Origin: Nostoc sp. PCC 7524
Lineage (GTDB): Bacteria; Cyanobacteriota; Cyanobacteriia; Cyanobacteriales; Nostocaceae
Assembly (NCBI RefSeq): GCF_000316645.1
Contig: NC_019684.1
Coordinates: 1,488,001-1,552,000 of the forward strand
DNA: 64,000 nucleotides
Direction: 5' to 3'
Shown: piece by piece, positions 1-64,000 of the stretch
How positions within the stretch are numbered: position 1 is the stretch's first letter
How the letters are laid out: every line of letters begins with the position of its first letter
Translations under genes and position numbers: made by a program
The notes under the pieces: generated by a model
Seen by the model: the letters and a program-made list of their open reading frames with translations, nothing else
The model's database searches: none
What the model was told of the DNA's origin: nothing

Positions 1-3000
1 TCTTCTCCTGTGCCAGTAACATCAATCGAGGGAGAGCTAAACACTGTGGCTTTCGGAGCGCGATAAGTTATGGCTTGTCCGTCGCTGAAGTTGTGATTAT
101 CAAGAGAGATAATAGTAGTATCGCTTCCGACATTAATATTATTGCCAGAGAATTTCTGGGCAGTGGCAGGGGGATTATCAGGGTCAATGAGTTTGATAGT
201 GGTGTCATTAATGTATCTCACCTCATAGGTCTTGCCACTGATTAAGCCACCGACGATGGCTTCATTGGCAGTGTAGATAACGCGATCGCCATCTTGGAGG
301 TTATGCCGTCCTGAAAAGTTAATCGTATCTCTGTCTACATCAATAACAGGATTGTCTTCAAAGTCAAGGGAGTTGAAGATTGTCCCTAGTTGGAAGGCTT
401 GATCACTGGATTTGATAATCCCATACTCACGTCCGTCTGTAAGACCTCCGACTGGTGTGGTTTGACTATTTTGGTTATAAGTAACGGTATCCCCTGTAAG
501 CAAACCATGATTATTAGCAAAGGTAATTGTATTGCTGCTGGAATTAACTCCTGTTGTGGCACTAAAACTACCGTCGGAGAAGGTAGGTGGATCTTGACCA
601 TGAACAGCATTCACCACAACCCCTAATCCAGCTTCTAAAATCGCGTTCGAGCCAATATCAGCACGAATGGTGGGGTTACTGGTTGCAGTAGCATTTAACG
701 TAGTAACGTCAACTGCACCACCAGAACTACTCTCAGAATCTGCATCTGCATCAGTTTGAGAGATGGCAGTTATTTGAATATTATTAGCTGATTGGATTGT
801 TCCTCCGGCGAAGGCACTCACAGTAGATGTGATGTTGGCAGCTACATTAGCAACCCCAACAGAAATCAAACCACCGCCCGCAGTTTTTGCCCCAGCAGCA
901 GCTTGATCCACGGCTGTAGCGTTAATGGTGACGTTACCCGCTTTACCATCAGCAGTAATGCCAGTTACGACCCCATCAATGAGGGCTTCTGTAATACTAT
1001 TAACCGTAGCTGTGGGATTGCTTGTACCCACTTTTAAGAGTAAACCCACACCGAGACTCTCTATTTCCGACTCTGCTTGGTTAGTAGCATTAGCATCAAC
1101 CTTGACTGCACCTTGTGCCGAGCGTACCGTTGCTCCTGATGCGATCGCAGCGCGAGTGGTGTTGTTCAGTGTGGTATCCACCGTATTAACCGCAATGTCA
1201 GCAGCAGAGAAGGTCTTACTAGAAGTGTTTGTGGTTCCGGAAATATCAGCCGTCGCCAACACATTAAGGTCGCCGTTGGTAAGAGTAATATCTGCGCCAG
1301 AACTTACTTCAGCTGCGGTTGTACGGGTGATATTAACAGTAGATTTGGTAGTTGAGATCGTAATTGCACCCCCCGCTCCGATTTCTGTGACTGGAGTAGC
1401 AGTGACCTGATCTTCGGCAAGGATATCTAGTTTATTAGCATCAACAGTGGAAGTTCCGGTTAAGTAGGCACGAGTTTCACCATCAAGGGTGACTTGGGAT
1501 TCCATCACCGTAACGCCAATAAGTCCTACAGATAAGCCTTTGATTTCGGGTTTGGCAGTGGTGGTAGAGTCGGCACTAACGATAATCTCGTTGTCTATTG
1601 CTGTTAAATTACTGCTATCAACATAAGCTTCAGTGGTGCCATTGATAATTGTTTCAGCACTTCCGCCAGCACCTGACCCACCAAAGCCAAGGGCAACTGC
1701 CCCAACTTCACTGAGGGTTTCTATGGTGGGAGTAGAGGTGGCGATTACGGAAATATCGCCCTCTGCCTCTGCGGTAACTGTGGAGTTAGTGATATGTGCA
1801 GTGACATTATTACCGATTTCGTTCTGTGCGAGGACAACTCCCGCCGAGAGACTAACGAAACTTCCAGATCCTGCAAAAGCAATGGTTTCTGAGTCTACTG
1901 TTGAAGTATCTTGAGCTTGAACTTTCACCTCGCCATTGGCGGTAACGGTGCTGTTTGCAATTGCTGCGGTAACGTGAGTAGTTAGAGTGTTAATAGCTTC
2001 GGTAACAGCCAACGCCCCTGCTCCGCCGGAGATAATGGAGATACTGACAGCAACACTTGCTGCTGCGGTTAAGGCGGTAATATTAGCAATTTCGTCGGCG
2101 GTAATTGTAATGTTACCGACAGAGGCAGTCAGTTCATCAGCATTCTGGATGTACGCTTCGACTTGGTTATTAATAGTATTAGTGGCAATTGCTGCACCCA
2201 CTGCAATAGAAGCACCTGCTAAACCAAAGGAAGCAGCTACCGCAGCAGATCCAGTATTAGCCGTAATCGTGGAGGTATCATCAGTGTTAATGGTGACACT
2301 ATCAACGCTAATTCCTTCAGTCCCATCACCATCAATATAAGCACCAATATTTGCAGCAATTTGGTTACTAGCACTTGCACCAGCCCCTGCTAAACCCACT
2401 CCCACCGTACCTCCAGCAATGGCTACAGACCCAGCCAGAACTAGAGCGTCAATCTCTTGATTGGCTACTGCGTCTATGGTTAGCGCATCTGCGTTGGTAA
2501 TACTGGAATCTTCGATGTATGCCTGTACCTGTCCTGTATTTTCTGTCCCGTCGCCAATTTTGTTAGTTGCTAGAGCAGCACCGATGGAAGCCCCGACTCC
2601 TGCGATTCCGCCAACAGCGAGAGAGAAAGCTGCACTGATGATGGTGGCATCAATGGTGGAGGTGCTATTAGCATCTAGGTCAACGTTCCCCGCACTTTCA
2701 ATTGTGCTGCTATCAATGTATGCGTTGGTATTAGCATGAATAATATTGGTTGCCTCAGCACCTGCACCACTAACCGCAATTCCAGCTAAACCTGCTAAAC
2801 CAGCCGCTAATGAGGCAGCACTGGAAGTTGCTGCGATAGATCCAGCCTGCACCGCCGCAATGGTGATGTCGCCCCCAGTGGTCTGCACTCCATTATCAGC
2901 ATTGAGGATTGCGGCTTCTACAGAGCTAGTAATGGTATTTTTGGCAAGGGAAACCCCGACGGACACAGAAACTCCAGCCTTTCCACCGATAGAGGCTGCC

Positions 3001-6000
3001 AGGGAAACAGCACCGGCGATCGCGTTAATCTCAGAAACGTCCTGAGCGGTGATAGAAATAGCATGAGCGCGAATTCCCTCAGTCACGCCACCGGCTGTGT
3101 CAATAGCGCGATCGCCCTCAATGGCAGAGGTGACATCCACATCAATCTCATTCTCAGCGAAAACACCAGAACCGCTTACGGCAACCCCGGCTTTCCCCCC
3201 GACTGCTACCCCGGCTGAACCAGCCAGAACGATAGAATTAATCGTTTGTGAACCAATGGCATTGAGGGATAAGTTACCTACGCTGTCAATGCTGGAATTT
3301 TTAATTGTCGCTCCTACTTCCGGTAAGATGCGATCGCTTCCACCTGGTGTAATGCCGATGAAGTTTCTGGCAACGGCAACTCCGATGGATACTCCAACAC
3401 CAGCACTACCACCTCCACCAATGGCGAGAGAAGCAGCAGCAATTGTAGATTGAATAGTTGAGTTACTAGCTGCACTGACTACGACATCCCCGGCACTGAT
3501 CACATCGCTACTGTCGATAGTGGCATTGGTGGTACTGAGGATCACATTCTCAGCCACTGCTCCAGCACCTGAGACAGCAACCCCGTTACCTCCGCCAATG
3601 CCAGCAGCCAGTGATGCTGCTGCGGAAATGGCGTTAATGTTGGTCTGAGTCACCTCTAGAGAATTACCGTTGCGATTGAGAATGTACGTTGTGCCATCAG
3701 GATCAACTACCGCCCAGCGTTGATTTTCTTCAAGGATTGTGACTTTGAGTTTGTCGATTAAGACCCAGTTGCTAGTATTGCCGTAGTTCTCATTACTGAG
3801 GTTAATGTTATTGCGATCGCTACCGACATAACGGTAAACTCGACCTTTCTGACCAGTCCCAGTGAAATCATCGGTGATTTTAACTGTATCCCCTTGCCGC
3901 AGATCTTGACTTTCTGCCTCATTTGTGGTGTATTTGGCTTCTGTGCCGACGGTATCGTTAAAGGAAAGAGTTTTTCCTTGAGAGGTAAAGAGGGAACGAA
4001 TCTTGGCTAGGATTGCCTGATCAGCTATGAGGTCTATGGTATCTTCCGCGATCGCGTTATCAGGGTTATCTTCATCCGCTTTTGCTACATCATCTAATTG
4101 GGCAAAACTCAACCCCGCATTACTCAATTCAGAAGTACTGGCGTTAAATACTGGTCGTCCCTGAGAGGTGGCACTAACGGTAACATCACCGCTTGTAGTC
4201 TCGAAACCATTATCAGCATTCTTAATCGAGGCTTCGACATCATTGGCAATCTCATTAAAGGCAAGGGAGAGTCCCACCGAAACCCCTACCCCTGTGTTTC
4301 CACCAACGGAGGCGGCTAGGGAAGCAGCCCCGGCAATTGCTTCAATGCTTGAAGCATCCGTAGCCGTGAGGCTGGAACTATCAACTTTGATACCTGTTGC
4401 ACCGTCACCATTTACCGTTGCTTTTACTACCGACTGAATAACATTCTCGGCGTAAACTCCTGCACCACTCACCGCAACCCCAGTATTTCCACCACCTGAA
4501 AGAGCAGCAGAAGCAGCAATCACAATGGCATCAATGGTTTGTTCTGCATCCGCATCCACTGTTAATGCACCAGAGGCATTAATACTGGTGTTGGTAATCG
4601 TGGCTTGTACCTGGGCTGCTGAATCACTGAGGTTAATCTGTTCCCAAACGCTAGTATCACCGTAGTTTTGAGTATCGAGATCAATACCTGCGCCATCGCT
4701 TAAGTCAGAGCCAAGATAGCGGTAAACGTCACCACTGCGAGGTCCATTAACAATCTTGACTCGCGTTCCTGTGGTGAGAGTAGTGGGATTTTGATCAGAG
4801 TTAATATCGGCAGATGTATCGTTATCTAGACCATAACCAATAAAGTTGCGTGCTACCGACACCCCAATGGAAACGGCAACCCCTGTACTTGCACCGATAC
4901 CCACCGCAGCCGAAGCAGCCCCGACAATGGCTGAAATTTCAGCATCACTGCTGGCATCGAGGTCAACCGCCCCAACCTGGTTAACAGCCGAGCCAAGGAC
5001 GCTATCTTCTAGATCAGCATTGGTTTTACTCAGGATGACATTCTGAGCAACTGCACCACCTCCAGACACAGCAACACCAGTCCCAGAGAGGGATACCCCT
5101 GCTGCTAAAGAAGCAGCAACGGAGACGGCTTCTATGGTGGCGGTGTCGGTGGCACTCACTTTCACATCCCCACCACTGGTTAAGAGAGTACCAACCCCTT
5201 TGATATATGCCTTGGTTTCATTATCAATTGTATTAAAGGCTAGGGAAAGACCAATTGCTGCGGAAACGGCACTACTAGAAGCCGATATGGAAGCCCCAAT
5301 AGAGACGGCTTGAGCATCGGCACTTACTTTTGATTGGTCACTGGCGGTAACGACGACATCTGTGCCTGTGGTGGTGACTGTGGTGGTATCACCCTCAATG
5401 AAGGCTTTAACTGCCGTTGCTACATAGTTAAATGTGAGGAGACCCGCAGCAGATACTGAGGTAGCACTACCACCACTCAGGGCTGCGGCAACGGTGGTGG
5501 CGTTAATGGTGGCGTTAATATTAGCGGTTGAGGTGGCAGAGACAGTAACGCCATTGGGGGCAGTGACTTGGGAGTTGCGGATATACGCTTGAACGTCTAA
5601 GGGTGTGCGGGTAATGATGTCGCTAAAGCCCATGCGGTTTTCGGCATAGGAGACTCCAATACCGACGGCTGTAGCACTATCTGATCCCAGGGTAACGCCT
5701 ACCGCGATCGCGCCAACTGTAGCGTCAATATCAGCACTATTTGTTGTGGTGACGGTAACTCTACCTGCTTTTACATTGGGACTGTTGGCAATGAAGGCAT
5801 TTGCTCCGCCTAAGATCACGTTAACTGCCGTTGCACCGCCTCCTGCCACACCAATTGACTTATCGGAGAGACTACCCGATAAGGCTACAGCAACAGCGCG
5901 GGAAGTAGCCTGAATGCTGGCTGCTTCATTCGCACTCACGACAATACTGCCGTTATTAGCCTGAACGGAAGTGGCATCAGTAATGAAGGATTGCAGGACA

Positions 6001-9000
6001 TTGCGAATCTCATTCCGGCTAACACTCAAACCCACAGAAACCGAAGTTCCAGACCCAACCCCCGCAGCCACGGCGATGGATGTGGCTTTTACTTCAGAAT
6101 TAATCTGAGATTCATCACTAGCACCAACAATAATGTCCCCATTCCCTGCAATTAATGACTTTGTACCATTCCCATCAAGGGACGCTGCAACGAAGGTACT
6201 GAGTTTATTGAGGGAAACAATCGCTCCCACTGAAATAGCTTTATTGTCGCCAAAGCTGGCTGCAATAGTTGTAGCCGCATTTTCAACGCTGGCATTGATA
6301 TTGGCATTGAGGGTTGCTGTGGCACTGATGCCCCCCGCAGCGTTAATGCTGGTGTTATCGGTATAAGCCTTAACCGTTGCTGGCTGTTCATTGGCAATAT
6401 CAGTACCAAAGAGGGTATCAATGCTATTGAAAAGGATATTCTGAGAAGCAATGCCGATGGTGTTGAAGGACAGAACTACCCCAACTGAAGTTCCGTTAGA
6501 CTTGATGATGCTGTTGACGGTGGCATCAATATCGGAAGTGTTCTCTGCATTGAGGATCACATCGCCATTACTCGTTGTATCGACAGAGCTATTGGTGATG
6601 TAGGCATCAGCACCACTTAGAACTAGGTTAGTGACAATCACGCCGTTAATCGCTAGGGAAGTTCCACCACCAAAGGTACTGCCCCCACTAGAGGTAACGG
6701 TACTTTCATCCTGGGCGAAAATCGTGGCGGTTTCTAAGGCATCAAGCTGCACGTTACCAGCGACATCAACATCGGAGTTGTCTATATAGCTGTCTACATC
6801 ACTGCGGACATCATTGCGGACAACCAGACCGCCAAAGGAGGAGGAGTCAGAGTTGGTAAGATTAAAGCTAACCCCTGGAATGGTTTGTCGTAGGTCAACG
6901 GTGGATAGTTCGCGCCAGCGTGAGGTATTGCTAAAGTCCTCGCTGCTAAGATCCAGGGTGACGGTATCAATAAGTTTCCAGAGAATATCGTTGGCAAAGT
7001 CAATGGTAGAGAGGTCAAGATTTTTTTGGCTGATAGTGCCGAGATATTCATAAACTTCGCCAACTTGAGAATCACCGTTGTTGGCTTTGACTTTGATGCG
7101 ATCGCCTAACTCGATAGCAGCTACAGTGCCATCGGTACTGAGATAGTCAACCTCATCATCTGCGTAGAGTTCATCCGCAATAAATTGATAGACTCCGCCT
7201 GGGGTAAAACTCACTTCTTTCCAGAGGGCGGTATTATTGTAGTTATTTGCACCGAGATTATCTAAGTCTGGGGTAGTCAGGGGTGAAGTGCCGATGTACT
7301 CAAAAACTTGCCCTTGAGTTGCCGTACCGTCAGCAAGATTAAAATCAATTTTGATGCGATCGCCTGCAACAACTTCTGCTGGATCACTGGTGGAACTATT
7401 GTAATCCACATCATCAATGCGAACCTGATCGCTAAAGCCTACTTCTTGCGTCCCTGAGCGGTCAGTAAATTGGTATTCTCCTGCCAACTTATCAACGAAT
7501 TGGGTCAGCAAACTCAGCCCACCATCGTTGGTGGTAGAGGAAATAGCAGCTAACTTACTATTGCTGATAATACTCGCATTATCTTCAGCCAGGATGGTGA
7601 GATTCCCATTCTTGGCATCAATATCATTTTGAACCCCTGTAGTGTCTGTGGTGTCGATAAAGGCATGAGCCTGACTATTAACCAAATTCTGACTAATGAC
7701 CACACCAACGGCCAAACTATCTGCGCCATTTCCTACCCCAAAGGAGTAAGCTGCTGTCTCGGTTTCGTTTGTTACTGTTGCATTCACGCTGGCAGTGGAG
7801 ATGGCTGATAGATGAATTCCACCCGCCGAGTCTATATCCGTATCGCGGATATAAGCTTGAACCAAAGCCGGATTCTGATTGCCAAAGGCATTAGAAATGA
7901 GGGGATCACCAAGAATTGTGTCAATGGCATTAAACAGCCAATTTTGAGAGTCCCAACCAATTTGGTTAAATGCTAAGGTCACGCCCACACCCTTCGCTCC
8001 TGCATTGGTCGCGCTCAAGGTTTTGGCATCAACTGTTGAGGTATTGTTCGCATCAACGGTAACATCACCTGTCGTAGTGGTAACATCACTGTCTTGAATA
8101 AAGGCTTGGGCAGAACTTAATACCCCGTTGGTGGCAATGACTCCATTTACCGCCAGAGAATCACCTTGACCTGTGAAACTGCTACCCCCAGAAGATATTG
8201 CTGTACTGTCTGCTGTTGCCTGAATGGTGGCATTTTCAATCGCATCAATATCTATACTGGCAGCCGTCACAGTGATGCGCTCAATGCGAGCTTCCACATT
8301 ACTCCGCAGGTCGTTGAGGACTACCAGACCCCCGACTGTAGCAGAGTTAGATTCATCAAAATTAATTCCCCCTGGGAACAGTTGGGTTTCTAGGACTTGC
8401 TTCCAGAAGCCAGCATCAGTATAGTTTTGGGTACTGAGGTCGAGGTTTTCCCCAGCTTCATTTGTCCCCATGAACTGATACACACTGCCCGGTTTGCCTA
8501 AATTACTGTCATAGCTATCAGACAACCGTACCCGCTCACCAAATTTAATATCAACCGTGCCTTCGTCGGTGCTAAAGTCAGCAGGGACAAAATCATTAAC
8601 AGTTTCACTCGCAACACCAATGCCACCGTCGTTAGTGGTGACGGAGGAAGCAACAATCTTGGTATTGGCGTAAATCCCAGCATTGTCCTCAGCCTTAACG
8701 ATTACAGTCCCCCCAACAATTACTTCATCAGCATCTGCTCCCAGGACAGGCTGGTCTGCCGTTGTTTCAATGTAGGCTTTCGCGCCACTGTTTACCTTAT
8801 TCATGGCGATGAGTCCGCCGAAGGCTTTACTGGAGGCATTAAAGAGGGCTGAACCTGCTGATTTAGTGGCGTTACTGGCGGTGGCATTCAGTTGAGCAGA
8901 ATTGTCAGCCGTGACTGCTAAATCACCAGCAATATCTAGAAAACTGTTTTTGATAAAGGCTTTCGCTTCAGAAGGGTTTTCACCTCCTAACGCACCAGAA

Positions 9001-12000
9001 ATGAACGGATCGCCGAGAAGTGCCTCTACAGTGTTAAACAGAACATTCTGAGATTTCCAACCCAGGGTATTGAAGGCAAGGGTGATTCCAATACCTTTGT
9101 CCCCAGAGTCGGTGGTGGAGAGGAGGGTAGCATTAATGGCGGAGGTGTTTTGGGCATCAACCGTTAAGTCGCCAGTTGTTCCGGTATTGGTGGTTGTGAT
9201 CTCGCTGTCAAGGATGTAGGCATTTGCCTGACTTTGTACAAGATTAGTGACGATATTGCCATTAACGGCAATTACCTTGCCTTCCCCTAATTCTTTAAAG
9301 GCACTACCACCAGAAGCGGTGACGTTGCTATCGGCGGAGGCGAGGATGGTAGCATTTTCGATGGCTTGAACTTTTACTTCCCCCGCATTGATAGTTGTTC
9401 CTTTGATGTAAGCCTCAACATCAGTGCGTACATCATTAACAACTACCAAAATGCCGTAGGCGCGGGCATCTGAGGCAGTCAGGTTGCCAAAGTTGGGGTA
9501 GCTATCATTAATATCGTCAGCCCCTCCGGTGATCTTTTGCCAACGGTTGGTATTGGTGTAGTCCTCTTTCCCTAAGTCAATTGGGGTTGGAGATGATTCC
9601 TGACCCACATATTTGTAAACTGCCCCTGGATCACCGTAGTCTTCGCCATTGGGTCCTTGGTAGTTAGCGCCGAGACGAACGCGATCGCCCACGAAAAGGG
9701 GTTTGGTTTGTCGTTGCCAGAGGTTGATATCACCGTAGTTTTGCTGAGATAGGTCTACAGGGCTATTGACATCAACACCAATATACTCATAAATCTCACC
9801 ACTGCTACCGCCATTAATATCTTCTTGCAGTTTGACTCGGAATCCTTGTTTGAGAGCATCAACTAAGGTTTCAGTGTTGGAAATGGTACGATCAAAGCCT
9901 GTATTTGTTAAGGCGTTAAATAATGCTGTATCTGAAGAGGAATTGAGTAAATTAATTTCACCAGATGCGGTAGTGTAGGAATATCCATCAGGTAAGAGGT
10001 TGCCAAGGAGCGTGACTACATCGCTGAGGGTGTTAGTGGTAATTGCTTGGGTAGCAACTTTAGTATTGGCATCAATCTGAGCTTCATCTCGTGCTGCAAT
10101 GATGATTGTTCCATCAACTTCAACGATGTCACCACTTTCAGAGTTATCAATGTAGGCTTTCGCCTCACTCTTAACGCGGTTACTCGCTAGAGTCCCACTG
10201 GCACTCATGCCGTTTTTACCATGTTTGGCATTAATTAAGAAGCTGTTGGTGGTGTTTGATACCTGCTCATTACCGATTGTGGCATTGAGAATAGCACTAG
10301 CATCAGAGGTGACACTAAGATTTCTGGCTGCGTCTACTGCTGAATTGAGGATGAAGGCGCGAGCGCCATCTTGTTTGTCTTCGACTAGTCCTGTGAGTAA
10401 GGTATCTCCGAGTAAAGCATCTAGTGCTTGGAAGAGAATGTTGCTGGCATCCCAACCAACGGTATTAATAGCAACAACAACGCCGATAGATTGGCTGGCT
10501 TTGGATTGGGTAAGGGATGTGGCATCGAGACTCGCAACGTTTTGGGCATCGACCACTACATCACCTGTGTTGAGGGTGGTGATTTCACTATCTTCAATGT
10601 AGGCGATCGCCTGACCCTGAAGTTGGTTGGTGGTAATTAAACCTCCGATTGCTTCATTATTGGCTTGGGTAATACTTTGATCAAAGGCAGTCATGGTGGC
10701 AGCTTCAACTGCGCTGACTTCAATGGCGTTGACTTTACGCCAGAGATTGCGATCGCGATAGTCTTCAGTGGTTAAATTAATTGCCTCAAGGCGCTCTTCA
10801 CCCACATACTCATAAATTTCCCCAGCCTTGGCTGCACCAATATCAGTTGTCAGTTTAACCCTAGTTCCTACCTTTAGCTCATTCGCTGTCTCACTACTGA
10901 GCAAGTCAGCCACAATATTACCTGCTGCATCAACATCCGCATTGTCGATGTAACTTACCACCTGCCCCTGGACATCATTACGAATCACAGCCCCGTAGTA
11001 GCTCTTACCTGTGCCGATGCTTTTGCCAAAAGCTTTAACTGCTGCTTCAGCGACCTTGGAGGGAATGAGGTTATCGTCGTTAACAACTTTCCACCGCTCG
11101 AAGTTACTGAAATCTTCACTCTCTAAATTAACACTACTCTCATCTGCTCCCATAAACGTAAAGAGTTGACCTACGGTTTCTTGGGTTGGGTCAACTGCAT
11201 TATCAGGTAAGCCATAGTCAGAAGCTACAAATACTTTATCGCCGAAAACCAGATCCTGAGTTCCAGACTTAGTAGTGTATTGGTACTCAGACTTGAGATT
11301 ATTCACCAAGTCATTGAGTAGGTTAGCCCCTAACTGATTCGTCTTGGTTGCTGTGTTGCCTAAAGAAGTGAAGGCATCCATCCCCGAAGCATCATCTGCC
11401 AGAACACTGACACTACCTTCTGCTTGAATTGTGCCTTGCTCGGCGGTAAATTCAATAAAGGACTTGGCGAGTCCACTGACTTTATTGCTGGCCAAAATTC
11501 CGCTACCACTCATGCCATTAGCACCATAGAAGGCTGCTGCTTTGGCTGTGGCATCATTACTCACTGTGGCATTGAGTTGTGCGGTGGCATCTGCTGTAAC
11601 GATAATATCCCCCGCCGAGTCAACATTAGTGTCTCGAATGTAAGCCTGGGCGCGAGCCGGAATCTCGTTACCGAAGGGGGATTTGACTTCAATCCAGTGA
11701 GCGCGATCGCTGTAATCTTCGCTATTGAGATTGACGTTGGTGCGATCGCCGATTGCTTGATATACTTCCCCTGTTATTAGCTTCACCCAATCCCCATCAT
11801 TGAGATTAACGGGTTCAGATATGCCATCATTCAGGTCATAATCAACCAGTAACCCTTCAAGTTCATCAGTTAATTCTGAGAGACCAAGGAGAGAATCAAG
11901 GGTATTGAAGAGAAGGTTGCGGGAGTCATAGCCCATGCTGTTGAAAGCCAACAAAACACCCACTGCATCAGCCCCAGATGTCGTGGCAGCCAGGGTTTGG

Positions 12001-15000
12001 GCATCCATTTGAGAGTTGTTAACAGCATCAATAATGACATTACCCCCATTCTTGGTCGTAACCTCAGCATTATCAATATAGGCATCGGCTTTAGTCAGCA
12101 GGACATTGGTGGCGATGATGCCGTTGTAAGCTTGGGACTTTCCTCTCCCAAAGATATCGCCCCCAGAAGATTCCACAGTAGTGTCAGCAATGGTTTCCAT
12201 GAGGGCATTCTCAGTGGCTGAAACCTTGATATCTCCATCGGCTTCAACCACTGTATTCTTAATGGCTGCTTCTACGGTGCTATCCAGTTCAGTGAAAACT
12301 ACCACACCCCCGACTGCTTGGGAGTCCGAAGGAGTAAAGTTGTTTCCTTGGGGAATAAGTTGGGTTTCTAAGACTTCTTTCCAGTAGTCAGTATTGCTGA
12401 AGTCTTCGGTAGTGAGATTGCGAGTGTCTGCTGGATTTCCACCTTTACCCATATATTCATACACACTGCCAGCATTACCCCCGGCTGTGTGATTATTGGC
12501 AAGACGAATGCGATCGCCGTATTCTAGATTCCGTTGCCCTTCGCTGCTTACAAAGTCCACAGTTAGAGCGTCACTAATCTGCTCATCAAGGACACTAGCT
12601 CCCCCATCGTTGGTGGTGATTGAGGATGAAACTAATTTGACATTGGAGTAAAGCTCTACGTTATCAACGGCGGAAACGAGGATATTGTCACCTGCATCAA
12701 CACTAGGAGTATTGGGGTCAAAGGTTAAATCTTCGTTGTTAATGAGGGCAGTGGCTGAACTCTTAACTTTGTTACTGGCTACAATACCGCCAGCAGCTTT
12801 ACCGCCAGCATCGAAGAGGGCTGAGGCTGCCGAACTAGCAGCATTGCTAACGGTAGCATTCATCTTGGCAGCGTTATCCGCTAAAACATTAACCTCTCCT
12901 CCTATATCCAAGGAAACGTTGGTAATTGTTGCGGTTGCATTTGCGCCAGTATCTAAGCCAAAGATATCGGAAACAAGGGGATCGCCAATCGAAGCTTCTA
13001 CCGTTCCTAGCAGGACTCCACTCGCTTCCCAACCCAGTGTATTTAAGGCGACGACAGCACCAAAGGCGGTGTCTCCTGAGAGGGTAGCAGCATTAATGGT
13101 GGCATCCACACCGGAGGTATTCATCGCTGCAACGGTAATATCTCCAGTTGTGGTTACTGACCCTCCAGAGACGGCTGCATCGGCTTGGGCTTGAACAATA
13201 TTCGTGGCAATTAAACCATTAGCTGCAAAAACCTTACCTTCTCCTAGCTCTTTGAAGGCACTCCCTCCTGATGCTGAGATAGAGCTTTCCATAAATGCTT
13301 GGAGTTTGGCATTCTCCACCGCTTTGACGATGACTTCGCTAGCGTTCACCGTTGTATTTCTAATGGTGGCATCCACATCACTACGAACATCGTTGAGTAC
13401 CACCAAACCGCCGTAAGCGCGAGCATCGGAGGCACTCAAGTTACCAATGTTTAGCCCCAAATCTTCAACGCCAAGATTGACTTTTTCCCAGCGAGAACTG
13501 TTGAAGTTTTCCTGACTTAAATCAATTGATTCTCCAGATGTTCCACCCTGGAATTCGTAAACACTGCCCTCTGCGAGACGAACGCGATCGCCTACTAGCA
13601 GGTTTTTAGTATTAGGATCAGCATCTTCACCCACAGTGACAGAACCTGATGCTGTGGTGTATTTATAGTCGTTTGCACCCAGAGCAACCGCCACATCAAC
13701 CAAAGCATTAAGATTATTCGTAGCGATCGCATCTACCGCCAAGCGGCTATCCGCAACAATTCCAGCTTTATCTTGGGCATAGACTTCAACTGTGCCACCA
13801 ACTGTAACGGTGCGAGAACCAGTGTAATCGTTAGAGTAGTCAATCCAAGCTTGAGCTTCACTACTTACCTTGTTACTGGCGAGCATTCCCCCGGCTGCCA
13901 TCGCTTTTTTACCATAGGCAGTGTTGATCAAGAAAGAATTGGTAGGGGTAGAGGCTTGTTCATTGCCCGTTGTCGCCTTCATGATCGCACTAGAATCTGC
14001 TAGAACGTGCAAGTCGCCGTCAGCAGTAACGGTGGAATCTTGAATGTAAGCATAAGCTCTTGCTGGATCTTCCCCAGTTAGTAGCTCTCTCCCCAGCAAG
14101 GAATCTATGGCTTGGAAGAGAACATTGGAAGCTTCCCAACCTAATGTGTTGAAGGAAACGACAACCCCGACTGATTCCTCACCCTTAGATCTGGTTAAAG
14201 AAGTTGCTTCTAGGGCAGAAACGTTAGTAGCTTCAACTCGTACTTCCCCGTCACCACCTGCTTGCTGAATACTGCTGTTGGTAATATAGGCATCAGCACT
14301 ACTGCGAAGCTGATTATTGGTCAGCACTCCCCCTTTACTATTGGAGACGGAGCTTATAACACTGGTATCAATGGCTCTCAGGGAGACTGATTCAAGGGCA
14401 TTGATGACGACATTTGCCAGTCCACTATTAACATCGTTTGGCGTTGCCAGAACGGCATGATCAAGGTAGGCTACAACATCACTATCAATGTCATTGCGGG
14501 CAACTACGCCATAGAAGCTTTTCGCTTTTCCAGGATCGAGCTTGTTATCTTTGAGAATAGCGGTGGAGATTGAGGAGGGGATGACATTGTTCTCGCTCAG
14601 TTCTTTCCAAAACTCAAAATTGTTGTAGTCTTCGGTAGCGAGATTGCGATTGTCCTCTGTGCTTCCCCCTGCTCCCATGTATTGATAGACTGTACCTGCC
14701 TTACCTGCAATTAAACGCCAGTTCCCATCAGTGAAATCAACATCGGTATTAAAGTCCACTTTACCCAGCAAGCTAGTGCCGTTGATGTCGGTATTTCCCA
14801 AGTATTCGTAAATTTGCCCTTCCTTCCCATTCCCCACGTCGGAGGAGAGTTCGATCCAATCCCCTTGGGTAATGACACTGGGGGCGTTCTTAGTGGTAGC
14901 GTCAACATCATCAAGGCGAACTTTGTCGCCAAATCTTAAACCTTGTGTGCCTGAGTTGCTGGTGTATTGGTAATCCCCGGTCAAGGTATTGAAGAGATCA

Positions 15001-18000
15001 TTGATGATCCCTAGCCCCAGGTCATTTTTCTTGGAGGCTGCTGCTACCATGTTCGTGGTAGCGTCAATGGCAGCATCATCTACCGCAGAGATGGTGAGAT
15101 TCCCAGCAACTTTAATGTCAACGGTGTTTGTAGCGTTCTCACCACTGTCGATGAATGCTGTGGCTTCTGAACTAACTTTGTTACTGGCAAGTACACCGCT
15201 CATGGTCATGGCATTCGCCCCGAAGAGCGCAGATGCTGCTGCGGTAGCACTATTGCTGGTGCGGGCTTCTATCTGCGCCAGGGAATTGGCGGTAACGGTG
15301 AGATTTCCATCGGTGGAAATATCGGAGTTGCGGATATATGCTTCAACTTTTGCTGGTTCTTCGTTGCCAAAGACAGGTAAGACGGGAATCCACAAAAGAC
15401 TAGTGGCGTAACTTTGGGCGCTGTTAGATAAGTCTGGATTGGCGACATCACCGCCTTCGTAGCGATAGATGATATCACCCACTTTAACGCGATCATTTTC
15501 CTGTAAAAGGTCTGGCGTGTCAGTGGTTTCGTAGTCAAATTCATTGGGGGCTAATCCGAACAGAGCATCCAAGGTGTCATAGAGGAGATTCTGGGACTGA
15601 TAGCCAATGGTATTAAATGCCAGAACTACACCATAGGCATCTGCTCCTGTATTGATTGCACTCTTAGTCTCTGCCCCTAGTTGGGCTGTGTTTTCTGCCT
15701 TAACTTCAATATCACCAGTGGTTATCACCTCACTATTTTCAATGTAGGCGATCGCGTCACTGAGAACACTGTTGACGGCAATTGTGCCATTGCCAGCGAT
15801 AGATTTCCCTGTACCAAAGGCACTACCCCCAGAAGATTGGGCGGTGGCATCTGCTACTGCCTGGATAACTGCCTCTTCCCTGGCGGTAACGTTAACAGTA
15901 TTAGCTCCAATGTCTGCATTCTTGATATAAGCAGTAGCCCCCCCATCAACTTCATTGCGAACTACCATCCCCCCAATGGCAACAGAGTTAGAATCACTCA
16001 GATTCATGCCATCGTTTTGAATCTGCGTAGCCAGAAGTTCTTTCCACAGGTCGAGATTGTTGTAGTTTTCAGTTAGCAGATCAGCCGTGTAACCATTTTC
16101 CCCCAGATAGGTGTAAGTACGTCCTGATTCACCGAGAGATTTGTCAAAGTTCATTGACAGCGAAACAGTATCACCAAAGTTTATTATCTTTGTTGAGTTA
16201 CCTGGTGTTAAAGATGCTGTGGTGTAAGTTGGGTTGCCAAACAGAGGAATCAGGGCAGCAGCACCATCATTAAGAACATCAATGCCTCCAGTATTGGTTG
16301 TTACCTGGGAAGTGACAATCTTGCTATTGGAGAAGATACCAGCGCGATCAGTTGCTTTAACCGTTAGAGTTCCTTTTGCTTCCAGTTTCTTGCCGTCTGC
16401 ATCCAGCGCATCTTCCACAAAAGCGAGGGCGGCACTGGCAACCTGATTACTCGCTACCAGACTGCCTACAGCTGTGCCATTGCTGTTAATTAGCGCTTGA
16501 CCCGTGGAATCTGAAATGTTGCTAACAGTGGCGTTAATTTGTTGCGCTCCATCTGCTGTGACTGTGACATCGCCACTGTTGATCTTAGTATTTTTAATAT
16601 AGGCTGTGGTATCAGCACCTATTACCTCGCTATCACTGCCTAACTCAATTCCTGTGAGAGTTTCAAAGGTTTTACCGAGTAAGTTACCAAGACTAAAGGC
16701 ACTATCTGGGGCAATTGAGAGTAATACAGTAGGGCTAGGCTTGCCAATTGAGTTAAAGGCGAAGGTAAAAGCACCTGTGGTATTAGAACCCCCTTGTGCC
16801 TTGGCTGTAGCTTCCGATGTGGCATCAATTGACGAGGTATTACTAGCATTAACCCCAAGATTACCGTTTGCTGCTGTAATGCTACTATCGAGAACGTAGG
16901 CAGAAACATCACCGGAAATTTCGTTCAAGGCAAATGTTCCGCCAAGACTGAGGCTGGATAGGTTCGCTAATGTTCCCAACAAACCGAAATCGGTAATTGC
17001 CATTGCATTTGCTTCCGCCTTAATGGCTTGACTGTTGGCAGCATTGATGGTGATGTTGCCGTTTGTGGCATTTAGGGAAGAACTGTCGGAAACGTAAGCC
17101 TGAGTATTTTTGATGACCTTATTAGTTGCAGAGGCTTTGCCAAACTCTACTCTTGTCAGTGACGAGAGGTCTAGATTTGGCTGCTGTAAATCTCGCGATC
17201 GCGCTGTGTAACTTGAGTTATCTGTCGCCAAAACCGTAATCGCTTCGCCATTTGCCCCTGGGTCAGCATTAACGGTACTGCCAATAATGTATGCCTGGGT
17301 ATCACCAACTACTGCGTTACTAGCAATCTTAGCCTCGGCAGTGTAGCTCGAATTGTTGGTTGCTAATACTTCTAGAGTTTTAGTCTGAAGATTGACATTG
17401 GTAACATTAGCAATTACATCATCCTGAGTCACGGAAGTTGAGTGAACACCCAAGAAATCAGAATCAATTGTGCTGGTAATATTCCCTGTTGCGGTTGCTA
17501 AAACCTCAACCCCCCCGGTGGCTGAGACACCATCTTTACCAACGACTGTCGTGGCTACTAAGGAGTCACCTATGTAGGCTTTGGTATCACGAGCTAGAGT
17601 AATGTCACTCTGGACTGCATCAAATCCAATTACATTACTAATGTTAGTGTCAGTGGTGATTTTGGTTTGAAGGTTTGTGTTGTCTGTGGCAATAACAGAG
17701 ATGCTATTTGGATCAGAAATTACACCAGCATTGATGGTTGCACCACCGTCAATTCCAGCATAGGTAGTGATTGAGATGGGTTTGATATTTGTGGTGACAT
17801 CAATACTTCCACTGAGGCTAGTTCCTGCGATATCAGCATAGTCAAGGCTGCCGTCGTCAAAGCTAGAACCGCTCTGCTCAAAAGACTCTCCTGCCAACAA
17901 CTGCGCTAATAATATCAAACCATAATAATGATTTTCAATAAAGCTAGATGCTTCAGGTTGCAGAATACTATCGGGATTGACATATAAATCTAACTGTCCC

Positions 18001-19775
18001 AAAGTACCATTGTAACCTAATATATCGCTGGTGTGGATAGCAACCACCCGTGTAGCATCGCTACTATTGAGCCGTTCTGCTTCTCCTCGACCTAATGCGC
18101 CCTCAAACTCTGGTCCAGCAGGGTCTAGTCCAATAATTAGATTAAGGGAATTTCCAGTAAGCTCTTGATATTTTGCCCCAGCATTACCACTGACATGAGC
18201 GCCTAAACTACTACCAATTAAAGTGATGGTGGTGGGGTTAAGACCTGTTAGATTATTGGCAAGAAAGCTACCCAGGGCATTACCAACTCGCAGGGTATCA
18301 TCGGCTGCGGTGGGATAGTCAAGATTACCAGCCAGATCACTCCAGTCAACGAAGATAATATTGACATTTCCGCCTTCTTTGTCCTGAATTGACTGGAATA
18401 GCTGGTCATAATTAGCACTTGATTTAATATCAGATTGCCAACCGTGAGTGACTACATAGGTCGGATTGGTTGGATTAAATTCGTTGGCATCGTCAGCATC
18501 CCAAAGGTAGAACTTAACTGAGGCATCCCCTAAGTTGTCCTCTTGTAGCAGGGCAAAGTTGGCGTTGCTGCGAGTCTGGCTATTACCGCCTAAACTTACC
18601 GATTCAACGGTTGCATCCGTAAGCTGCACGTTAAAGTCAGTATTGGTTTCAGCAATGACTTCTAGATTATCGGCTTTAATCGTAGCGGTTGAACCAATAA
18701 TCGCAGTGGCTTCGGAGGTGGAGTTGACCTGAAAGGATGTATTTGAGGCGTTGAAGGTTAAGTTGTTGTGAATGCGTGCTTCTAGCTTGACTTTTCCAGC
18801 TTCGATTGTGCCATCAACGGTTATATTGGCTGTGAGTTCAACTGGTTTGAGATCGCTAGTTTGGTTGATGTTGCTAGTCGCGATCGCGCTTAATGTAACG
18901 TCTCCTGTTGTTGCAATTTTAGTAGTAGAAGGAACAATAATTGTTTCCGCGCTTAAAGATAAACTGTCACCATTGAGGTAAAGATTTCTGGCAAAATTAA
19001 CTGTGTCTGCACCAGCATCTCCATCAATCTCTAAAACCCCATCTCCCACCGTAAAGAGATTATTACTATTGCCAATATTATTAAAGGTAAAAATATCGTT
19101 TCCTGTACTACCAATGATTTTCTCAATGCTAGTCGTCTTGATGTTTGCAGAATTGGTACTATCTGTAACTACAATTTCTAGAACTCCAGAACTAAACTCA
19201 GAAATACTGAAGCTTAGGGCAGTGGTAAGGTTAGCAAAACTCAGGGTATCAAATCCGCTTGAGCCATTTATTTCTAAAGTAGTTCCCCAGTCACTTTGTT
19301 GAAAGGTAAAGGTATCATCATTAGTGCTAGGGGAACCTAATAATAAAATTCCACCATAGTTATCTAAAGCTTGCTTACTCAACACAGAAAGAGATTCAAA
19401 ATCCGTCCCTACTAAAGTATCTATATCCGTCCCTACTAAAGTATCTATTCTTCCTAATAATGGATCTATACTCCCTACTAACCAATCTCCCCCTACCAAC
19501 GCATCTATACCTGTAATCTCTGTCAATTGACTCTCAGGTAACGCCACACTCAGGTAATCTACAGGGAAAACTCCCCTGGTGAGACTCAGATCCAACCTAT
19601 TTGGGTACACAGATACAAACTCATCTAGAACAAGAGTGAATTCTGTGTTTTGCCCTAGTGGAGAATTTGCTGAAGCTAGAGGACTAGTTTCTAAGCCATC
19701 TAAAGCTAGAGGACTAGTTTCCAGTCCATCTAAAACGGAAAAATTCTGAGCATTGAGGTTAGAGAAATTTTCCAT
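1..19775 (-). CDS. Giant beta-strand-repeat surface/secreted protein with internal lipase domain (3' end beyond window)
   Basis: The ATG is at 19775-19773 and the same frame reads sensible protein at 15545 and down to base 3, so at least 6,590 codons are visible; the C-terminus lies outside the window. There is no classical signal peptide. Residues 1-130 are acidic, with short tandem duplications (LETSPLA and DTLVGTD). An RTX-like stretch (GSTGNDIFTF) follows, then a lipase-type domain at about 405-630. After that come thousands of residues of modules of the type VSVARN-I...VxAYIxNSxI...GDVxVxAxSxxxI, rich in Ala, Val, Ser, Thr, Asn and Gly and almost free of Cys, as in beta-solenoid adhesins. 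Modules with Y-x-Y-x-G...W interrupt the middle part. The family resemblance is to giant 'beta strand repeat' or hemagglutinin-like proteins. Function (adhesion, envelope or matrix) is inferred. A sapC gene lies 58 bp upstream. Confidence 0.85.
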   Translation of the reverse strand, partial: MENFSNLNAQNFSVLDGLETSPLALDGLETSPLASANSPLGQNTEFTLVLDEFVSVYPNRLDLSLTRGVFPVDYLSVALPESQLTEITGIDALVGGDWLVGSIDPLLGRIDTLVGTDIDTLVGTDFESLSVLSKQALDNYGGILLLGSPSTNDDTFTFQQSDWGTTLEINGSSGFDTLSFANLTTALSFSISEFSSGVLEIVVTDSTNSANIKTTSIEKIIGSTGNDIFTFNNIGNSNNLFTVGDGVLEIDGDAGADTVNFARNLYLNGDSLSLSAETIIVPSTTKIATTGDVTLSAIATSNINQTSDLKPVELTANITVDGTIEAGKVKLEARIHNNLTFNASNTSFQVNSTSEATAIIGSTATIKADNLEVIAETNTDFNVQLTDATVESVSLGGNSQTRSNANFALLQEDNLGDASVKFYLWDADDANEFNPTNPTYVVTHGWQSDIKSSANYDQLFQSIQDKEGGNVNIIFVDWSDLAGNLDYPTAADDTLRVGNALGSFLANNLTGLNPTTITLIGSSLGAHVSGNAGAKYQELTGNSLNLIIGLDPAGPEFEGALGRGEAERLNSSDATRVVAIHTSDILGYNGTLGQLDLYVNPDSILQPEASSFIENHYYGLILLAQLLAGESFEQSGSSFDDGSLDYADIAGTSLSGSIDVTTNIKPISITTYAGIDGGATINAGVISDPNSISVIATDNTNLQTKITTDTNISNVIGFDAVQSDITLARDTKAYIGDSLVATTVVGKDGVSATGGVEVLATATGNITSTIDSDFLGVHSTSVTQDDVIANVTNVNLQTKTLEVLATNNSSYTAEAKIASNAVVGDTQAYIIGSTVNADPGANGEAITVLATDNSSYTARSRDLQQPNLDLSSLTRVEFGKASATNKVIKNTQAYVSDSSSLNATNGNITINAANSQAIKAEANAMAITDFGLLGTLANLSSLSLGGTFALNEISGDVSAYVLDSSITAANGNLGVNASNTSSIDATSEATAKAQGGSNTTGAFTFAFNSIGKPSPTVLLSIAPDSAFSLGNLLGKTFETLTGIELGSDSEVIGADTTAYIKNTKINSGDVTVTADGAQQINATVSNISDSTGQALINSNGTAVGSLVASNQVASAALAFVEDALDADGKKLEAKGTLTVKATDRAGIFSNSKIVTSQVTTNTGGIDVLNDGAAALIPLFGNPTYTTASLTPGNSTKIINFGDTVSLSMNFDKSLGESGRTYTYLGENGYTADLLTENYNNLDLWKELLATQIQNDGMNLSDSNSVAIGGMVVRNEVDGGATAYIKNADIGANTVNVTAREEAVIQAVADATAQSSGGSAFGTGKSIAGNGTIAVNSVLSDAIAYIENSEVITTGDIEVKAENTAQLGAETKSAINTGADAYGVVLAFNTIGYQSQNLLYDTLDALFGLAPNEFDYETTDTPDLLQENDRVKVGDIIYRYEGGDVANPDLSNSAQSYATSLLWIPVLPVFGNEEPAKVEAYIRNSDISTDGNLTVTANSLAQIEARTSNSATAAASALFGANAMTMSGVLASNKVSSEATAFIDSGENATNTVDIKVAGNLTISAVDDAAIDATTNMVAAASKKNDLGLGIINDLFNTLTGDYQYTSNSGTQGLRFGDKVRLDDVDATTKNAPSVITQGDWIELSSDVGNGKEGQIYEYLGNTDINGTSLLGKVDFNTDVDFTDGNWRLIAGKAGTVYQYMGAGGSTEDNRNLATEDYNNFEFWKELSENNVIPSSISTAILKDNKLDPGKAKSFYGVVARNDIDSDVVAYLDHAVLATPNDVNSGLANVVINALESVSLRAIDTSVISSVSNSKGGVLTNNQLRSSADAYITNSSIQQAGGDGEVRVEATNVSALEATSLTRSKGEESVGVVVSFNTLGWEASNVLFQAIDSLLGRELLTGEDPARAYAYIQDSTVTADGDLHVLADSSAIMKATTGNEQASTPTNSFLINTAYGKKAMAAGGMLASNKVSSEAQAWIDYSNDYTGSRTVTVGGTVEVYAQDKAGIVADSRLAVDAIATNNLNALVDVAVALGANDYKYTTASGSVTVGEDADPNTKNLLVGDRVRLAEGSVYEFQGGTSGESIDLSQENFNSSRWEKVNLGVEDLGLNIGNLSASDARAYGGLVVLNDVRSDVDATIRNTTVNASEVIVKAVENAKLQAFMESSISASGGSAFKELGEGKVFAANGLIATNIVQAQADAAVSGGSVTTTGDITVAAMNTSGVDATINAATLSGDTAFGAVVALNTLGWEASGVLLGTVEASIGDPLVSDIFGLDTGANATATITNVSLDIGGEVNVLADNAAKMNATVSNAASSAASALFDAGGKAAGGIVASNKVKSSATALINNEDLTFDPNTPSVDAGDNILVSAVDNVELYSNVKLVSSSITTNDGGASVLDEQISDALTVDFVSSEGQRNLEYGDRIRLANNHTAGGNAGSVYEYMGKGGNPADTRNLTTEDFSNTDYWKEVLETQLIPQGNNFTPSDSQAVGGVVVFTELDSTVEAAIKNTVVEADGDIKVSATENALMETIADTTVESSGGDIFGRGKSQAYNGIIATNVLLTKADAYIDNAEVTTKNGGNVIIDAVNNSQMDAQTLAATTSGADAVGVLLAFNSMGYDSRNLLFNTLDSLLGLSELTDELEGLLVDYDLNDGISEPVNLNDGDWVKLITGEVYQAIGDRTNVNLNSEDYSDRAHWIEVKSPFGNEIPARAQAYIRDTNVDSAGDIIVTADATAQLNATVSNDATAKAAAFYGANGMSGSGILASNKVSGLAKSFIEFTAEQGTIQAEGSVSVLADDASGMDAFTSLGNTATKTNQLGANLLNDLVNNLKSEYQYTTKSGTQDLVFGDKVFVASDYGLPDNAVDPTQETVGQLFTFMGADESSVNLESEDFSNFERWKVVNDDNLIPSKVAEAAVKAFGKSIGTGKSYYGAVIRNDVQGQVVSYIDNADVDAAGNIVADLLSSETANELKVGTRVKLTTDIGAAKAGEIYEYVGEERLEAINLTTEDYRDRNLWRKVNAIEVSAVEAATMTAFDQSITQANNEAIGGLITTNQLQGQAIAYIEDSEITTLNTGDVVVDAQNVASLDATSLTQSKASQSIGVVVAINTVGWDASNILFQALDALLGDTLLTGLVEDKQDGARAFILNSAVDAARNLSVTSDASAILNATIGNEQVSNTTNSFLINAKHGKNGMSASGTLASNRVKSEAKAYIDNSESGDIVEVDGTIIIAARDEAQIDANTKVATQAITTNTLSDVVTLLGNLLPDGYSYTTASGEINLLNSSSDTALFNALTNTGFDRTISNTETLVDALKQGFRVKLQEDINGGSSGEIYEYIGVDVNSPVDLSQQNYGDINLWQRQTKPLFVGDRVRLGANYQGPNGEDYGDPGAVYKYVGQESSPTPIDLGKEDYTNTNRWQKITGGADDINDSYPNFGNLTASDARAYGILVVVNDVRTDVEAYIKGTTINAGEVKVQAIENATILASADSNVTASGGSAFKELGEGKVIAVNGNIVTNLVQSQANAYILDSEITTTNTGTTGDLTVDAQNTSAINATLLSTTDSGDKGIGITLAFNTLGWKSQNVLFNTVEALLGDPFISGALGGENPSEAKAFIKNSFLDIAGDLAVTADNSAQLNATASNATKSAGSALFNASSKAFGGLIAMNKVNSGAKAYIETTADQPVLGADADEVIVGGTVIVKAEDNAGIYANTKIVASSVTTNDGGIGVASETVNDFVPADFSTDEGTVDIKFGERVRLSDSYDSNLGKPGSVYQFMGTNEAGENLDLSTQNYTDAGFWKQVLETQLFPGGINFDESNSATVGGLVVLNDLRSNVEARIERITVTAASIDIDAIENATIQATADSTAISSGGSSFTGQGDSLAVNGVIATNGVLSSAQAFIQDSDVTTTTGDVTVDANNTSTVDAKTLSATNAGAKGVGVTLAFNQIGWDSQNWLFNAIDTILGDPLISNAFGNQNPALVQAYIRDTDIDSAGGIHLSAISTASVNATVTNETETAAYSFGVGNGADSLAVGVVISQNLVNSQAHAFIDTTDTTGVQNDIDAKNGNLTILAEDNASIISNSKLAAISSTTNDGGLSLLTQFVDKLAGEYQFTDRSGTQEVGFSDQVRIDDVDYNSSTSDPAEVVAGDRIKIDFNLADGTATQGQVFEYIGTSPLTTPDLDNLGANNYNNTALWKEVSFTPGGVYQFIADELYADDEVDYLSTDGTVAAIELGDRIKVKANNGDSQVGEVYEYLGTISQKNLDLSTIDFANDILWKLIDTVTLDLSSEDFSNTSRWRELSTVDLRQTIPGVSFNLTNSDSSSFGGLVVRNDVRSDVDSYIDNSDVDVAGNVQLDALETATIFAQDESTVTSSGGSTFGGGTSLAINGVIVTNLVLSGADAYITNSSVDTTSNGDVILNAENTSDIDATVNSIIKSNGTSVGVVLSFNTIGIASQNILFNSIDTLFGTDIANEQPATVKAYTDNTSINAAGGISATATLNANINASVENAATTIAASFGDNKAISVGAIVSLNKLSTFVAASLDGNGTKSLIAGNGDIIVGASDESQINSEVKATSIAVAAGVGSGTSVSVGLSVSRNEIRNVLQSFITDATSVQANNGSIVVSANEAASIQATSRAVAVALSGSLSDKSIGVAGGGATAVNVILGGANAFIANSPNVKAGRVTVTTTNSADIDATVGAIAVGVTLGSDSATAVGIGVSYAENRMGFSDIITRTPLDVQAYIRNSQVTAPNGVTVSATSTANINATINATTVAAALSGGSATSVSAAGLLTFNYVATAVKAFIEGDTTTVTTTGTDVVVTASDQSKVSADAQAVSIGASISASSSAVSAAIGLSLAFNTIDNETKAYIKGVGTLLTSGGDVKVSATDTATIEAVSVAASLAAGVSLSGTGVAVSGGGAVAQNVILSKTNADLEDSVLGSAVNQVGAVDLDASSDAEISAIVGAASAAVGIGASTGVAVSIGVSVARNFIGYGLDNDTSADINSDQNPTTLTTGTRVKIVNGPRSGDVYRYLGSDLSDGAGIDLDTQNYGDTSVWEQINLSDSAAQVQATITNTSINASGALTVDADAEQTIDAIVIAASAALSGGGNTGVAVSGAGVYAENVIQSVVKATVNGDGATGIKVDSSSLTATDASSIEAIAGAASLAASVGGNTGVGVSVGLSLAFNEIANDVEASIKNADNGFETTSGDVTVSATSQGRPVFNASTSELSNAGLSFAQLDDVAKADEDNPDNAIAEDTIDLIADQAILAKIRSLFTSQGKTLSFNDTVGTEAKYTTNEAESQDLRQGDTVKITDDFTGTGQKGRVYRYVGSDRNNINLSNENYGNTSNWVLIDKLKVTILEENQRWAVVDPDGTTYILNRNGNSLEVTQTNINAISAAASLAAGIGGGNGVAVSGAGAVAENVILSTTNATIDSSDVISAGDVVVSAASNSTIQSTIAAASLAIGGGGSAGVGVSIGVAVARNFIGITPGGSDRILPEVGATIKNSSIDSVGNLSLNAIGSQTINSIVLAGSAGVAVGGKAGVAVSGSGVFAENEIDVDVTSAIEGDRAIDTAGGVTEGIRAHAISITAQDVSEINAIAGAVSLAASIGGKAGVSVSVGVSLAKNTITSSVEAAILNADNGVQTTGGDITIAAVQAGSIAATSSAASLAAGLAGLAGIAVSGAGAEATNIIHANTNAYIDSSTIESAGNVDLDANSTSTIDATIISAAFSLAVGGIAGVGASIGAALATNKIGDGTENTGQVQAYIEDSSITNADALTIDAVANQEIDALVLAGSVAIAGGTVGVGLAGAGASASNQIAANIGAYIDGDGTEGISVDSVTINTDDTSTITANTGSAAVAASFGLAGASIAVGAAIATNTINNQVEAYIQNADELTASVGNITITADEIANITALTAAASVAVSISIISGGAGALAVTEAINTLTTHVTAAIANSTVTANGEVKVQAQDTSTVDSETIAFAGSGSFVSLSAGVVLAQNEIGNNVTAHITNSTVTAEAEGDISVIATSTPTIETLSEVGAVALGFGGSGAGGSAETIINGTTEAYVDSSNLTAIDNEIIVSADSTTTAKPEIKGLSVGLIGVTVMESQVTLDGETRAYLTGTSTVDANKLDILAEDQVTATPVTEIGAGGAITISTTKSTVNITRTTAAEVSSGADITLTNGDLNVLATADISGTTNTSSKTFSAADIAVNTVDTTLNNTTRAAIASGATVRSAQGAVKVDANATNQAESEIESLGVGLLLKVGTSNPTATVNSITEALIDGVVTGITADGKAGNVTINATAVDQAAAGAKTAGGGLISVGVANVAANITSTVSAFAGGTIQSANNIQITAISQTDADADSESSSGGAVDVTTLNATATSNPTIRADIGSNAILEAGLGVVVNAVHGQDPPTFSDGSFSATTGVNSSSNTITFANNHGLLTGDTVTYNQNSQTTPVGGLTDGREYGIIKSSDQAFQLGTIFNSLDFEDNPVIDVDRDTINFSGRHNLQDGDRVIYTANEAIVGGLISGKTYEVRYINDTTIKLIDPDNPPATAQKFSGNNINVGSDTTIISLDNHNFSDGQAITYRAPKATVFSSPSIDVTGTGE
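640..6400 (-). repeat. Short beta-module array in the giant protein
   Basis: Downstream (C-terminal side) of the large composite repeats the protein continues as simpler modules of roughly 70-90 residues. Each reads approximately AxSLAIGxGGxAGVGVSVGVSVARNxI, cut here into parts: a Gly/Ala/Val-rich stretch, then ARN or AEN plus a hydrophobic pair, then VxAYIxNSxI, then GDVxVxA. Only near 3680-3980 and 4620-4830 do Y-x-Y-x-G modules interrupt it. The pattern suggests regular solenoid turns. Confidence 0.65.
6400..16750 (-). repeat. Large composite protein repeats (about 370-500 residues each) in the giant protein
   Basis: A signature of the form FNTIGWxSQNxLFNxxDxLFG recurs about nine times. 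Its plus-strand positions are near 16675, 15580, 14115, 13010, 11910, 10430, 9040, 7940 and 6430. The spacings fall into two classes, about 1.1 kb and 1.4-1.5 kb. The long spacings carry extra Y-x-Y-x-G...DY.N...W modules. A second marker (GGI/GGA..V..TTNDGG followed by SKIV..) recurs near 16290, 12610, 8630 and 7520, which points to a still larger three-unit period of about 3.7-4.0 kb. The array probably grew by duplication of multi-module blocks. Confidence 0.7.
17885..18565 (-). other. Embedded pancreatic-lipase-family alpha/beta-hydrolase domain
   Basis: Within the giant protein (residues about 405-630) the order of motifs matches the animal-type (PF00151-like) lipases. YVVTHGW forms the oxyanion-side strand. 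IGSSLGAHVSG is the nucleophile elbow, with Ser523 at 18209-18207. GLDPAGPEFEG carries the acid Asp551 at 18125-18123. HTSDILGYNG and LGQLDLYVN match the conserved HT...G..DFYPN region, and ENHYYG supplies a candidate His616 at 17930-17928. The Ser-to-Asp gap is 28 residues and Asp-to-His 65, so the lid region would be short. The elbow has Ser where most relatives have His before the nucleophile. Activity and substrate (lipid or ester) are inferred. Confidence 0.75.
19401..19733 (-). repeat. Short in-frame tandem duplications at the N-terminus of the giant protein
   Basis: Two direct repeats lie in the first 130 codons. A 24-bp unit occurs twice in tandem at 19401-19424 and 19425-19448 (protein DTLVGTDI). 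A 30-bp unit occurs twice at 19674-19703 and 19704-19733 (protein LETSPLALDG). Both are multiples of three and keep the frame open. They look like recent slippage duplications in an acidic leader. Confidence 0.8.
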
Positions 19776-19833
19776 GACTTCGCAATTAAATATAGATAGA
19801 GATAGGGATTGATTGGTTGAGAATTATTCAGAG

Positions 19834-20580
19834 CTATTCAGCCTCAGAATTTGACACCTTAGTACCTTTCTTGGCAAGTTGAGAGAAAAGGTTTAGAGAA
19901 TGGAGGTGCAGATAAATTAGTTCTAACCAGCCTGTTTGCATTAAGCCAAATACTTGTTCTTGCGAGAGTTTGTTGAGCTTGTCACGACTAATTCCCCAAA
20001 AACCACTCAAAGAAGATTTTTTCCCTTCATTGGTTGTAAACTGAGCCTGCATTGGTTCTAGTAAATCCAGTTCTTTAATCTGTTGGCAAAACGCTTCTGT
20101 CACTCGAAACTGTGCTTGATAAATCTGGAGGAAATTAATGACATTATTTAAATATTGAGTTTGATTTCCATCGCTGTCGAACAGTCGTTCCCCTGAGCCT
20201 GTTTGATTCCAACCGGAAAATTTTTCATCAATACAGAGCGTAAAGGTTTTACCATCGTCTCCGCTAGAGAACACAAAAGGATAGCGCCGGATAAAGGCAG
20301 GAATATAGTCTGCTTGCCACTCTCCTGCTTCATTAATAAATAAGTTTTTTTGCTCTTGAAGTCCTACAATCGCTGCTGGCATTAATGTTTCTTCTGTACC
20401 AACAAAAACAATAGGGTAGATTGATGCAGATTGAGCAAATTCAGCACTCAGCAAGGGAAACGAGTTCACCTGTTCTGTAAAGAAATACTTATTGTCCATT
20501 TTCAGCGACCAGTCGCGATGCTGCTCTTTGGAAATGGAAACTACGTGCTTGTAAATTAATAGCTGATTAGACAACTGCAA
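19834..20580 (-). CDS. sapC: SapC family protein
   Basis: A 248-residue protein that matches the SapC family (PF07277) along its whole length. The N-terminal LLIYKHVVSISKEQHRDW is followed by NSFPLLSAEFAQSASIYPIVF, and then in separate blocks ADYIPAFIRRYPFVF, GERLFD, TEAFCQQIKELDLLEPMQAQ and WLELIYLHLHSL, all typical of the family. The start is supported because the family homology begins within the first ten residues. SapC was named from the S-layer secretion locus of Campylobacter; its biochemical role is not settled. It is soluble, with no signal peptide or membrane helix. It lies 58 bp upstream of, and on the same strand as, the giant repeat protein, so the pair probably forms an operon and SapC may help the giant protein reach the surface. 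That role is inferred. Confidence 0.85.
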   Translation of the reverse strand: MQLSNQLLIYKHVVSISKEQHRDWSLKMDNKYFFTEQVNSFPLLSAEFAQSASIYPIVFVGTEETLMPAAIVGLQEQKNLFINEAGEWQADYIPAFIRRYPFVFSSGDDGKTFTLCIDEKFSGWNQTGSGERLFDSDGNQTQYLNNVINFLQIYQAQFRVTEAFCQQIKELDLLEPMQAQFTTNEGKKSSLSGFWGISRDKLNKLSQEQVFGLMQTGWLELIYLHLHSLNLFSQLAKKGTKVSNSEAE

Positions 20581-21299
20581 TACTCCAAAATATTTTATTT
20601 ACCGTATTCATATTGTTGTGTACCACAATATGGTATTACAATACACACTCCTTACTCTAAAATCTGTTTTCCCATATTGGGATTATGTTTAATATGATAC
20701 CATCACATTAACAAAAGAGACTCTCCTAGAGTAGCTATGTAAAATTAATACATAATACCAGCTTGAATTATTTCAAGCGAGGAATGCAAGAAAAAAAAGT
20801 GTATTTTTATTGAATTTTCATTTTTATATTGCTAAAATCCTGCTATGTTAATTATTCTAGTCTGTTTTTATTGTTAATTTAACATACCTACTCTGGAAGA
20901 GGCACAAAAGATTCTGTCAGAGAGAAGTACGTTTATACTTATTGTAAATTTACTTAAATTGCATTAATAGTCTGTACCTTTTTTAATCTTTACTTTTCAG
21001 TATACATAACATATTTTCTGTTAAGGACAAGATAGAACTATATAAAGCTTCAAAAAATGAAGCTTTTGACGACTTATCCCTTACAAAATAAATATCATCT
21101 TCTAGTCTTCACAAGATAGTTGATAATTAAACAAAATATCAGTTTGACGCATATCCTCATTTGGTTATTCAATCAAGGGTACAATCTAAAATTGTCAATA
21201 TTTCGCTTCTGTGAAGTTTACTGAGTCATGCTCAGATTGACTTGACATAGACATTGACAGTAGTACAATCTACAACTAAGCAAAATTCAGGCAATAAAG
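20581..21299. other. AT-rich intergenic region between sapC and mgtE
   Basis: About 720 bp with no credible gene on either strand. It holds the divergent promoters of sapC and mgtE. Inverted repeats are visible: CATATTG...CAATATG at 20609-20632, about 30 bp before the sapC start and with an inner TTGTG/CACAA; GCTTGAA...TTCAAGC at 20761-20778; and AAAGCTTC-7 nt-GAAGCTTT followed by T at 21044-21067, which is terminator-like. No RNA gene was recognised. Confidence 0.5.
20609..20632 (-). promoter_or_regulatory. Inverted repeat just upstream of sapC (candidate operator)
   Basis: CATATTG and CAATATG are perfect 7-bp arms around a 10-nt centre that itself contains TTGTG/CACAA. The element ends 29 bp upstream of the sapC start codon, a usual place for an operator or a 5'UTR hairpin. 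No regulator is identified. Confidence 0.35.
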
Positions 21300-21519
21300 C
21301 AAACCTTGTGGGGAAAGCCCAGAGTTGGAGTAGTTTTCCACAATTTCTATGCGGATAAGCAAAATCCGAGTTAGGATATTTGTTTAGTAATGCCTTGATT
21401 CCATATCGAGTTCAATTTTTGAGATTTTATGGACAAAAGTCCACAAGACGGCAGTATTATCCTCCTCTGATCTGGTGAGTTAGTCTCCCAGATCAGGGGA
21501 GACTATAGGAGGTAGTATC
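21300..21519 (+). promoter_or_regulatory. Structured leader of mgtE with alternative hairpins next to the ribosome binding site
   Basis: The stem TGATCTGG/CCAGATCA (21468-21475 with 21488-21495) and the 9-bp stem TAGTCTCCC/GGGAGACTA (21481-21489 with 21497-21505) share bases and cannot both form. The first is nested inside CCTCCT (21461-21466), which is complementary to the AGGAGG ribosome binding site (21507-21512). Upstream lie TGGAC-aaaa-GTCCA (21430-21443) and a bulged TTGTGG.../...CCACAA hairpin (about 21307-21346). This is what a translational riboswitch or attenuator would look like. It does not match the ykoK/M-box core by eye. Confidence 0.5.
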
Positions 21520-22872
21520 ATGCTCACACAGGATATTCGCAATTCAATCATTGATGTTGCTGATTTAAACCAGCTCAAATCTGATTTAAATCAGCTGCCG
21601 CCTGTGGATGTAGGAGAATATATTGCACAATTGCCCGAAAAACAACGAGCGATCGCTTTTCGTTTACTCAACAAAAATCAGGCAATTGATGTATTTGAAT
21701 ATTTACCAACAGAAATTCAGGAAGAACTCATCAATTCTCTACATGACACCCAAGTGGTACAACTGGTAGAAGCGATGAGTCCTGATGAACGGGCAGAATT
21801 ATTTGATGAACTGCCTGCTGTAGTTATTAAAAAGCTATTACGCCAACTTAGCCCCGAACAACGGCAAGCAACTGCAACTATTCTCGGTTATCCCGAAGGC
21901 ACAGCCGGGCGGATCATGACTACAGAATATGTACGCTTGCGGGAAGGATTAACTGTAGGAGAAGCTCTGAGCAAAATCCGCCGTCAGGATGAAGATAAAG
22001 AAACCATCTACTATGCTTACGTCACAGACGATAACCGCAAGCTGGTAAGGGTGGTATCGCTGCGACAATTGTTGTTTACCTTTCCGGAAGTTTTGATTCG
22101 TGATATTGCTAGCGATCGCGTCATTAGGGTAAAAACTGATACACCCCAAGAAGAAGTTGCCCAAATCATGAAACGCTATGACTTAATCGCTATTCCTGTA
22201 GTTGACAGGGAAGAGAGATTAGTCGGTATTATCACTATTGATGATGTCGTCGATGTTTTAGAAGCAGAAGCAACAGAAGACTTTCAAAGATTGGCAGGTG
22301 GTAGCGGGGATGAATATGCTTTGTCACCACCTCTTGTCACCATCCGCAACCGTTTACCTTGGTTGTTGGGAATTATGGCTTTGTATATTGGTGCAGCCAG
22401 TGCGATCGCGCCCTTTCAATCAGTAATTGCTGCTGTGCCAGTGTTAGCAGTAATTATGCCCATATTTTCTAACACAGGTGGCACAGTTGGCATTCAAGCC
22501 TTAACAGTCACTATCCGCAGCTTGGGTGTAGGAGAAGTCACACCCAAAGACACAATTAAAATTCTCCGTAAAGAAATTCTCGCAGGTTTAGGGACGGCGG
22601 TAGTTTTAGCACTAACCATGTTTGCCTTATCTTTAATTTGGGCTAAACCCCAAGAAAGATGGGTAGCTTTAATTGCCGGAGTAGTCATGGCAACTAATAC
22701 AATAGTAGCTGTGACTCTTGGTACTTTACTGCCCATGGCCTTAAAACGGCTCAAGTTAGATCCAGCCCTCATGAGTGGCCCCTTAGTCACCACCATGCTA
22801 GATACAATTGGGTTTCTCACTTTCCTAAGTATGATTTCCATCGCTTTGAAAGTTTTTAATTTACCCAGTTAG
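21520..22872 (+). CDS. mgtE: Magnesium transporter MgtE
   Basis: A 450-residue inner-membrane Mg2+ channel/transporter of full family length. Residues 1-135 form the helical MgtE N domain (repeated LPEKQRAIAFRLL- and LPTEIQEELI-type turns). Residues about 138-260 hold the CBS pair (GRIMTTEYV..., then DLIAIPVVDREERLVGIITIDDVVDVL). Five membrane helices fill 285-450, with the conserved NTGGTVGIQ turn and the DPALMSGPLVTTMLD helix. In the family the cytosolic domains sense Mg2+ and close the pore. The ATG at 21520 is preceded by a strong AGGAGG 8 nt upstream that lies in a structured leader. The gene appears monocistronic; pyrB follows after a repeat-filled 117-bp gap. Confidence 0.95.
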   Translation: MLTQDIRNSIIDVADLNQLKSDLNQLPPVDVGEYIAQLPEKQRAIAFRLLNKNQAIDVFEYLPTEIQEELINSLHDTQVVQLVEAMSPDERAELFDELPAVVIKKLLRQLSPEQRQATATILGYPEGTAGRIMTTEYVRLREGLTVGEALSKIRRQDEDKETIYYAYVTDDNRKLVRVVSLRQLLFTFPEVLIRDIASDRVIRVKTDTPQEEVAQIMKRYDLIAIPVVDREERLVGIITIDDVVDVLEAEATEDFQRLAGGSGDEYALSPPLVTIRNRLPWLLGIMALYIGAASAIAPFQSVIAAVPVLAVIMPIFSNTGGTVGIQALTVTIRSLGVGEVTPKDTIKILRKEILAGLGTAVVLALTMFALSLIWAKPQERWVALIAGVVMATNTIVAVTLGTLLPMALKRLKLDPALMSGPLVTTMLDTIGFLTFLSMISIALKVFNLPS

Positions 22873-22943
22873 GAAGCAGGGGGAGGGGGTAGAAGGCAGA
22901 GGCAGCAGAGGCAGCAGGGGAGAAATGTTTACCTCAATGTCCA

Positions 22944-22989
22944 ATGCCCAGTACCCAGTCACCAGTCCCCAATCCCCAATCCCCAATCC
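22944..22989. repeat. CCCCART-type short tandem repeat (STRR1)
   Basis: Tandem CCCAGTC/CCCCAAT heptamers directly abut the pyrB start codon. This heptamer class is the one described as STRR1 in heterocystous cyanobacteria. The gap before it (22873-22930) is G/A-rich with GGCAGCA repeats. Confidence 0.75.
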
Positions 22990-23994
22990 ATGCCTACCTC
23001 CACTTGGAATCGTCATCACGTCCTTTCTTTAGCTGACTTCACTGCTGGTGAATACGATACTGTTTTACAAACGGCTGCGAGTTTTCAGGAAGTGTTATCA
23101 CGGCGAACAAAGAAAGTACCAGCTTTGCAAGGACAGGTAGTGGCAAATTTATTTTTTGAACCATCTACCCGCACCCGCAGTAGTTTTGAAATCGCCGCCA
23201 AACGTCTGAGTGCAGATACACTCAACTTTGCAGCTGCTACTTCTTCCATGACGAAGGGTGAAACAATTCTCGACACCGCGAAAACCTATTTGGCCATGGG
23301 AACTGATATTATGGTGATTCGCCATAAAGAAGCCGGAGTCCCAAATGCGATCGCTCAAGAAATGGATCGCCTAGGTGTGAAAGTTAGTGTCCTCAATGCT
23401 GGCGATGGACAACATGAGCATCCTTCCCAAGCACTACTAGATTTATTTACAATTTGTAGTCTAATTGACCCAGTTAACCCCAGACTGGAATTATTAAATG
23501 GTCAAAAAATTGCCATTGTCGGGGATATTCTGCATTCTCGTGTGGCACGTTCTAATATTTGGAGTTTAATTGCCAGTGGTGCGGAAGTACATTTAGCTGC
23601 TCCACCGACTTTGTTACCTAAGTTATTCGGTGAGTATATCTGTGAGGAAGGAACAGAAGTACCTCCAGGTGAACTATTTATTCATTGGCAGTTAGAACCC
23701 GCTTTAGAAAATGCTGATTTTGTCATGACGTTACGCCTACAAAAAGAACGTATGACTGCCCATTTATTACCAAGTTTGCGAGAATATCATCAGTTATTTG
23801 GCATTACTCGCGCTAAGTTACAACTATGCCAGCCTCACGTTAAAGTTTTACATCCGGGGCCAGTTAATCGGGGTGTGGAAATCAGTTCAGATTTAATGGA
23901 TGATCCGGAATTTAGTTTGATTCAGTCACAAGTGACAAGTGGTGTAGCTGTACGGATGGCATTGTTGTATTTATTGGGTAGTGGCAAGATTTGA
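22990..23994 (+). CDS. pyrB: Aspartate carbamoyltransferase catalytic subunit
   Basis: A 334-residue enzyme that joins carbamoyl phosphate and aspartate in the first committed step of pyrimidine synthesis, in the cytosol. The carbamoyl-phosphate loop [13 protein letters not shown] is at about 55-67, the second-subunit loop SSMTKGE at about 85-91, [15 protein letters not shown] at about 139-153, and HPGPVNRG near residue 290. Length and motifs are normal. No regulatory subunit (pyrI) or dihydroorotase is adjacent. The start codon follows immediately after heptamer repeats without a clear Shine-Dalgarno, so the start rests on family alignment. Confidence 0.95.
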
Positions 23995-24200
23995 AAATTC
24001 AAAATTCGACAAGAAAGACACAAGGTATTAACTCGCGGAAATTTTCCACGCGATCGCGGCTTTCAAACTGTTGCGCTCGTCTATAAACACTTTTGATAGG
24101 TTAAGGTTTTGTTAATTTTTTATTTTATTTTTTAAGAGAATTTGTCAATTATACTAAAGATAGATTATTATATACTCAGTAATTATTAATAGATTCACTG

Positions 24201-24248
24201 AGGGCAGGCGTACCATTTCAGGGAAGTGTACCTTCTGCCTTATTTTAG
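24201..24248 (+). terminator. Hairpin between pyrB and the phytochrome kinase
   Basis: AGGGCAG/CTGCCTT (24201-24207 with 24235-24241) encloses GTAC/GTAC (24210-24213 with 24228-24231) and is followed by the T-rich TATTTTAGG. It may end the pyrB transcript, or it may be a 5'UTR element of the kinase, which starts 20 bp further on. The choice cannot be made from sequence. Confidence 0.4.
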
Positions 24249-24268
24249 GTATTCCCTAATTATTTGCA

Positions 24269-27200
24269 ATGAACCCAGCAAACGAACAAGAAGCTCAAAG
24301 TAGTGTTCAGGAGCAATCAGGTGGTTTGACACAGCAGTTAATGCTACATCGTATCAGCAACCGCATTCGACAATCATTGGAACTGCAAGAAATCTTATCT
24401 GCAACCGTTGCCGAAGTTCGTTTGTTTTTGGGAACTGATCGAGTTAAAATCTACCAGTTTCAAGCAGATGGTCACGGTTTAGTTATTGCAGAATCAATTT
24501 GTGAAAATCGCCTTCCTTCTCTATTAGATCTGCATTTTCCAGCCGATGACATTCCACCCTATGCCCGCGAATTGTATTTACGCGCACGTCAGCGCACAAT
24601 TATTAATTTAGATTCCCATCAAATCGGTATCAGCTCATTGGACTGTGTAGAAACAGGTGAATCTCTGGAGAATCAAGATATTCGCTATCGTCCCGTAGAC
24701 CCTTGCCATCGAGAGTACATGAGTGCAATGGGTGTAAAATCCTCTGTGGTAGTACCGATTGTCATTGAAGCGACAAATTCCAGTAAGACTTTACAACCAT
24801 CTTTGGCTACCAGCAACTATCTTTGGGGTTTACTGGTATCCCATCATTCAGAGTCACGGGTTGTAACCGAAGAGGATTTATTGTTTATTCAGTCGGTTGT
24901 AGATCAGGTATCGATCGCGATCGCTCAGTCGATTTTACTCGAACGTGTACGCGAACAAGCCCAACAGGAAGCCAATATCAACCGTGTTACCGCATTACTC
25001 TACACTACACCTACAGTGCAACTACAAGCAGCATTGGAGGAAGTTGTCAAGGTCTTTCAAGGATCTGGTGGCCGGTTGTATCTGTCTAGTCAAAATTCTC
25101 AACAGAATGCGGAAATCTATACCTGCGGTACACAACCACAACCCCTGGATTGGGTAACTGGTAGACCCATTGAGGAAAATATCCTGTGGCAGAAGTATCT
25201 TAGATCAGTAGTGACAAAAATTGATGACCAAGCTGATTCTCATACTGCTAGTAAACCCTGGTCGGTGCCATGGATGCGGGCAATGTATGCGCTCAAGGAA
25301 GTACCGCAAACATTAGAAACGGAGTCTGATATCTGGGCGATCGCTGACATCTACAAAGAACCTCTGTTTCGTACCCTGACTTTTGCATTTGAATCAACGC
25401 AGATTCGAGGTGTACTGATTATCCCACTTTACTTTGGTCAGGAAGTGTTGGGTAGCCTGAGTATTTTTCGAGATGAGGTTGACCAAAAATTGACCTGGGC
25501 AGGTTATCACCAACCCGACACACGCCAATTATCCCCCCGCAAATCCTTTGAGGCATGGCAGCAAATCAAAAAAGGTCAGGCACAAGCATGGACAGAGGCT
25601 AATATCCGCCTAGCTCAAGCCATGAGTGAACGATTTTCCTCTGCTGTCAAACAGTACCAACTATACAATCAAGTGCAGATTCTCAATGCCAATTTGGAGC
25701 AACAGGTAGAAATTCGCACATTGGAGTTGCAGGAATCCATAAGCATCGCCAACCAAAAGCGTACTTTGGCGGAGAAACTCGCCAAGGATCTGGCAATTTT
25801 TGCAGAGCAACAGCAGACATTGATGGGTGTGATTACCAAAATTCGGGAATCCTTGGATTTAAGCAAAATATTTCAGGCTACCACTCAAGAAGTCCGCCAA
25901 CTGCTCAATGCTGATCGTGTGGCAGTGTTTCGCTTTGATCCTAACTCTGATTTTACATTAGGAGAGATTATCTCCGAAGATGTGCGTGCAGGTTATGTTT
26001 CTGCGATCGCTATCCCCGTTAGAGATGGTTGTTTTCGTAACTATGGAAAGCCAGAATCTCAGAGAAAGTTTTACATACTGGAGGACATCGAGCAAGCGGA
26101 TCTTGACCCTTGCTATGTGGCAACTTTGGTGAAATTTCAGATCAAAGCCTACCTGATAGCACCTCTGTTTATTGGTGAAACACTGTGGGGGTTACTTTGT
26201 ATTAACCAGTGTTCAGCTGCGCGCCAATGGCACAGAAAAGAAAAAGAATTTATCACTCAAATTGCTACACAGTTAGGTGTGGCAGTACAACAGGCAAAAC
26301 TGCTAGAACAAGCACAGAATATGCAAATAGCAGCAGATGCCGCTAACCAAGCCAAGAGCGAGTTTTTGGCTAGCATGAGTCATGAGTTGCGGACACCCCT
26401 CAATGCCATCCTAGGAATGTCTGAATGCCTACAGGAAAACATTTTTGGGGAACTAAATTCATCACAAAAAAAAGCGATCGCCACAATTGAAAGTAGCGGC
26501 CAACATCTACTCGCTTTGATTAATGACATTCTGGATCTGGCAAAAATTGAGTCTGGCAAGGTGGAATTGCAGATTGCGCCAGTCTCAATCAACAACTTGT
26601 GCAGTTTCAGTCTCAGTTTTGTCAAGCAAATAGCCATTAGCAAAAACATCGAACTAAATCTAGACATTCCTGGGAATGTTGATGAGATTACCTTAGACGA
26701 ATTGCGGACACGCCAAATACTCATTAACTTATTGAGTAATGCCATCAAATTCACTCCAGAAGGTGGATCGGTAACGCTCAAGGTTTGGCTAGAGGAAGCA
26801 GAGGGAGTAAATTCTTCCTTTAATTCCCAGTACCCTCACATCAAATTCTCTGTCAGCGATACTGGTATCGGTATTGCTCAAGCAGACATACCCAAACTGT
26901 TCCAATCTTTTGTGCAAGTTGATAGCAGTCTGAATCGTCAGTACACTGGTACAGGTTTAGGCCTATCCCTGGTTAGCCGCTTGGTGGAATTGCAAAACGG
27001 CAGCATTGATGTGGTGAGTACCGTTGGGCAAGGGAGTTGTTTCACTGTCACCTTGCCTTATTTTGAAATACCAGACAAGGAGCAGCCCGAAGTCTTACAG
27101 CCACAGACAATCTCCGAGGAGCAACAATCTACCCCAGAAGCTAGTTATCTCAGCAGCGATGACATACCGGAACAATTGCTGATCTTACTAGCAGAAGATA

Positions 27201-27568
27201 ATCAAGCAAACATCGATACCTTTTCCGCCTACCTCAGTATGCAGGGATATCAAGTAATTATTGCCAAAAATGGCGAGGAGGCAATCAACGCTGCACAAGA
27301 GTACAAACCCAAGATTATCTTGATGGATATCCAAATGCCCGGAATTGATGGACTCGAAACCATACGCCGTATCCGCAATCTCTCAGAACTAGCCCCAGTC
27401 CAAATTATCGCCCTAACTGCCTTAGCCATGCCAGGCGATCGCGAGAGATGTTTGACAGCCGGAGCTAACGAGTATCTAGCCAAACCAGTTGTTTTAAAAG
27501 AACTCCAAGCCACAATCGACAGATGTTGGAACAGATCACAGAGTGATGGCAGAACGATAATACTCTAA
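24269..27568 (+). CDS. Cph2-like knotless phytochrome hybrid histidine kinase (GAF-PHY-GAF-HisKA-HATPase-REC)
   Basis: A 1,099-residue cytosolic photoreceptor kinase. GAF1 (about 25-225) carries the phytochrome DIP motif (FPADDIPPYAR) and Cys146-His147 in DPCHREYMSAMGV, the usual bilin attachment site. Residues about 235-470 form a PHY-like domain with the tongue motif PRKSFEAW. A coiled-coil linker at 470-530 leads to a further GAF (about 535-690) with DPCYVATL (Cys615) and LWGLL. The H box is SMSHELRTPLN (His705), followed by an ATPase (NLLSNAIKF, DTGIGI, GTGLGLSL) and a C-terminal receiver with Asp1020 (ILMDIQMPG). There is no N-terminal PAS domain, so it is a group II phytochrome, in the same order as Nostoc All2699 (established layout). 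The second GAF has Tyr where bilin GAFs usually have His. The signal output is unknown. Confidence 0.85.
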   Translation: MNPANEQEAQSSVQEQSGGLTQQLMLHRISNRIRQSLELQEILSATVAEVRLFLGTDRVKIYQFQADGHGLVIAESICENRLPSLLDLHFPADDIPPYARELYLRARQRTIINLDSHQIGISSLDCVETGESLENQDIRYRPVDPCHREYMSAMGVKSSVVVPIVIEATNSSKTLQPSLATSNYLWGLLVSHHSESRVVTEEDLLFIQSVVDQVSIAIAQSILLERVREQAQQEANINRVTALLYTTPTVQLQAALEEVVKVFQGSGGRLYLSSQNSQQNAEIYTCGTQPQPLDWVTGRPIEENILWQKYLRSVVTKIDDQADSHTASKPWSVPWMRAMYALKEVPQTLETESDIWAIADIYKEPLFRTLTFAFESTQIRGVLIIPLYFGQEVLGSLSIFRDEVDQKLTWAGYHQPDTRQLSPRKSFEAWQQIKKGQAQAWTEANIRLAQAMSERFSSAVKQYQLYNQVQILNANLEQQVEIRTLELQESISIANQKRTLAEKLAKDLAIFAEQQQTLMGVITKIRESLDLSKIFQATTQEVRQLLNADRVAVFRFDPNSDFTLGEIISEDVRAGYVSAIAIPVRDGCFRNYGKPESQRKFYILEDIEQADLDPCYVATLVKFQIKAYLIAPLFIGETLWGLLCINQCSAARQWHRKEKEFITQIATQLGVAVQQAKLLEQAQNMQIAADAANQAKSEFLASMSHELRTPLNAILGMSECLQENIFGELNSSQKKAIATIESSGQHLLALINDILDLAKIESGKVELQIAPVSINNLCSFSLSFVKQIAISKNIELNLDIPGNVDEITLDELRTRQILINLLSNAIKFTPEGGSVTLKVWLEEAEGVNSSFNSQYPHIKFSVSDTGIGIAQADIPKLFQSFVQVDSSLNRQYTGTGLGLSLVSRLVELQNGSIDVVSTVGQGSCFTVTLPYFEIPDKEQPEVLQPQTISEEQQSTPEASYLSSDDIPEQLLILLAEDNQANIDTFSAYLSMQGYQVIIAKNGEEAINAAQEYKPKIILMDIQMPGIDGLETIRRIRNLSELAPVQIIALTALAMPGDRERCLTAGANEYLAKPVVLKELQATIDRCWNRSQSDGRTIIL

Positions 27569-27578
27569 TCAAGAAAAA

Positions 27579-27607
27579 AGGTTTGGCTCATCACCAAACC
27601 TCTCTTT
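27579..27607 (+). terminator. Rho-independent-type terminator of the phytochrome kinase
   Basis: A perfect 8-bp stem AGGTTTGG/CCAAACCT with a 7-nt loop, followed by CTCTTT, starts 10 bp after the kinase stop codon. Confidence 0.75.
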
Positions 27608-27818
27608 AAATCCAGTGCATAACAACATCCCGGATTAATCTACCTATTATTCCCATACCTTGGCATCTCCCCACGGGATGTATGCAAATGTCAGAAAAAC
27701 TGATATTACATTATTTAAGTATTAACCTATACATCTAAGATAACTTATTTCTGGAAATACAGCAGATTCGATGTTTATGAGGTACAGCCAATAATTGAAA
27801 AGTAATAAGTAAATTTTT

Positions 27819-27926
27819 TACTCATTACTCATCACTCATTACTCATTACTCATCACTCATTACTCATTACTCATCACTCATTACTCATTACTCATTACTC
27901 ATTACTCATCACTCATTACTCATCAC
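27819..27926. repeat. ACTCATT/ACTCATC heptamer array
   Basis: About fifteen tandem copies of a 7-bp unit alternate between ACTCATT and ACTCATC. The same unit, or its complement AATGAGT, recurs at 48606-48668 and 63588-63645. Confidence 0.85.
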
Positions 27927-27992
27927 GCACAATTTTGAAGAAGTTGCCAAAATGCCAAAATCTTAAATAGACATCTCCAATCCAAAATATAA

Positions 27993-28023
27993 TGTAGAGA
28001 TGTAGCAGTGCTACGCCTCTACA
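27993..28023. repeat. Dispersed 31-bp palindrome, copy 1
   Basis: TGTAGAG...CTCTACA with an inner GTAGCA/TGCTAC forms one long hairpin. It lies just downstream of the prxQ stop and may act as a terminator. Related copies are at 54578-54608 and 63209-63249. Confidence 0.75.
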
Positions 28024-28039
28024 AGAATTTCAGATGATT

Positions 28040-28501
28040 TTATTTTGCCGCCAGCTGTTGCAATGTTTTTAATGCTTCCTCAACGTGACCATTAAAGTTA
28101 AACATTGAGTCAAATACATAGCGCACTATTCCCTCTTGGTCGATGACATAGGTAACACGACCAGGGAACAGACCAAACGCTGCTGTTGCGCCGTATAGCT
28201 TGCGTACTTGGTCGCCTTTATCGCTTAATAGCGTAAATGGTAGGTTGTACTTCGCTGCAAATCGCTGGTGAGATTCGCTAGAGTCGCCACTAACGCCGAT
28301 GACTTCAGCACCGACATTTTGAAAAACTTCATACTGGTCACGAAAAGCGCAGGATTCTGCTGTACATCCTGGTGTATCGTCTTTGGGATAAAAATAAAGC
28401 ACCACAGCTTTTTTGCCGCGAAACTCGCTCAGGCTCACTTTTGAGCCATTTTGAGCAGGCAGGGTAAAATCAGGCGCAGTGTCTCCAACTTTAACTGGCA
28501 T
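28040..28501 (-). CDS. prxQ: Peroxiredoxin Q / bacterioferritin comigratory protein
   Basis: A 153-residue thioredoxin-fold peroxidase that reduces H2O2 and organic peroxides with electrons from thioredoxin. The peroxidatic Cys46 lies in [13 protein letters not shown] and the resolving Cys51 is five residues later, the atypical 2-Cys PrxQ pattern. Other family marks are the N-terminal [11 protein letters not shown] and [13 protein letters not shown], and [17 protein letters not shown]. The length is typical. No transit or signal peptide is seen, so it should be cytosolic. It is convergent with the upstream kinase, and a palindrome follows its stop. Confidence 0.93.
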
Positions 28502-28643
28502 AGGGGGTAACTAAATTGAATTTGTGTACATTTATTAATTATTTGTCAAAGTGTCGTTACCTGACCTTATATATTTGTTCGGTAATTTGTAAATCTTAAT
28601 AGCTCACCGACAGCAAGCAGGGTAGTTTAGATACTCATCCAGC

Positions 28644-28790
28644 TTGACATCCTCCCACCACTAATTCGGAGTACCGAATATAGTGGGGGATTCCAAAGAT
28701 CGCTCTTTGGGTTTCCTCTTTCCGCGACTCGACTTACTTGGAGGGATTTCTCCACCCAAGCAGAGGTCGATGTCTCCAGAGGCGTTAGTT
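28644..28790 (-). ncRNA. Candidate omegaRNA scaffold of the TnpB element
   Basis: By analogy with known TnpB systems, the guide scaffold is the 3' part of tnpB plus the right-end hairpin, ending at GGATGTCAA (28644). The guide would then be the flanking DNA on the minus strand from 28643 downwards (GCTGGATGAGTATC...). The hairpin is seen; transcription and the 5' end are inferred. Confidence 0.4.
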
Positions 28791-29908
28791 CCGACGTGAC
28801 CCGCCGTACTTAATCCTTTTTCTAAGATGTTTCGCGCTGCGTTCCAGTCCCGGTCAAGGGTGAGCATACAATGAGGACAAACATGGGTTCTTGTACTAAG
28901 AGATTTCTTAACGACCTCACCACAGTTAGAGCAATTCTGGCTAGTGTAATGAGGTGGTACTGCAACAGTCACCACACCAAACACTTTACCGAAATACTCA
29001 ACCCATTCACGAAACAGCGACCAGGAAGCATCACTAATCGACTTAGCCAAGCGATGATTCTTGACCATATTCCGCACCTGCAAATCTTCATACGCCACAA
29101 GGTCGTTAGACCTCACCACGCACCTTGCTGTCTTAATAGCAAAATCTTTACGCTGGCGACTGACTTTGAGGTGCTTACGCGCAAGTTTATTTCTCAACTT
29201 GACTCTATTGTTAGAACCCTTTTTAGTCTTAGACAAACGGCGTTGCAACCGTTTCAAAGACTTTTCGCTTTTACGAAGATGTCTAGGGTTTGCAACTGTT
29301 TCTCCATTGCTATCGGTGTAGAAATGGTTCAACCCCACATCGATACCAATAGTTTTACCAGTTGGATCTCGTCTTTCTACTCGTTCTTGGTCAATACAAA
29401 ACTGGGCATAGTACCCATCAGCGCGACGTACAACCCGCACTCTTTTAAACTGCTTAAGTTGGTAGAAATGCAGGTCACGAGTTCCCCAGAGTTTAAAAGT
29501 TCCCGCTTTAAATCCATCCGAGAAAGTGACGTATCTGCGGTCATCAGAAAGTCGCCACCCACAGGTTTTGTAATCAACGCTCCCATGTGTTTGCTCTTTC
29601 TTGAAACGTGGATATCCTTTCTTTCCTGGCCTAGATTTCTTGCAATTATCGCAAAAACGAGCAATAGCAGACCAGGCTCTTTCCGCACTAGCTTGACGAG
29701 CCATAGAGTTCAATTTAGCAACCCAAGGAAACTCTGTATTGGCAGCAAGTACGGCGCAGAACTTATTGAGGTCGTATCGCCCAATGCCCTTGTTATCCAT
29801 CCAGTAACGGAGGCAACTATTACGCACAAAACGAGCAGTTCTAATCGCCTCATCCAGCGACTGATATTGTTTGTCTGTACCCTCAAGTTTTGCCTCAAAT
29901 ACCAGCAT
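28661..29908 (-). CDS. tnpB: RNA-guided endonuclease TnpB (IS605/IS1341 family)
   Basis: A 415-residue TnpB with an intact RuvC-like centre: Asp190 in TIGIDVGLN, Glu274 in VAYEDL and Asp354 in LDRDWNAARNIL. A zinc ribbon is formed by Cys326-x2-Cys329 and Cys344-x2-Cys347. The N-terminal helix-turn-helix (RFVRNSCLRYW) and a basic linker (RLQRRLSKTKKGSNNRVKLRNK, shown only in part in relatives) are also present. In this family the protein cuts DNA using an omegaRNA made from the transposon right end, which helps the element persist. The stop codon falls inside the right-end hairpin, so the omegaRNA would overlap the last part of the gene. All catalytic residues are present, so it may be active. 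No TnpA is present in the window, so transposition would need help in trans. Confidence 0.92.
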   Translation of the reverse strand: MLVFEAKLEGTDKQYQSLDEAIRTARFVRNSCLRYWMDNKGIGRYDLNKFCAVLAANTEFPWVAKLNSMARQASAERAWSAIARFCDNCKKSRPGKKGYPRFKKEQTHGSVDYKTCGWRLSDDRRYVTFSDGFKAGTFKLWGTRDLHFYQLKQFKRVRVVRRADGYYAQFCIDQERVERRDPTGKTIGIDVGLNHFYTDSNGETVANPRHLRKSEKSLKRLQRRLSKTKKGSNNRVKLRNKLARKHLKVSRQRKDFAIKTARCVVRSNDLVAYEDLQVRNMVKNHRLAKSISDASWSLFREWVEYFGKVFGVVTVAVPPHYTSQNCSNCGEVVKKSLSTRTHVCPHCMLTLDRDWNAARNILEKGLSTAGHVGTNASGDIDLCLGGEIPPSKSSRGKRKPKERSLESPTIFGTPN

Positions 29909-30053
29909 TTATGTAGACTGTTAGTACACAAAATAGTATATCATCTTGTCAAAAACTCAACTACCCTCTTCCCTAATTTTGCCTACGCTCAATCTTGGTC
30001 AGAGGGTGTCTCGTTTTTGACCCACAATTCATCTCACCGCCAAGTCTGCGACT

Positions 30054-31196
30054 ATGGCGGGAGTCTTCTTGCAGAGCTTAGATAAAACTCTACCTATGCG
30101 CCTGACTTCACTTGACGTATTTCGCGGTATCACGATCGCGGCGATGATTCTCGTTAATATGGCGGGAGTCGCCGATGATGTCTATCTTCCCTTGACTCAT
30201 GCTGATTGGCATGGTTGCACACCAACTGATTTAGTTTTTCCCTTTTTTCTGTTCATTGTCGGTGTAGCAATGACTTTTTCTTTATCCAAATATACCCAAG
30301 ACAACAAACCCACCTCAGCTATTTACTGGCGGATATTGCGCCGCGCTGCAATTCTGTTTATTTTGGGTTTGTTTCTCAACGGCTTTTGGAATCAAGGCGT
30401 TTGGACTTTTGATTTCACCAGCATTCGCATGATGGGAGTTTTACAACGTATTAGCCTGAGCTACCTACTAGCTTCTTTGATAGTTCTCAAGTTACCACGC
30501 AAAGGACAATGGTTACTAGCTGGTGTGCTACTGATTGGCTACTGGCTGGCGATGATGTATATTCCAGTACCAGATTATGGTGCGGGTGTGTTGACGCGAG
30601 AAGGTAACTTTGGCGCGTATGTTGACCGATTGATCATTCCCAAAGCCCATCTATATAAGGGTGATGGCTTCAACTTCATGGGAGACCCGGAAGGGCTGTT
30701 TAGCACAATTCCTGCCATTGTAAGCGTTTTGGCTGGTTACTTTACTGGTGAATGGATACGTAAACAGCCAGTACAAACACGGACAAGCGTAGGGTTAGCA
30801 TTATTTGGGATTGGTTGCTTAATGATTGGTTGGGCTTGGGGTTGGGTATTCCCTATTAATAAAAAACTGTGGACAAGTTCCTATGTCGTCTTTACTAGCG
30901 GTTGGGCGTTATTGCTCTTAGCTGCTTGTTATGAATTAATTGAAGTGAGATTAATGCGACGCTGGAGTAAACCTTTTGAAATTATGGGACTAAATGCGAT
31001 CGCTCTTTTCGTCGCATCAGTTTTACTCATTAAAATCCTAGTCAGAACCAAAACCTACAACTGGATATATCAAGACATCTTCGCATCCTGGGCTGGAACA
31101 TTCAACGGTTCACTATTATTAGCCCTAGCCACCGTCTTATTATGGTGGACTGTAGCCGTCCTCATGTACCGTCAACGCTGGTTTCTCAAAGTCTAA
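30054..31196 (+). CDS. HGSNAT-like (COG4299) membrane acyltransferase
   Basis: A polytopic membrane protein of 380 residues, with about ten hydrophobic helices. It begins MRLTSLDVFRGITIAAMILVN, as in the heparan-alpha-glucosaminide N-acetyltransferase/NagX family, and has the diagnostic loop LTHADWHGCTPTDLVFPFFLF with the conserved His. Family members move an acetyl group from acetyl-CoA across a membrane to an amino sugar. The bacterial substrate is usually unknown; cell-wall or exopolysaccharide amino sugars are possible. Two starts fit: ATG 30054, or ATG 30096, where family similarity begins (giving 366 residues). Neither has a good Shine-Dalgarno. It follows the TnpB element in the opposite orientation. 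Confidence 0.8.
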   Translation: MAGVFLQSLDKTLPMRLTSLDVFRGITIAAMILVNMAGVADDVYLPLTHADWHGCTPTDLVFPFFLFIVGVAMTFSLSKYTQDNKPTSAIYWRILRRAAILFILGLFLNGFWNQGVWTFDFTSIRMMGVLQRISLSYLLASLIVLKLPRKGQWLLAGVLLIGYWLAMMYIPVPDYGAGVLTREGNFGAYVDRLIIPKAHLYKGDGFNFMGDPEGLFSTIPAIVSVLAGYFTGEWIRKQPVQTRTSVGLALFGIGCLMIGWAWGWVFPINKKLWTSSYVVFTSGWALLLLAACYELIEVRLMRRWSKPFEIMGLNAIALFVASVLLIKILVRTKTYNWIYQDIFASWAGTFNGSLLLALATVLLWWTVAVLMYRQRWFLKV

Positions 31197-31236
31197 ACTT
31201 TGCGCCCTTTGCGCCTCTGCGCGAAACAAATTCCTC

Positions 31237-31821
31237 CTACTCCTCCGCACCAAAATCAACCTTATCGTAAATATCCCCCAGCAAAACCTGACAAGGTACA
31301 GAAACCAGAGACAACATTACATCTGGATCATCATACTCAGAAAAAATCCACTTATTATTTTCAGTTTTGCAATACTGCTCAACGTGGATTTTGTACTGGT
31401 CAATCAGAATATACTCCTGAAAACTCGGAATTGACCGATAAGCCGCAAATTTTTCATCCCTGTCATAACTTCTGGTGGATTTTGATAACACCTCAGCAAT
31501 AAACACTGGATTAATCAAAGTATCTCGTCTTCCTTCTGCAAATTCTAGTTTACCTGCGATCGCCATGACATCAGGATACACATACATTCTTTTTTGAGGA
31601 ATCCAAAGACGCTGTCTGAGGATAAATACTTGATAAGGTTGAAGTTTAAAAGCGAAAAGTAAGGTAGCACCAAAGTTACCCACAACTGTATTATGCTTTG
31701 GCGTTTCACTTGGCACAAGAATAATTTGCCCATCAATATATTCGTGTTTTTCCTCTGAATTCACCTCCATTTCTAGGTATTCTTCAGAGGAAGAATAGCG
31801 TTGTTCTTGTGCAATGGTCAT
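31237..31821 (-). CDS. Uma2 family (DUF820) endonuclease-like protein, copy 1
   Basis: A 194-residue PD-(D/E)XK-fold protein of the Uma2 family, which is greatly expanded in cyanobacteria. Seen are the N-terminal YSSSEEYLEME, the HEYIDGQI strand, the catalytic-type YPDVM and IAEVLSKSTRSYDRDEKFAAYRSI, and the C-terminal EYILIDQ. The start has a purine-rich GGGGGTGGA upstream. The family's physiological role is unresolved, although a nuclease fold is accepted. Two further copies lie in this window (33925 and 46233), each a single gene without a partner. Confidence 0.85.
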   Translation of the reverse strand: MTIAQEQRYSSSEEYLEMEVNSEEKHEYIDGQIILVPSETPKHNTVVGNFGATLLFAFKLQPYQVFILRQRLWIPQKRMYVYPDVMAIAGKLEFAEGRRDTLINPVFIAEVLSKSTRSYDRDEKFAAYRSIPSFQEYILIDQYKIHVEQYCKTENNKWIFSEYDDPDVMLSLVSVPCQVLLGDIYDKVDFGAEE

Positions 31822-31915
31822 GATATTTCCACCCCCAAGGTTGCAAGTTGTTGATTTATCTAAAAAGTAGGGAGAGGGCTAAAGCCCTTACTACAAACTT
31901 TTTTACCCTGCTGAG

Positions 31916-32944
31916 TTAACTAAATACCTCTACTTCTTCCACAGCGTTGATTTGATCAAGAATATGCCAAAGTTCTTGTAACATTGGGTCTAAACCAGTA
32001 CGAGTTACCGCAGAAATTAAGAAAACTGGAGCGTGAGACAGATGATTTAATTGCGTCGCTAATGCTTCTAAATCTACAGTTTCTCTATCAACAGCATCAA
32101 TTTTATTTAATACCAAAATTTGCATTTTTTCAGCTAAACCGCGTCCATAGGCGACTAATTCTTGCTGAATTGTGTTGTAGTCTCTGATGATATCATCACT
32201 GGTTGCATCGATTAAATGCAGCAGTATCCGTGTGCGTTCAATGTGGCGTAAAAAATCATGTCCTAAACCTACCCCTTCGGCAGCACCTTCAATTAATCCG
32301 GGGATATCAGCAAAAACAGTACCGTCACCAGTAGGTTTTTTGACTACACCTAAATTTGGTATTAGGGTTGTAAAGGGATAATCAGCGATTTTGGGACGTG
32401 CAGCTGATAAAGATGAAATTAAGGTAGATTTACCTGCATTGGGTAAACCAATAATGCCTACTTCTGCCAAGAGTTTTAATTCTAGACGGAGGAGTTTTCT
32501 TTCTCCTGGCAATCCTGGGAGGGCGTATTCTGGGGCGCGGTTACGGTTGCTTAAAAAGTGCTGATTACCTAAACCACCTTTACCACCTTCTGCAATTAGT
32601 AGCTTTTGGTTAGGTTCAGTTAAATCTCCGATTAAATCACCTGTTTCGGCATCATAAATTACTGTGCCACAGGGAACTTCGATAATTACATCTTTACCGG
32701 ATGCACCTGTGCAGTTATTGGGGCCGCCACGTCCGCCATTTTCTCCTTTAAAGATGTGGTTGTATCGAAAGTCTAGCAGGGTTTGTAGGTTTTCCACGGC
32801 CATGAAAATAACTGAACCGCCCCGTCCACCATTCCCACCGGAAGGGCCGCCAGCTGGTACGTATTTTTCTCGCCGGAAAGCGACAATCCCATCGCCTCCT
32901 TTACCTGCTTCTACTTCAATTTGTGCTTGGTCGATAAATTGCAT
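31916..32944 (-). CDS. obgE: GTPase Obg/CgtA
   Basis: A 342-residue ribosome-associated GTPase that acts in 50S subunit maturation and stress control. The Gly-rich Obg domain fills 1-158 ([28 protein letters not shown]). The G domain follows with G1 [11 protein letters not shown]2 and the DIPGLIEGA motif (G3), NKID (G4) and SAVTRTG (G5). The protein stops soon after G5, so it lacks the C-terminal Obg extension found in some phyla, as is usual for cyanobacteria. Uma2 copy 1 lies downstream on the same strand with a 94-bp gap. Confidence 0.95.
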
Positions 32945-32966
32945 AATTAGTCAATAGTCAATGGTT

Positions 32967-33000
32967 AATAGGAAATAGGCAATAGGCAATAGGCAATAGT
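32967..33000. repeat. AATAGGC heptamer repeat
   Basis: Four to five tandem copies of AATAGGC lie upstream of obgE. The same unit occurs at 44077-44253 and 63436-63472. A degenerate piece of the GCGTCA...ACGCACCC element follows at about 33041-33065. Confidence 0.75.
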
Positions 33001-33148
33001 TATTTACCTGCTGAAATCTTATCTACTGATAATAATGGTGCGTCATTGCTATGAACGCACCCTCAACATTCTATGTTGTATAACTAGACTTTTTTGTCTT
33101 AGACCTTCTTGTTGCTATTATGCCAAATTAATGACCAATAACTAATGA

Positions 33149-33823
33149 CTAAATGTATGGTGTCACATCTTCTTTACATTCATCTGCCAAATAGGAGAGG
33201 GCGCGGAAACGTAAACCTACGAGTTGTTCATATAGTGGGTTAATTTTACACAATGGCGGAATGTGAACTATTTTACGTCCAAATAGGGTGACATCTCGCT
33301 CAAAGGGACATTGAGAAGGAATCATTTTACATAAGAACCGGGCGACTCTGGGATCTTTGACATCTAACCCATCTAACCAGTCGCGTAGAGGGTTGAGGGC
33401 ATCAGGTGAAGGGGCTGTGAGTGCTGCTGATACTAAAGAATCTGCTTGTTCTTTGTCTTCTAGGGTATGGCTTAGGGCTTGTAGGATGTCTGCTGGTTCG
33501 CCTAGGGCTTGGCAAAATTCGTGCAGGACTTGATCTTCGCTAGGGGAATATGTACCATCTGCGATCGCTACCATCACAGCTGTACGGAGAAAATTTTCCC
33601 CAACGGGTGTATTTTTACCCAAAACGGCAGCTAATTCTGCTGGTGAAATTACTTCCAGTGATTCCCACTCCAGACAAGGGGCTAATTCATCTTTGGTGAT
33701 ACTAGCAATTAATTGCTGTTCTTGTTCGTCAAAGTTACCGTCAGCCCAAGCTATTGTTAGCAGTCCCCGCAACCAAGCGGCAATTTGTTCACTGCTGTAG
33801 GGAGATTTAACAACACTCGTCAT
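33149..33823 (-). CDS. TerB-like plus Mo-dependent nitrogenase C-terminal domain protein
   Basis: A 224-residue soluble protein. Residues about 10-130 look like a TerB-type helical domain (LLTIAWADGNFDEQEQQLI and later MVAIADGTYSPSEDQVLHEF, the paired acidic helices of that fold). Residues about 140-224 match the 'Mo-dependent nitrogenase C-terminal' family (PF06967): PLRDWLDGL, RVARFLCKMIPSQCPFERD, IPPLCKINPLYEQLVGLRF, AL.YLADEC. Despite its name that domain is found as a stand-alone protein in many cyanobacteria, and its function is unknown. No nif genes lie nearby. It appears to be a single gene. Confidence 0.75.
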   Translation of the reverse strand: MTSVVKSPYSSEQIAAWLRGLLTIAWADGNFDEQEQQLIASITKDELAPCLEWESLEVISPAELAAVLGKNTPVGENFLRTAVMVAIADGTYSPSEDQVLHEFCQALGEPADILQALSHTLEDKEQADSLVSAALTAPSPDALNPLRDWLDGLDVKDPRVARFLCKMIPSQCPFERDVTLFGRKIVHIPPLCKINPLYEQLVGLRFRALSYLADECKEDVTPYI

Positions 33824-33924
33824 AAACTTACGCCTCGTGGTTTTCTGAGTCCATGATAAGCTACTGTTCTTGAGGCTAAACTGTTACAAGGCTAACTAAG
33901 CATCTCTTAAGATTTGTTTTGCTT

Positions 33925-34509
33925 TTACTCTTGAGATGGCGTGATTTCAAAAGTTACATCTTCATATACGTCTGCGATCGCACATCGCAAATCTATACTA
34001 GCTAAATGTATTTCTTGTTCTTTCTCGTAGGGGTAAAGTACCCATTGTCCATCTTGGTTACGGCGAAAACAATCAACACTCATGCGATTTTGACTGACTA
34101 AAACATATTCTTGCAGTGTTTCCATGTGTCGATAGTCAGCAAATTTATCTCCTCTGTCAAAGGCTTCTGTAGAGGGTGATAGCACTTCGATAATTAAGCA
34201 AGGATAACGGATAAAATTATCAAATGCTCTATCTCGTTGATCACAACTGACAATCACATCAGGGTAGTAGTAGATATTGCGTGATTCAATATGCGCTTTG
34301 GTGTCTGAGATATAAGTTTGACAACCACTCCCACGTAAATGATTTCTCAGCCTAGAAGCAATATTTAAAGAAATTACAACATGAGTATTACTAGCCCCAG
34401 CCATTGCATAAACCTCTCCCTGGCGATATTCGTGCTTAATGGGACTGGTTTCCTCGCCTTTGAGATAATCTTCTGGGGAAATGTAGCTATAACTGGGATT
34501 TGCAACCAT
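33925..34509 (-). CDS. Uma2 family (DUF820) endonuclease-like protein, copy 2
   Basis: 194 residues with the Uma2 pattern: YISPEDYLKGEE, HEYRQGEVYAMAG, YYYPDVIVSCD, LIIEVLSPSTEAFDRGDKFADYRHM and EYVLVSQ. The key Asp and Glu-x-Leu-Ser motif are intact. It is divergent in sequence from copy 1, so this is not a recent local duplication. It lies downstream of the 0.9-kb repeat region and 101 bp upstream of the TerB/Mo_nitro_C gene on the same strand. Confidence 0.85.
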   Translation of the reverse strand: MVANPSYSYISPEDYLKGEETSPIKHEYRQGEVYAMAGASNTHVVISLNIASRLRNHLRGSGCQTYISDTKAHIESRNIYYYPDVIVSCDQRDRAFDNFIRYPCLIIEVLSPSTEAFDRGDKFADYRHMETLQEYVLVSQNRMSVDCFRRNQDGQWVLYPYEKEQEIHLASIDLRCAIADVYEDVTFEITPSQE

Positions 34510-34683
34510 TTGTCATAACCTGTTGTTTAAGGAGGTTAACATACAATAACATCCTAGTACAAAAGGCAAGAGGCAGGAGCAAGAGGTATACAGGGTAAAA
34601 GCTGATTACAGAAGCTTTTTCATCTGTTTTGTCTGAATATTTATGAGCATCAAGCTGTACTACTTTATCAGGACGAAAGTCTA

Positions 34684-34914
34684 TTGGTAACTAAACAAGT
34701 TGCGTTCGTTACCAACACAAGTCGTTTCGTGACAAATACAATTGCGTTCGTTACCAACACAAATCGTTTCGTTACAAATACAATTGCGTTCGTTACCAAC
34801 ACAAATCGTTTCGTTACAAATACAACTGCGTTCGTTACCAACACAAATCGTTTCGTTACAAATGCTTGTTTGTTTGTGGCAAACACTGATATTTTCGTTA
34901 CCCAAACATAACTA
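34684..34914 (+). repeat. Array of eleven 21-bp units with open frames on both strands
   Basis: Two alternating 21-bp unit types, TTCGTTACCAACACAAATCG plus T and TTCGTTACAAATACAATTGC plus G, repeat as a 42-bp pair. The outer units have drifted. The plus strand is open from TTG 34684 to TAA 34909-34911 and encodes heptads FVTNTNR/FVTNTIA. The minus strand is also open (34668-34886) with FVTKRFV/LVTNAIV heptads. An AGGA lies 9 nt before the TTG, a weak case for a 75-residue peptide. Neither frame has recognised homologues, so it is listed as a repeat. Confidence 0.75.
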
Positions 34915-34981
34915 AAGTGTATTCATTATGACTTTTTTCTTCCCTCAGCACGCTGCTCAAGGCTCCGCTACTGCTAACCAG

Positions 34982-35044
34982 TAGGATGCGTCAGTATGAA
35001 TATTTGTTGATATAGCTAGGTTTTCTCGCACTGACGCACCCTAG
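34982..35044. repeat. GCGTCA-inverted-repeat element, copy 1 (MITE-like)
   Basis: TAGGATGCGTCAGTATGAATA at one end and CTGACGCACCCTA at the other form imperfect inverted termini around a 30-bp centre. A close relative of the same size lies at 43529-43592, with matching flanks (GATATTTTTT / GAATATTTTTT). Confidence 0.65.
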
Positions 35045-35065
35045 ATTTTGAATATTTTTTATCAA

Positions 35066-35275
35066 GAAAGGCAGAGGGCAGAGGGCAGGAGGCAGAAGGA
35101 ATACTGGCCTCTGTCCTCTGCCGCGACCATTCCCCGAAGGGGTTCCCGCAGGGTAGGGAGCAAGGGTTTAAGACCCCCACCAAATTTTCAATTTGGTGGC
35201 TCTTGTTTAGGAGGGGTCGGAATCCCCTTCTAAACAAAACCTTCTGCCCTCTGCCTCCTGCCTCCTGCCTTCTTC
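35066..35275. repeat. Nested inverted repeats bracketed by GGCAGAGG repeats
   Basis: GGCAGAGGGCAGGAGGCAGAAG (about 35071-35099, partial) is mirrored by CTTCTGCCCTCTGCCTCC (about 35241-35260). Inside lie CCCCGAAGGGG, CCACCAAATT/AATTTGGTGG and GTTTAG.AGGGG/CCCCTTCTAAAC. The whole block could fold as one branched hairpin of about 200 nt. It probably was built by insertion of small palindromes into a heptamer-type repeat. Confidence 0.6.
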
Positions 35276-35425
35276 AATTGAAAATTCCTTAGCACTCAGC
35301 ATTCACTACTAAATTTGTGTCAACTGCCTAAATATGTATGCTGATAAATCTAGCTGTTGTTAGATGCTGTGATTCTCTCATCAGCCTTAATCTACAACTG
35401 TTGCACCGAGAGATAGAGTACACCT

Positions 35426-36754
35426 GTGGATGTCATATTAGAGCGATCGCACACCCTCAAACAAGCTGTAGTAAATTTTGTTTTAGATGCGGAAGGGGAA
35501 CTAGCACAAGCATTAGAAACCTATGCAGCCGCACAGTCACGCCGTGGTAGTGGTGATAATACACAGCAAGATTTAATTATTGACAGTTTTATTGTAGAAG
35601 GGAGAGTTGATGATCAGTCTCCCATCGATTTATTTATCGCCAGTCAGCCAGATTTAACCGAGAGCGATCGCCTGCTGCTCAATAACTGGCATCATAGTTT
35701 TATGGGTTTATTTGCGATTACCCAAATTGAGAGCGATCGCTTAGAGTTAAGAAACTGGTTAACCGATAAATACTATATTGTTAAACCCAACAATACCCAA
35801 ACATTACAAGCAATTTCTCGCCTCAAGCTAGAAGAAATCCTCTTAACTCGCATAGCACCTATTACTGATAACTACTGGACATTTTTGGGACAATACACAC
35901 TTCTAGGTAAACTTGGCAGACCCAAATTAGCCGTAGCTATTGGTAATTTTAAAGAAAACTATAAACATCATCTTTATAGTGATGCTCCAGAGTTATTAGA
36001 GGCTGCTTGGCAGTCTGTAGCCCAATACCACGAGGATTTTCTAGACTTTTTTGGTAGTGATGAAATTACCTTACCTGGATATCAACTTAATCAAAAAATT
36101 GGTGAATTTCAAGAATTAACCACCGAGAAACGCTTGGCAGCCCTAGGAATTGATCAAAATCAGTCTCTTGGTGAATTAGCCGCAGAAGCTGGTGTGTCAG
36201 AAGCAGAGATTCAAGCAGCAGCTAAAGAAACTGGTGCTGATGCTAAATTAGTAGCGCAGATATTTAACAACAAAAGTGGCAACAGTAAAATGGTGATGCC
36301 AAAAGTTGATTTACCTGCGGAACTCAAACAAGCCGAACAAGTAACCGCAATTTCTCATCCCCGTTGGGGACAGATGTTTTTACCAACATACAGTAAATTA
36401 CAAGCACTGTTAACAGCAGCCGATTGGCAAAGTATTGATGGTGCAGAGAAACTAATTCGTCATTACCTTGAGGATAAAAATATTAATGCCTTTATTTGGC
36501 AACGTTTAGCCCAAAAATACCCCAAGTCATTAGACAAGGCACTACAAGATTACTTGCAACGCCCAGAATTTAACCTTGCTAATGATTTAGATGCACTCTT
36601 GCAAGAATTCGATAAACCCCTCAAGCCAGATTTACCAGAAATTGCCAGTGTACCCCTACATCTACACGAGTTATTTCAAGCAGCTGTGGTAGAAGTACAC
36701 AAGTCTAAACCCAAGGGAAAGGGTAAGAAGAAGTCAGCCAAAGGTTTTCAATAA
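35426..36754 (+). CDS. Conserved hypothetical protein (cyanobacterial), Lys-rich tail
   Basis: A 442-residue soluble protein that starts with GTG; I do not recognise a named domain. It is mostly helical. A central segment (about 245-290) reads LGIDQNQSLGELAAEAGVSEAEIQAAAKETG, split by turns like a helix-turn-helix. The C-terminus is strongly basic (KSKPKGKGKKKSAKG). There is no signal peptide or membrane helix. Codon use and HIP1 sites resemble the neighbours, so it appears native. The start is chosen because upstream codons do not extend the frame plausibly. DNA or RNA association is possible from the basic tail, but this is only inference. Confidence 0.65.
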   Translation: MDVILERSHTLKQAVVNFVLDAEGELAQALETYAAAQSRRGSGDNTQQDLIIDSFIVEGRVDDQSPIDLFIASQPDLTESDRLLLNNWHHSFMGLFAITQIESDRLELRNWLTDKYYIVKPNNTQTLQAISRLKLEEILLTRIAPITDNYWTFLGQYTLLGKLGRPKLAVAIGNFKENYKHHLYSDAPELLEAAWQSVAQYHEDFLDFFGSDEITLPGYQLNQKIGEFQELTTEKRLAALGIDQNQSLGELAAEAGVSEAEIQAAAKETGADAKLVAQIFNNKSGNSKMVMPKVDLPAELKQAEQVTAISHPRWGQMFLPTYSKLQALLTAADWQSIDGAEKLIRHYLEDKNINAFIWQRLAQKYPKSLDKALQDYLQRPEFNLANDLDALLQEFDKPLKPDLPEIASVPLHLHELFQAAVVEVHKSKPKGKGKKKSAKGFQ

Positions 36755-36757
36755 ATC

Positions 36758-36787
36758 ACCCAGTCCCCAGTCCCCAGTCCCCAGTCC
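36758..36787. repeat. CCCCAGT heptamer repeat
   Basis: Four tandem CCCCAGT-type units fill the whole gap between two convergent genes and touch the stop codon of the DUF3370 gene. STRR1-class repeat. Confidence 0.75.
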
Positions 36788-38152
36788 CTATTTTTGAGCC
36801 TGAGTAGCTACTGTTAAAACCTGTGGTGGTGACGCATCTGGGGGATAGAGAAAGTCTACCTCTACTAAAGAGCGATCGCCTGTTTTCATGTTTAATACAG
36901 CTAATGGTTCCCCAGGCTGGCCTCTCCTCTGCACTAAATGAATAAAATTAGTTTTAGGCTGGCCATTTTCGTCTCGATGTCGTATCCGCACACTGCCCCT
37001 AAAGAAGACTTGACGGGCTGGAGTAGTAAAAAAGCGCAGTCCTGGTTGTGTCAGTCGGTCTTCTTTGATGGGGGTTTGTAGCGATATAGTTACAGTCTGG
37101 GAAGTAGGAGTATTGTTATATAACGGTAACTTCAAACTATATTGAATCCCGTAATTACCATGCGCCTGATAAGCGGTATCAGGATAACGTACCAAAAGCG
37201 GCGCACTCTGAATTTGTTCTGTTCCTAAAGTGCCACCATGCAAGCTACTCAGAGGATAAGAAAATGCTTGTCCTGGTTGGGGAATCGTTAAATACTTAGC
37301 TTTGGGAGCATCAACGATAAAAGCCCGCCAATGGGTTCCACGCGCCACACCAGCCACCCGTCCATAAATACGGGGTTTACCAGTTTCTTCTAAAGGTGTG
37401 GGTACTCTATCGCGGGGGCCAGATACATCACTATTCTGTAAGAGATTTTCCCACTCTTCTAAAGTCGGCGCACGTTCACTACCATCAGCATTAGTCTTAG
37501 CAAACATAGCCAAGCTAGCTGCGTAAACTGTACCATTACTCCGCAGTCGTGCCAAAGTCGAGCGACCATTTAAGGGTGGCGTGAGTCCTCTTACCGGAAT
37601 CGGCTGGTTGAGTAGCATTTGACTTTCCCCTGGTGGAATCACAATTTGGGCAGGGAAAATATCTTGTCGCCTTCCTCTAAGTACATCTAACATAACGCGA
37701 TCGCCTGGCCCAGCGAACACATTACCCAAAAGATTCTGACTAAAAGAGGGCAACTGAATAAACGGCGCATCCGGTTGACTTAAATAACTCGCCCCTTGCA
37801 ACACATTCACTGTCATTGGTTGGGTAGTCGGGTTATGTAAAATTATCCCTAAATATAATGAGCGTAAATCCTCCGGTGGTTCAGCCCTAGCAATGTGATG
37901 AGCAAACACATCAAATCTACCGCGAAAGGGAAAATTCAAATGGGCTGATGGTACTTTTTTCCCCTCTGGCGGAAAGGTAGAAAGTAAAATCCCTTCTTTT
38001 AAAACCAACTCTGGACTATTGCTATTAAAAGTTGGTATTGCATCCAACTGTCCTGGTAATGGGCGCACTTGTTGCGGCTGTACCACTTCTTCTGGCGGCG
38101 GTGTAGCAGGAGTTGATTGAGCAACTAAAAAACTAAGTAACAAAGGCAACAT
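36788..38152 (-). CDS. DUF3370-type exported protein
   Basis: A 454-residue protein with a short hydrophobic N-terminus (MLPLLLSFLVAQS), probably a signal peptide, then a Pro/Gln-rich stretch and a beta-rich body. Features I associate with the cyanobacterial DUF3370 family are LRSLYLGIILHNPT, FAGPGDRVMLDVLRG, GRVAGVARGTHWRAF, YGIQYSLKLPLYN and FRGSVRIRH. It is probably periplasmic or on the outer membrane. The function is unknown. It forms a single transcription unit; CCCCAGT-type repeats lie on both sides. Confidence 0.65.
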   Translation of the reverse strand: MLPLLLSFLVAQSTPATPPPEEVVQPQQVRPLPGQLDAIPTFNSNSPELVLKEGILLSTFPPEGKKVPSAHLNFPFRGRFDVFAHHIARAEPPEDLRSLYLGIILHNPTTQPMTVNVLQGASYLSQPDAPFIQLPSFSQNLLGNVFAGPGDRVMLDVLRGRRQDIFPAQIVIPPGESQMLLNQPIPVRGLTPPLNGRSTLARLRSNGTVYAASLAMFAKTNADGSERAPTLEEWENLLQNSDVSGPRDRVPTPLEETGKPRIYGRVAGVARGTHWRAFIVDAPKAKYLTIPQPGQAFSYPLSSLHGGTLGTEQIQSAPLLVRYPDTAYQAHGNYGIQYSLKLPLYNNTPTSQTVTISLQTPIKEDRLTQPGLRFFTTPARQVFFRGSVRIRHRDENGQPKTNFIHLVQRRGQPGEPLAVLNMKTGDRSLVEVDFLYPPDASPPQVLTVATQAQK

Positions 38153-38197
38153 AGTATTAAAAAAATCATCTCCCTTTATAACAACAAAGTATTAGGG

Positions 38198-38290
38198 GCT
38201 AGGGACTGGGGACTGGGGATTAGCTATGAACAATAAATTTTCTCTTGTCTCCCTCATCTCCCTCATCCCCCTCATCCCCTCATCTCTGCC
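38198..38290. repeat. ACTGGGG and CCCTCAT heptamer repeats
   Basis: GGGACTGGGGACTGGGGAT (38198-38218) is the complement of the STRR1 class. TCCCTCATC/CCCCTCATC units follow at 38245-38285. They separate the DUF3370 gene from the peptidase homologue. Confidence 0.7.
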
Positions 38291-38308
38291 CCTCGGACGG
38301 TAATAACT

Positions 38309-38821
38309 CTACAAAAGTGCCAAATTGTTAATAATTAATAAGAAATCTCTCAGAATCTCTACCAAATTTTCTGGATGCAAAACTGGAACATGGACAAATA
38401 TACAATGTGCTGCCAGTTTATTTTGTCCTAAGTATTCCAGTACAGAATAATAAAGACCTTCGCAAACAAACTTACCGCAGTCGTCACTAATATCAGTTGC
38501 CTTTGCTCCCACCACTAATTGTTTGACATCAATTGTAGTTTGTAAAAAGCTTTCTCCCCGACTTGCACCAAGTTCTACACTTAACTTTTGCCGACTAGCA
38601 GCCATGCCACAACAAACAATGTAATCTGGTTGGTACTCCTCTATTTTTGCCATCACCCGGTAACTGGCCAGATCAATATTAACGGGTAACAGGCGCAAAA
38701 ATTTTAAATCATAGGGGAGTGATTCAAGTTTTATCACTTCAAGTAATAAAACATCCGAGGAATTTGACTGTTGATCATCGAGCCAAGTGTCAAAAGAAGT
38801 TAATAGTATTCTTTTCTTCAT
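38309..38821 (-). CDS. Pyrrolidone-carboxylate peptidase-like protein (peptidase C15)
   Basis: A 170-residue relative of pyroglutamyl peptidase I, which removes N-terminal pyroglutamate. Seen are the opening ILLTSFDTWLDD (family TGF.pF), VCCGMAASRQKLSVE with the family Glu, CGKFVCEGLYYSVLEYL with the nucleophile-region Cys, and FVHVPVLHPE with the catalytic His. It is shorter than typical enzymes (about 215) because of a reduced middle loop, so its activity is uncertain. It is divergent from hisH, with 58 bp between the start codons. Confidence 0.75.
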   Translation of the reverse strand: MKKRILLTSFDTWLDDQQSNSSDVLLLEVIKLESLPYDLKFLRLLPVNIDLASYRVMAKIEEYQPDYIVCCGMAASRQKLSVELGASRGESFLQTTIDVKQLVVGAKATDISDDCGKFVCEGLYYSVLEYLGQNKLAAHCIFVHVPVLHPENLVEILRDFLLIINNLALL

Positions 38822-38879
38822 CAGAAATATTATTTAGAATAGAAAAATACTCCATAAATAATTTACAAGGAACAGGTCA

Positions 38880-39515
38880 ATGCCAGTTATTGCGGTTGTA
38901 GACTATGACATGGGAAATTTGCATTCAGTTTGCAAAGGGTTAGAAAACGCGGGAGCCACTCCTAAAGTTACAGATTCCTATAAGGAATTAGCTCAAGCAG
39001 ATGCAGTTGTCTTGCCAGGAGTCGGCGCATTTGATCCCGCAATGCAACATATCCGAGCGCGAGATTTAGAACAACCGATTAAAGATACAATCGCATCTGG
39101 CAAACCCTTCTTAGGCATCTGTTTAGGACTACAAATTTTATTTGAATCCAGTGCTGAAGGAACTCAACCAGGATTAGGAATTGTGCGGGGAAAAGTACGG
39201 CGGTTTGTCCATGAACCTGGTATTACAATTCCCCACATGGGTTGGAATCAGCTGCAATTAACTCAACCAAAAAGTATTTTGTGGGAGCATTTGCCCCCTC
39301 AACCTTGGGTATATTTTGTGCATTCCTACTATGTTGACCCCATTGAGGCGCAAATTCGGGCAGCAACTGTTACCCACGGTACGCAAACTATCACAGCTGC
39401 CATTGCCCATGAAAACCTGATGGCAGTCCAATTTCACCCAGAAAAATCCTCTAACATTGGCTTGCAAATTCTGTCTAATTTTGTTTCCCAAGTACGGGAA
39501 AAAATCGCCGCATAA
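38880..39515 (+). CDS. hisH: Imidazole glycerol phosphate synthase subunit HisH
   Basis: A 211-residue glutamine amidotransferase subunit. It releases ammonia from glutamine for HisF in histidine biosynthesis and links to purine salvage through AICAR. The triad is visible: Cys81 in FLGICLGLQ, and His and Glu in MAVQFHPEKSS near residue 190. It starts with VIAVVDYDMGNLHSV, typical of the family. The ATG at 38880 follows AAGGAACAGGTCA. hisF is not adjacent. rsmD lies 155 bp downstream on the same strand. Confidence 0.95.
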   Translation: MPVIAVVDYDMGNLHSVCKGLENAGATPKVTDSYKELAQADAVVLPGVGAFDPAMQHIRARDLEQPIKDTIASGKPFLGICLGLQILFESSAEGTQPGLGIVRGKVRRFVHEPGITIPHMGWNQLQLTQPKSILWEHLPPQPWVYFVHSYYVDPIEAQIRAATVTHGTQTITAAIAHENLMAVQFHPEKSSNIGLQILSNFVSQVREKIAA

Positions 39516-39670
39516 TATTAAATTGAAACTTAGAGATTCGTCACTTGTCCTCAGTCATTATGTTTTTGCTACATAATATTGACTATTGACCCTTACAGGT
39601 TCGATAGTTGCTTTCCGACGCAAGGCGACAGGAACGCATTATCTCACTATTGACTGTTGACCATTGACAA

Positions 39671-40225
39671 ATGAGTCTAAGAATTTACGGGAATCGCCAA
39701 ATTAAAACTTTACCAGGGCAAGAAACTCGACCCACCAGTGCGCGGGTTAGGGAAGCAGTTTTTAATATTTGGCAGGGAGAAATAGCAGGTTGTCGCTGGC
39801 TAGATTTATGCACCGGGACTGGTTCAATGGGTGCAGAAGCTTTGTGTCGAGGGGCAAATCTAGTAATCGGTATTGAAAAATCAAGTCGAGCCTGTGCCGT
39901 TATTCAAGAAAATTGGCAGAAATTGGCACACGATGAGCAGCAATGGCGAATATTGCGCGGTGATGTCATCCAGCAGCTAAAGAACTTATCAGGGCAGCAG
40001 TTTGACAAGATTTATTTTGACCCACCTTATGCTAGTGGATTATATCAGTCAGTATTAGAAGCGATCGCTCACCATCAATTATTAGATCCCAACGGTGAAA
40101 TCGCTGTTGAGCATAATCCCCAAGCATGGACAGATATAGCAATTCCTGATTGGGAGATTTGTCGCGAAAAGGTTTACGGTAACACAGCCCTAACTTTCTA
40201 CCGCATTGGGGAATCAGGGGAGTAG
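39671..40225 (+). CDS. rsmD: 16S rRNA (guanine966-N2)-methyltransferase RsmD
   Basis: A 184-residue class I SAM-dependent methyltransferase. RIYGN opens the protein. PTSARVREAVFNIW and WLDLCTGTGSMGAEALCRGA follow, the latter the SAM-binding motif I, and FDPPYASGLY is the (N/D)PPY catalytic motif. It modifies G966 of 16S rRNA in the assembled 30S subunit. The length is normal. GTAGGGA repeats follow the stop codon. Confidence 0.93.
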   Translation: MSLRIYGNRQIKTLPGQETRPTSARVREAVFNIWQGEIAGCRWLDLCTGTGSMGAEALCRGANLVIGIEKSSRACAVIQENWQKLAHDEQQWRILRGDVIQQLKNLSGQQFDKIYFDPPYASGLYQSVLEAIAHHQLLDPNGEIAVEHNPQAWTDIAIPDWEICREKVYGNTALTFYRIGESGE

Positions 40226-40281
40226 GGAGTAGGGAGTAGTAAAGCTTTCCCCTTCTCCCTCATCCCCTACTCAGAACTCAA

Positions 40282-40395
40282 TCAACCACCCAACTCATTG
40301 GGGCGCTTGTATTGTTTGTAGGCGGCGTAAAACAACCCAGAGAGGGTAACGACAATCAAACCAAGAACAATGCCTGAAAGCAGGGGTTCAACCAC
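40282..40395 (-). CDS. petG: Cytochrome b6f complex subunit 5, PetG
   Basis: A 37-residue reading frame starting with GTG at 40395-40393 and ending TGA at 40284-40282. The protein is a single membrane helix: [20 protein letters not shown], then [17 protein letters not shown]. It is nearly identical to PetG of other cyanobacteria and plastids. PetG is needed for assembly and stability of the cytochrome b6f complex in the thylakoid membrane. AGGAGAT lies 7 nt upstream of the GTG and decides the start. It is divergent from cytM, with about 210 bp between the starts. Confidence 0.95.
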
Positions 40396-40605
40396 TTTAA
40401 ATCTCCTGTTTACGATTATTCAAAATTCATTTCCTGCTTTTGATTTTACCAAATTGGGGATGAATCCCGCTTCATACAATGTTTTTGGGGAATGGCTAAC
40501 CAGGACAAAAGTCGTAGATGTGCTTGCAGACAGCATCAAGAACTTTTAAGCTATGTGTAGGAAATGAAAATTTTTGAAAACAACTAGACTTTTACAGCAC
40601 AACTT

Positions 40606-40980
40606 TTGGATAACCAGCTTACTAAACCTGAAAATCTGATTCAGCAGATCGTTTTATTGGCTCTAGCGATACTGCTAGTGGTCTTTTTGGGCTTTTTTGG
40701 TGTTGAGATGGTGCGAGCCTCCGACCCATATGTCAAGAGTGTTCTGGCATTGAAAGGAGACCAAATACAAGGACACGCTATATTTCAAATCAATTGTGCT
40801 GGCTGTCATGGTTTAGAAGCAGATGGGCGAGTAGGCCCTAGCTTGCAAGGTGTTTCTAAACGCAAATCCAAGTATGGACTAATTGATCAAGTCATTAGTG
40901 GTAAAACGCCGCCAATGCCCAAATTCCAACCCAGCACTCAAGAAATGGCAGACCTTTTGAGTTATTTGGAGAGTTTATAA
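40606..40980 (+). CDS. cytM: Cytochrome cM
   Basis: A 124-residue c-type cytochrome starting with TTG. A single N-terminal hydrophobic segment (about 14-34) serves as a membrane anchor or signal. Haem attachment is Cys64-Ala-Gly-Cys67-His68. VGPSLQGVSKRKSKYG and the axial-ligand loop ISGKTPPMPKF (Met104) follow. The C-terminal QEMADLLSYLESL matches CytM of Synechocystis closely. CytM is thought to modulate photosynthetic and respiratory electron flow in darkness and stress. The 3' end overlaps the convergent gene by 19 bp. Confidence 0.9.
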   Translation: MDNQLTKPENLIQQIVLLALAILLVVFLGFFGVEMVRASDPYVKSVLALKGDQIQGHAIFQINCAGCHGLEADGRVGPSLQGVSKRKSKYGLIDQVISGKTPPMPKFQPSTQEMADLLSYLESL

Positions 40981-41318
40981 CCTTGTAGGCAGTTGATATT
41001 CAGTTCCTGCTTATTTCCTAGCCATAGAGCGTGTGCTGTATGGTCTGTGACATCATCACCCGTCTCAGGGTGGACGAGAATATCTAACCCCTCACGGTTC
41101 AGCATTAGCCAAGGTACGACTTGAGGAAATTGGTTTGGTGAGAAGGCGACTTGATACATGGATTTTGGATGTGGCCCAATAGGCTGATCATGCCAGCGTC
41201 CAAGCTGCACTTCAAATCTAGCCCCTAATCCTTCCCGTATCCTATCGGCAATTTCACGAGTCTCGGTATCGTAGTAAACATGAGCGTGAAACCCAGTGAT
41301 GATGCTGTTTTCTTTCAT
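40962..41318 (-). CDS. DOPA 4,5-dioxygenase family protein
   Basis: A 118-residue protein of the small DOPA-4,5-dioxygenase-like family. GFHAHVYYD carries the metal-ligand-type His pair, and GPHPKSMYQVAF, ILVHPETGDDVTDHTAHALWLG holds the rest of the conserved His set. Fungal and plant relatives open the ring of L-DOPA; in cyanobacteria the substrate is not known. The ATG at 41318 is the only good start. The stop region overlaps the convergent cytM by 19 bp. The membrane-protein gene upstream reads in the same direction, with a 52-bp gap. Confidence 0.85.
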   Translation of the reverse strand: MKENSIITGFHAHVYYDTETREIADRIREGLGARFEVQLGRWHDQPIGPHPKSMYQVAFSPNQFPQVVPWLMLNREGLDILVHPETGDDVTDHTAHALWLGNKQELNINCLQGYKLSK

Positions 41319-41370
41319 TACCGTTTTTGCTGAGTTGATCGAATCAGAATTTCAGTCAGTTTCTTGAAAA

Positions 41371-42051
41371 TTAACTTGTGATTGATTGTTGCTGACTGGG
41401 TGTTAACTCTACACTGATTTCTGGCAACGAGGGACGGACAGACAAATAAATCAAGGGGCCGAATAGGGGAATGAGAGCAAATAACCAGAAAACCTGCTGA
41501 TTTTGCCAGTCACGACGCACCATATCATCTCTCAATAATGCCGGAAATAATAGGCAAAGTAGGCAAAAATCTAGACTCATGACATGGATAAAGCGGCTAG
41601 TTTGCCACTGTTGGATAAAGTTATGCCAATCTCCTTCACGTAAACCATAAGTGACTAGAATCGTCGCCGCCACAGTGAGAACAATACCAGTCACACGGGA
41701 ATCTAGCAGCTTAATCAAGGCGTTTTTTGACCCCATAAACTGTTGATTCGGTTCCCGTAAAGCTAAATAGGGTAATAAAGCAAATGCACCAACAGCAAAA
41801 GATGCAGTCGCAAATAACCAAGCGGGTAGTTTTTGCCCTCTGCCATCAATAAATAGTAATGCACTATAAATCATAGGCCAGATACCCATGAGGTTGAATA
41901 GTGCTATGACTAAGGGATTAATACCTTGCCACTGACCAATAGACAGATTTTTAATTAGCTCCCAGGTATCGGGACTATCGGTCGGCGCAAACACAAAAGC
42001 ATAAATGATGAATCCTAGCCACAGCACCCCAAAGGCAATTTTTCTGACCAT
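41371..42051 (-). CDS. Conserved membrane protein
   Basis: A 226-residue polytopic membrane protein with six or seven hydrophobic helices, starting MVRKIAFGVLWLGFIIYAFVF. Other helices include LVIALFNLMGIWPMIYSALLF, abbreviated here, and FWLFALIPLFGPLIYLSVRP. Similar proteins occur in cyanobacteria and plastids, to my knowledge without a known function. It sits 12 bp downstream of hrcA on the same strand and is probably co-transcribed with it and with the dioxygenase-like gene. Confidence 0.65.
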   Translation of the reverse strand: MVRKIAFGVLWLGFIIYAFVFAPTDSPDTWELIKNLSIGQWQGINPLVIALFNLMGIWPMIYSALLFIDGRGQKLPAWLFATASFAVGAFALLPYLALREPNQQFMGSKNALIKLLDSRVTGIVLTVAATILVTYGLREGDWHNFIQQWQTSRFIHVMSLDFCLLCLLFPALLRDDMVRRDWQNQQVFWLFALIPLFGPLIYLSVRPSLPEISVELTPSQQQSITS

Positions 42052-42063
42052 GATTTGATGTAA

Positions 42064-43161
42064 TTAACTGAAGGCTTCTGAGAGATAATCAGCCGCAGCC
42101 GTGACAACTGCGATCGCACTTTCGTAATCAAGGCGTGTTGGCCCCAAAACTCCCACACTCCCTAATGGGACTGCACCTCGGCGATAGGTAGAAGAAATCA
42201 AGGTACAAGTACGTATCGGTTCTAATGGGTTTTCTGAGCCAATACGCACCGTTACTTTTGGTTTGTTCGTATCTTCCGCCTCTGGCTCCTCAAAGATTAA
42301 TCGCCATAGTTGCTCTTGTTCTTCTTCCAATAGTTGAATAATTGTTTGCACTTGCTGGAGTTGAGAAAATTCTGGCTGACGCAAAACCTCGGCTACACCC
42401 CGCACCATAATCTGTGTCGCGGTTGGTGCTTGTGTGCGGTGAGCTAGTTCTGCTACAGAATCTTTCAGGAACTCCCCATAAAGTTGAAATTCCCGATCTA
42501 ACTGACTCCAGTCTAAGTTGCTGATTTCTAACAGACTTTGACCCCGTAAGTGACTATTCAAAAAGTTAGAAACAATCTGCAACTCCCGATCAATTACTTC
42601 TGGATCAGGTTTTGTTTCTTGTCTGGTTGGGGGCAAATCCATCAGCTTAGAATGGGTTTCATAACCATCCATCACCACAATTAGCATGATCCGTCCCGCT
42701 TCAATCTGCATTAATTGCAGATGTCGCACAACGGCTGTATTGGTTTGCGGCATGGTAATCAAGCTAATACACCCACTCAAGCTAGCTAAAATCTGTGCTG
42801 CTCCTTGCAAGAGAATCTCTAAGCTCCAATCTTCCCAGTGAAGACGCTCTTGAAGTGACAATTCTACCTTTTTTGTCAGGGCTTCCGTTCGCGTAGCGTC
42901 TCGCCAAGAGGGTGTAATTAGCTGGTCAACATAAATGCGATAACCTGAGTCAGAAGGTACTCGTCCGGCAGATGTATGTGGTTGGTACAATAACCCAGAT
43001 TTTTCTAGTACGCCCATCACATTGCGGATTGTGGCTGAACTAACACCCAGGTCGTACTCCTCGACCAAAGCTTTTGAACCAACAGGCTCTGCCGTAGCTA
43101 TGTAATGACGTACCGTTGCCCAAAGTATATGCTGTTGTCGATTTGTCAACTGGACTTGCAT
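42064..43161 (-). CDS. hrcA: Heat-inducible transcription repressor HrcA
   Basis: A 365-residue repressor that binds CIRCE operators of groE and related heat-shock genes. It has the N-terminal winged helix ([49 protein letters not shown]), then a GAF-like domain ([14 protein letters not shown]), and a C-terminal dimerisation part with [11 protein letters not shown]. Residues 85-94 ([10 protein letters not shown]) are encoded by a dispersed repeat (42886-42902) inserted in frame between the wing and the next helix. No CIRCE element was found near its own start. A membrane-protein gene follows after 12 bp. Confidence 0.93.
42886..42902 (-). repeat. Dispersed repeat core inside hrcA
   Basis: On the minus strand GAGACGCTACGCGAACG is identical over 17 bp to the intergenic copy at 46071-46087 and close to the GAGACGCTTTCAGCGAACG copy near 63833. 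Here it lies in the coding sequence and is translated as RDATRTE. Confidence 0.8.
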
Positions 43162-43622
43162 AGGGTTTCTTTGACAGAAAGCAAACTTTTAATCAAGGTT
43201 TGAAAAGATTATTTGAATTAAATGCAAATAAATTAACAATAGTTAATTAAAATCATTAAATATCTAACTCTATTGTAACGACTAACATTACAGTCTTAAT
43301 CCCACATTTTCGTCTAGCAGGGGTTTAAAGAAAAAATATTGATTTAAAGATGTTATTAAGTTTCTCAGTATTATCCCATAATTATATTAAATAAATTGTA
43401 TTTGAAGATACTTATTTTTAGTTGATAATTTAGCCTTATTTATGGTATTGCCCATCTCCAGGGAAAATACAGTCTCTATTCACAGTGCTGTTAGTGATAG
43501 CGCGGCGTTTAGCCGATGCTGTTACTTAGTAGGGCGCGTCAATACGAATAATTTCTAGGTATTTCCAGGTTTTGTCTGACTGACGCACCCTACATAGGGG
43601 ATATTTTTTGATTTGGAAGTCC
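43162..43622. other. Intergenic region upstream of hrcA
   Basis: A 460-bp gap. The part next to hrcA (43162-43440) is very AT-rich and should contain its promoter. The rest holds the GCGTCA element copy 2 (43529-43592). No further gene or RNA was recognised. Confidence 0.5.
43529..43592. repeat. GCGTCA-inverted-repeat element, copy 2 (MITE-like)
   Basis: TAGGGCGCGTCAATACGAATA to CTGACGCACCCTA, 64 bp, matches 34982-35044 in length, ends and downstream flank. It ends 30 bp from the rhodanese stop codon. Confidence 0.65.
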
Positions 43623-43982
43623 CTAATACTGGGGAATTGAACGGTCAACTAAGATAGAGTAAGCATCAATACCGCCCGAAATATTTTTGACATTGGTGAA
43701 ACCTTGAGCAAGTAACCACTGGCACATTTGGGCAGAACGGATGCCATGATGACATAGTACAAGAGTTTCAGCATGAGGATTAAGCATAGCCGGAACTTGA
43801 TCTGCCCACTGGGAAAACTCACTCAGAGGCAGATTTACAAAGCCATTAATACTAGCAAGTGATAATTCTTGGGGTTCACGTACATCTATTAACTGAATAC
43901 TTGCATCATTTTCAGCCAGACGTTGTGCTAGTTCCTCTACACTAATTTGAGAGATGGGTTGACCAGAAATATTCCCTGTCAT
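43623..43982 (-). CDS. Single-domain rhodanese-like protein
   Basis: A 119-residue cytosolic sulfurtransferase-type domain. LIDVREPQEL is the entry motif, Cys77 in LVLCHHGIRSAQ is the active-site loop, and GFTNVKNISGGIDAYS is the C-terminal signature. The loop CHHGIRS is that of GlpE-like or molybdopterin-related rhodaneses, which transfer sulfane sulfur to cyanide or a protein acceptor; the natural acceptor is unknown. Single gene. Confidence 0.88.
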   Translation of the reverse strand: MTGNISGQPISQISVEELAQRLAENDASIQLIDVREPQELSLASINGFVNLPLSEFSQWADQVPAMLNPHAETLVLCHHGIRSAQMCQWLLAQGFTNVKNISGGIDAYSILVDRSIPQY

Positions 43983-44076
43983 GTGGTTTTGATAAACAGT
44001 CCAATATCATTTATGGTGACAGAAAACCTGGAACCTAGCATAAGTAATCTTGCTTAAAAGCGCCCTACCAGGGGGA

Positions 44077-44253
44077 AGGCAATAGGCAATAGGCAACAGG
44101 TAACAGGTAACAGGTAACAGGTAACAGGTAACAGGTAACAGGTAACAGGTAACAGGTAACAGGTAACAGGTAACAGGTAACAGGTAACAGGTAACAGGTA
44201 ACAGGTAATAGGCAATAGGCAATAGGCAATAGGTAACAGGTAATAGGCAATAG
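44077..44253. repeat. TAACAGG heptamer array (about 17 copies) with AATAGGC flanks
   Basis: A nearly perfect tandem array of CAGGTAA/TAACAGG units runs from 44092 to 44203. AATAGGC units lie on both sides. Because 7 is not a multiple of 3, every frame becomes a low-complexity LLPVTCY-type repeat; these are not genes. A CCCCAGT array (44276-44309) follows. Confidence 0.9.
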
Positions 44254-44275
44254 TCCTGCTCCCCTGCTCATTCCT

Positions 44276-44309
44276 AGTCCCCAGTCCCCAGTCCCCAGTC
44301 CCCAGTCCC
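44276..44309. repeat. CCCCAGT heptamer repeat
   Basis: Five tandem CCCCAGT units of the STRR1 class, about 50 bp upstream of the DUF3352 gene. Confidence 0.8.
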
Positions 44310-44358
44310 TAATTTTCTGGTTAAATGGCTGTAAACCGTTGTTTTAGATAGGTCTATT

Positions 44359-46014
44359 GTGAACACACAACGCTCAGTCTCCGGTTTTCTGATAGCTGGT
44401 GCGATCGCTTTGGTTGTCATTGCGATCGCAGGCTTTTACTGGTTGTTTGCCAAAAGTCCGGTTAGCCTCATTGCTTCTACCTCCCAGTCTGGTGCTGCTA
44501 TTTTTGTGTCAAAACTAGCACCAGCGACAGTTTCGTTGTTGGCAAATCCAGAACGCTTACAGGCTTTGGAAAGTGCTGGAGAAATATCTAAACTCAAAAC
44601 CAGTTTATTAGCTCAAAGTGGTTTAGATTATCGCCAAGATATTCAACCCTGGCTAGGAGAGGAAATTACACTGGCTGTTACCACCTTAGATATTGATCGT
44701 GACTCCGAAAACGGTAAGCAGCCAGGATATCTCATGGCTCTAGCCACCAAGAAACCAGAAAAAAGCCGTGAGTTTGTGGAGTTATTATTCTCTAAGCGGG
44801 TTTTAGCTGGAGCTAATCTAGCAACTGAAGAATACAAAGGTGCGAAACTTCTCTACGATGACGCACAACCAGAGCTAGAACCCTTAGCTAGTGCAGTAGT
44901 TGATGGCTTTGTTTTGTTTGCCAATGATCCTAGAGTGTTGCGTGATGCTATTAATAACGTCCAAGCCCCTGATTTAAATTTGACGAGTTCTCCCCAATAC
45001 CAAAAAGCCACCCAACAGCTACCTAAAGGCTCTTTAGCTGTAGCCTTCTTCAATCTCCCCATATTGGCACAATGGCAAGGGTTAGATTTACCAGAACCAA
45101 CCTACGACAGTCAAATTTTTGCTCTGACATTGAATCCTCAAGGACTGTTAGCCGAAACTACATTCTTAGCTGCAACCGAAGTCTCACCCACTTCTGCACC
45201 ATTATCTCAACTTGTGGGAGCATTACAATATATACCCACCTCAGCCGGGTTGGTGATTTCTGGTTCTCATTTGAGCAATTTGGGTGACAGCGATTTAGCC
45301 AAACTCTGGATACAAGCAAAAACAGCCATTTCTGGTTCAGGAACTGATGTAATTTCCCGATTAATCAAACCAATACAAGATGTTGAAAAAAGCTGGAGTA
45401 TCAACTTAGAACAAGATATATTTAGCTGGGTACAAGGAGAATATGCTCTAGCACTCATCCCCCATGCAGGACAAACAACTCCTGGCTGGATTTTTGTCAC
45501 AGAAAAACTAGAAACTGTACCAGAAGGAATTGCACGTTTAGATGCGATCGCCTCATCTCAAGGACTAAATACTAATTCTTTACGTTTCAATGAGCAAAAA
45601 GTTACCGCTTGGACAGATTTAATTGCCAATACTCAAAAAAACGATACTCCAGAGCATCCATCATTCACTGTTGAAGCCAAAGTCAAAGGCATACATACAA
45701 CCCTAGGAAATTATGAAATCTTTACCTCTGACCTAGAAACAATTAATGAAGTTTTTACAACCAAAGATAATTCTTTCCTCAAAAACCGTAATTTCCAAAA
45801 GACTATTGCGGCTTTTCCCGAATCCAATCAAGGTTATGTGTATCTTGACTGGAACAAAAGCCAAAATTTATTAGAGCGTCAACTACCAATTTTGAAGCTT
45901 GTGGAAGTAGTTGGTAAATCCTTTTTTGAGAAACTGCGATCGCTCACTTTTAGTAGTTATGGGAGTGACACAGGAACTCTCAAAGGCGGGATTTTCTTCC
46001 AACTTGATCATTAA
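44359..46014 (+). CDS. DUF3352 family membrane-anchored protein
   Basis: A 551-residue protein that starts with GTG. One N-terminal membrane segment (about 9-29, FLIAGAIALVVIAIAGFYWLF) anchors a large periplasmic or lumenal domain. The body has the DUF3352 pattern: AAIFVSKLAPATVSLLANPERL, cut here, WLGEEITLAVT, ALATKKPEKSREFVELL, and the C-terminal FEKLRSLTFSSYG and GGIFFQLDH. The family is widespread in cyanobacteria and of unknown function. No catalytic motif is apparent. Single gene with repeats upstream. Confidence 0.75.
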   Translation: MNTQRSVSGFLIAGAIALVVIAIAGFYWLFAKSPVSLIASTSQSGAAIFVSKLAPATVSLLANPERLQALESAGEISKLKTSLLAQSGLDYRQDIQPWLGEEITLAVTTLDIDRDSENGKQPGYLMALATKKPEKSREFVELLFSKRVLAGANLATEEYKGAKLLYDDAQPELEPLASAVVDGFVLFANDPRVLRDAINNVQAPDLNLTSSPQYQKATQQLPKGSLAVAFFNLPILAQWQGLDLPEPTYDSQIFALTLNPQGLLAETTFLAATEVSPTSAPLSQLVGALQYIPTSAGLVISGSHLSNLGDSDLAKLWIQAKTAISGSGTDVISRLIKPIQDVEKSWSINLEQDIFSWVQGEYALALIPHAGQTTPGWIFVTEKLETVPEGIARLDAIASSQGLNTNSLRFNEQKVTAWTDLIANTQKNDTPEHPSFTVEAKVKGIHTTLGNYEIFTSDLETINEVFTTKDNSFLKNRNFQKTIAAFPESNQGYVYLDWNKSQNLLERQLPILKLVEVVGKSFFEKLRSLTFSSYGSDTGTLKGGIFFQLDH

Positions 46015-46070
46015 TCAATTAGGGGACACGGCAAATTTCGCCAGTTCCCCTTGTCAAGTCGCTTTTCTAC

Positions 46071-46087
46071 GAGACGCTACGCGAACG
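46071..46087. repeat. Dispersed repeat core, intergenic copy
   Basis: GAGACGCTACGCGAACG, preceded by TTTTCTAC, lies downstream of the DUF3352 gene. It is identical to the core found inside hrcA. Confidence 0.75.
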
Positions 46088-46232
46088 CTCCAATTCAAAA
46101 TTCAAAAAAGGTCATGTATTAACGGGATCTCACTGTGAAATACTGAATTGAATAATTTAAAATTTTTCCTATTGGCCAAAAACTCGTTTAATTAATTATT
46201 TCGGTGTCCATCCCATAGAGCATCAAAATCAC

Positions 46233-46838
46233 TCAACGAGGTAGGATGTCATCAAGTTGTAGGTGTAGATTAGGCAAAATCCCAGAAGCGATCGCCTCAC
46301 CAAGACGGTACTGCTGCTGGTAGTAGTCCTCACCACTCAACTGACAAACTGTAAAAGTCGGTTGTTTCGGTCTACCGATAAAAGCTACCCCACCGAGTCC
46401 TCGATAGTCGGCAATCCAGTATTCAGGGATTCCTAAAAGGGCGTATTCTTCAACCTGGCGAGCGTAATCAGTTTCCCAGTTGGTGCTAACTACTTCGACA
46501 ATGAGTTTGACTGAACGGCCGAGAGTGATTACTGGTTCTTGCTGCCAAAGGGGTTCACTGGAAAGAACAGTTTCATCCAGAACCACAATATCTGGTCTCC
46601 GGGCAGTCATGGCATCAGCAAAGGGGCGAATCAGGCAAGTCCTAGGAATAAACCAAGGGAGTTGCGCGTTGGTAATAGCAATACCGATTTTGGTCGCTAG
46701 TTTGCCGCCGACAGTTTCATGGGAGCCTGTGGGTTCCATATCAACTAATTCTCCGTCAGCCAGTTCGTAGCGAGGGTTGTCGCAGTATTGGTCAATAAAA
46801 TCCTCAAAGGTGAGAAGTTTTGATGGTGCATGAGTCAT
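46233..46838 (-). CDS. Uma2 family (DUF820) endonuclease-like protein, copy 3
   Basis: 201 residues. LTFEDFIDQYCDNPRYELADGE starts the domain in separate strands, and GKLATKIGIAI, RRPDIVVLDE, KLIVEVVSTNWETDYARQVEEYALLGIPEYWI complete the Uma2 pattern (Asp, Glu-x-Val, and Glu-Tyr-Trp-Ile). It belongs to a different subgroup from copies 1 and 2: its C-terminal part has EYWIADYRGLGG, typical of the longer Uma2 type. Single gene. Confidence 0.85.
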   Translation of the reverse strand: MTHAPSKLLTFEDFIDQYCDNPRYELADGELVDMEPTGSHETVGGKLATKIGIAITNAQLPWFIPRTCLIRPFADAMTARRPDIVVLDETVLSSEPLWQQEPVITLGRSVKLIVEVVSTNWETDYARQVEEYALLGIPEYWIADYRGLGGVAFIGRPKQPTFTVCQLSGEDYYQQQYRLGEAIASGILPNLHLQLDDILPR

Positions 46839-47140
46839 GAAACTGTATCCTATAACAGCGATTTACTGACCTCTGAATGACCAAATGACGCAGATGTTCA
46901 GGAAGATTTGATTTACTACATATATTAATCCGCTTTGATTGGTGATAGTGCCTCAATATAGCGATCGCACCTGGAAATATTCCAAGTTCCCATGACGGAG
47001 AGGGCAGAAAAGAATCTCAAATTCCTTTATATCAGGCAGCACATTATGAAAGTGGCATACATAAGACACAAATTACCGGAATGGCTTAATTAGAATATGT
47101 GTATAAGATCACTACTATAAGAGCCTCAAGGAGGGCTACT
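46839..47140. other. Intergenic region upstream of the exported protein gene
   Basis: A 300-bp gap between divergent genes. I see nothing beyond one partial HIP1 site (46960-46968) and the good Shine-Dalgarno AAGGAGGG at 47127-47134 of the gene that follows. Confidence 0.5.
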
Positions 47141-47632
47141 ATGAAATATTGTCGCCCCCGATTTAATTTTAAAAGCAGTTGGATTTTAGTCTTATTTGGT
47201 GCTGTAATTGCTACGCCTGTAATCGCAGAAACACCTAATTTTGGTACATTTAGCTTATCATCAGGGTTTGAACCAGCAAAAGGAATAGTTACAGGCTTTA
47301 CAGGTGGTTCTTATTCCTTGTCTGCCATCAGTAACCGCGATTGCGATAAAAATGCCTGTATCGGTTTTGCTGATCCCAAACCAGATCACATTATGGTTTT
47401 AGAAAAAAACTTTGACAAATTAACAATTACCGTCAACAGTGGTGGCAGCGATACAACTTTATTAATTCAAGGACCAGACGAAAATACGATTCGTTGTGGT
47501 GATGACACAGGTAAAAATAAAGACGCTAGCATTGTTGATAAAGGCTGGAAAAAAGGGCCTTATCACGTTTGGGTTGGTACATTTAACCCTGGAGTCAAGC
47601 GAAATTACACTTTGACAGTACAGGAAAAATAG
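47141..47632 (+). CDS. Small exported protein of unknown function
   Basis: A 163-residue protein. The start at ATG 47141 is chosen because AAGGAGGG lies 6 nt upstream and a Sec signal peptide follows (basic MKYCRPRFNFK, hydrophobic SWILVLFGAVIATPV, then AETPNFG). The mature part is beta-rich, with TFSLSSGFEP, GSYSLSAI, ITVNSGGSDTTLLIQGPD, IRCGDDTG and YHVWVGTF...YTLTVQE. This resembles a pre-peptidase C-terminal-like beta-sandwich. It has four Cys in the mature part, which may pair in the periplasm. The function is unknown. A longer GTG start at 47099 is less likely. Confidence 0.75.
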   Translation: MKYCRPRFNFKSSWILVLFGAVIATPVIAETPNFGTFSLSSGFEPAKGIVTGFTGGSYSLSAISNRDCDKNACIGFADPKPDHIMVLEKNFDKLTITVNSGGSDTTLLIQGPDENTIRCGDDTGKNKDASIVDKGWKKGPYHVWVGTFNPGVKRNYTLTVQEK

Positions 47633-47667
47633 ATAAATCACTAAAGGTTATAAATCCCATCCATAAT

Positions 47668-47745
47668 TTTTTCCCAATCCCCAATCCCCAGTCCCCAATA
47701 CTTCGACAAGCTCAGTACAAGTCCCCAATCCCCAATCCCCATTAA
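47668..47745. repeat. CCCCAAT/CCCCAGT heptamers with an inserted TTCGACAAGCTCAGTAC element
   Basis: STRR1-class heptamers (47668-47699 and 47722-47744) are interrupted by CTTCGACAAGCTCAGTACAA (47701-47720). The shape suggests insertion of a small dispersed element into a heptamer array. Confidence 0.7.
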
Positions 47746-47793
47746 CGATATGATGGGAGAGTAGCTTGTTGTGCTTTCCGAGGATGCTATCTC

Positions 47794-48555
47794 GTGCTAT
47801 CTACAATACGTGCTGACTTTCGTATCATCTTTGAACGTGACCCAGCTGCTCGTAATCTGTTGGAGGTCTTGTTTTGTTACCCTGGTTTGCAAGCCCTACT
47901 CTTCCATCGGCTGGCTCACTGGCTACATGGTATTGGTATTCCTTTTATCCCTCGCTTGATTTCTCATATCGCTCGGTTTTTGACCGGAATCGAAATCCAC
48001 CCAGGCGCAACCATCGGGCAGGGTATATTTATCGATCACGGTATGGGTGTGGTAATTGGTGAAACAGCAATCATCGGTGATTATGCCTTAATTTATCAAG
48101 GTGTCACCCTAGGGGGAACAGGTAAAGAAAGCGGCAAACGCCACCCTACTTTGGGTGAAAATGTGGTTGTAGGTGCTGGCGCTAAGGTACTAGGAAATAT
48201 TCAAATTGGTAATAACGTTCGTATTGGTGCAGGTTCTGTTGTCCTGCGGGATGTACCTTCAAGTTGCACTGTCGTGGGTGTACCAGGTCGAATTGTCTAT
48301 CGTTCAGGAGTACGTGTTGCACCGCTAGAACATAACAACTTGCCAGATTCAGAAGCGGAAGTTATTCGCGCTTTAGTAAATAGAATTGAGGCATTGGAAG
48401 AGCAAATACAAACTCTACAGCACCAACAATCTACAGCTAAAACTCCAGTTTTAGTCAGCTATGTAGTCAAAGATGGTGAAATTTTAGAAGATGCTCCTGT
48501 ATGTAGCCTCAGAGATAAGGTGATACAGCAGTTTTTAGATGGAGCAGGGATTTAA
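47794..48555 (+). CDS. cysE: Serine O-acetyltransferase
   Basis: A 253-residue enzyme that acetylates serine with acetyl-CoA, the first step of cysteine synthesis. The N-terminal helical domain ([21 protein letters not shown]) is followed by a left-handed beta-helix of hexapeptide repeats ([40 protein letters not shown]). The active-site His lies in [14 protein letters not shown]-terminal extension past VGVPGRIV may interact with the thiol lyase CysK. GTG is taken as start because homology begins there. The long dispersed repeat 48571-48744 follows. Confidence 0.92.
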
Positions 48556-48570
48556 TAGGGATTGGGGATT

Positions 48571-48744
48571 GGGTAAAAAATTCATGCCTAATCCTTTCCT
48601 TCTTTAAGTAATGAGTAATGAGTAATGAGTAATGAGTAATGAGTAAATACCCATTACTTATTACTCATTTAATTTGGTTCACCGATGATGACACCAAAAC
48701 TGTATGAATAAAAAATGGGTAAATCTCATCAAAGTCAACAGCCT
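48571..48744 (+). repeat. Long dispersed repeat with central hairpin, copy 1
   Basis: A 174-bp segment matches 63549-63720. The left flank (TTCATGCCTAATCCTTTCC) and the right flank of about 75 bp (TTTGGTTCA.CGATGATGAC through to GTCAACAGCCT) are nearly identical. The centre is an AATGAGT heptamer array facing its complement, which can form a long hairpin. Both copies lie downstream of a plus-strand gene. It could be a MITE or a structured RNA. Confidence 0.75.
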
Positions 48745-48758
48745 ACCCCTACACCCTT

Positions 48759-49340
48759 TTAGGGATTAATCTCTTTGGTAGACCATATTTCGTTGTCTTC
48801 ACGGTAATAGAGATGACGATTTTGCGGTTCGCCACGTAATTCTAAGTGATCTACTTGCAGTGGGTTGAGTAGGAGTAGGCAAAAATTGGGTACTGGTTGA
48901 TGAGGATCTGGTGGCGATGGCTCAAAGGCTGCTTTATCTGCTCTCGATTTACCCGGATGCGGCCAAGCAAATTGTAAACGTGCAGCATCACTTAATTCTT
49001 GCCACATAGCAATCCGCGCTGATTGAAAATCAGAGGGGGATGCTTCAGAATCTACTAAAGTCAAGTAACCAGTGAGGCGGAATTGTTCTCGTGTGTTAGG
49101 GAAATACCAACAAGCTTCTGCCCAAGGTTGCTGGTTTATCTGCTCAATTTTATCACTACGGTTATCGGTAATAAATTTTAGCTGGTTGCTTTCTGCCAAG
49201 AAACCACGAAAGACGACAGTACGATTGGCAGGAGAACCATTTGCTCGAACTGTTGCTAGTTGCAGGTAACGGGCATAAACAAGGCTACGGTTGCGGTGGA
49301 GGGCATGGGCGATCGCGCTTCGCCAAGGAGCTAGTGACAT
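48759..49340 (-). CDS. Alr4036-type pyridoxamine 5'-phosphate oxidase-related flavoprotein
   Basis: A 193-residue FMN-binding split-barrel protein of the family defined by Anabaena Alr4036 (PF12766). LAPWRSAIAHALHRNRSLVY begins the domain. LATVRANGSPANRTVVFRGF, FITDNRSDKIEQI, EACWYFPNTREQFRLTG and WPHPGKSRA are typical. The family is related to PdxH, but its true substrate is unknown. ATG 49340 is chosen because homology starts there; a TTG at 49394 would add 18 residues. It is divergent from nrdJ. Confidence 0.85.
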   Translation of the reverse strand: MSLAPWRSAIAHALHRNRSLVYARYLQLATVRANGSPANRTVVFRGFLAESNQLKFITDNRSDKIEQINQQPWAEACWYFPNTREQFRLTGYLTLVDSEASPSDFQSARIAMWQELSDAARLQFAWPHPGKSRADKAAFEPSPPDPHQPVPNFCLLLLNPLQVDHLELRGEPQNRHLYYREDNEIWSTKEINP

Positions 49341-49642
49341 GATAAAGTTTTGTTCCAATTTATCCAGACCCAGATTTAGCGCAAAGTCGGACAATTGGCA
49401 ATCTTTTAGTTAAATCTGATTGCTTGATAGTGCCAATAGTTGATTTGAATTGTTATGTGGGAGAAGCTAAATTTTCTCCATACCCATGATTTTTACAATC
49501 AAATACTGTCGATAATTGCAACTCAGTGTATAAACTTTCTGGATAGGAAAAGTCATTATACATCATAAATATAGGTGGCAATTTGTACAGTCATGGCATA
49601 GCGTAAAGTGGAAAAATTTTCAATCTTTTATCCTCAATCTAC

Positions 49643-52600
49643 TTGGCGTATAGTCGTAATCTGTTAACAAGCAACAATCCTTTTGATATGGTTCGAGAGC
49701 TGGAACTCAAACGTCAGGGTGCAAGGTTTCCCGAAACTGCACCAGCCGCTAATCCTGTATTTTTTAGAACTTATAGCCGCCGCACAGCAGCAGGGTTAAG
49801 AGAAACTTGGGATGAAGTGTGCGATCGCACTATCCAAGGTTTAGTGGAGTTAGGTAAACTCTCACTAGAAGAAGCCACTATTTTAGAAAAAACCCAACGT
49901 CAACTACAAGCCTTACCCAGTGGGCGTTGGTTGTGGGTGGGCGGTACAGATTGGATCACCAAACCAAAAAACTTTTCTGGCGCATATAATTGCACCTCTA
50001 CCAATCTCCAAGACTGGAAAGCCTTCGGGTTGATGATGAATCTCGCCATGATGGGTTGCGGTACAGGAGCAGTCATAGAACCACAATATACTAATCAACT
50101 GCCTCCCATCCGTAATCGGCTCCATGTGACTGTACAGGGAGAAGTTGGTAATACACCTAAAGATTTACGTCGTGAATATACACAAACCCATATACAAGGC
50201 AACAACGTTACTATCTACGTCGGGGATAGCCGGGAAGGTTGGGTGGAATCCTACCAAACTCTCTTAGAACTCTCTACAGACGAAAGATTTACTGATGAAG
50301 TACAAGTAATTGTTGACGTTAGCGATGTCCGTCAATCCGGTGAAACCTTAAAAGGCTTTGGCGGTGTGGCAAATCCTGTAAAATTACCTGGACTTTATCA
50401 GCGTTGCGCTGCCATTCTCAATAAAGCTTTAGGTAGACGCTTAAATTCTGTAGAATGCTGTTTGTTGATTGACGAAGCTGCTGTAACAATCGTTGCGGGG
50501 AATATTCGCCGTTGTCTCCCAGAGGATGCTTTAGTTCATACATCCCACGGTTTAGTTCCTATTAGGGATGTAAAAGTGGGTGACTTGGTGCAAACGCCTT
50601 TGGGATTCCGCCGAGTTGTAGATAAATTTGACCAAGGGTTCCAAGATGTCTACGAACTTGAAACCAATGCTACATACCCTAGAGCTACTTTGAACCATCG
50701 CCAAGCAGTGTTAGCAGATGCTCAGGGTGGCATTGAATGGAAATACTTTAACAGTTTAGTGGCAGGCGATCGCCTACTGCACAACAAGCAAGTTTTACCA
50801 GGGACAGTTACTCATTTACCGACAGATTTTACTGAATCTCGACCCTCTCAAAGTCGCACAGCTAAAACTTTCGTTGTTCCCGAACTCACTGCGGAAGTAG
50901 CTTGGCTAATTGGGTTTACACATGGTGATGGTTATGTAGCTCTTGGTCGCAATAAATACGATAAACCCTATGGTCGTGTTGAGTGGTCAATGAACAGCTT
51001 GGATGCAGAACTCACAAGTAGAATACAAGCCAAAATTGAAGCTGCTTTAGCTTTATTTGGCTTGAGTGCTGTTCACAGCGTCACCAAAGGCGAAAACACC
51101 GCCAAATCTATCTGTTCATCAATTCGCCTAGCTGAGTATTTTCATCGTTACATCAAACAGCCCAATGTTCCCCTGACAGTGCCTAGCTTCATTTTGCAAG
51201 GTTCAGTAGATATCCGGGCTGCTTATCTGGCGGGTTTAATGGACAGTGATGGCGGTGTCAACAATCGACCTCCTCATTTAGTGACCTCAGTTTATCGGTT
51301 ATTTATCAGACAAGTAAGTGTAGTTCTATCCAGCTTGGGTATTGCTGGCAGACTTACTACAACTTATCCACAAAATTCCAGTTGGCAAGTTAAGTACAAC
51401 TTGACAATTCCCGCACTCAAGGAGCGTTATAACAGCCTCATTGCGCCCCACTCAGCTAAAGGTGAACTACGCCAAGGTTTGAAGATGTATGGTTTCACCG
51501 TTCCTGGTGCAATCATGCGGGAAGCTTACACCTACAGCGAAATGCGGGAGATGGGTTTTCAAGGTTCTCGGACTGTAGATGCCAATTATGAACGCTACAT
51601 TGCTGAGGCGGATATTTCTCTAGATATTCCTGTCACTGTTAAAGGTTTGGGCAGTTACGATCATGTTCAAACTTATGATATTGAAGTGGAAGAAGCGCAC
51701 TGTTTCTACTGTGATGGATACTTGACGCATAACAGCGCCGGAATGCGCCAGTTCATATCTGATGATGAACAAGGCGCAACTGCCAAAGATAACCTCTGGC
51801 AACAAGATGAAAATGGCAACTGGCGTATAGATCCTGAGCGTGATGCTTTACGTATGGCGAACCACACCAGGGTATTTCACCGTAAGCCAACCCTAGAAGA
51901 ATGTATTAATGCTGTACGTAAGCAATATTACAGTGGTGAGGGTGCAATTCAGTGGGCTGGTGAAGCTGTTGCTAGGGCTAACTGTGATTTGTTAACTACA
52001 CAAGCTTTGAAAGCTGATTTCATCAAAGCTTACGAACAGGGAGCAGCTAAAGACTGGTTACAAAAACGACACCCTGAAATTGATGCAAAAGAGCTAGAAC
52101 ACCGTCTGGCAAGGTTTGGTCTAAATCCATGCGGAGAAATCTTGGGTAGTGATTTTCACTGCGTAAGTAGTGATACCTTACTGATCACTAAAGATGGAAT
52201 GCACAAAATTCAGGATGTAGTGGGATGTCAAATTAGCATTTGGAACGGTAAAAACTGGAGTCAAGTGCAACCATTTAAAACTGGTAGTTCTCGCATTCTC
52301 TATCGTGTGCGCTTCGGAGACGGTTCATATTTAGATGCAACTGAGTATCACCGCTTCTTTGTCAAAGATAGATTCAGCAAGAGTTATAAAGAAGTCCAAA
52401 CTAAAGATTTGATGGATACCAGTCGGTATGCTATCCACACTGAACCATTCAAAATTAAGTATGAAGATGGATTAGATATCGATCGCAATTATGCCTACAC
52501 TTTAGGGCTAGCTGTAGGAGATGGCACAACAGATCAAAAAAATCATGCCAAGATTAGGCTGTATCAAGAGAAAGTTGCTTTGAATGTCGCAGGTAATAAA

Positions 52601-54175
52601 TCTCCTATTAGAGATTATGATTATTCACCTGCATTTACAGATGTCACAGATTTAGGTTTCTCTGGAGGATTCTTAAAAAGCCTAAAAACTAACCCAGAAG
52701 CACTGAATGTAATTGCTAGTTGGAACAGACAAGCCATATTGCATTTTATCGCTGGTTTAGCAGATACGGATGGCTCAAATACAAGTAGTAACGGCATCAG
52801 AATATATATTTCTGATTATGAGCGAGCATATCGAGTTCAGCTATTACTAACTAAATGCGGTATTCGTTCATCTGTCAATCTTTGCGCGCATAAAGGGTCA
52901 GTCACCAATTATGGTATCAGAAGTAGAGATTTATACTACTTGCAAATAACTGAATGTGGTGAAATTCCTTGTCAGCGTTTGGATGTCAGCAAAGGCACAA
53001 ATGCCAAATATAAAGGTAAATGGCAAGTTGTCAAAAGTGTTGAACAATTACCAGGATTACATGATACTTACTGCTTTAATGAGCCGGAGTACCATAAAGG
53101 TGTTTTCGGTAATACTTTAACTGGTAACTGTAATCTATCTGAGATACATCTTAATCAAATTGACCCATTGAACCACAAAGAACAAGAGGAAGCTTTCACG
53201 GCTGGGGCGTTATCTGTAGCGTCACTTTTAAATCATCAATTCCAAGAACCACGCTATCAATATAGTCGGGAATTAGACCCAATTGTTGGGGTTTCTTTTA
53301 CTGGTTTATTTGATTTCTTTGTCCATGCTTTTGGTGTAGATTGGTTGCGGTGGTGGGAAGCTGGTAGACCAGAAACACCCCAAGGATTAGCATTTAAACA
53401 CCGGGAAGCAGAATACTTAACTTCTTGGAAAGAAATTGTGCAGCGTGTGGTGTGGGATTATTGCGATCGCCACAATATCAAACGCCCCAATCGCTGTACA
53501 ACCGTCCAACCCAGTGGGACAAAATCACTGTTAACTGGTGCCAGCCCCGGATGGCATCCCCCCAAAGCCCAACGGTTTATTCGCCGCATTACTTGCCGCA
53601 AAAATGATCCAGTGGCTTTGGCTTGTCTGGATTACGGTTACAGCATTATTCCTTCCCAGTCAGATAAAGATGAACAAGGGAATTTACTCGATGATCCGTT
53701 TGATCCACGGGTGAGTGAATGGCTAGTAGAAATTCCTGTGGCTGTGTCTTGGGCTGATTTACCTGGTGCTGATGTGATTGATATCAGCAAATTTAATGCG
53801 ATCGCCCAAATGGATTTCTATATGCAAGTGCAGAAATTCTACGTCACTCATAACACCTCTGCAACTATCGAGTTAAGAGAACACGAAGTGGAAGCTTTGG
53901 GAACTCGCATCTGGGAAGCCATTCAAAATGATGAAGGCTACATGAGTGCGGCACTACTAGCGAGATTTGACGATCATCAAACCTTCCCTCGTTTGCCATT
54001 TGAGCCAATCTCCAAACAGGAGTATGAGCAAATGCTGCAAGCCTTAGCCGCACGCCGCAAAACCGATGATTTCTATGCTGTCTTAAGTCGCTACGATTTC
54101 GGCGATTTAATGGAAGTCGGCCCCGCAGGCTGTGACTCTGATAAGTGCATGATGCCTGAACAAAGTCCGAATTAA
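49643..54175 (+). CDS. nrdJ: Adenosylcobalamin-dependent ribonucleotide reductase (class II) with two inteins
   Basis: A 1,510-residue precursor; removal of two inteins (407 and 323 residues) leaves about 780 residues, normal for the monomeric class II triphosphate reductase type. The enzyme makes deoxyribonucleotides using coenzyme B12 and so works with or without oxygen. Extein motifs include NPVFFRTYSRR, AGNIRR/SAGMRQF, the active-site FGLNPCGEIL (Cys830 and Glu832 of the precursor) and the C-terminal redox pair CDSDKC. The start is uncertain: TTG 49643 gives an N-terminus MAYSRNLL, while ATG 49688 (MVRELELK) is also possible. No other RNR gene is in the window. CCCATGC heptamers follow the stop. 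Confidence 0.92.
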   Translation: MAYSRNLLTSNNPFDMVRELELKRQGARFPETAPAANPVFFRTYSRRTAAGLRETWDEVCDRTIQGLVELGKLSLEEATILEKTQRQLQALPSGRWLWVGGTDWITKPKNFSGAYNCTSTNLQDWKAFGLMMNLAMMGCGTGAVIEPQYTNQLPPIRNRLHVTVQGEVGNTPKDLRREYTQTHIQGNNVTIYVGDSREGWVESYQTLLELSTDERFTDEVQVIVDVSDVRQSGETLKGFGGVANPVKLPGLYQRCAAILNKALGRRLNSVECCLLIDEAAVTIVAGNIRRCLPEDALVHTSHGLVPIRDVKVGDLVQTPLGFRRVVDKFDQGFQDVYELETNATYPRATLNHRQAVLADAQGGIEWKYFNSLVAGDRLLHNKQVLPGTVTHLPTDFTESRPSQSRTAKTFVVPELTAEVAWLIGFTHGDGYVALGRNKYDKPYGRVEWSMNSLDAELTSRIQAKIEAALALFGLSAVHSVTKGENTAKSICSSIRLAEYFHRYIKQPNVPLTVPSFILQGSVDIRAAYLAGLMDSDGGVNNRPPHLVTSVYRLFIRQVSVVLSSLGIAGRLTTTYPQNSSWQVKYNLTIPALKERYNSLIAPHSAKGELRQGLKMYGFTVPGAIMREAYTYSEMREMGFQGSRTVDANYERYIAEADISLDIPVTVKGLGSYDHVQTYDIEVEEAHCFYCDGYLTHNSAGMRQFISDDEQGATAKDNLWQQDENGNWRIDPERDALRMANHTRVFHRKPTLEECINAVRKQYYSGEGAIQWAGEAVARANCDLLTTQALKADFIKAYEQGAAKDWLQKRHPEIDAKELEHRLARFGLNPCGEILGSDFHCVSSDTLLITKDGMHKIQDVVGCQISIWNGKNWSQVQPFKTGSSRILYRVRFGDGSYLDATEYHRFFVKDRFSKSYKEVQTKDLMDTSRYAIHTEPFKIKYEDGLDIDRNYAYTLGLAVGDGTTDQKNHAKIRLYQEKVALNVAGNKSPIRDYDYSPAFTDVTDLGFSGGFLKSLKTNPEALNVIASWNRQAILHFIAGLADTDGSNTSSNGIRIYISDYERAYRVQLLLTKCGIRSSVNLCAHKGSVTNYGIRSRDLYYLQITECGEIPCQRLDVSKGTNAKYKGKWQVVKSVEQLPGLHDTYCFNEPEYHKGVFGNTLTGNCNLSEIHLNQIDPLNHKEQEEAFTAGALSVASLLNHQFQEPRYQYSRELDPIVGVSFTGLFDFFVHAFGVDWLRWWEAGRPETPQGLAFKHREAEYLTSWKEIVQRVVWDYCDRHNIKRPNRCTTVQPSGTKSLLTGASPGWHPPKAQRFIRRITCRKNDPVALACLDYGYSIIPSQSDKDEQGNLLDDPFDPRVSEWLVEIPVAVSWADLPGADVIDISKFNAIAQMDFYMQVQKFYVTHNTSATIELREHEVEALGTRIWEAIQNDEGYMSAALLARFDDHQTFPRLPFEPISKQEYEQMLQALAARRKTDDFYAVLSRYDFGDLMEVGPAGCDSDKCMMPEQSPN
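50513..51733 (+). other. Intein 1 of NrdJ, with LAGLIDADG homing endonuclease
   Basis: 407 residues (291-697) begin with Cys in CLPEDALVHTSHGLVPIRD and end THN before Ser of SAGMRQF, so the splice residues are Cys1, terminal Asn and +1 Ser. Blocks A and B are present (NHRQAVL supplies the TxxH-like block B). The two dodecapeptide motifs are LIGFTHGDGYV and LAGLMDSDGGV, with the acidic residues intact. The extein junction AGNIRR/SAGMRQF is a conserved RNR sequence. Confidence 0.9.
52160..53128 (+). other. Intein 2 of NrdJ, with LAGLIDADG-like endonuclease
   Basis: 323 residues (840-1162) begin CVSSDTLLITKDGMHKIQD and end LTGN before Cys of CNLSEIHLN. Splice residues are Cys1, Asn last and +1 Cys; the usual penultimate His is replaced by Gly. 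Block B is TEYHRFFV. Endonuclease motifs are TLGLAVGDGTT and FIAGLADTDGS. The insertion lies only nine residues after the active-site NPCGE. The smaller size suggests a reduced endonuclease. Confidence 0.9.
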
Positions 54176-54238
54176 TTCAGCAACAAACGTGAGGGTTTTA
54201 GGGGTATAGGGGTTCATGAAAGGATGATTCTGTCCTGA

Positions 54239-54272
54239 TGCCCATGCCCCATGCCCCATGCCCCATGCCCAA
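54239..54272. repeat. CCCCATG heptamer repeat
   Basis: Four to five tandem CCCATGC/CCCCATG units downstream of nrdJ. It is another heptamer class of the same repeat habit. Confidence 0.8.
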
Positions 54273-54333
54273 ATTTACACGTTACGATTATTTAAACAGT
54301 GCTAATTTTTGCAACATTTTCAGGAGAGTCTGA

Positions 54334-54552
54334 ATGTTTATCAATGAGTTGTCTCCCCTATTTAAAGAATTGACTCAACATCCAGTTTCCTTTTTGGGTG
54401 GATTTGTCTCTGGCGTGTTGAGACTTAACCTTGCAGATGATCCCGTCAAAAGCTGGCTGGATAAACAAGTAGGCTTTAGCGGTTATTCTACCCAAACCAC
54501 CGAAGCACACAACGGTAAAGCTACCGGGCCTCAATCCATTTCGATTGAATAA
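54334..54552 (+). CDS. Small conserved hypothetical protein
   Basis: A 72-residue protein with a good start (CAGGAGAG 6 nt before the ATG at 54334). One moderately hydrophobic segment (VSFLGGFVSGVLRLNL, about 18-33) could be a membrane-associated helix. The C-terminal third is polar and probably disordered (STQTTEAHNGKATGP). It resembles short uncharacterised cyanobacterial proteins, but I cannot name a family. Single gene; the palindrome at 54578 probably ends its transcript. Confidence 0.7.
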   Translation: MFINELSPLFKELTQHPVSFLGGFVSGVLRLNLADDPVKSWLDKQVGFSGYSTQTTEAHNGKATGPQSISIE

Positions 54553-54925
54553 ATTAATGTGAATACGTAGATAAATATGTAGAGACATAGCAGTGCTACG
54601 TCTCTACAAGATCAATGGTGATGCCTCATCAATATTTGTAATCTGGAAAACAAAATTCCTATAACTATAGAAACATATAAGAGTTACTAATTTTATGTTA
54701 TTGGAGATTGTAAAATCTCTCACTTTGAAGAATGTCACAATCAGTTATTATATGAGCGTATGCGTAAGTTCAGCCGCACTTAAGGTTTAGTTGAAGATAA
54801 TGCTAGCAATCTGTATGCTGCCCTACAACATTGGCCATCTGTGACGAAAAAAGAGAATATGCAAGGTTTGCAATCTGTTTAATCGCTGAACTAATCGCTC
54901 TTAGTTGAAAATTACGTGATCCCAC
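54553..54925. other. Intergenic region and long 5' leader of the RNA-binding protein gene
   Basis: A 370-bp gap. It contains the palindrome copy 2 (54578-54608) and then an unremarkable stretch that must carry the promoter and leader of the RRM gene. In this gene family such leaders often mediate cold regulation (known for rbp genes; not shown here). No gene is visible. Confidence 0.5.
54578..54608. repeat. Dispersed 31-bp palindrome, copy 2
   Basis: TGTAGAGACATAGCA...TGCTACGTCTCTACA differs from the copy at 27993-28023 at only a few positions, and some of the changes sit in paired positions of the stem. Confidence 0.8.
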
Positions 54926-55210
54926 ATGACTATCTACGTTGGAAATCTCTCCTACCGCGCTACTGAAGCAGACTTGAGAGCCGTATTTGCAGATTACGGC
55001 GAAGTCAAGAGAGTTGTTTTGCCTACCGACCGAGAAACCGGACGTATGCGTGGTTTTGCCTTTGTTGAAATGAATGAAGACTCCCAAGAGGATGCGGCCA
55101 TCAGCGAATTAGATGGCGCAGAATGGATGGGTCGTCAACTCAGAGTTAACAAAGCCAAACCGCGAGAAGATAACCGACGAGGTAGTTGGGCTAAAAATCA
55201 AGAGCTTTAA
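54926..55210 (+). CDS. rbp: RRM-domain RNA-binding protein (Rbp family)
   Basis: A 94-residue single-RRM protein. RNP-2 is TIYVGNL at residues 2-8 and RNP-1 is RGFAFVEM at about 41-48. LSYRATEADLRAVFADYGEV and the C-terminal helix QLRVNKAKPRE match the cyanobacterial Rbp family. The tail is short and lacks the long Gly-rich region of some paralogues. Such proteins bind RNA; several are cold-induced and some help place thylakoid-protein mRNAs (known for family members). Which paralogue this is cannot be said. Confidence 0.9.
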   Translation: MTIYVGNLSYRATEADLRAVFADYGEVKRVVLPTDRETGRMRGFAFVEMNEDSQEDAAISELDGAEWMGRQLRVNKAKPREDNRRGSWAKNQEL

Positions 55211-55722
55211 GCTCAACGGAGTTACTATCATAGCAAATTCTAAGGTACTTGCACAACCCCCAGAAGAATTAAATCTCCTAGAAATAATTCTCAAGGCATT
55301 AAAAGTATCAACATCAATCCGACGAGTCGTGTGTAGCAGTCCATCATCATAACTTGTCGGATTTCATTTACTTTGTGCCTCTCTAGGTTTAATACCTTTT
55401 GCGCACTAGATAATCACCACTAAGAGTATTTATTTCTTGAAAGATTGCCGATTCAAGGCTGATTAGCAGAAAAATTTTAGAGTAATACTTAGGATCTAAA
55501 CTTTTTAGATTGTACAAGGCACTAAGTATAGTTACTCAAATTTTTTTTGCCTACAATTGCGATCGCCCCCAGTACAGCAGCCAGAAAAAATCCATTTCTT
55601 TAGTTTATCTAAAATCACATCTAAGTTATCAAATTATCTTTCTAAGATAGAGGCAGCAGCTATGAGTTGCCGCGCATCAAATTACTGACCCAACAACAGC
55701 CAGTCCCTAGGGAGTACATAAA
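55211..55722. other. Promoter region of the fbp-tal-zwf-opcA cluster
   Basis: A 510-bp AT-rich gap. No gene is supported in it. It should hold the main promoter of the cluster; there is a GCGATCGC site at 55559-55566. I found no convincing GTA-N8-TAC (NtcA) site by eye. Confidence 0.5.
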
Positions 55723-56772
55723 ATGACTAAAGCGTCAGAATCTTTAGACTTGTCTATTAACGACGCTACAGACAAGAGTTTAGATCGTGATTGTACAACC
55801 TTATCACGACACGTACTACAGCAACTACAGAGTTTTTCCCCAGATGCACAAGATTTAAGTGCGCTGATGAATCGTATTGCTCTGGCTGGCAAACTAATTG
55901 CACGTCGCCTGAGTCGTGCAGGATTAATGGAAGGCGTTCTGGGATTCACTGGGGAAGTCAACGTCCAAGGCGAATCCGTCAAAAAGATGGATGTTTATGC
56001 CAACGACGTATTTATCTCAGTGTTTAAGCAAAGCGGCTTAGTGTGTCGCCTAGCTTCCGAAGAAATGGATCAACCCTACTATATTCCCGAAAACTGCCCC
56101 ATAGGTCGTTATACCCTACTGTATGACCCAATTGATGGTTCATCAAATACCGATACAAACCTCAGTTTGGGTTCCATCTTTTCCATCCGTCAACAGGAAG
56201 GAGATGATACAGATGGCCAAGCTAAAGACCTCCTGAGCAACGGACACAAGCAAATTGCGGCGGGATACATCCTTTATGGGCCTAGCACCATGCTGGTCTA
56301 TACTATTGGTAAAGGTGTTCATTCTTTTACCCTTGATCCCAGCCTAGGGGAATTTATCCTCACCGAAGAAAATATCCGCATTCCCAACCACGGTGCTGTT
56401 TACAGCGTTAACGAAGGTAACTTTTGGCAATGGGAAGAATCCTACCGAGAATACATTCGTTACGTCCATCGCACAGAAGGCTATACCGCTCGTTATAGTG
56501 GCGCAATGGTGAGTGATATCCACAGAATTTTAGTGCAAGGTGGTGTATTTCTCTATCCAGGCACAATCCAAAAACCAGAAGGTAAATTGCGTCTATTGTA
56601 TGAATCTGCGCCCCTCGCTTTTTTGATTGAGCAAGCTGGCGGCCGTGCTACTACAGGCTTAGTAGAAATATTAGACGTAGTGCCAACAAAACTGCACCAA
56701 CGCACCCCACTAATTCTGGGTAGCAAAGAAGATGTTGCCAAGGTGGAGTCATTTATTCAAAACGGTCATTAG
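55723..56772 (+). CDS. fbp: Fructose-1,6-bisphosphatase class 1
   Basis: A 349-residue Mg2+-dependent phosphatase that converts fructose-1,6-bisphosphate to fructose-6-phosphate, used in gluconeogenesis, the Calvin cycle and recycling to the oxidative pentose phosphate pathway. The metal site [20 protein letters not shown] is at about 133-152 and the signature [21 protein letters not shown] near 295. The N-terminal part carries EEMDQPYY with the active-site acidic residues. It is first in the cluster fbp-tal-zwf-opcA. A long repeat block separates it from tal. Confidence 0.95.
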
Positions 56773-56847
56773 AGGCAGGAGGCAGGAGGTAGGGAGCAGA
56801 GGAGCAGAGGAGCAGAGGAGCAGAGGAGCAGAGGAGCAGAGGAGCAG
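56773..56847. repeat. GGAGCAGA 8-bp tandem repeat between fbp and tal
   Basis: GAGGCAGGAGGCAGGAGG is followed by about six perfect GGAGCAGA octamers. A GCTCAACGCCGCGCTACC-like dispersed fragment follows near 56900. If fbp and tal share one transcript, the repeat is transcribed. Confidence 0.8.
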
Positions 56848-57068
56848 GGGAAAAATTCCCACTCAGCACTCACAACTTTGCACTCAACACTCAGCACGTT
56901 GCTCAACGCCGCGCTACCCCTAACATAACTCAGCACTCAGTTTATCTCAGCCGGCCGATGCAATAAGTGATGGGCAACGCCAAAATGCAAAAGTTACCAT
57001 CAAAGCTTTTATTTGATGGTGTTTGCCAAATTCACTTAGAACATCATTCATGGAGTGGAACAAAAGCT

Positions 57069-58217
57069 ATGGCCACCACTAATCATTTATTAGAAATCAA
57101 ACAATACGGCCAAAGTATTTGGATGGATAATTTGAGCCGAGACATTATTCAATCAGGGGAACTCAAAGACTTAGTTGAGAACAAAGGTATTTGTGGCATT
57201 ACCTCCAATCCTACTATTTTTGAGAAAGCGATCGCCAATAATGCCATTTACGATGCTGATATAGAAGCAGGCATTCGGGAGGGATTACCAACTTACAAAA
57301 TTTATGAGTCCCTAGTGTTTGCAGATATCCGTAATGCCTGTGATATCTTGCGTCCTGTATATGAAGCCTCGAATAGACAAGATGGTTATGTGAGTATCGA
57401 AGTTCCACCAACCATCGCCCATGATACCCAAGCCACAATAGCTGAAGCCCGGCGTTATTTCCAAGAAATTGGTCGGGAAAATGTGATGATTAAAATCCCT
57501 GGTACAGAAGCAGGATTACCAGCAGTAGAACAGGTAATATCTGAGGGTATTAATGTGAATATTACCCTGCTATTTTCTGTCCAAAGCTATATCAACACAG
57601 CAGAGGCTTATATTCGGGGTTTAGAAAAACGGATGGCAGAGGGTAAAGATATTAGCAAAATAGCCTCCGTCGCTAGTTTCTTCCTCAGTCGCATTGACAG
57701 CAACATTGACGACAAAATCGATGCCAAATTGAAACGCGGTGTTGATGATCAGAATGTACAAGCTAAACTGACAGCTGTCAAAGGTAAAATAGCGATCGCA
57801 AATGCCAAGATTGCTTATCAAGAGTACAAAAAAATTATTGCAGATAGTCGCTGGCAAGCCCTAGCCGCCAAAGGTGCAAAAGTGCAAAGATTACTGTGGG
57901 CCAGTACCAGCACCAAAGACCCCCACTATAGCGATGTCATGTATGTCGATGAGTTGATTGGCCCAGATACCGTAAACACCCTACCACCAGGGACAATTGA
58001 CGCTTGTGCTGACCACTGTGATGTAGCTAGCCGTATAGAAACAGGAGTAGACACAGCTTATCAGTTAATAGAGAGCCTCAAAGACCCTGACATCAATATC
58101 AATCTCGATACTGTCATGGACGAACTATTAATTGAAGGCATTAACAAATTTGTTCAACCTTTCCAGTCCCTAATGAACTCTTTAGAGAACAAAGTCAAGT
58201 TATTGTCACCAGTATAG
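57069..58217 (+). CDS. tal: Transaldolase
   Basis: A 382-residue enzyme that moves a dihydroxyacetone unit between sugar phosphates in the pentose phosphate pathway. GICGITSNPTIFEKAI is at the N-terminus. The Schiff-base Lys lies in VMIKIPGTEAG. NVNITLLFSVQSY and ASFFLSRIDSNID follow, and LLWASTSTKDP is near the C-terminus; this is the long (about 380-residue) Tal type usual in cyanobacteria. ATG 57069 is chosen because homology starts at NHLLEIKQYGQSIW; an upstream ATG (56970) would add 33 residues. It lies between fbp and zwf on the same strand. Confidence 0.93.
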   Translation: MATTNHLLEIKQYGQSIWMDNLSRDIIQSGELKDLVENKGICGITSNPTIFEKAIANNAIYDADIEAGIREGLPTYKIYESLVFADIRNACDILRPVYEASNRQDGYVSIEVPPTIAHDTQATIAEARRYFQEIGRENVMIKIPGTEAGLPAVEQVISEGINVNITLLFSVQSYINTAEAYIRGLEKRMAEGKDISKIASVASFFLSRIDSNIDDKIDAKLKRGVDDQNVQAKLTAVKGKIAIANAKIAYQEYKKIIADSRWQALAAKGAKVQRLLWASTSTKDPHYSDVMYVDELIGPDTVNTLPPGTIDACADHCDVASRIETGVDTAYQLIESLKDPDININLDTVMDELLIEGINKFVQPFQSLMNSLENKVKLLSPV

Positions 58218-58345
58218 GGACTGGGGACTCTTAAGAAGCAGGGGAGCAGGGGAGTAGAGGAGCAGAGGAGAAAAATCCCATCCCCAATCCCCAACCCCCA
58301 ATCCCCAATCCCCAGTCCCCAGTCCCCAGTCCCCAACCCCCAACC
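58218..58345. repeat. GGAGCAG and CCCCAAT/CCCCAGT repeats between tal and zwf
   Basis: AGCAGGGGAGCAGGGGAG-type units (58236-58272) face CCCCAATCC/CCCCAGTCC heptamers (58277-58345). The purine-rich and pyrimidine-rich halves could partly pair. STRR1 class. Confidence 0.8.
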
Positions 58346-58369
58346 TCCCACATAGAATCGAAAACTGTT

Positions 58370-59899
58370 ATGGTTAGTCTCCTAGAAAATCCTTTGCGCG
58401 TTGGTCTGCAACAGCAAGGGATGCCCGAACCTCAAATCATTGTCATCTTTGGCGCTTCTGGTGATTTAACCTGGCGCAAACTCGTCCCAGCCCTTTACAA
58501 ATTGCGGCGGGAGAGACGCATTCCCCCAGAAACTACTATTGTCGGCGTAGCACGTCGTGAATGGAGTCACGAATACTTCCGCGAACAAATGCGGAAAGGT
58601 ATGGAAGAGGTTCATGGCGGTGTTGATCCCGAAGAACTCTGGCAAGATTTTTCTCAAGGTCTGTTCTACTGCCCTGGAGACATAGATAATCCTGAGAGTT
58701 ACCAAAAACTGAAAAATCTCTTAAGCGAATTAGACGAAAAACGGGGTACAAGAGGTAACAGAATGTTCTACCTCTCCGTTGCGCCTAACTTCTTTCCGGA
58801 AGCAATCAAACAACTAGGGGGAGCAGGAATGCTAGACGACCCCGACAAACATCGTCTAGTTATTGAAAAACCCTTTGGTCGGGACTTGGCATCTGCCCAA
58901 AGTCTCAATAAGGTAGTACGGAAATATTGCCAAGAAAACCAAGTCTACCGCATCGACCACTACTTGGGGAAAGAGACAGTTCAAAACTTGCTGGTATTCC
59001 GGTTTGCCAATGCAATTTTTGAACCATTGTGGAATCGTCAGTTTGTTGACCACGTACAAATTACCGTAGCGGAAACCGTAGGTGTAGAAGACCGGGCTGG
59101 CTACTACGAAAAATCCGGCGCACTGCGGGATATGTTGCAAAACCACCTGATGCAGCTGTACTGTCTCACCGCGATGGAAGCACCCAACTCAATGGATGCT
59201 GACAGTATTCGCACGGAGAAAGTGAAAGTTTTACAAGCTACACGCCTAGCTGATGTCCATAACCTGTCACGTTCAGCTATACGTGGTCAATACAGCGCCG
59301 GCTGGATGAAAGGTCAACCAGCACCGGGGTATCGGGAAGAACCAGGAGTTGATCCCAACTCCACAACCCCGACCTACGTAGCAATGAAGTTTATGGTTGA
59401 TAACTGGCGTTGGCAAGGTGTCCCCTTCTATTTGCGGACTGGAAAGCGGATGCCGAAAAAAGTCAGTGAGATTTCCATCCACTTCCGCGATGTGCCTTCT
59501 CGGATGTTCCAATCCGCCGCGCAACAAAGAAACGCCAACATTTTGGCCATGCGGATTCAACCCAATGAAGGAATTTCTCTGCGCTTTGATGTAAAAATGC
59601 CAGGGGCAGAATTCCGTACCCGTTCCGTAGATATGGACTTTAGCTATGGTTCCTTTGGAATTGCCGCTACTTCCGATGCCTACGATCGCCTATTCCTTGA
59701 TTGTATGATGGGCGACCAAACATTATTCACCCGCGCCGATGAAGTAGAAGCAGCTTGGCAGGTAGTTACTCCCGCCCTTTCCGTTTGGGATGCGCCCGCC
59801 GACCCCGCCGTTGTGCCGCAATACGAAGCAGGTACTTGGGAACCCGCAGAGGCAGAGCTTCTGATTAATCAAGACGGTCGTCGCTGGCGCAGACTCTAA
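58370..59899 (+). CDS. zwf: Glucose-6-phosphate 1-dehydrogenase
   Basis: A 509-residue NADP-dependent enzyme, the entry step of the oxidative pentose phosphate pathway and the main NADPH source in darkness and in heterocysts. The nucleotide-binding [20 protein letters not shown] starts at about residue 27. The active site [15 protein letters not shown] is near 197, and [11 protein letters not shown] is near 345. The length is normal. It precedes opcA by 89 bp, whose product activates this enzyme. Repeats lie upstream, so a separate zwf promoter within that gap is possible. Confidence 0.97.
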
Positions 59900-59988
59900 A
59901 AATTAGTCATTAGTCATGAGTCATTAGTAACAAGTAATGACTTGATGACTAATCTCAACTTCACAACTGACACACTTGCAAATTCTCT

Positions 59989-61368
59989 ATGACTCCCCAA
60001 GCTTCCACAATTTTCTCACTTCAGGCACCCAAGGATATTTCGCTCACCGAAATAGAAGCGGAACTGAATCAGATTTGGCAAAGTTACGGCATCACAGGTG
60101 AAGATGGTGCCTTACCTGCGGCAACACGCGCTACTACTTTTACCCTAGTAGTATACGAACCAGAAGAAACTCAGTATCTGTTGGCAGCTTTGGGATTCTA
60201 CAACGGCCCCATTGATGGCATTTTAGGTCCACAAACAGATACAGCTCTGCGCCAAGTGCAGATTAAATATGGACTGACAGAAACAGGAACAGCCACAGCC
60301 GAAACCCTAGCTAAATTACGGGAAGAATTCGCCAAACGTCAAGGTAACGAAATTATTGGGGAAACTCCCAACGGACTAGCTCCCTACAGTTTCAACACCA
60401 GCAGTCCCAGAATTGCTGACGAAATTGCCCTCCGTAATCCTTGCCGCATCATTGCCTTGTGTCCCATTGCGGGTGAAGATGAAGGTGTAAAAGCCCAAGT
60501 TTCGGCTTACTGCCCAATTCAAAAGCAATCTTCCAGCACCCTTGTCTGCTGCGAATACATTACTCTCACTGGTACTACCGCCGCATTGGAACGCATAGGC
60601 GGTATGATTCCGGCCTTATTGATTGGTGGCTTACCCAAGTTTCTGTGGTGGAAGGCTACACCAGACCCCAACAACAGCCTGTTTAAACGGCTAGCAGCAG
60701 TTTGTAACAACGTCATTGTCGATTCTTGCAACTTTAACGAGCCAGAAACAGATTTAATCAGCCTGCAAGAATTGGTAGACATAGGTATACCTCTAGCTGA
60801 TTTGAACTGGCGTAGACTCGCCGCATGGCAAGAGTTAACAGCAGAAGCCTATGATCCTCCCCATCGTCGTGAGGCGCTCACAGAAATTGACCGCATCACC
60901 ATTGACTACGAAAAAGGCAACCCATCTCAAGCACTGCTATTTTTAGGTTGGCTGGCGAGTCGCCTGCAATGGTTGCCAGTTTCCTATGAAAAAGAAAGTG
61001 GAGATTACGATATCATCCGCATTCGCTTTGCCAGCCCAAATCAACGACAAGTAGAAGCGGAATTGGCAGGAGTGCCAGTTGCAGATGTGGGTGAGATTGT
61101 GGGTGATTTGATTGCCCTGCGTCTGAGTTCAACCAATCCCAAAGCAGATTGTGGTACTGTCATCTGCTCTGAAACCGGCGGTTGTATGCGGATGGAAACC
61201 CACGGTGGCGCTCAATCAGCAGGTTTATTTCAACAAGTCAGTTCCCTGTCAGAACAAAAAGCAGAAGCATTACTCAGTCAACAGGTACAACGCTGGGGTC
61301 GTGAAGCACTGTTTGAAGAAAGCCTGACAGTTATCGGTCAAGTATTGAAGTTAGGTGCAAAGAGTTAA
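59989..61368 (+). CDS. opcA: Glucose-6-phosphate dehydrogenase assembly protein OpcA
   Basis: A 459-residue protein. It promotes the active oligomer of Zwf and passes on redox control from thioredoxin (known for Nostoc and Anabaena OpcA). Residues about 58-108 look like a peptidoglycan-binding-domain-1 fold (YLLAALGFYNGPIDGILGPQ, TALRQVQIKYGL, TAETLAKL). The OpcA domain follows with RNPCRIIALCPI, PALLIGGLPKFLWWKATPDP and DWR-type helices. Several Cys (in NPCRIIALCP, CCEY, DCGTVICSETGGC) could be redox-active. It is last in the cluster, with a terminator 50 bp downstream. Confidence 0.93.
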   Translation: MTPQASTIFSLQAPKDISLTEIEAELNQIWQSYGITGEDGALPAATRATTFTLVVYEPEETQYLLAALGFYNGPIDGILGPQTDTALRQVQIKYGLTETGTATAETLAKLREEFAKRQGNEIIGETPNGLAPYSFNTSSPRIADEIALRNPCRIIALCPIAGEDEGVKAQVSAYCPIQKQSSSTLVCCEYITLTGTTAALERIGGMIPALLIGGLPKFLWWKATPDPNNSLFKRLAAVCNNVIVDSCNFNEPETDLISLQELVDIGIPLADLNWRRLAAWQELTAEAYDPPHRREALTEIDRITIDYEKGNPSQALLFLGWLASRLQWLPVSYEKESGDYDIIRIRFASPNQRQVEAELAGVPVADVGEIVGDLIALRLSSTNPKADCGTVICSETGGCMRMETHGGAQSAGLFQQVSSLSEQKAEALLSQQVQRWGREALFEESLTVIGQVLKLGAKS

Positions 61369-61418
61369 GTTTGCTGACAAATAAGAATAGTCTCCGACAA
61401 CTAAAGAAAGAATCTACA

Positions 61419-61457
61419 GCCTTCAGATTGCCAGAAATCTCTGAAGGCATTTCTTTG
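61419..61457 (+). terminator. Terminator of the fbp-tal-zwf-opcA cluster
   Basis: A perfect 9-bp stem GCCTTCAGA/TCTGAAGGC (61419-61427 with 61440-61448), 12-nt loop, followed by ATTTCTTTG. It starts 50 bp after the opcA stop. Confidence 0.8.
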
Positions 61458-61539
61458 TGTTAAGCAAATGCAAAAATTTTCTAAAGAAACATAGGTGACA
61501 GGTGACAGGGAAGAGAGAAGAAGAGTGTTTCTTTCATTT

Positions 61540-61602
61540 GTAGCGTCGCCATATAGATTAGAACATCAAGCAATCATAAAACCGTTACACTAAGAGACTT
61601 TG
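61540..61602 (+). repeat. Dispersed 63-bp repeat, copy 1
   Basis: GCCATATAGAT.A..ACATCAAGCAATCAT.AA.CCGTTACACTA is shared with 63746-63808, and both are followed by a GG-TT-rich stretch. About 80 percent identical by eye. No coding potential is apparent. Confidence 0.7.
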
Positions 61603-61696
61603 GAGTCTGTCCCCTGTCCCCTGCTATAACTGTTGTATATTCAGAAATATAAGTAATAGATTTAAGCAAATTTTTTGATAGCTACAGGAGGGCCTG

Positions 61697-63166
61697 ATGG
61701 TGACAGCAAAGGAACCGCAACAACAGGTAAAAATTGGCCCAACTCGACTGCTAATTAACAATGAGTGGATAGAAAGCGTTAGCGGTCGCAGGTTTGAGAC
61801 GATTAACCCAGCCACAGGTGAGGTCATCTGTGAAGTAGCAGAAGCAGATGCGCCAGATGTAGATAAGGCAGTAAAAGCAGCCCGTACCGCCTTTACCAGT
61901 GGGGAATGGTCAAAGCTATCAGCTGCCCGTCGGGGTGAGTTGCTTTACAAGTTAGCTGATTTAATAGAACAAAATATTGATGAATTGGCGCGGCTAGAAA
62001 CCTTAGACAACGGTAAGCCACTGCAAGATTCATTGGGTGATTTGGAATTAGTGATTGCCTGCTATCGCTACTATGCAGGTTGGGCTGATAAGGTACAAGG
62101 TAAAACTATCCCCATTGGCGGGTCGTACTTCTGTTACACTCGCCATGAACCTGTGGGCGTAGTCGGTCAAATTATCCCCTGGAATTTCCCCTTGTTGATG
62201 CAGGCGTGGAAGCTAGCACCAGCTTTAGCAACAGGTAATACTGTTGTGTTGAAGACGGCGGAACAGACACCATTATCAGCGTTGCGGGTGGGAGAATTGA
62301 TTGTAGAAGCTGGTTTTCCCCCTGGTGTGGTGAATATTTTATCAGGATATGGCCCCACAGCCGGAGCAGCGATCGCTCGTCACATGGATATTGATAAAGT
62401 CGCGTTTACCGGTTCCACTGAGGTAGGGCATCTAATTATGGAAGCGGCTGCCAAAAGTAACCTCAAGCGGGTAACTCTGGAATTGGGCGGCAAGAGTCCC
62501 AACATTGTGTTTGCTGATGCTGATTTAGATGCAGCTATTACAGGCGCACACGATGCCATCTTCTTTAACCAAGGTCAGTGTTGCTGTGCAGGTTCGCGGC
62601 TATTTGTGGACGAAAAATGTTATGACGATTTTGTCGCCAAGAGTGTAGAAAAAGCCCAAAGCCGCATTGTCGGCGACCCCTTTGATAGCAACACCCAACA
62701 AGGCCCCCAAGTAGATAAAGACCAATTCGACAAAGTGATGAGTTATATCGAATCGGGGATGAGACAAGGGGCGCAAATGTTATGTGGTGGTAATCAAGTG
62801 GGAGACAAAGGTTTCTTTATTGCCCCTACGGTGTTTGCTGATGTCCGTGACGATATGCAGATTGCCCAAGAAGAAATCTTTGGACCGGTGATGAGTATTA
62901 TCAAATTCCAAGACATCGAGGAAGTAATTCAACGGGCAAATAACACCATATACGGACTCGCCGCCGCAGTTTGGACACAGGATATTACTAAAGCCCATGC
63001 GATCGCTAACAACGTCCGTGCTGGTACAGTATGGGTAAATTGCTACGACGTATTTGACCCAGCCGCACCCTTTGGTGGTTTTAAGCAATCCGGTATCGGT
63101 CGAGAACTGGGTGAATATGGTTTGCAACAGTACACCGAAGTTAAAACTGTCACCATCAAGTTGTAA
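61697..63166 (+). CDS. NAD(P)-dependent aldehyde dehydrogenase (ALDH1/2-type)
   Basis: A 489-residue enzyme that oxidises aldehydes to acids. [22 protein letters not shown] holds the substrate and cofactor loop (shown in parts in relatives), [11 protein letters not shown] the NAD-binding turn, [12 protein letters not shown] the general-base Glu and [15 protein letters not shown] the nucleophile Cys within three adjacent Cys. [10 protein letters not shown] and [14 protein letters not shown] are at the C-terminus. The start has AGGAGGG 5 nt upstream. The sequence is of the retinal/aliphatic aldehyde type; in cyanobacteria such enzymes have been linked to alkanal or apocarotenal oxidation, which is inference here. 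Single gene. Confidence 0.93.
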
Positions 63167-63208
63167 ATATTGTTTTGCTCAAGATAAATAGATATCTCCA
63201 AAAAAGAA

Positions 63209-63249
63209 TGTAGAGACGAGAATCCCTCTAGCGATGGAACGTCTCTACA
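63209..63249. repeat. Dispersed palindrome, copy 3 (41 bp)
   Basis: TGTAGAGACG...CGTCTCTACA outer arms match the copies at 27993 and 54578; the centre is longer and different. It lies 43 bp after the aldehyde dehydrogenase stop and may act as its terminator. Confidence 0.7.
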
Positions 63250-63435
63250 AGGTTTCTGGAAAACGCATATTTAATTTCTGGCGATGTCTACTGAATATAA
63301 CAATCCGATTTGATTTTTGTATCCCTTACGGGAGACGTAGCCAAGGATGGACATTTGGTAAATTTTGATCTAAATAGTTGGCTGAATATCGGCATTAAAA
63401 GTAAGCACAAAGGTTTTACCAGTTATCAGTTATAT

Positions 63436-63472
63436 AGCAGAAGGTAATAGGCAATAGGCAATAGGCAATAGT
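63436..63472. repeat. AATAGGC heptamer repeat
   Basis: Four to five tandem AATAGGC units, as at 32967-33000. Confidence 0.8.
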
Positions 63473-63548
63473 AAATTCCACGCCATGAATAAGTTTGAGC
63501 TTTTAATCATGTCCTAATCTAGGGTGTTGACTTTGTACATTTTCAGGG

Positions 63549-63720
63549 GTTAAAAATTCATGCCTAATCCTTTCCTTGTTTAAGTAATGAGTAATAAGTA
63601 ATAAGTAATAGGTATTTACTCATTACTCATTACTCATTACTCATTTAATTTGGTTCACTGATGATGACACCAAAACTGTATGAATAAAAAATGGGTAAAT
63701 CTTATCAAAGTCAACAGCCT
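63549..63720 (+). repeat. Long dispersed repeat with central hairpin, copy 2
   Basis: Same flanks as 48571-48744. The heptamer-based central hairpin differs in length and unit order between copies (here AATAAGT units face ACTCATT units), while the flanks are conserved. That suggests the flanks matter or that the element moved recently. Confidence 0.75.
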
Positions 63721-63745
63721 AGTCCTAATCTCCTTGTCTACAGCT

Positions 63746-63808
63746 ATAGCAGTTGCCATATAGATGAGGACATCAAGCAATCATCAACCCGTTACACTAG
63801 AAGGCTTT
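63746..63808 (+). repeat. Dispersed 63-bp repeat, copy 2
   Basis: Partner of 61540-61602, in the same orientation, 2.2 kb downstream. Confidence 0.7.
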
Positions 63809-64000
63809 CAATTCTGTTACCCTTCTCTACGAGACGCTTTCAGCGAACGGGTTCGCCGGTCGCACCCTTACGGGAAGGCTTACGCCAACATGGGGGAAAC
63901 CCCCAAGACCGCGCCGGCTCACCTGTCACCTGTCCCCTGTCATCTTATGAATTGGAAACAACTTCTACTAAACCTCCGCCTAATTAAACTGCGACGCTTT

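Follow-up and report, generated by a model that had tools for sequence, protein, structure and literature searches.

The best-known phospholipases A1 of the pancreatic-lipase family are animal ones, from venoms, digestion and lipoproteins. Many giant bacterial surface proteins have no assigned function. Giant genes were reported from planctomycetes (PMC5352709), and two autotransporter reviews mention lipase domains beside adhesins, so that type V passenger lipases may be a parallel. Among the papers listed, our literature search returned none on a fusion of this lipase with a giant protein, and two in which LEPR-XLL occurs. The gene described here combines two known kinds, PF00151 lipases and giant repeat proteins, and represents no new category. 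It carries a catalytic module in-line in a very large bacterial protein, with the same arrangement conserved in relatives from other hosts, and it offers a testable enzymatic role for giant bacterial surface proteins.

The features described below lie on the minus strand of the window, that is, of the whole 64-kb stretch of DNA analysed. A giant ORF starts at 19775 and encodes 11,414 aa, with no stop within when the frame was read onward in its own genome. The window covers residues 1-6591 (3..19775); the ORF continues below window position 1, for a further 4,823 aa. There was no cysteine over the full 11,414 aa. Core genes of photosystem I are present in the genome, which marks the host as a cyanobacterium. 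From the N-terminus, the protein consists of a leader with LETSPLA repeats (residues 1-264, 18984..19775), a beta-strand flank (residues 265-390, 18606..18983), the lipase domain (residues 404-660, 17796..18566), a C-terminal beta flank (residues 661-860, 17196..17795) and a region of LktA_tand_53-type repeats (3..17195), which extends past the window. The structural model of the N-terminal flank was of moderate quality (pLDDT 76.5, pTM 0.55).

In residues 1-5000, Lipase (PF00151) was the sole Pfam family. The NCBIfam model LktA_tand_53 was found in 22 stretches of residues 1-5000 and in 16 of residues 4501-9258, two pieces that overlap, and the tandem-53 filamentous repeat model NF012206 scored 371 and 317 bits (cut-off 50). 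Beyond these repeats, Pfam found FG-GAP, PKD, DUF4114 and bacterial Ig domains. An earlier note on this DNA had spoken of a giant putative adhesin. The filament and adhesion roles are predicted from the domain names. The note's description of the leader as RTX-like hardly holds: residues 1-290 have one GxxGxD-type motif, and a simple pattern count for RTX arrays (GGxGxDxUx nonapeptides) gave three GGxGxD in the 11,414 aa. The LEPR-XLL model NF012209 had no match in residues 1-592 at E values up to 10, a search in which filters drop most weak matches.

The lipase domain is a well-preserved domain of the enzyme type in a genuine giant protein. PF00151 matched residues 391-614 with 102.7 bits, well over the cut-off of 27, and an E value of 3.4e-29, far beyond chance. 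No second match to PF00151 was present in the 6.72 Mb genome. The four motifs named in the earlier note were located at the residues it gave: HGW (residues 444-446, 18438..18446), which we take to be the oxyanion-strand motif; the nucleophile elbow GSSLGAH (residues 521-527, 18195..18215), with Ser523 at 18207-18209; GLDPAGP (residues 549-555, 18111..18131), with Asp551 at 18123-18125; and NHYY (residues 615-618), with His616 at 17928-17930. The note had the domain at 17885..18565, which was right as to position, but its end lies somewhat further, at about residue 660 (17796-18566).

In an alignment of 56 rows, the triad residues Ser (GxSxG), Asp and His followed in order and were aligned with the family. 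Ser and Asp were present in 56/56 rows and His in 54/56, with His616 in the same column as the His of the animal rows. Structure prediction, based on an alignment for which 11 of 27 named loci were chosen, gave the alpha/beta-hydrolase fold of the pancreatic-lipase family that the note had expected. The fold was of high confidence and closest to structures of this family, with Ser523 at a strand-helix elbow and Asp551 after the next strand. Alignment and model together point to a complete Ser523-Asp551-His616 triad. The lipoprotein lipase equivalog TIGR03230 reached 62.5 bits, against a cut-off of 822.75.

The nearest solved structure by sequence was hornet venom phospholipase A1 (4qnn, E 2e-18). 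With this enzyme and the PF00151 family, the giant shares the predicted fold, the motif order, the Ser-Asp-His triad, a short lid and a short beta9 loop. Its Asp-to-His spacing of 65 equals that of the insect PLA1 rows P0037 and P0038. Unlike the hornet enzyme and the pancreatic family, it has no cysteine, hence no disulfides, and no PLAT domain (Pfam, residues 1-5000), and its domain lies inside a bacterial protein of 11,414 aa and groups with bacterial-type sequences, not animal ones.

The beta9 stretch, counted from HT, has 14 residues (581-594, 17994..18035), and the lid stretch from QP to His has 11 (606-616, 17928..17960), ending in His616. For comparison, beta9 and lid measured 15 and 14 residues in one row of an insect PLA1, 15 and 19 in one of a lipase-H and 20 and 29 in one of a hepatic lipase. 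Both were equally short in two other bacterial-type rows that were measured. According to passages of PMC7240578, small lids or beta9 loops accompany weak or absent triglyceride hydrolysis, and both are short in the venom PLA1s of certain social wasps and ants. Since both are short here, our reasoned prediction is a preference like that of a phospholipase A1 or a galactolipase, and not that of a triglyceride lipase.

A quick maximum-likelihood tree was calculated for 70 of the 81 gathered domains (9 were too short; P0028 and P0031 were removed by hand), with 12 of the 27 named loci chosen. A recent capture from an animal was not supported, as 14 animal or animal-like rows split from the other rows with 97% SH-aLRT in this quick tree with long branches. 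The window domain fell into a 20-row group together with C-terminal fusions and giants (97%). The earlier note had spoken of animal-type lipases; in the tree, the domain is placed with bacterial-type lipases and not with animal ones. Within the 20-row group, the window domain joined P0023 and P0051 (support 85), and not the lipases of four co-linear giants, P0047-P0050. Constraining all five giants into one clade gave a better likelihood and was not rejected (p-AU 0.661); the long branches limit the tree.

P0047-P0050 are database proteins of 2,237-4,097 aa, perhaps cut by contig ends. Their alignment with the giant showed the N-flank, lipase and C-flank conserved in the same order, and in the alignment of all five proteins further matches run on through the repeats. 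P0047 was the sole match to the giant's lipase region among scored proteins of ~3.6-11.5 kaa (45% identity over 98%). A search from P0047 (~2.0-6.4 kaa) added P0048-P0050, as well as P0051, which has another architecture. These searches scored 821 and 1,899 candidates sharing most words, so that four relatives are a lower bound; outside the cyanobacteria, they covered database proteins.

Like the window giant, P0047, P0049 and P0050 have LktA_tand_53 repeats. Unlike it, they start with a LEPR-XLL domain that scored over the cut-off (3/3 complete proteins; P0048 is without that end). The resemblance of the giant's leader to this domain was seen by eye, with LETSPLASAN standing near LEPRILMSAD of P0049. 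A profile of the C-flank, run against 386 cyanobacteria (the best eight or fewer candidates per listed genome), matched in full only the window's genome (300 bits). One further genome, G205, which is not among the 17 with PF00151, gave a weak match to part of the profile (35.5 bits). The fusion that the earlier note had called unusual is real, but not a one-off, with at least four co-linear proteins and other lipase fusions in cyanobacteria.

PF00151 occurred in 17 of the 386 cyanobacterial genomes, and in 5 of these 17 the open frame had at least 2,000 aa. At the genus level, 3 of 13 genomes had PF00151. With the domain as query, 43/192 genomes of the same family matched, 12 of them with the domain in a frame of 2,000 aa or more (window's genome included, some matches weak). 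Such a patchy distribution may reflect horizontal transfer, or a 34-kb gene that is often lost.

In the large cyanobacterial proteins L076-L081 (629-2,754 aa) the lipase is C-terminal; several of them have RTX-like repeats before it (by eye), and mid-protein lipases occur elsewhere. Free forms were also detected: of 50 places listed, 20 strong ones, or 21 if a weak one is counted, had frames of 443-478 aa. In the 27 named loci every ORF had at most 477 aa (three cut by contig ends) and 12 had 449-477 aa. The lipase domains of L076-L081 and of the stand-alone forms of ~450 aa were 40-53% identical to that of the giant. Unlike in the giant, the domain is C-terminal or free, and no common leader or flank was seen. 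L084 (G404:C13) has two lipase-family domains in one 2029-aa ORF (residues ~159-363 and 759-913). In L092 (G162:C3:4000-11807), a 1176-aa ORF cut by the stretch end, GHGLGAH and NASG stand at the expected nucleophile and Asp motifs, and its lipase-like domain is probably inactive.

The short frames, several of which have an RTX-like tail by eye, look like free exoenzymes. They are in keeping with a lipase or esterase module that is secreted for general use in nutrition (fatty acid or lipid scavenging), for which the giant repeats would be a tether only. We consider this unlikely for the giant, as the short lid and beta9 loop disfavour triglyceride digestion (passages of PMC7240578), and a 34-kb tether would be costly for mere scavenging, the latter being an argument and not data.

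That a sister species might have the orthologous giant but lack its lipase was also considered and set aside: a query of leader plus N-flank against the 192 family genomes (the best nine or fewer candidates per listed genome) found the own genome and one weak match, in G505 (E 9.9e-5). The latter genome is absent from the 43 with a lipase-domain match. Its locus L098 (G505:C122:14000-33900) holds a giant ORF (3602 aa or more) whose leader resembles that of P0047 (by eye) and whose repeats match those of the window giant. This case hints that the lipase may be an optional insert in such giants.

A SapC-family gene (PF07277, 19834..20580) lies on the same strand, 58 bp before the ATG of the giant (E 6.1e-73, 245 bits). 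The function of this family is poorly known; PMC3887049 counts sapC of Campylobacter among the components of the Sap transporter. In cyanobacteria, SapC was rare, with matches in 8/386 genomes, 7 of them over the cut-off. Eight of the nine listed SapC places were inspected, leaving out the weak one. A giant or long surface-protein-like ORF stood beside SapC in 4/8 places (G000, G007, G087, G130), where all partners except the window's own were judged by eye from ORFs running off the stretch. No recognisable giant was present within the 1.5-kb flanks of SapC in 4/8 places. In G007, peptidase-ABC- and HlyD-like ORFs were seen ~12-16 kb from SapC (by eye). The near neighbours of the window giant, judged partly by eye, showed no gene for type I secretion. 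Five HlyD-type ORFs scored over the cut-off elsewhere in its genome, none near the giant; at E up to 0.001, the HlyD model also matched in 13/14 control genomes, in one of them over the cut-off. The SapC-family protein is likely an export accessory.

On balance, the giant, a repeat protein of 11,414 residues, probably acts as an enzyme of the phospholipase A1 type that is secreted and likely held at the cell surface. We infer its export route, surface location, catalysis, substrate and target as follows. Export would run through a type I secretion system of the cell, perhaps aided by the adjacent SapC-family protein. A long beta filament would form from the LktA-type repeats, and its distal PKD, Ig and FG-GAP domains would attach to surfaces or neighbours. 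At the site where the filament keeps it, the enzyme with the triad Ser523-Asp551-His616 would cleave membrane glycerolipids, either phospholipids or galactolipids, at their sn-1 ester. Points against this reading are the less common residues near Ser523 and His616, the tree position apart from the co-linear giants, the missing match to the LEPR-XLL model, the near neighbourhood free of type I secretion genes, and the SapC places that have no recognisable giant.

The anchored end decides between attack and self-remodelling. With the C-terminus at the cell, the enzyme would be at the tip, ~10,700 residues away; with the N-terminus at the cell, it would lie beside the producer's own envelope. In LapA-type adhesins, the N-terminus is the cell-side end. 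If the same applied to the giant, its domain, being near the N-terminus, would be placed by the own outer membrane and might serve outer-membrane lipid remodelling or filament release. An action on the producer's own envelope nevertheless seems unlikely, as in related proteins the lipase is C-terminal (L076-L081) or lies in the middle of the chain.

The phospholipase A1-type reading can be extended, speculatively, to a class of LEPR-XLL-type giants that is new to description and spans a cyanobacterium and other hosts. Its members would serve as weapons on contact or as remodellers of envelopes: a PLA1-type enzyme in one end of a very long beta filament, exported with a SapC partner, would cut the membrane lipids of a cell captured by the far end. 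We regard this extension as doubtful.

A catalytically dead domain, or a lipid-binding module kept for structure, is very improbable: the residues beside Ser and His are less common ones (GSSLG around Ser523, GHSLG in 45/56 rows; Gly at residue 619 after NHYY, Ala in 39/56 rows) and the loss of the nucleophile in L092 indicates that decay happens in the family, but the triad is intact in the giant and in all four co-linear relatives, and the predicted fold is of high confidence. A contact toxin with a C-terminal toxin was ruled out by the position of the lipase near the N-terminus.

The other near neighbours of the giant were housekeeping-like (MgtE, carbamoyltransferase, sensor kinase), and rhomboid-like and response-regulator-like ORFs were seen by eye on its far side. 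Carriage on a plasmid was dismissed, as no record matched. Past the 3' end of the giant and outside the window, a transposase-like ORF (by eye; L002, 55-1728) may belong to a mobile element in the vicinity of the gene.
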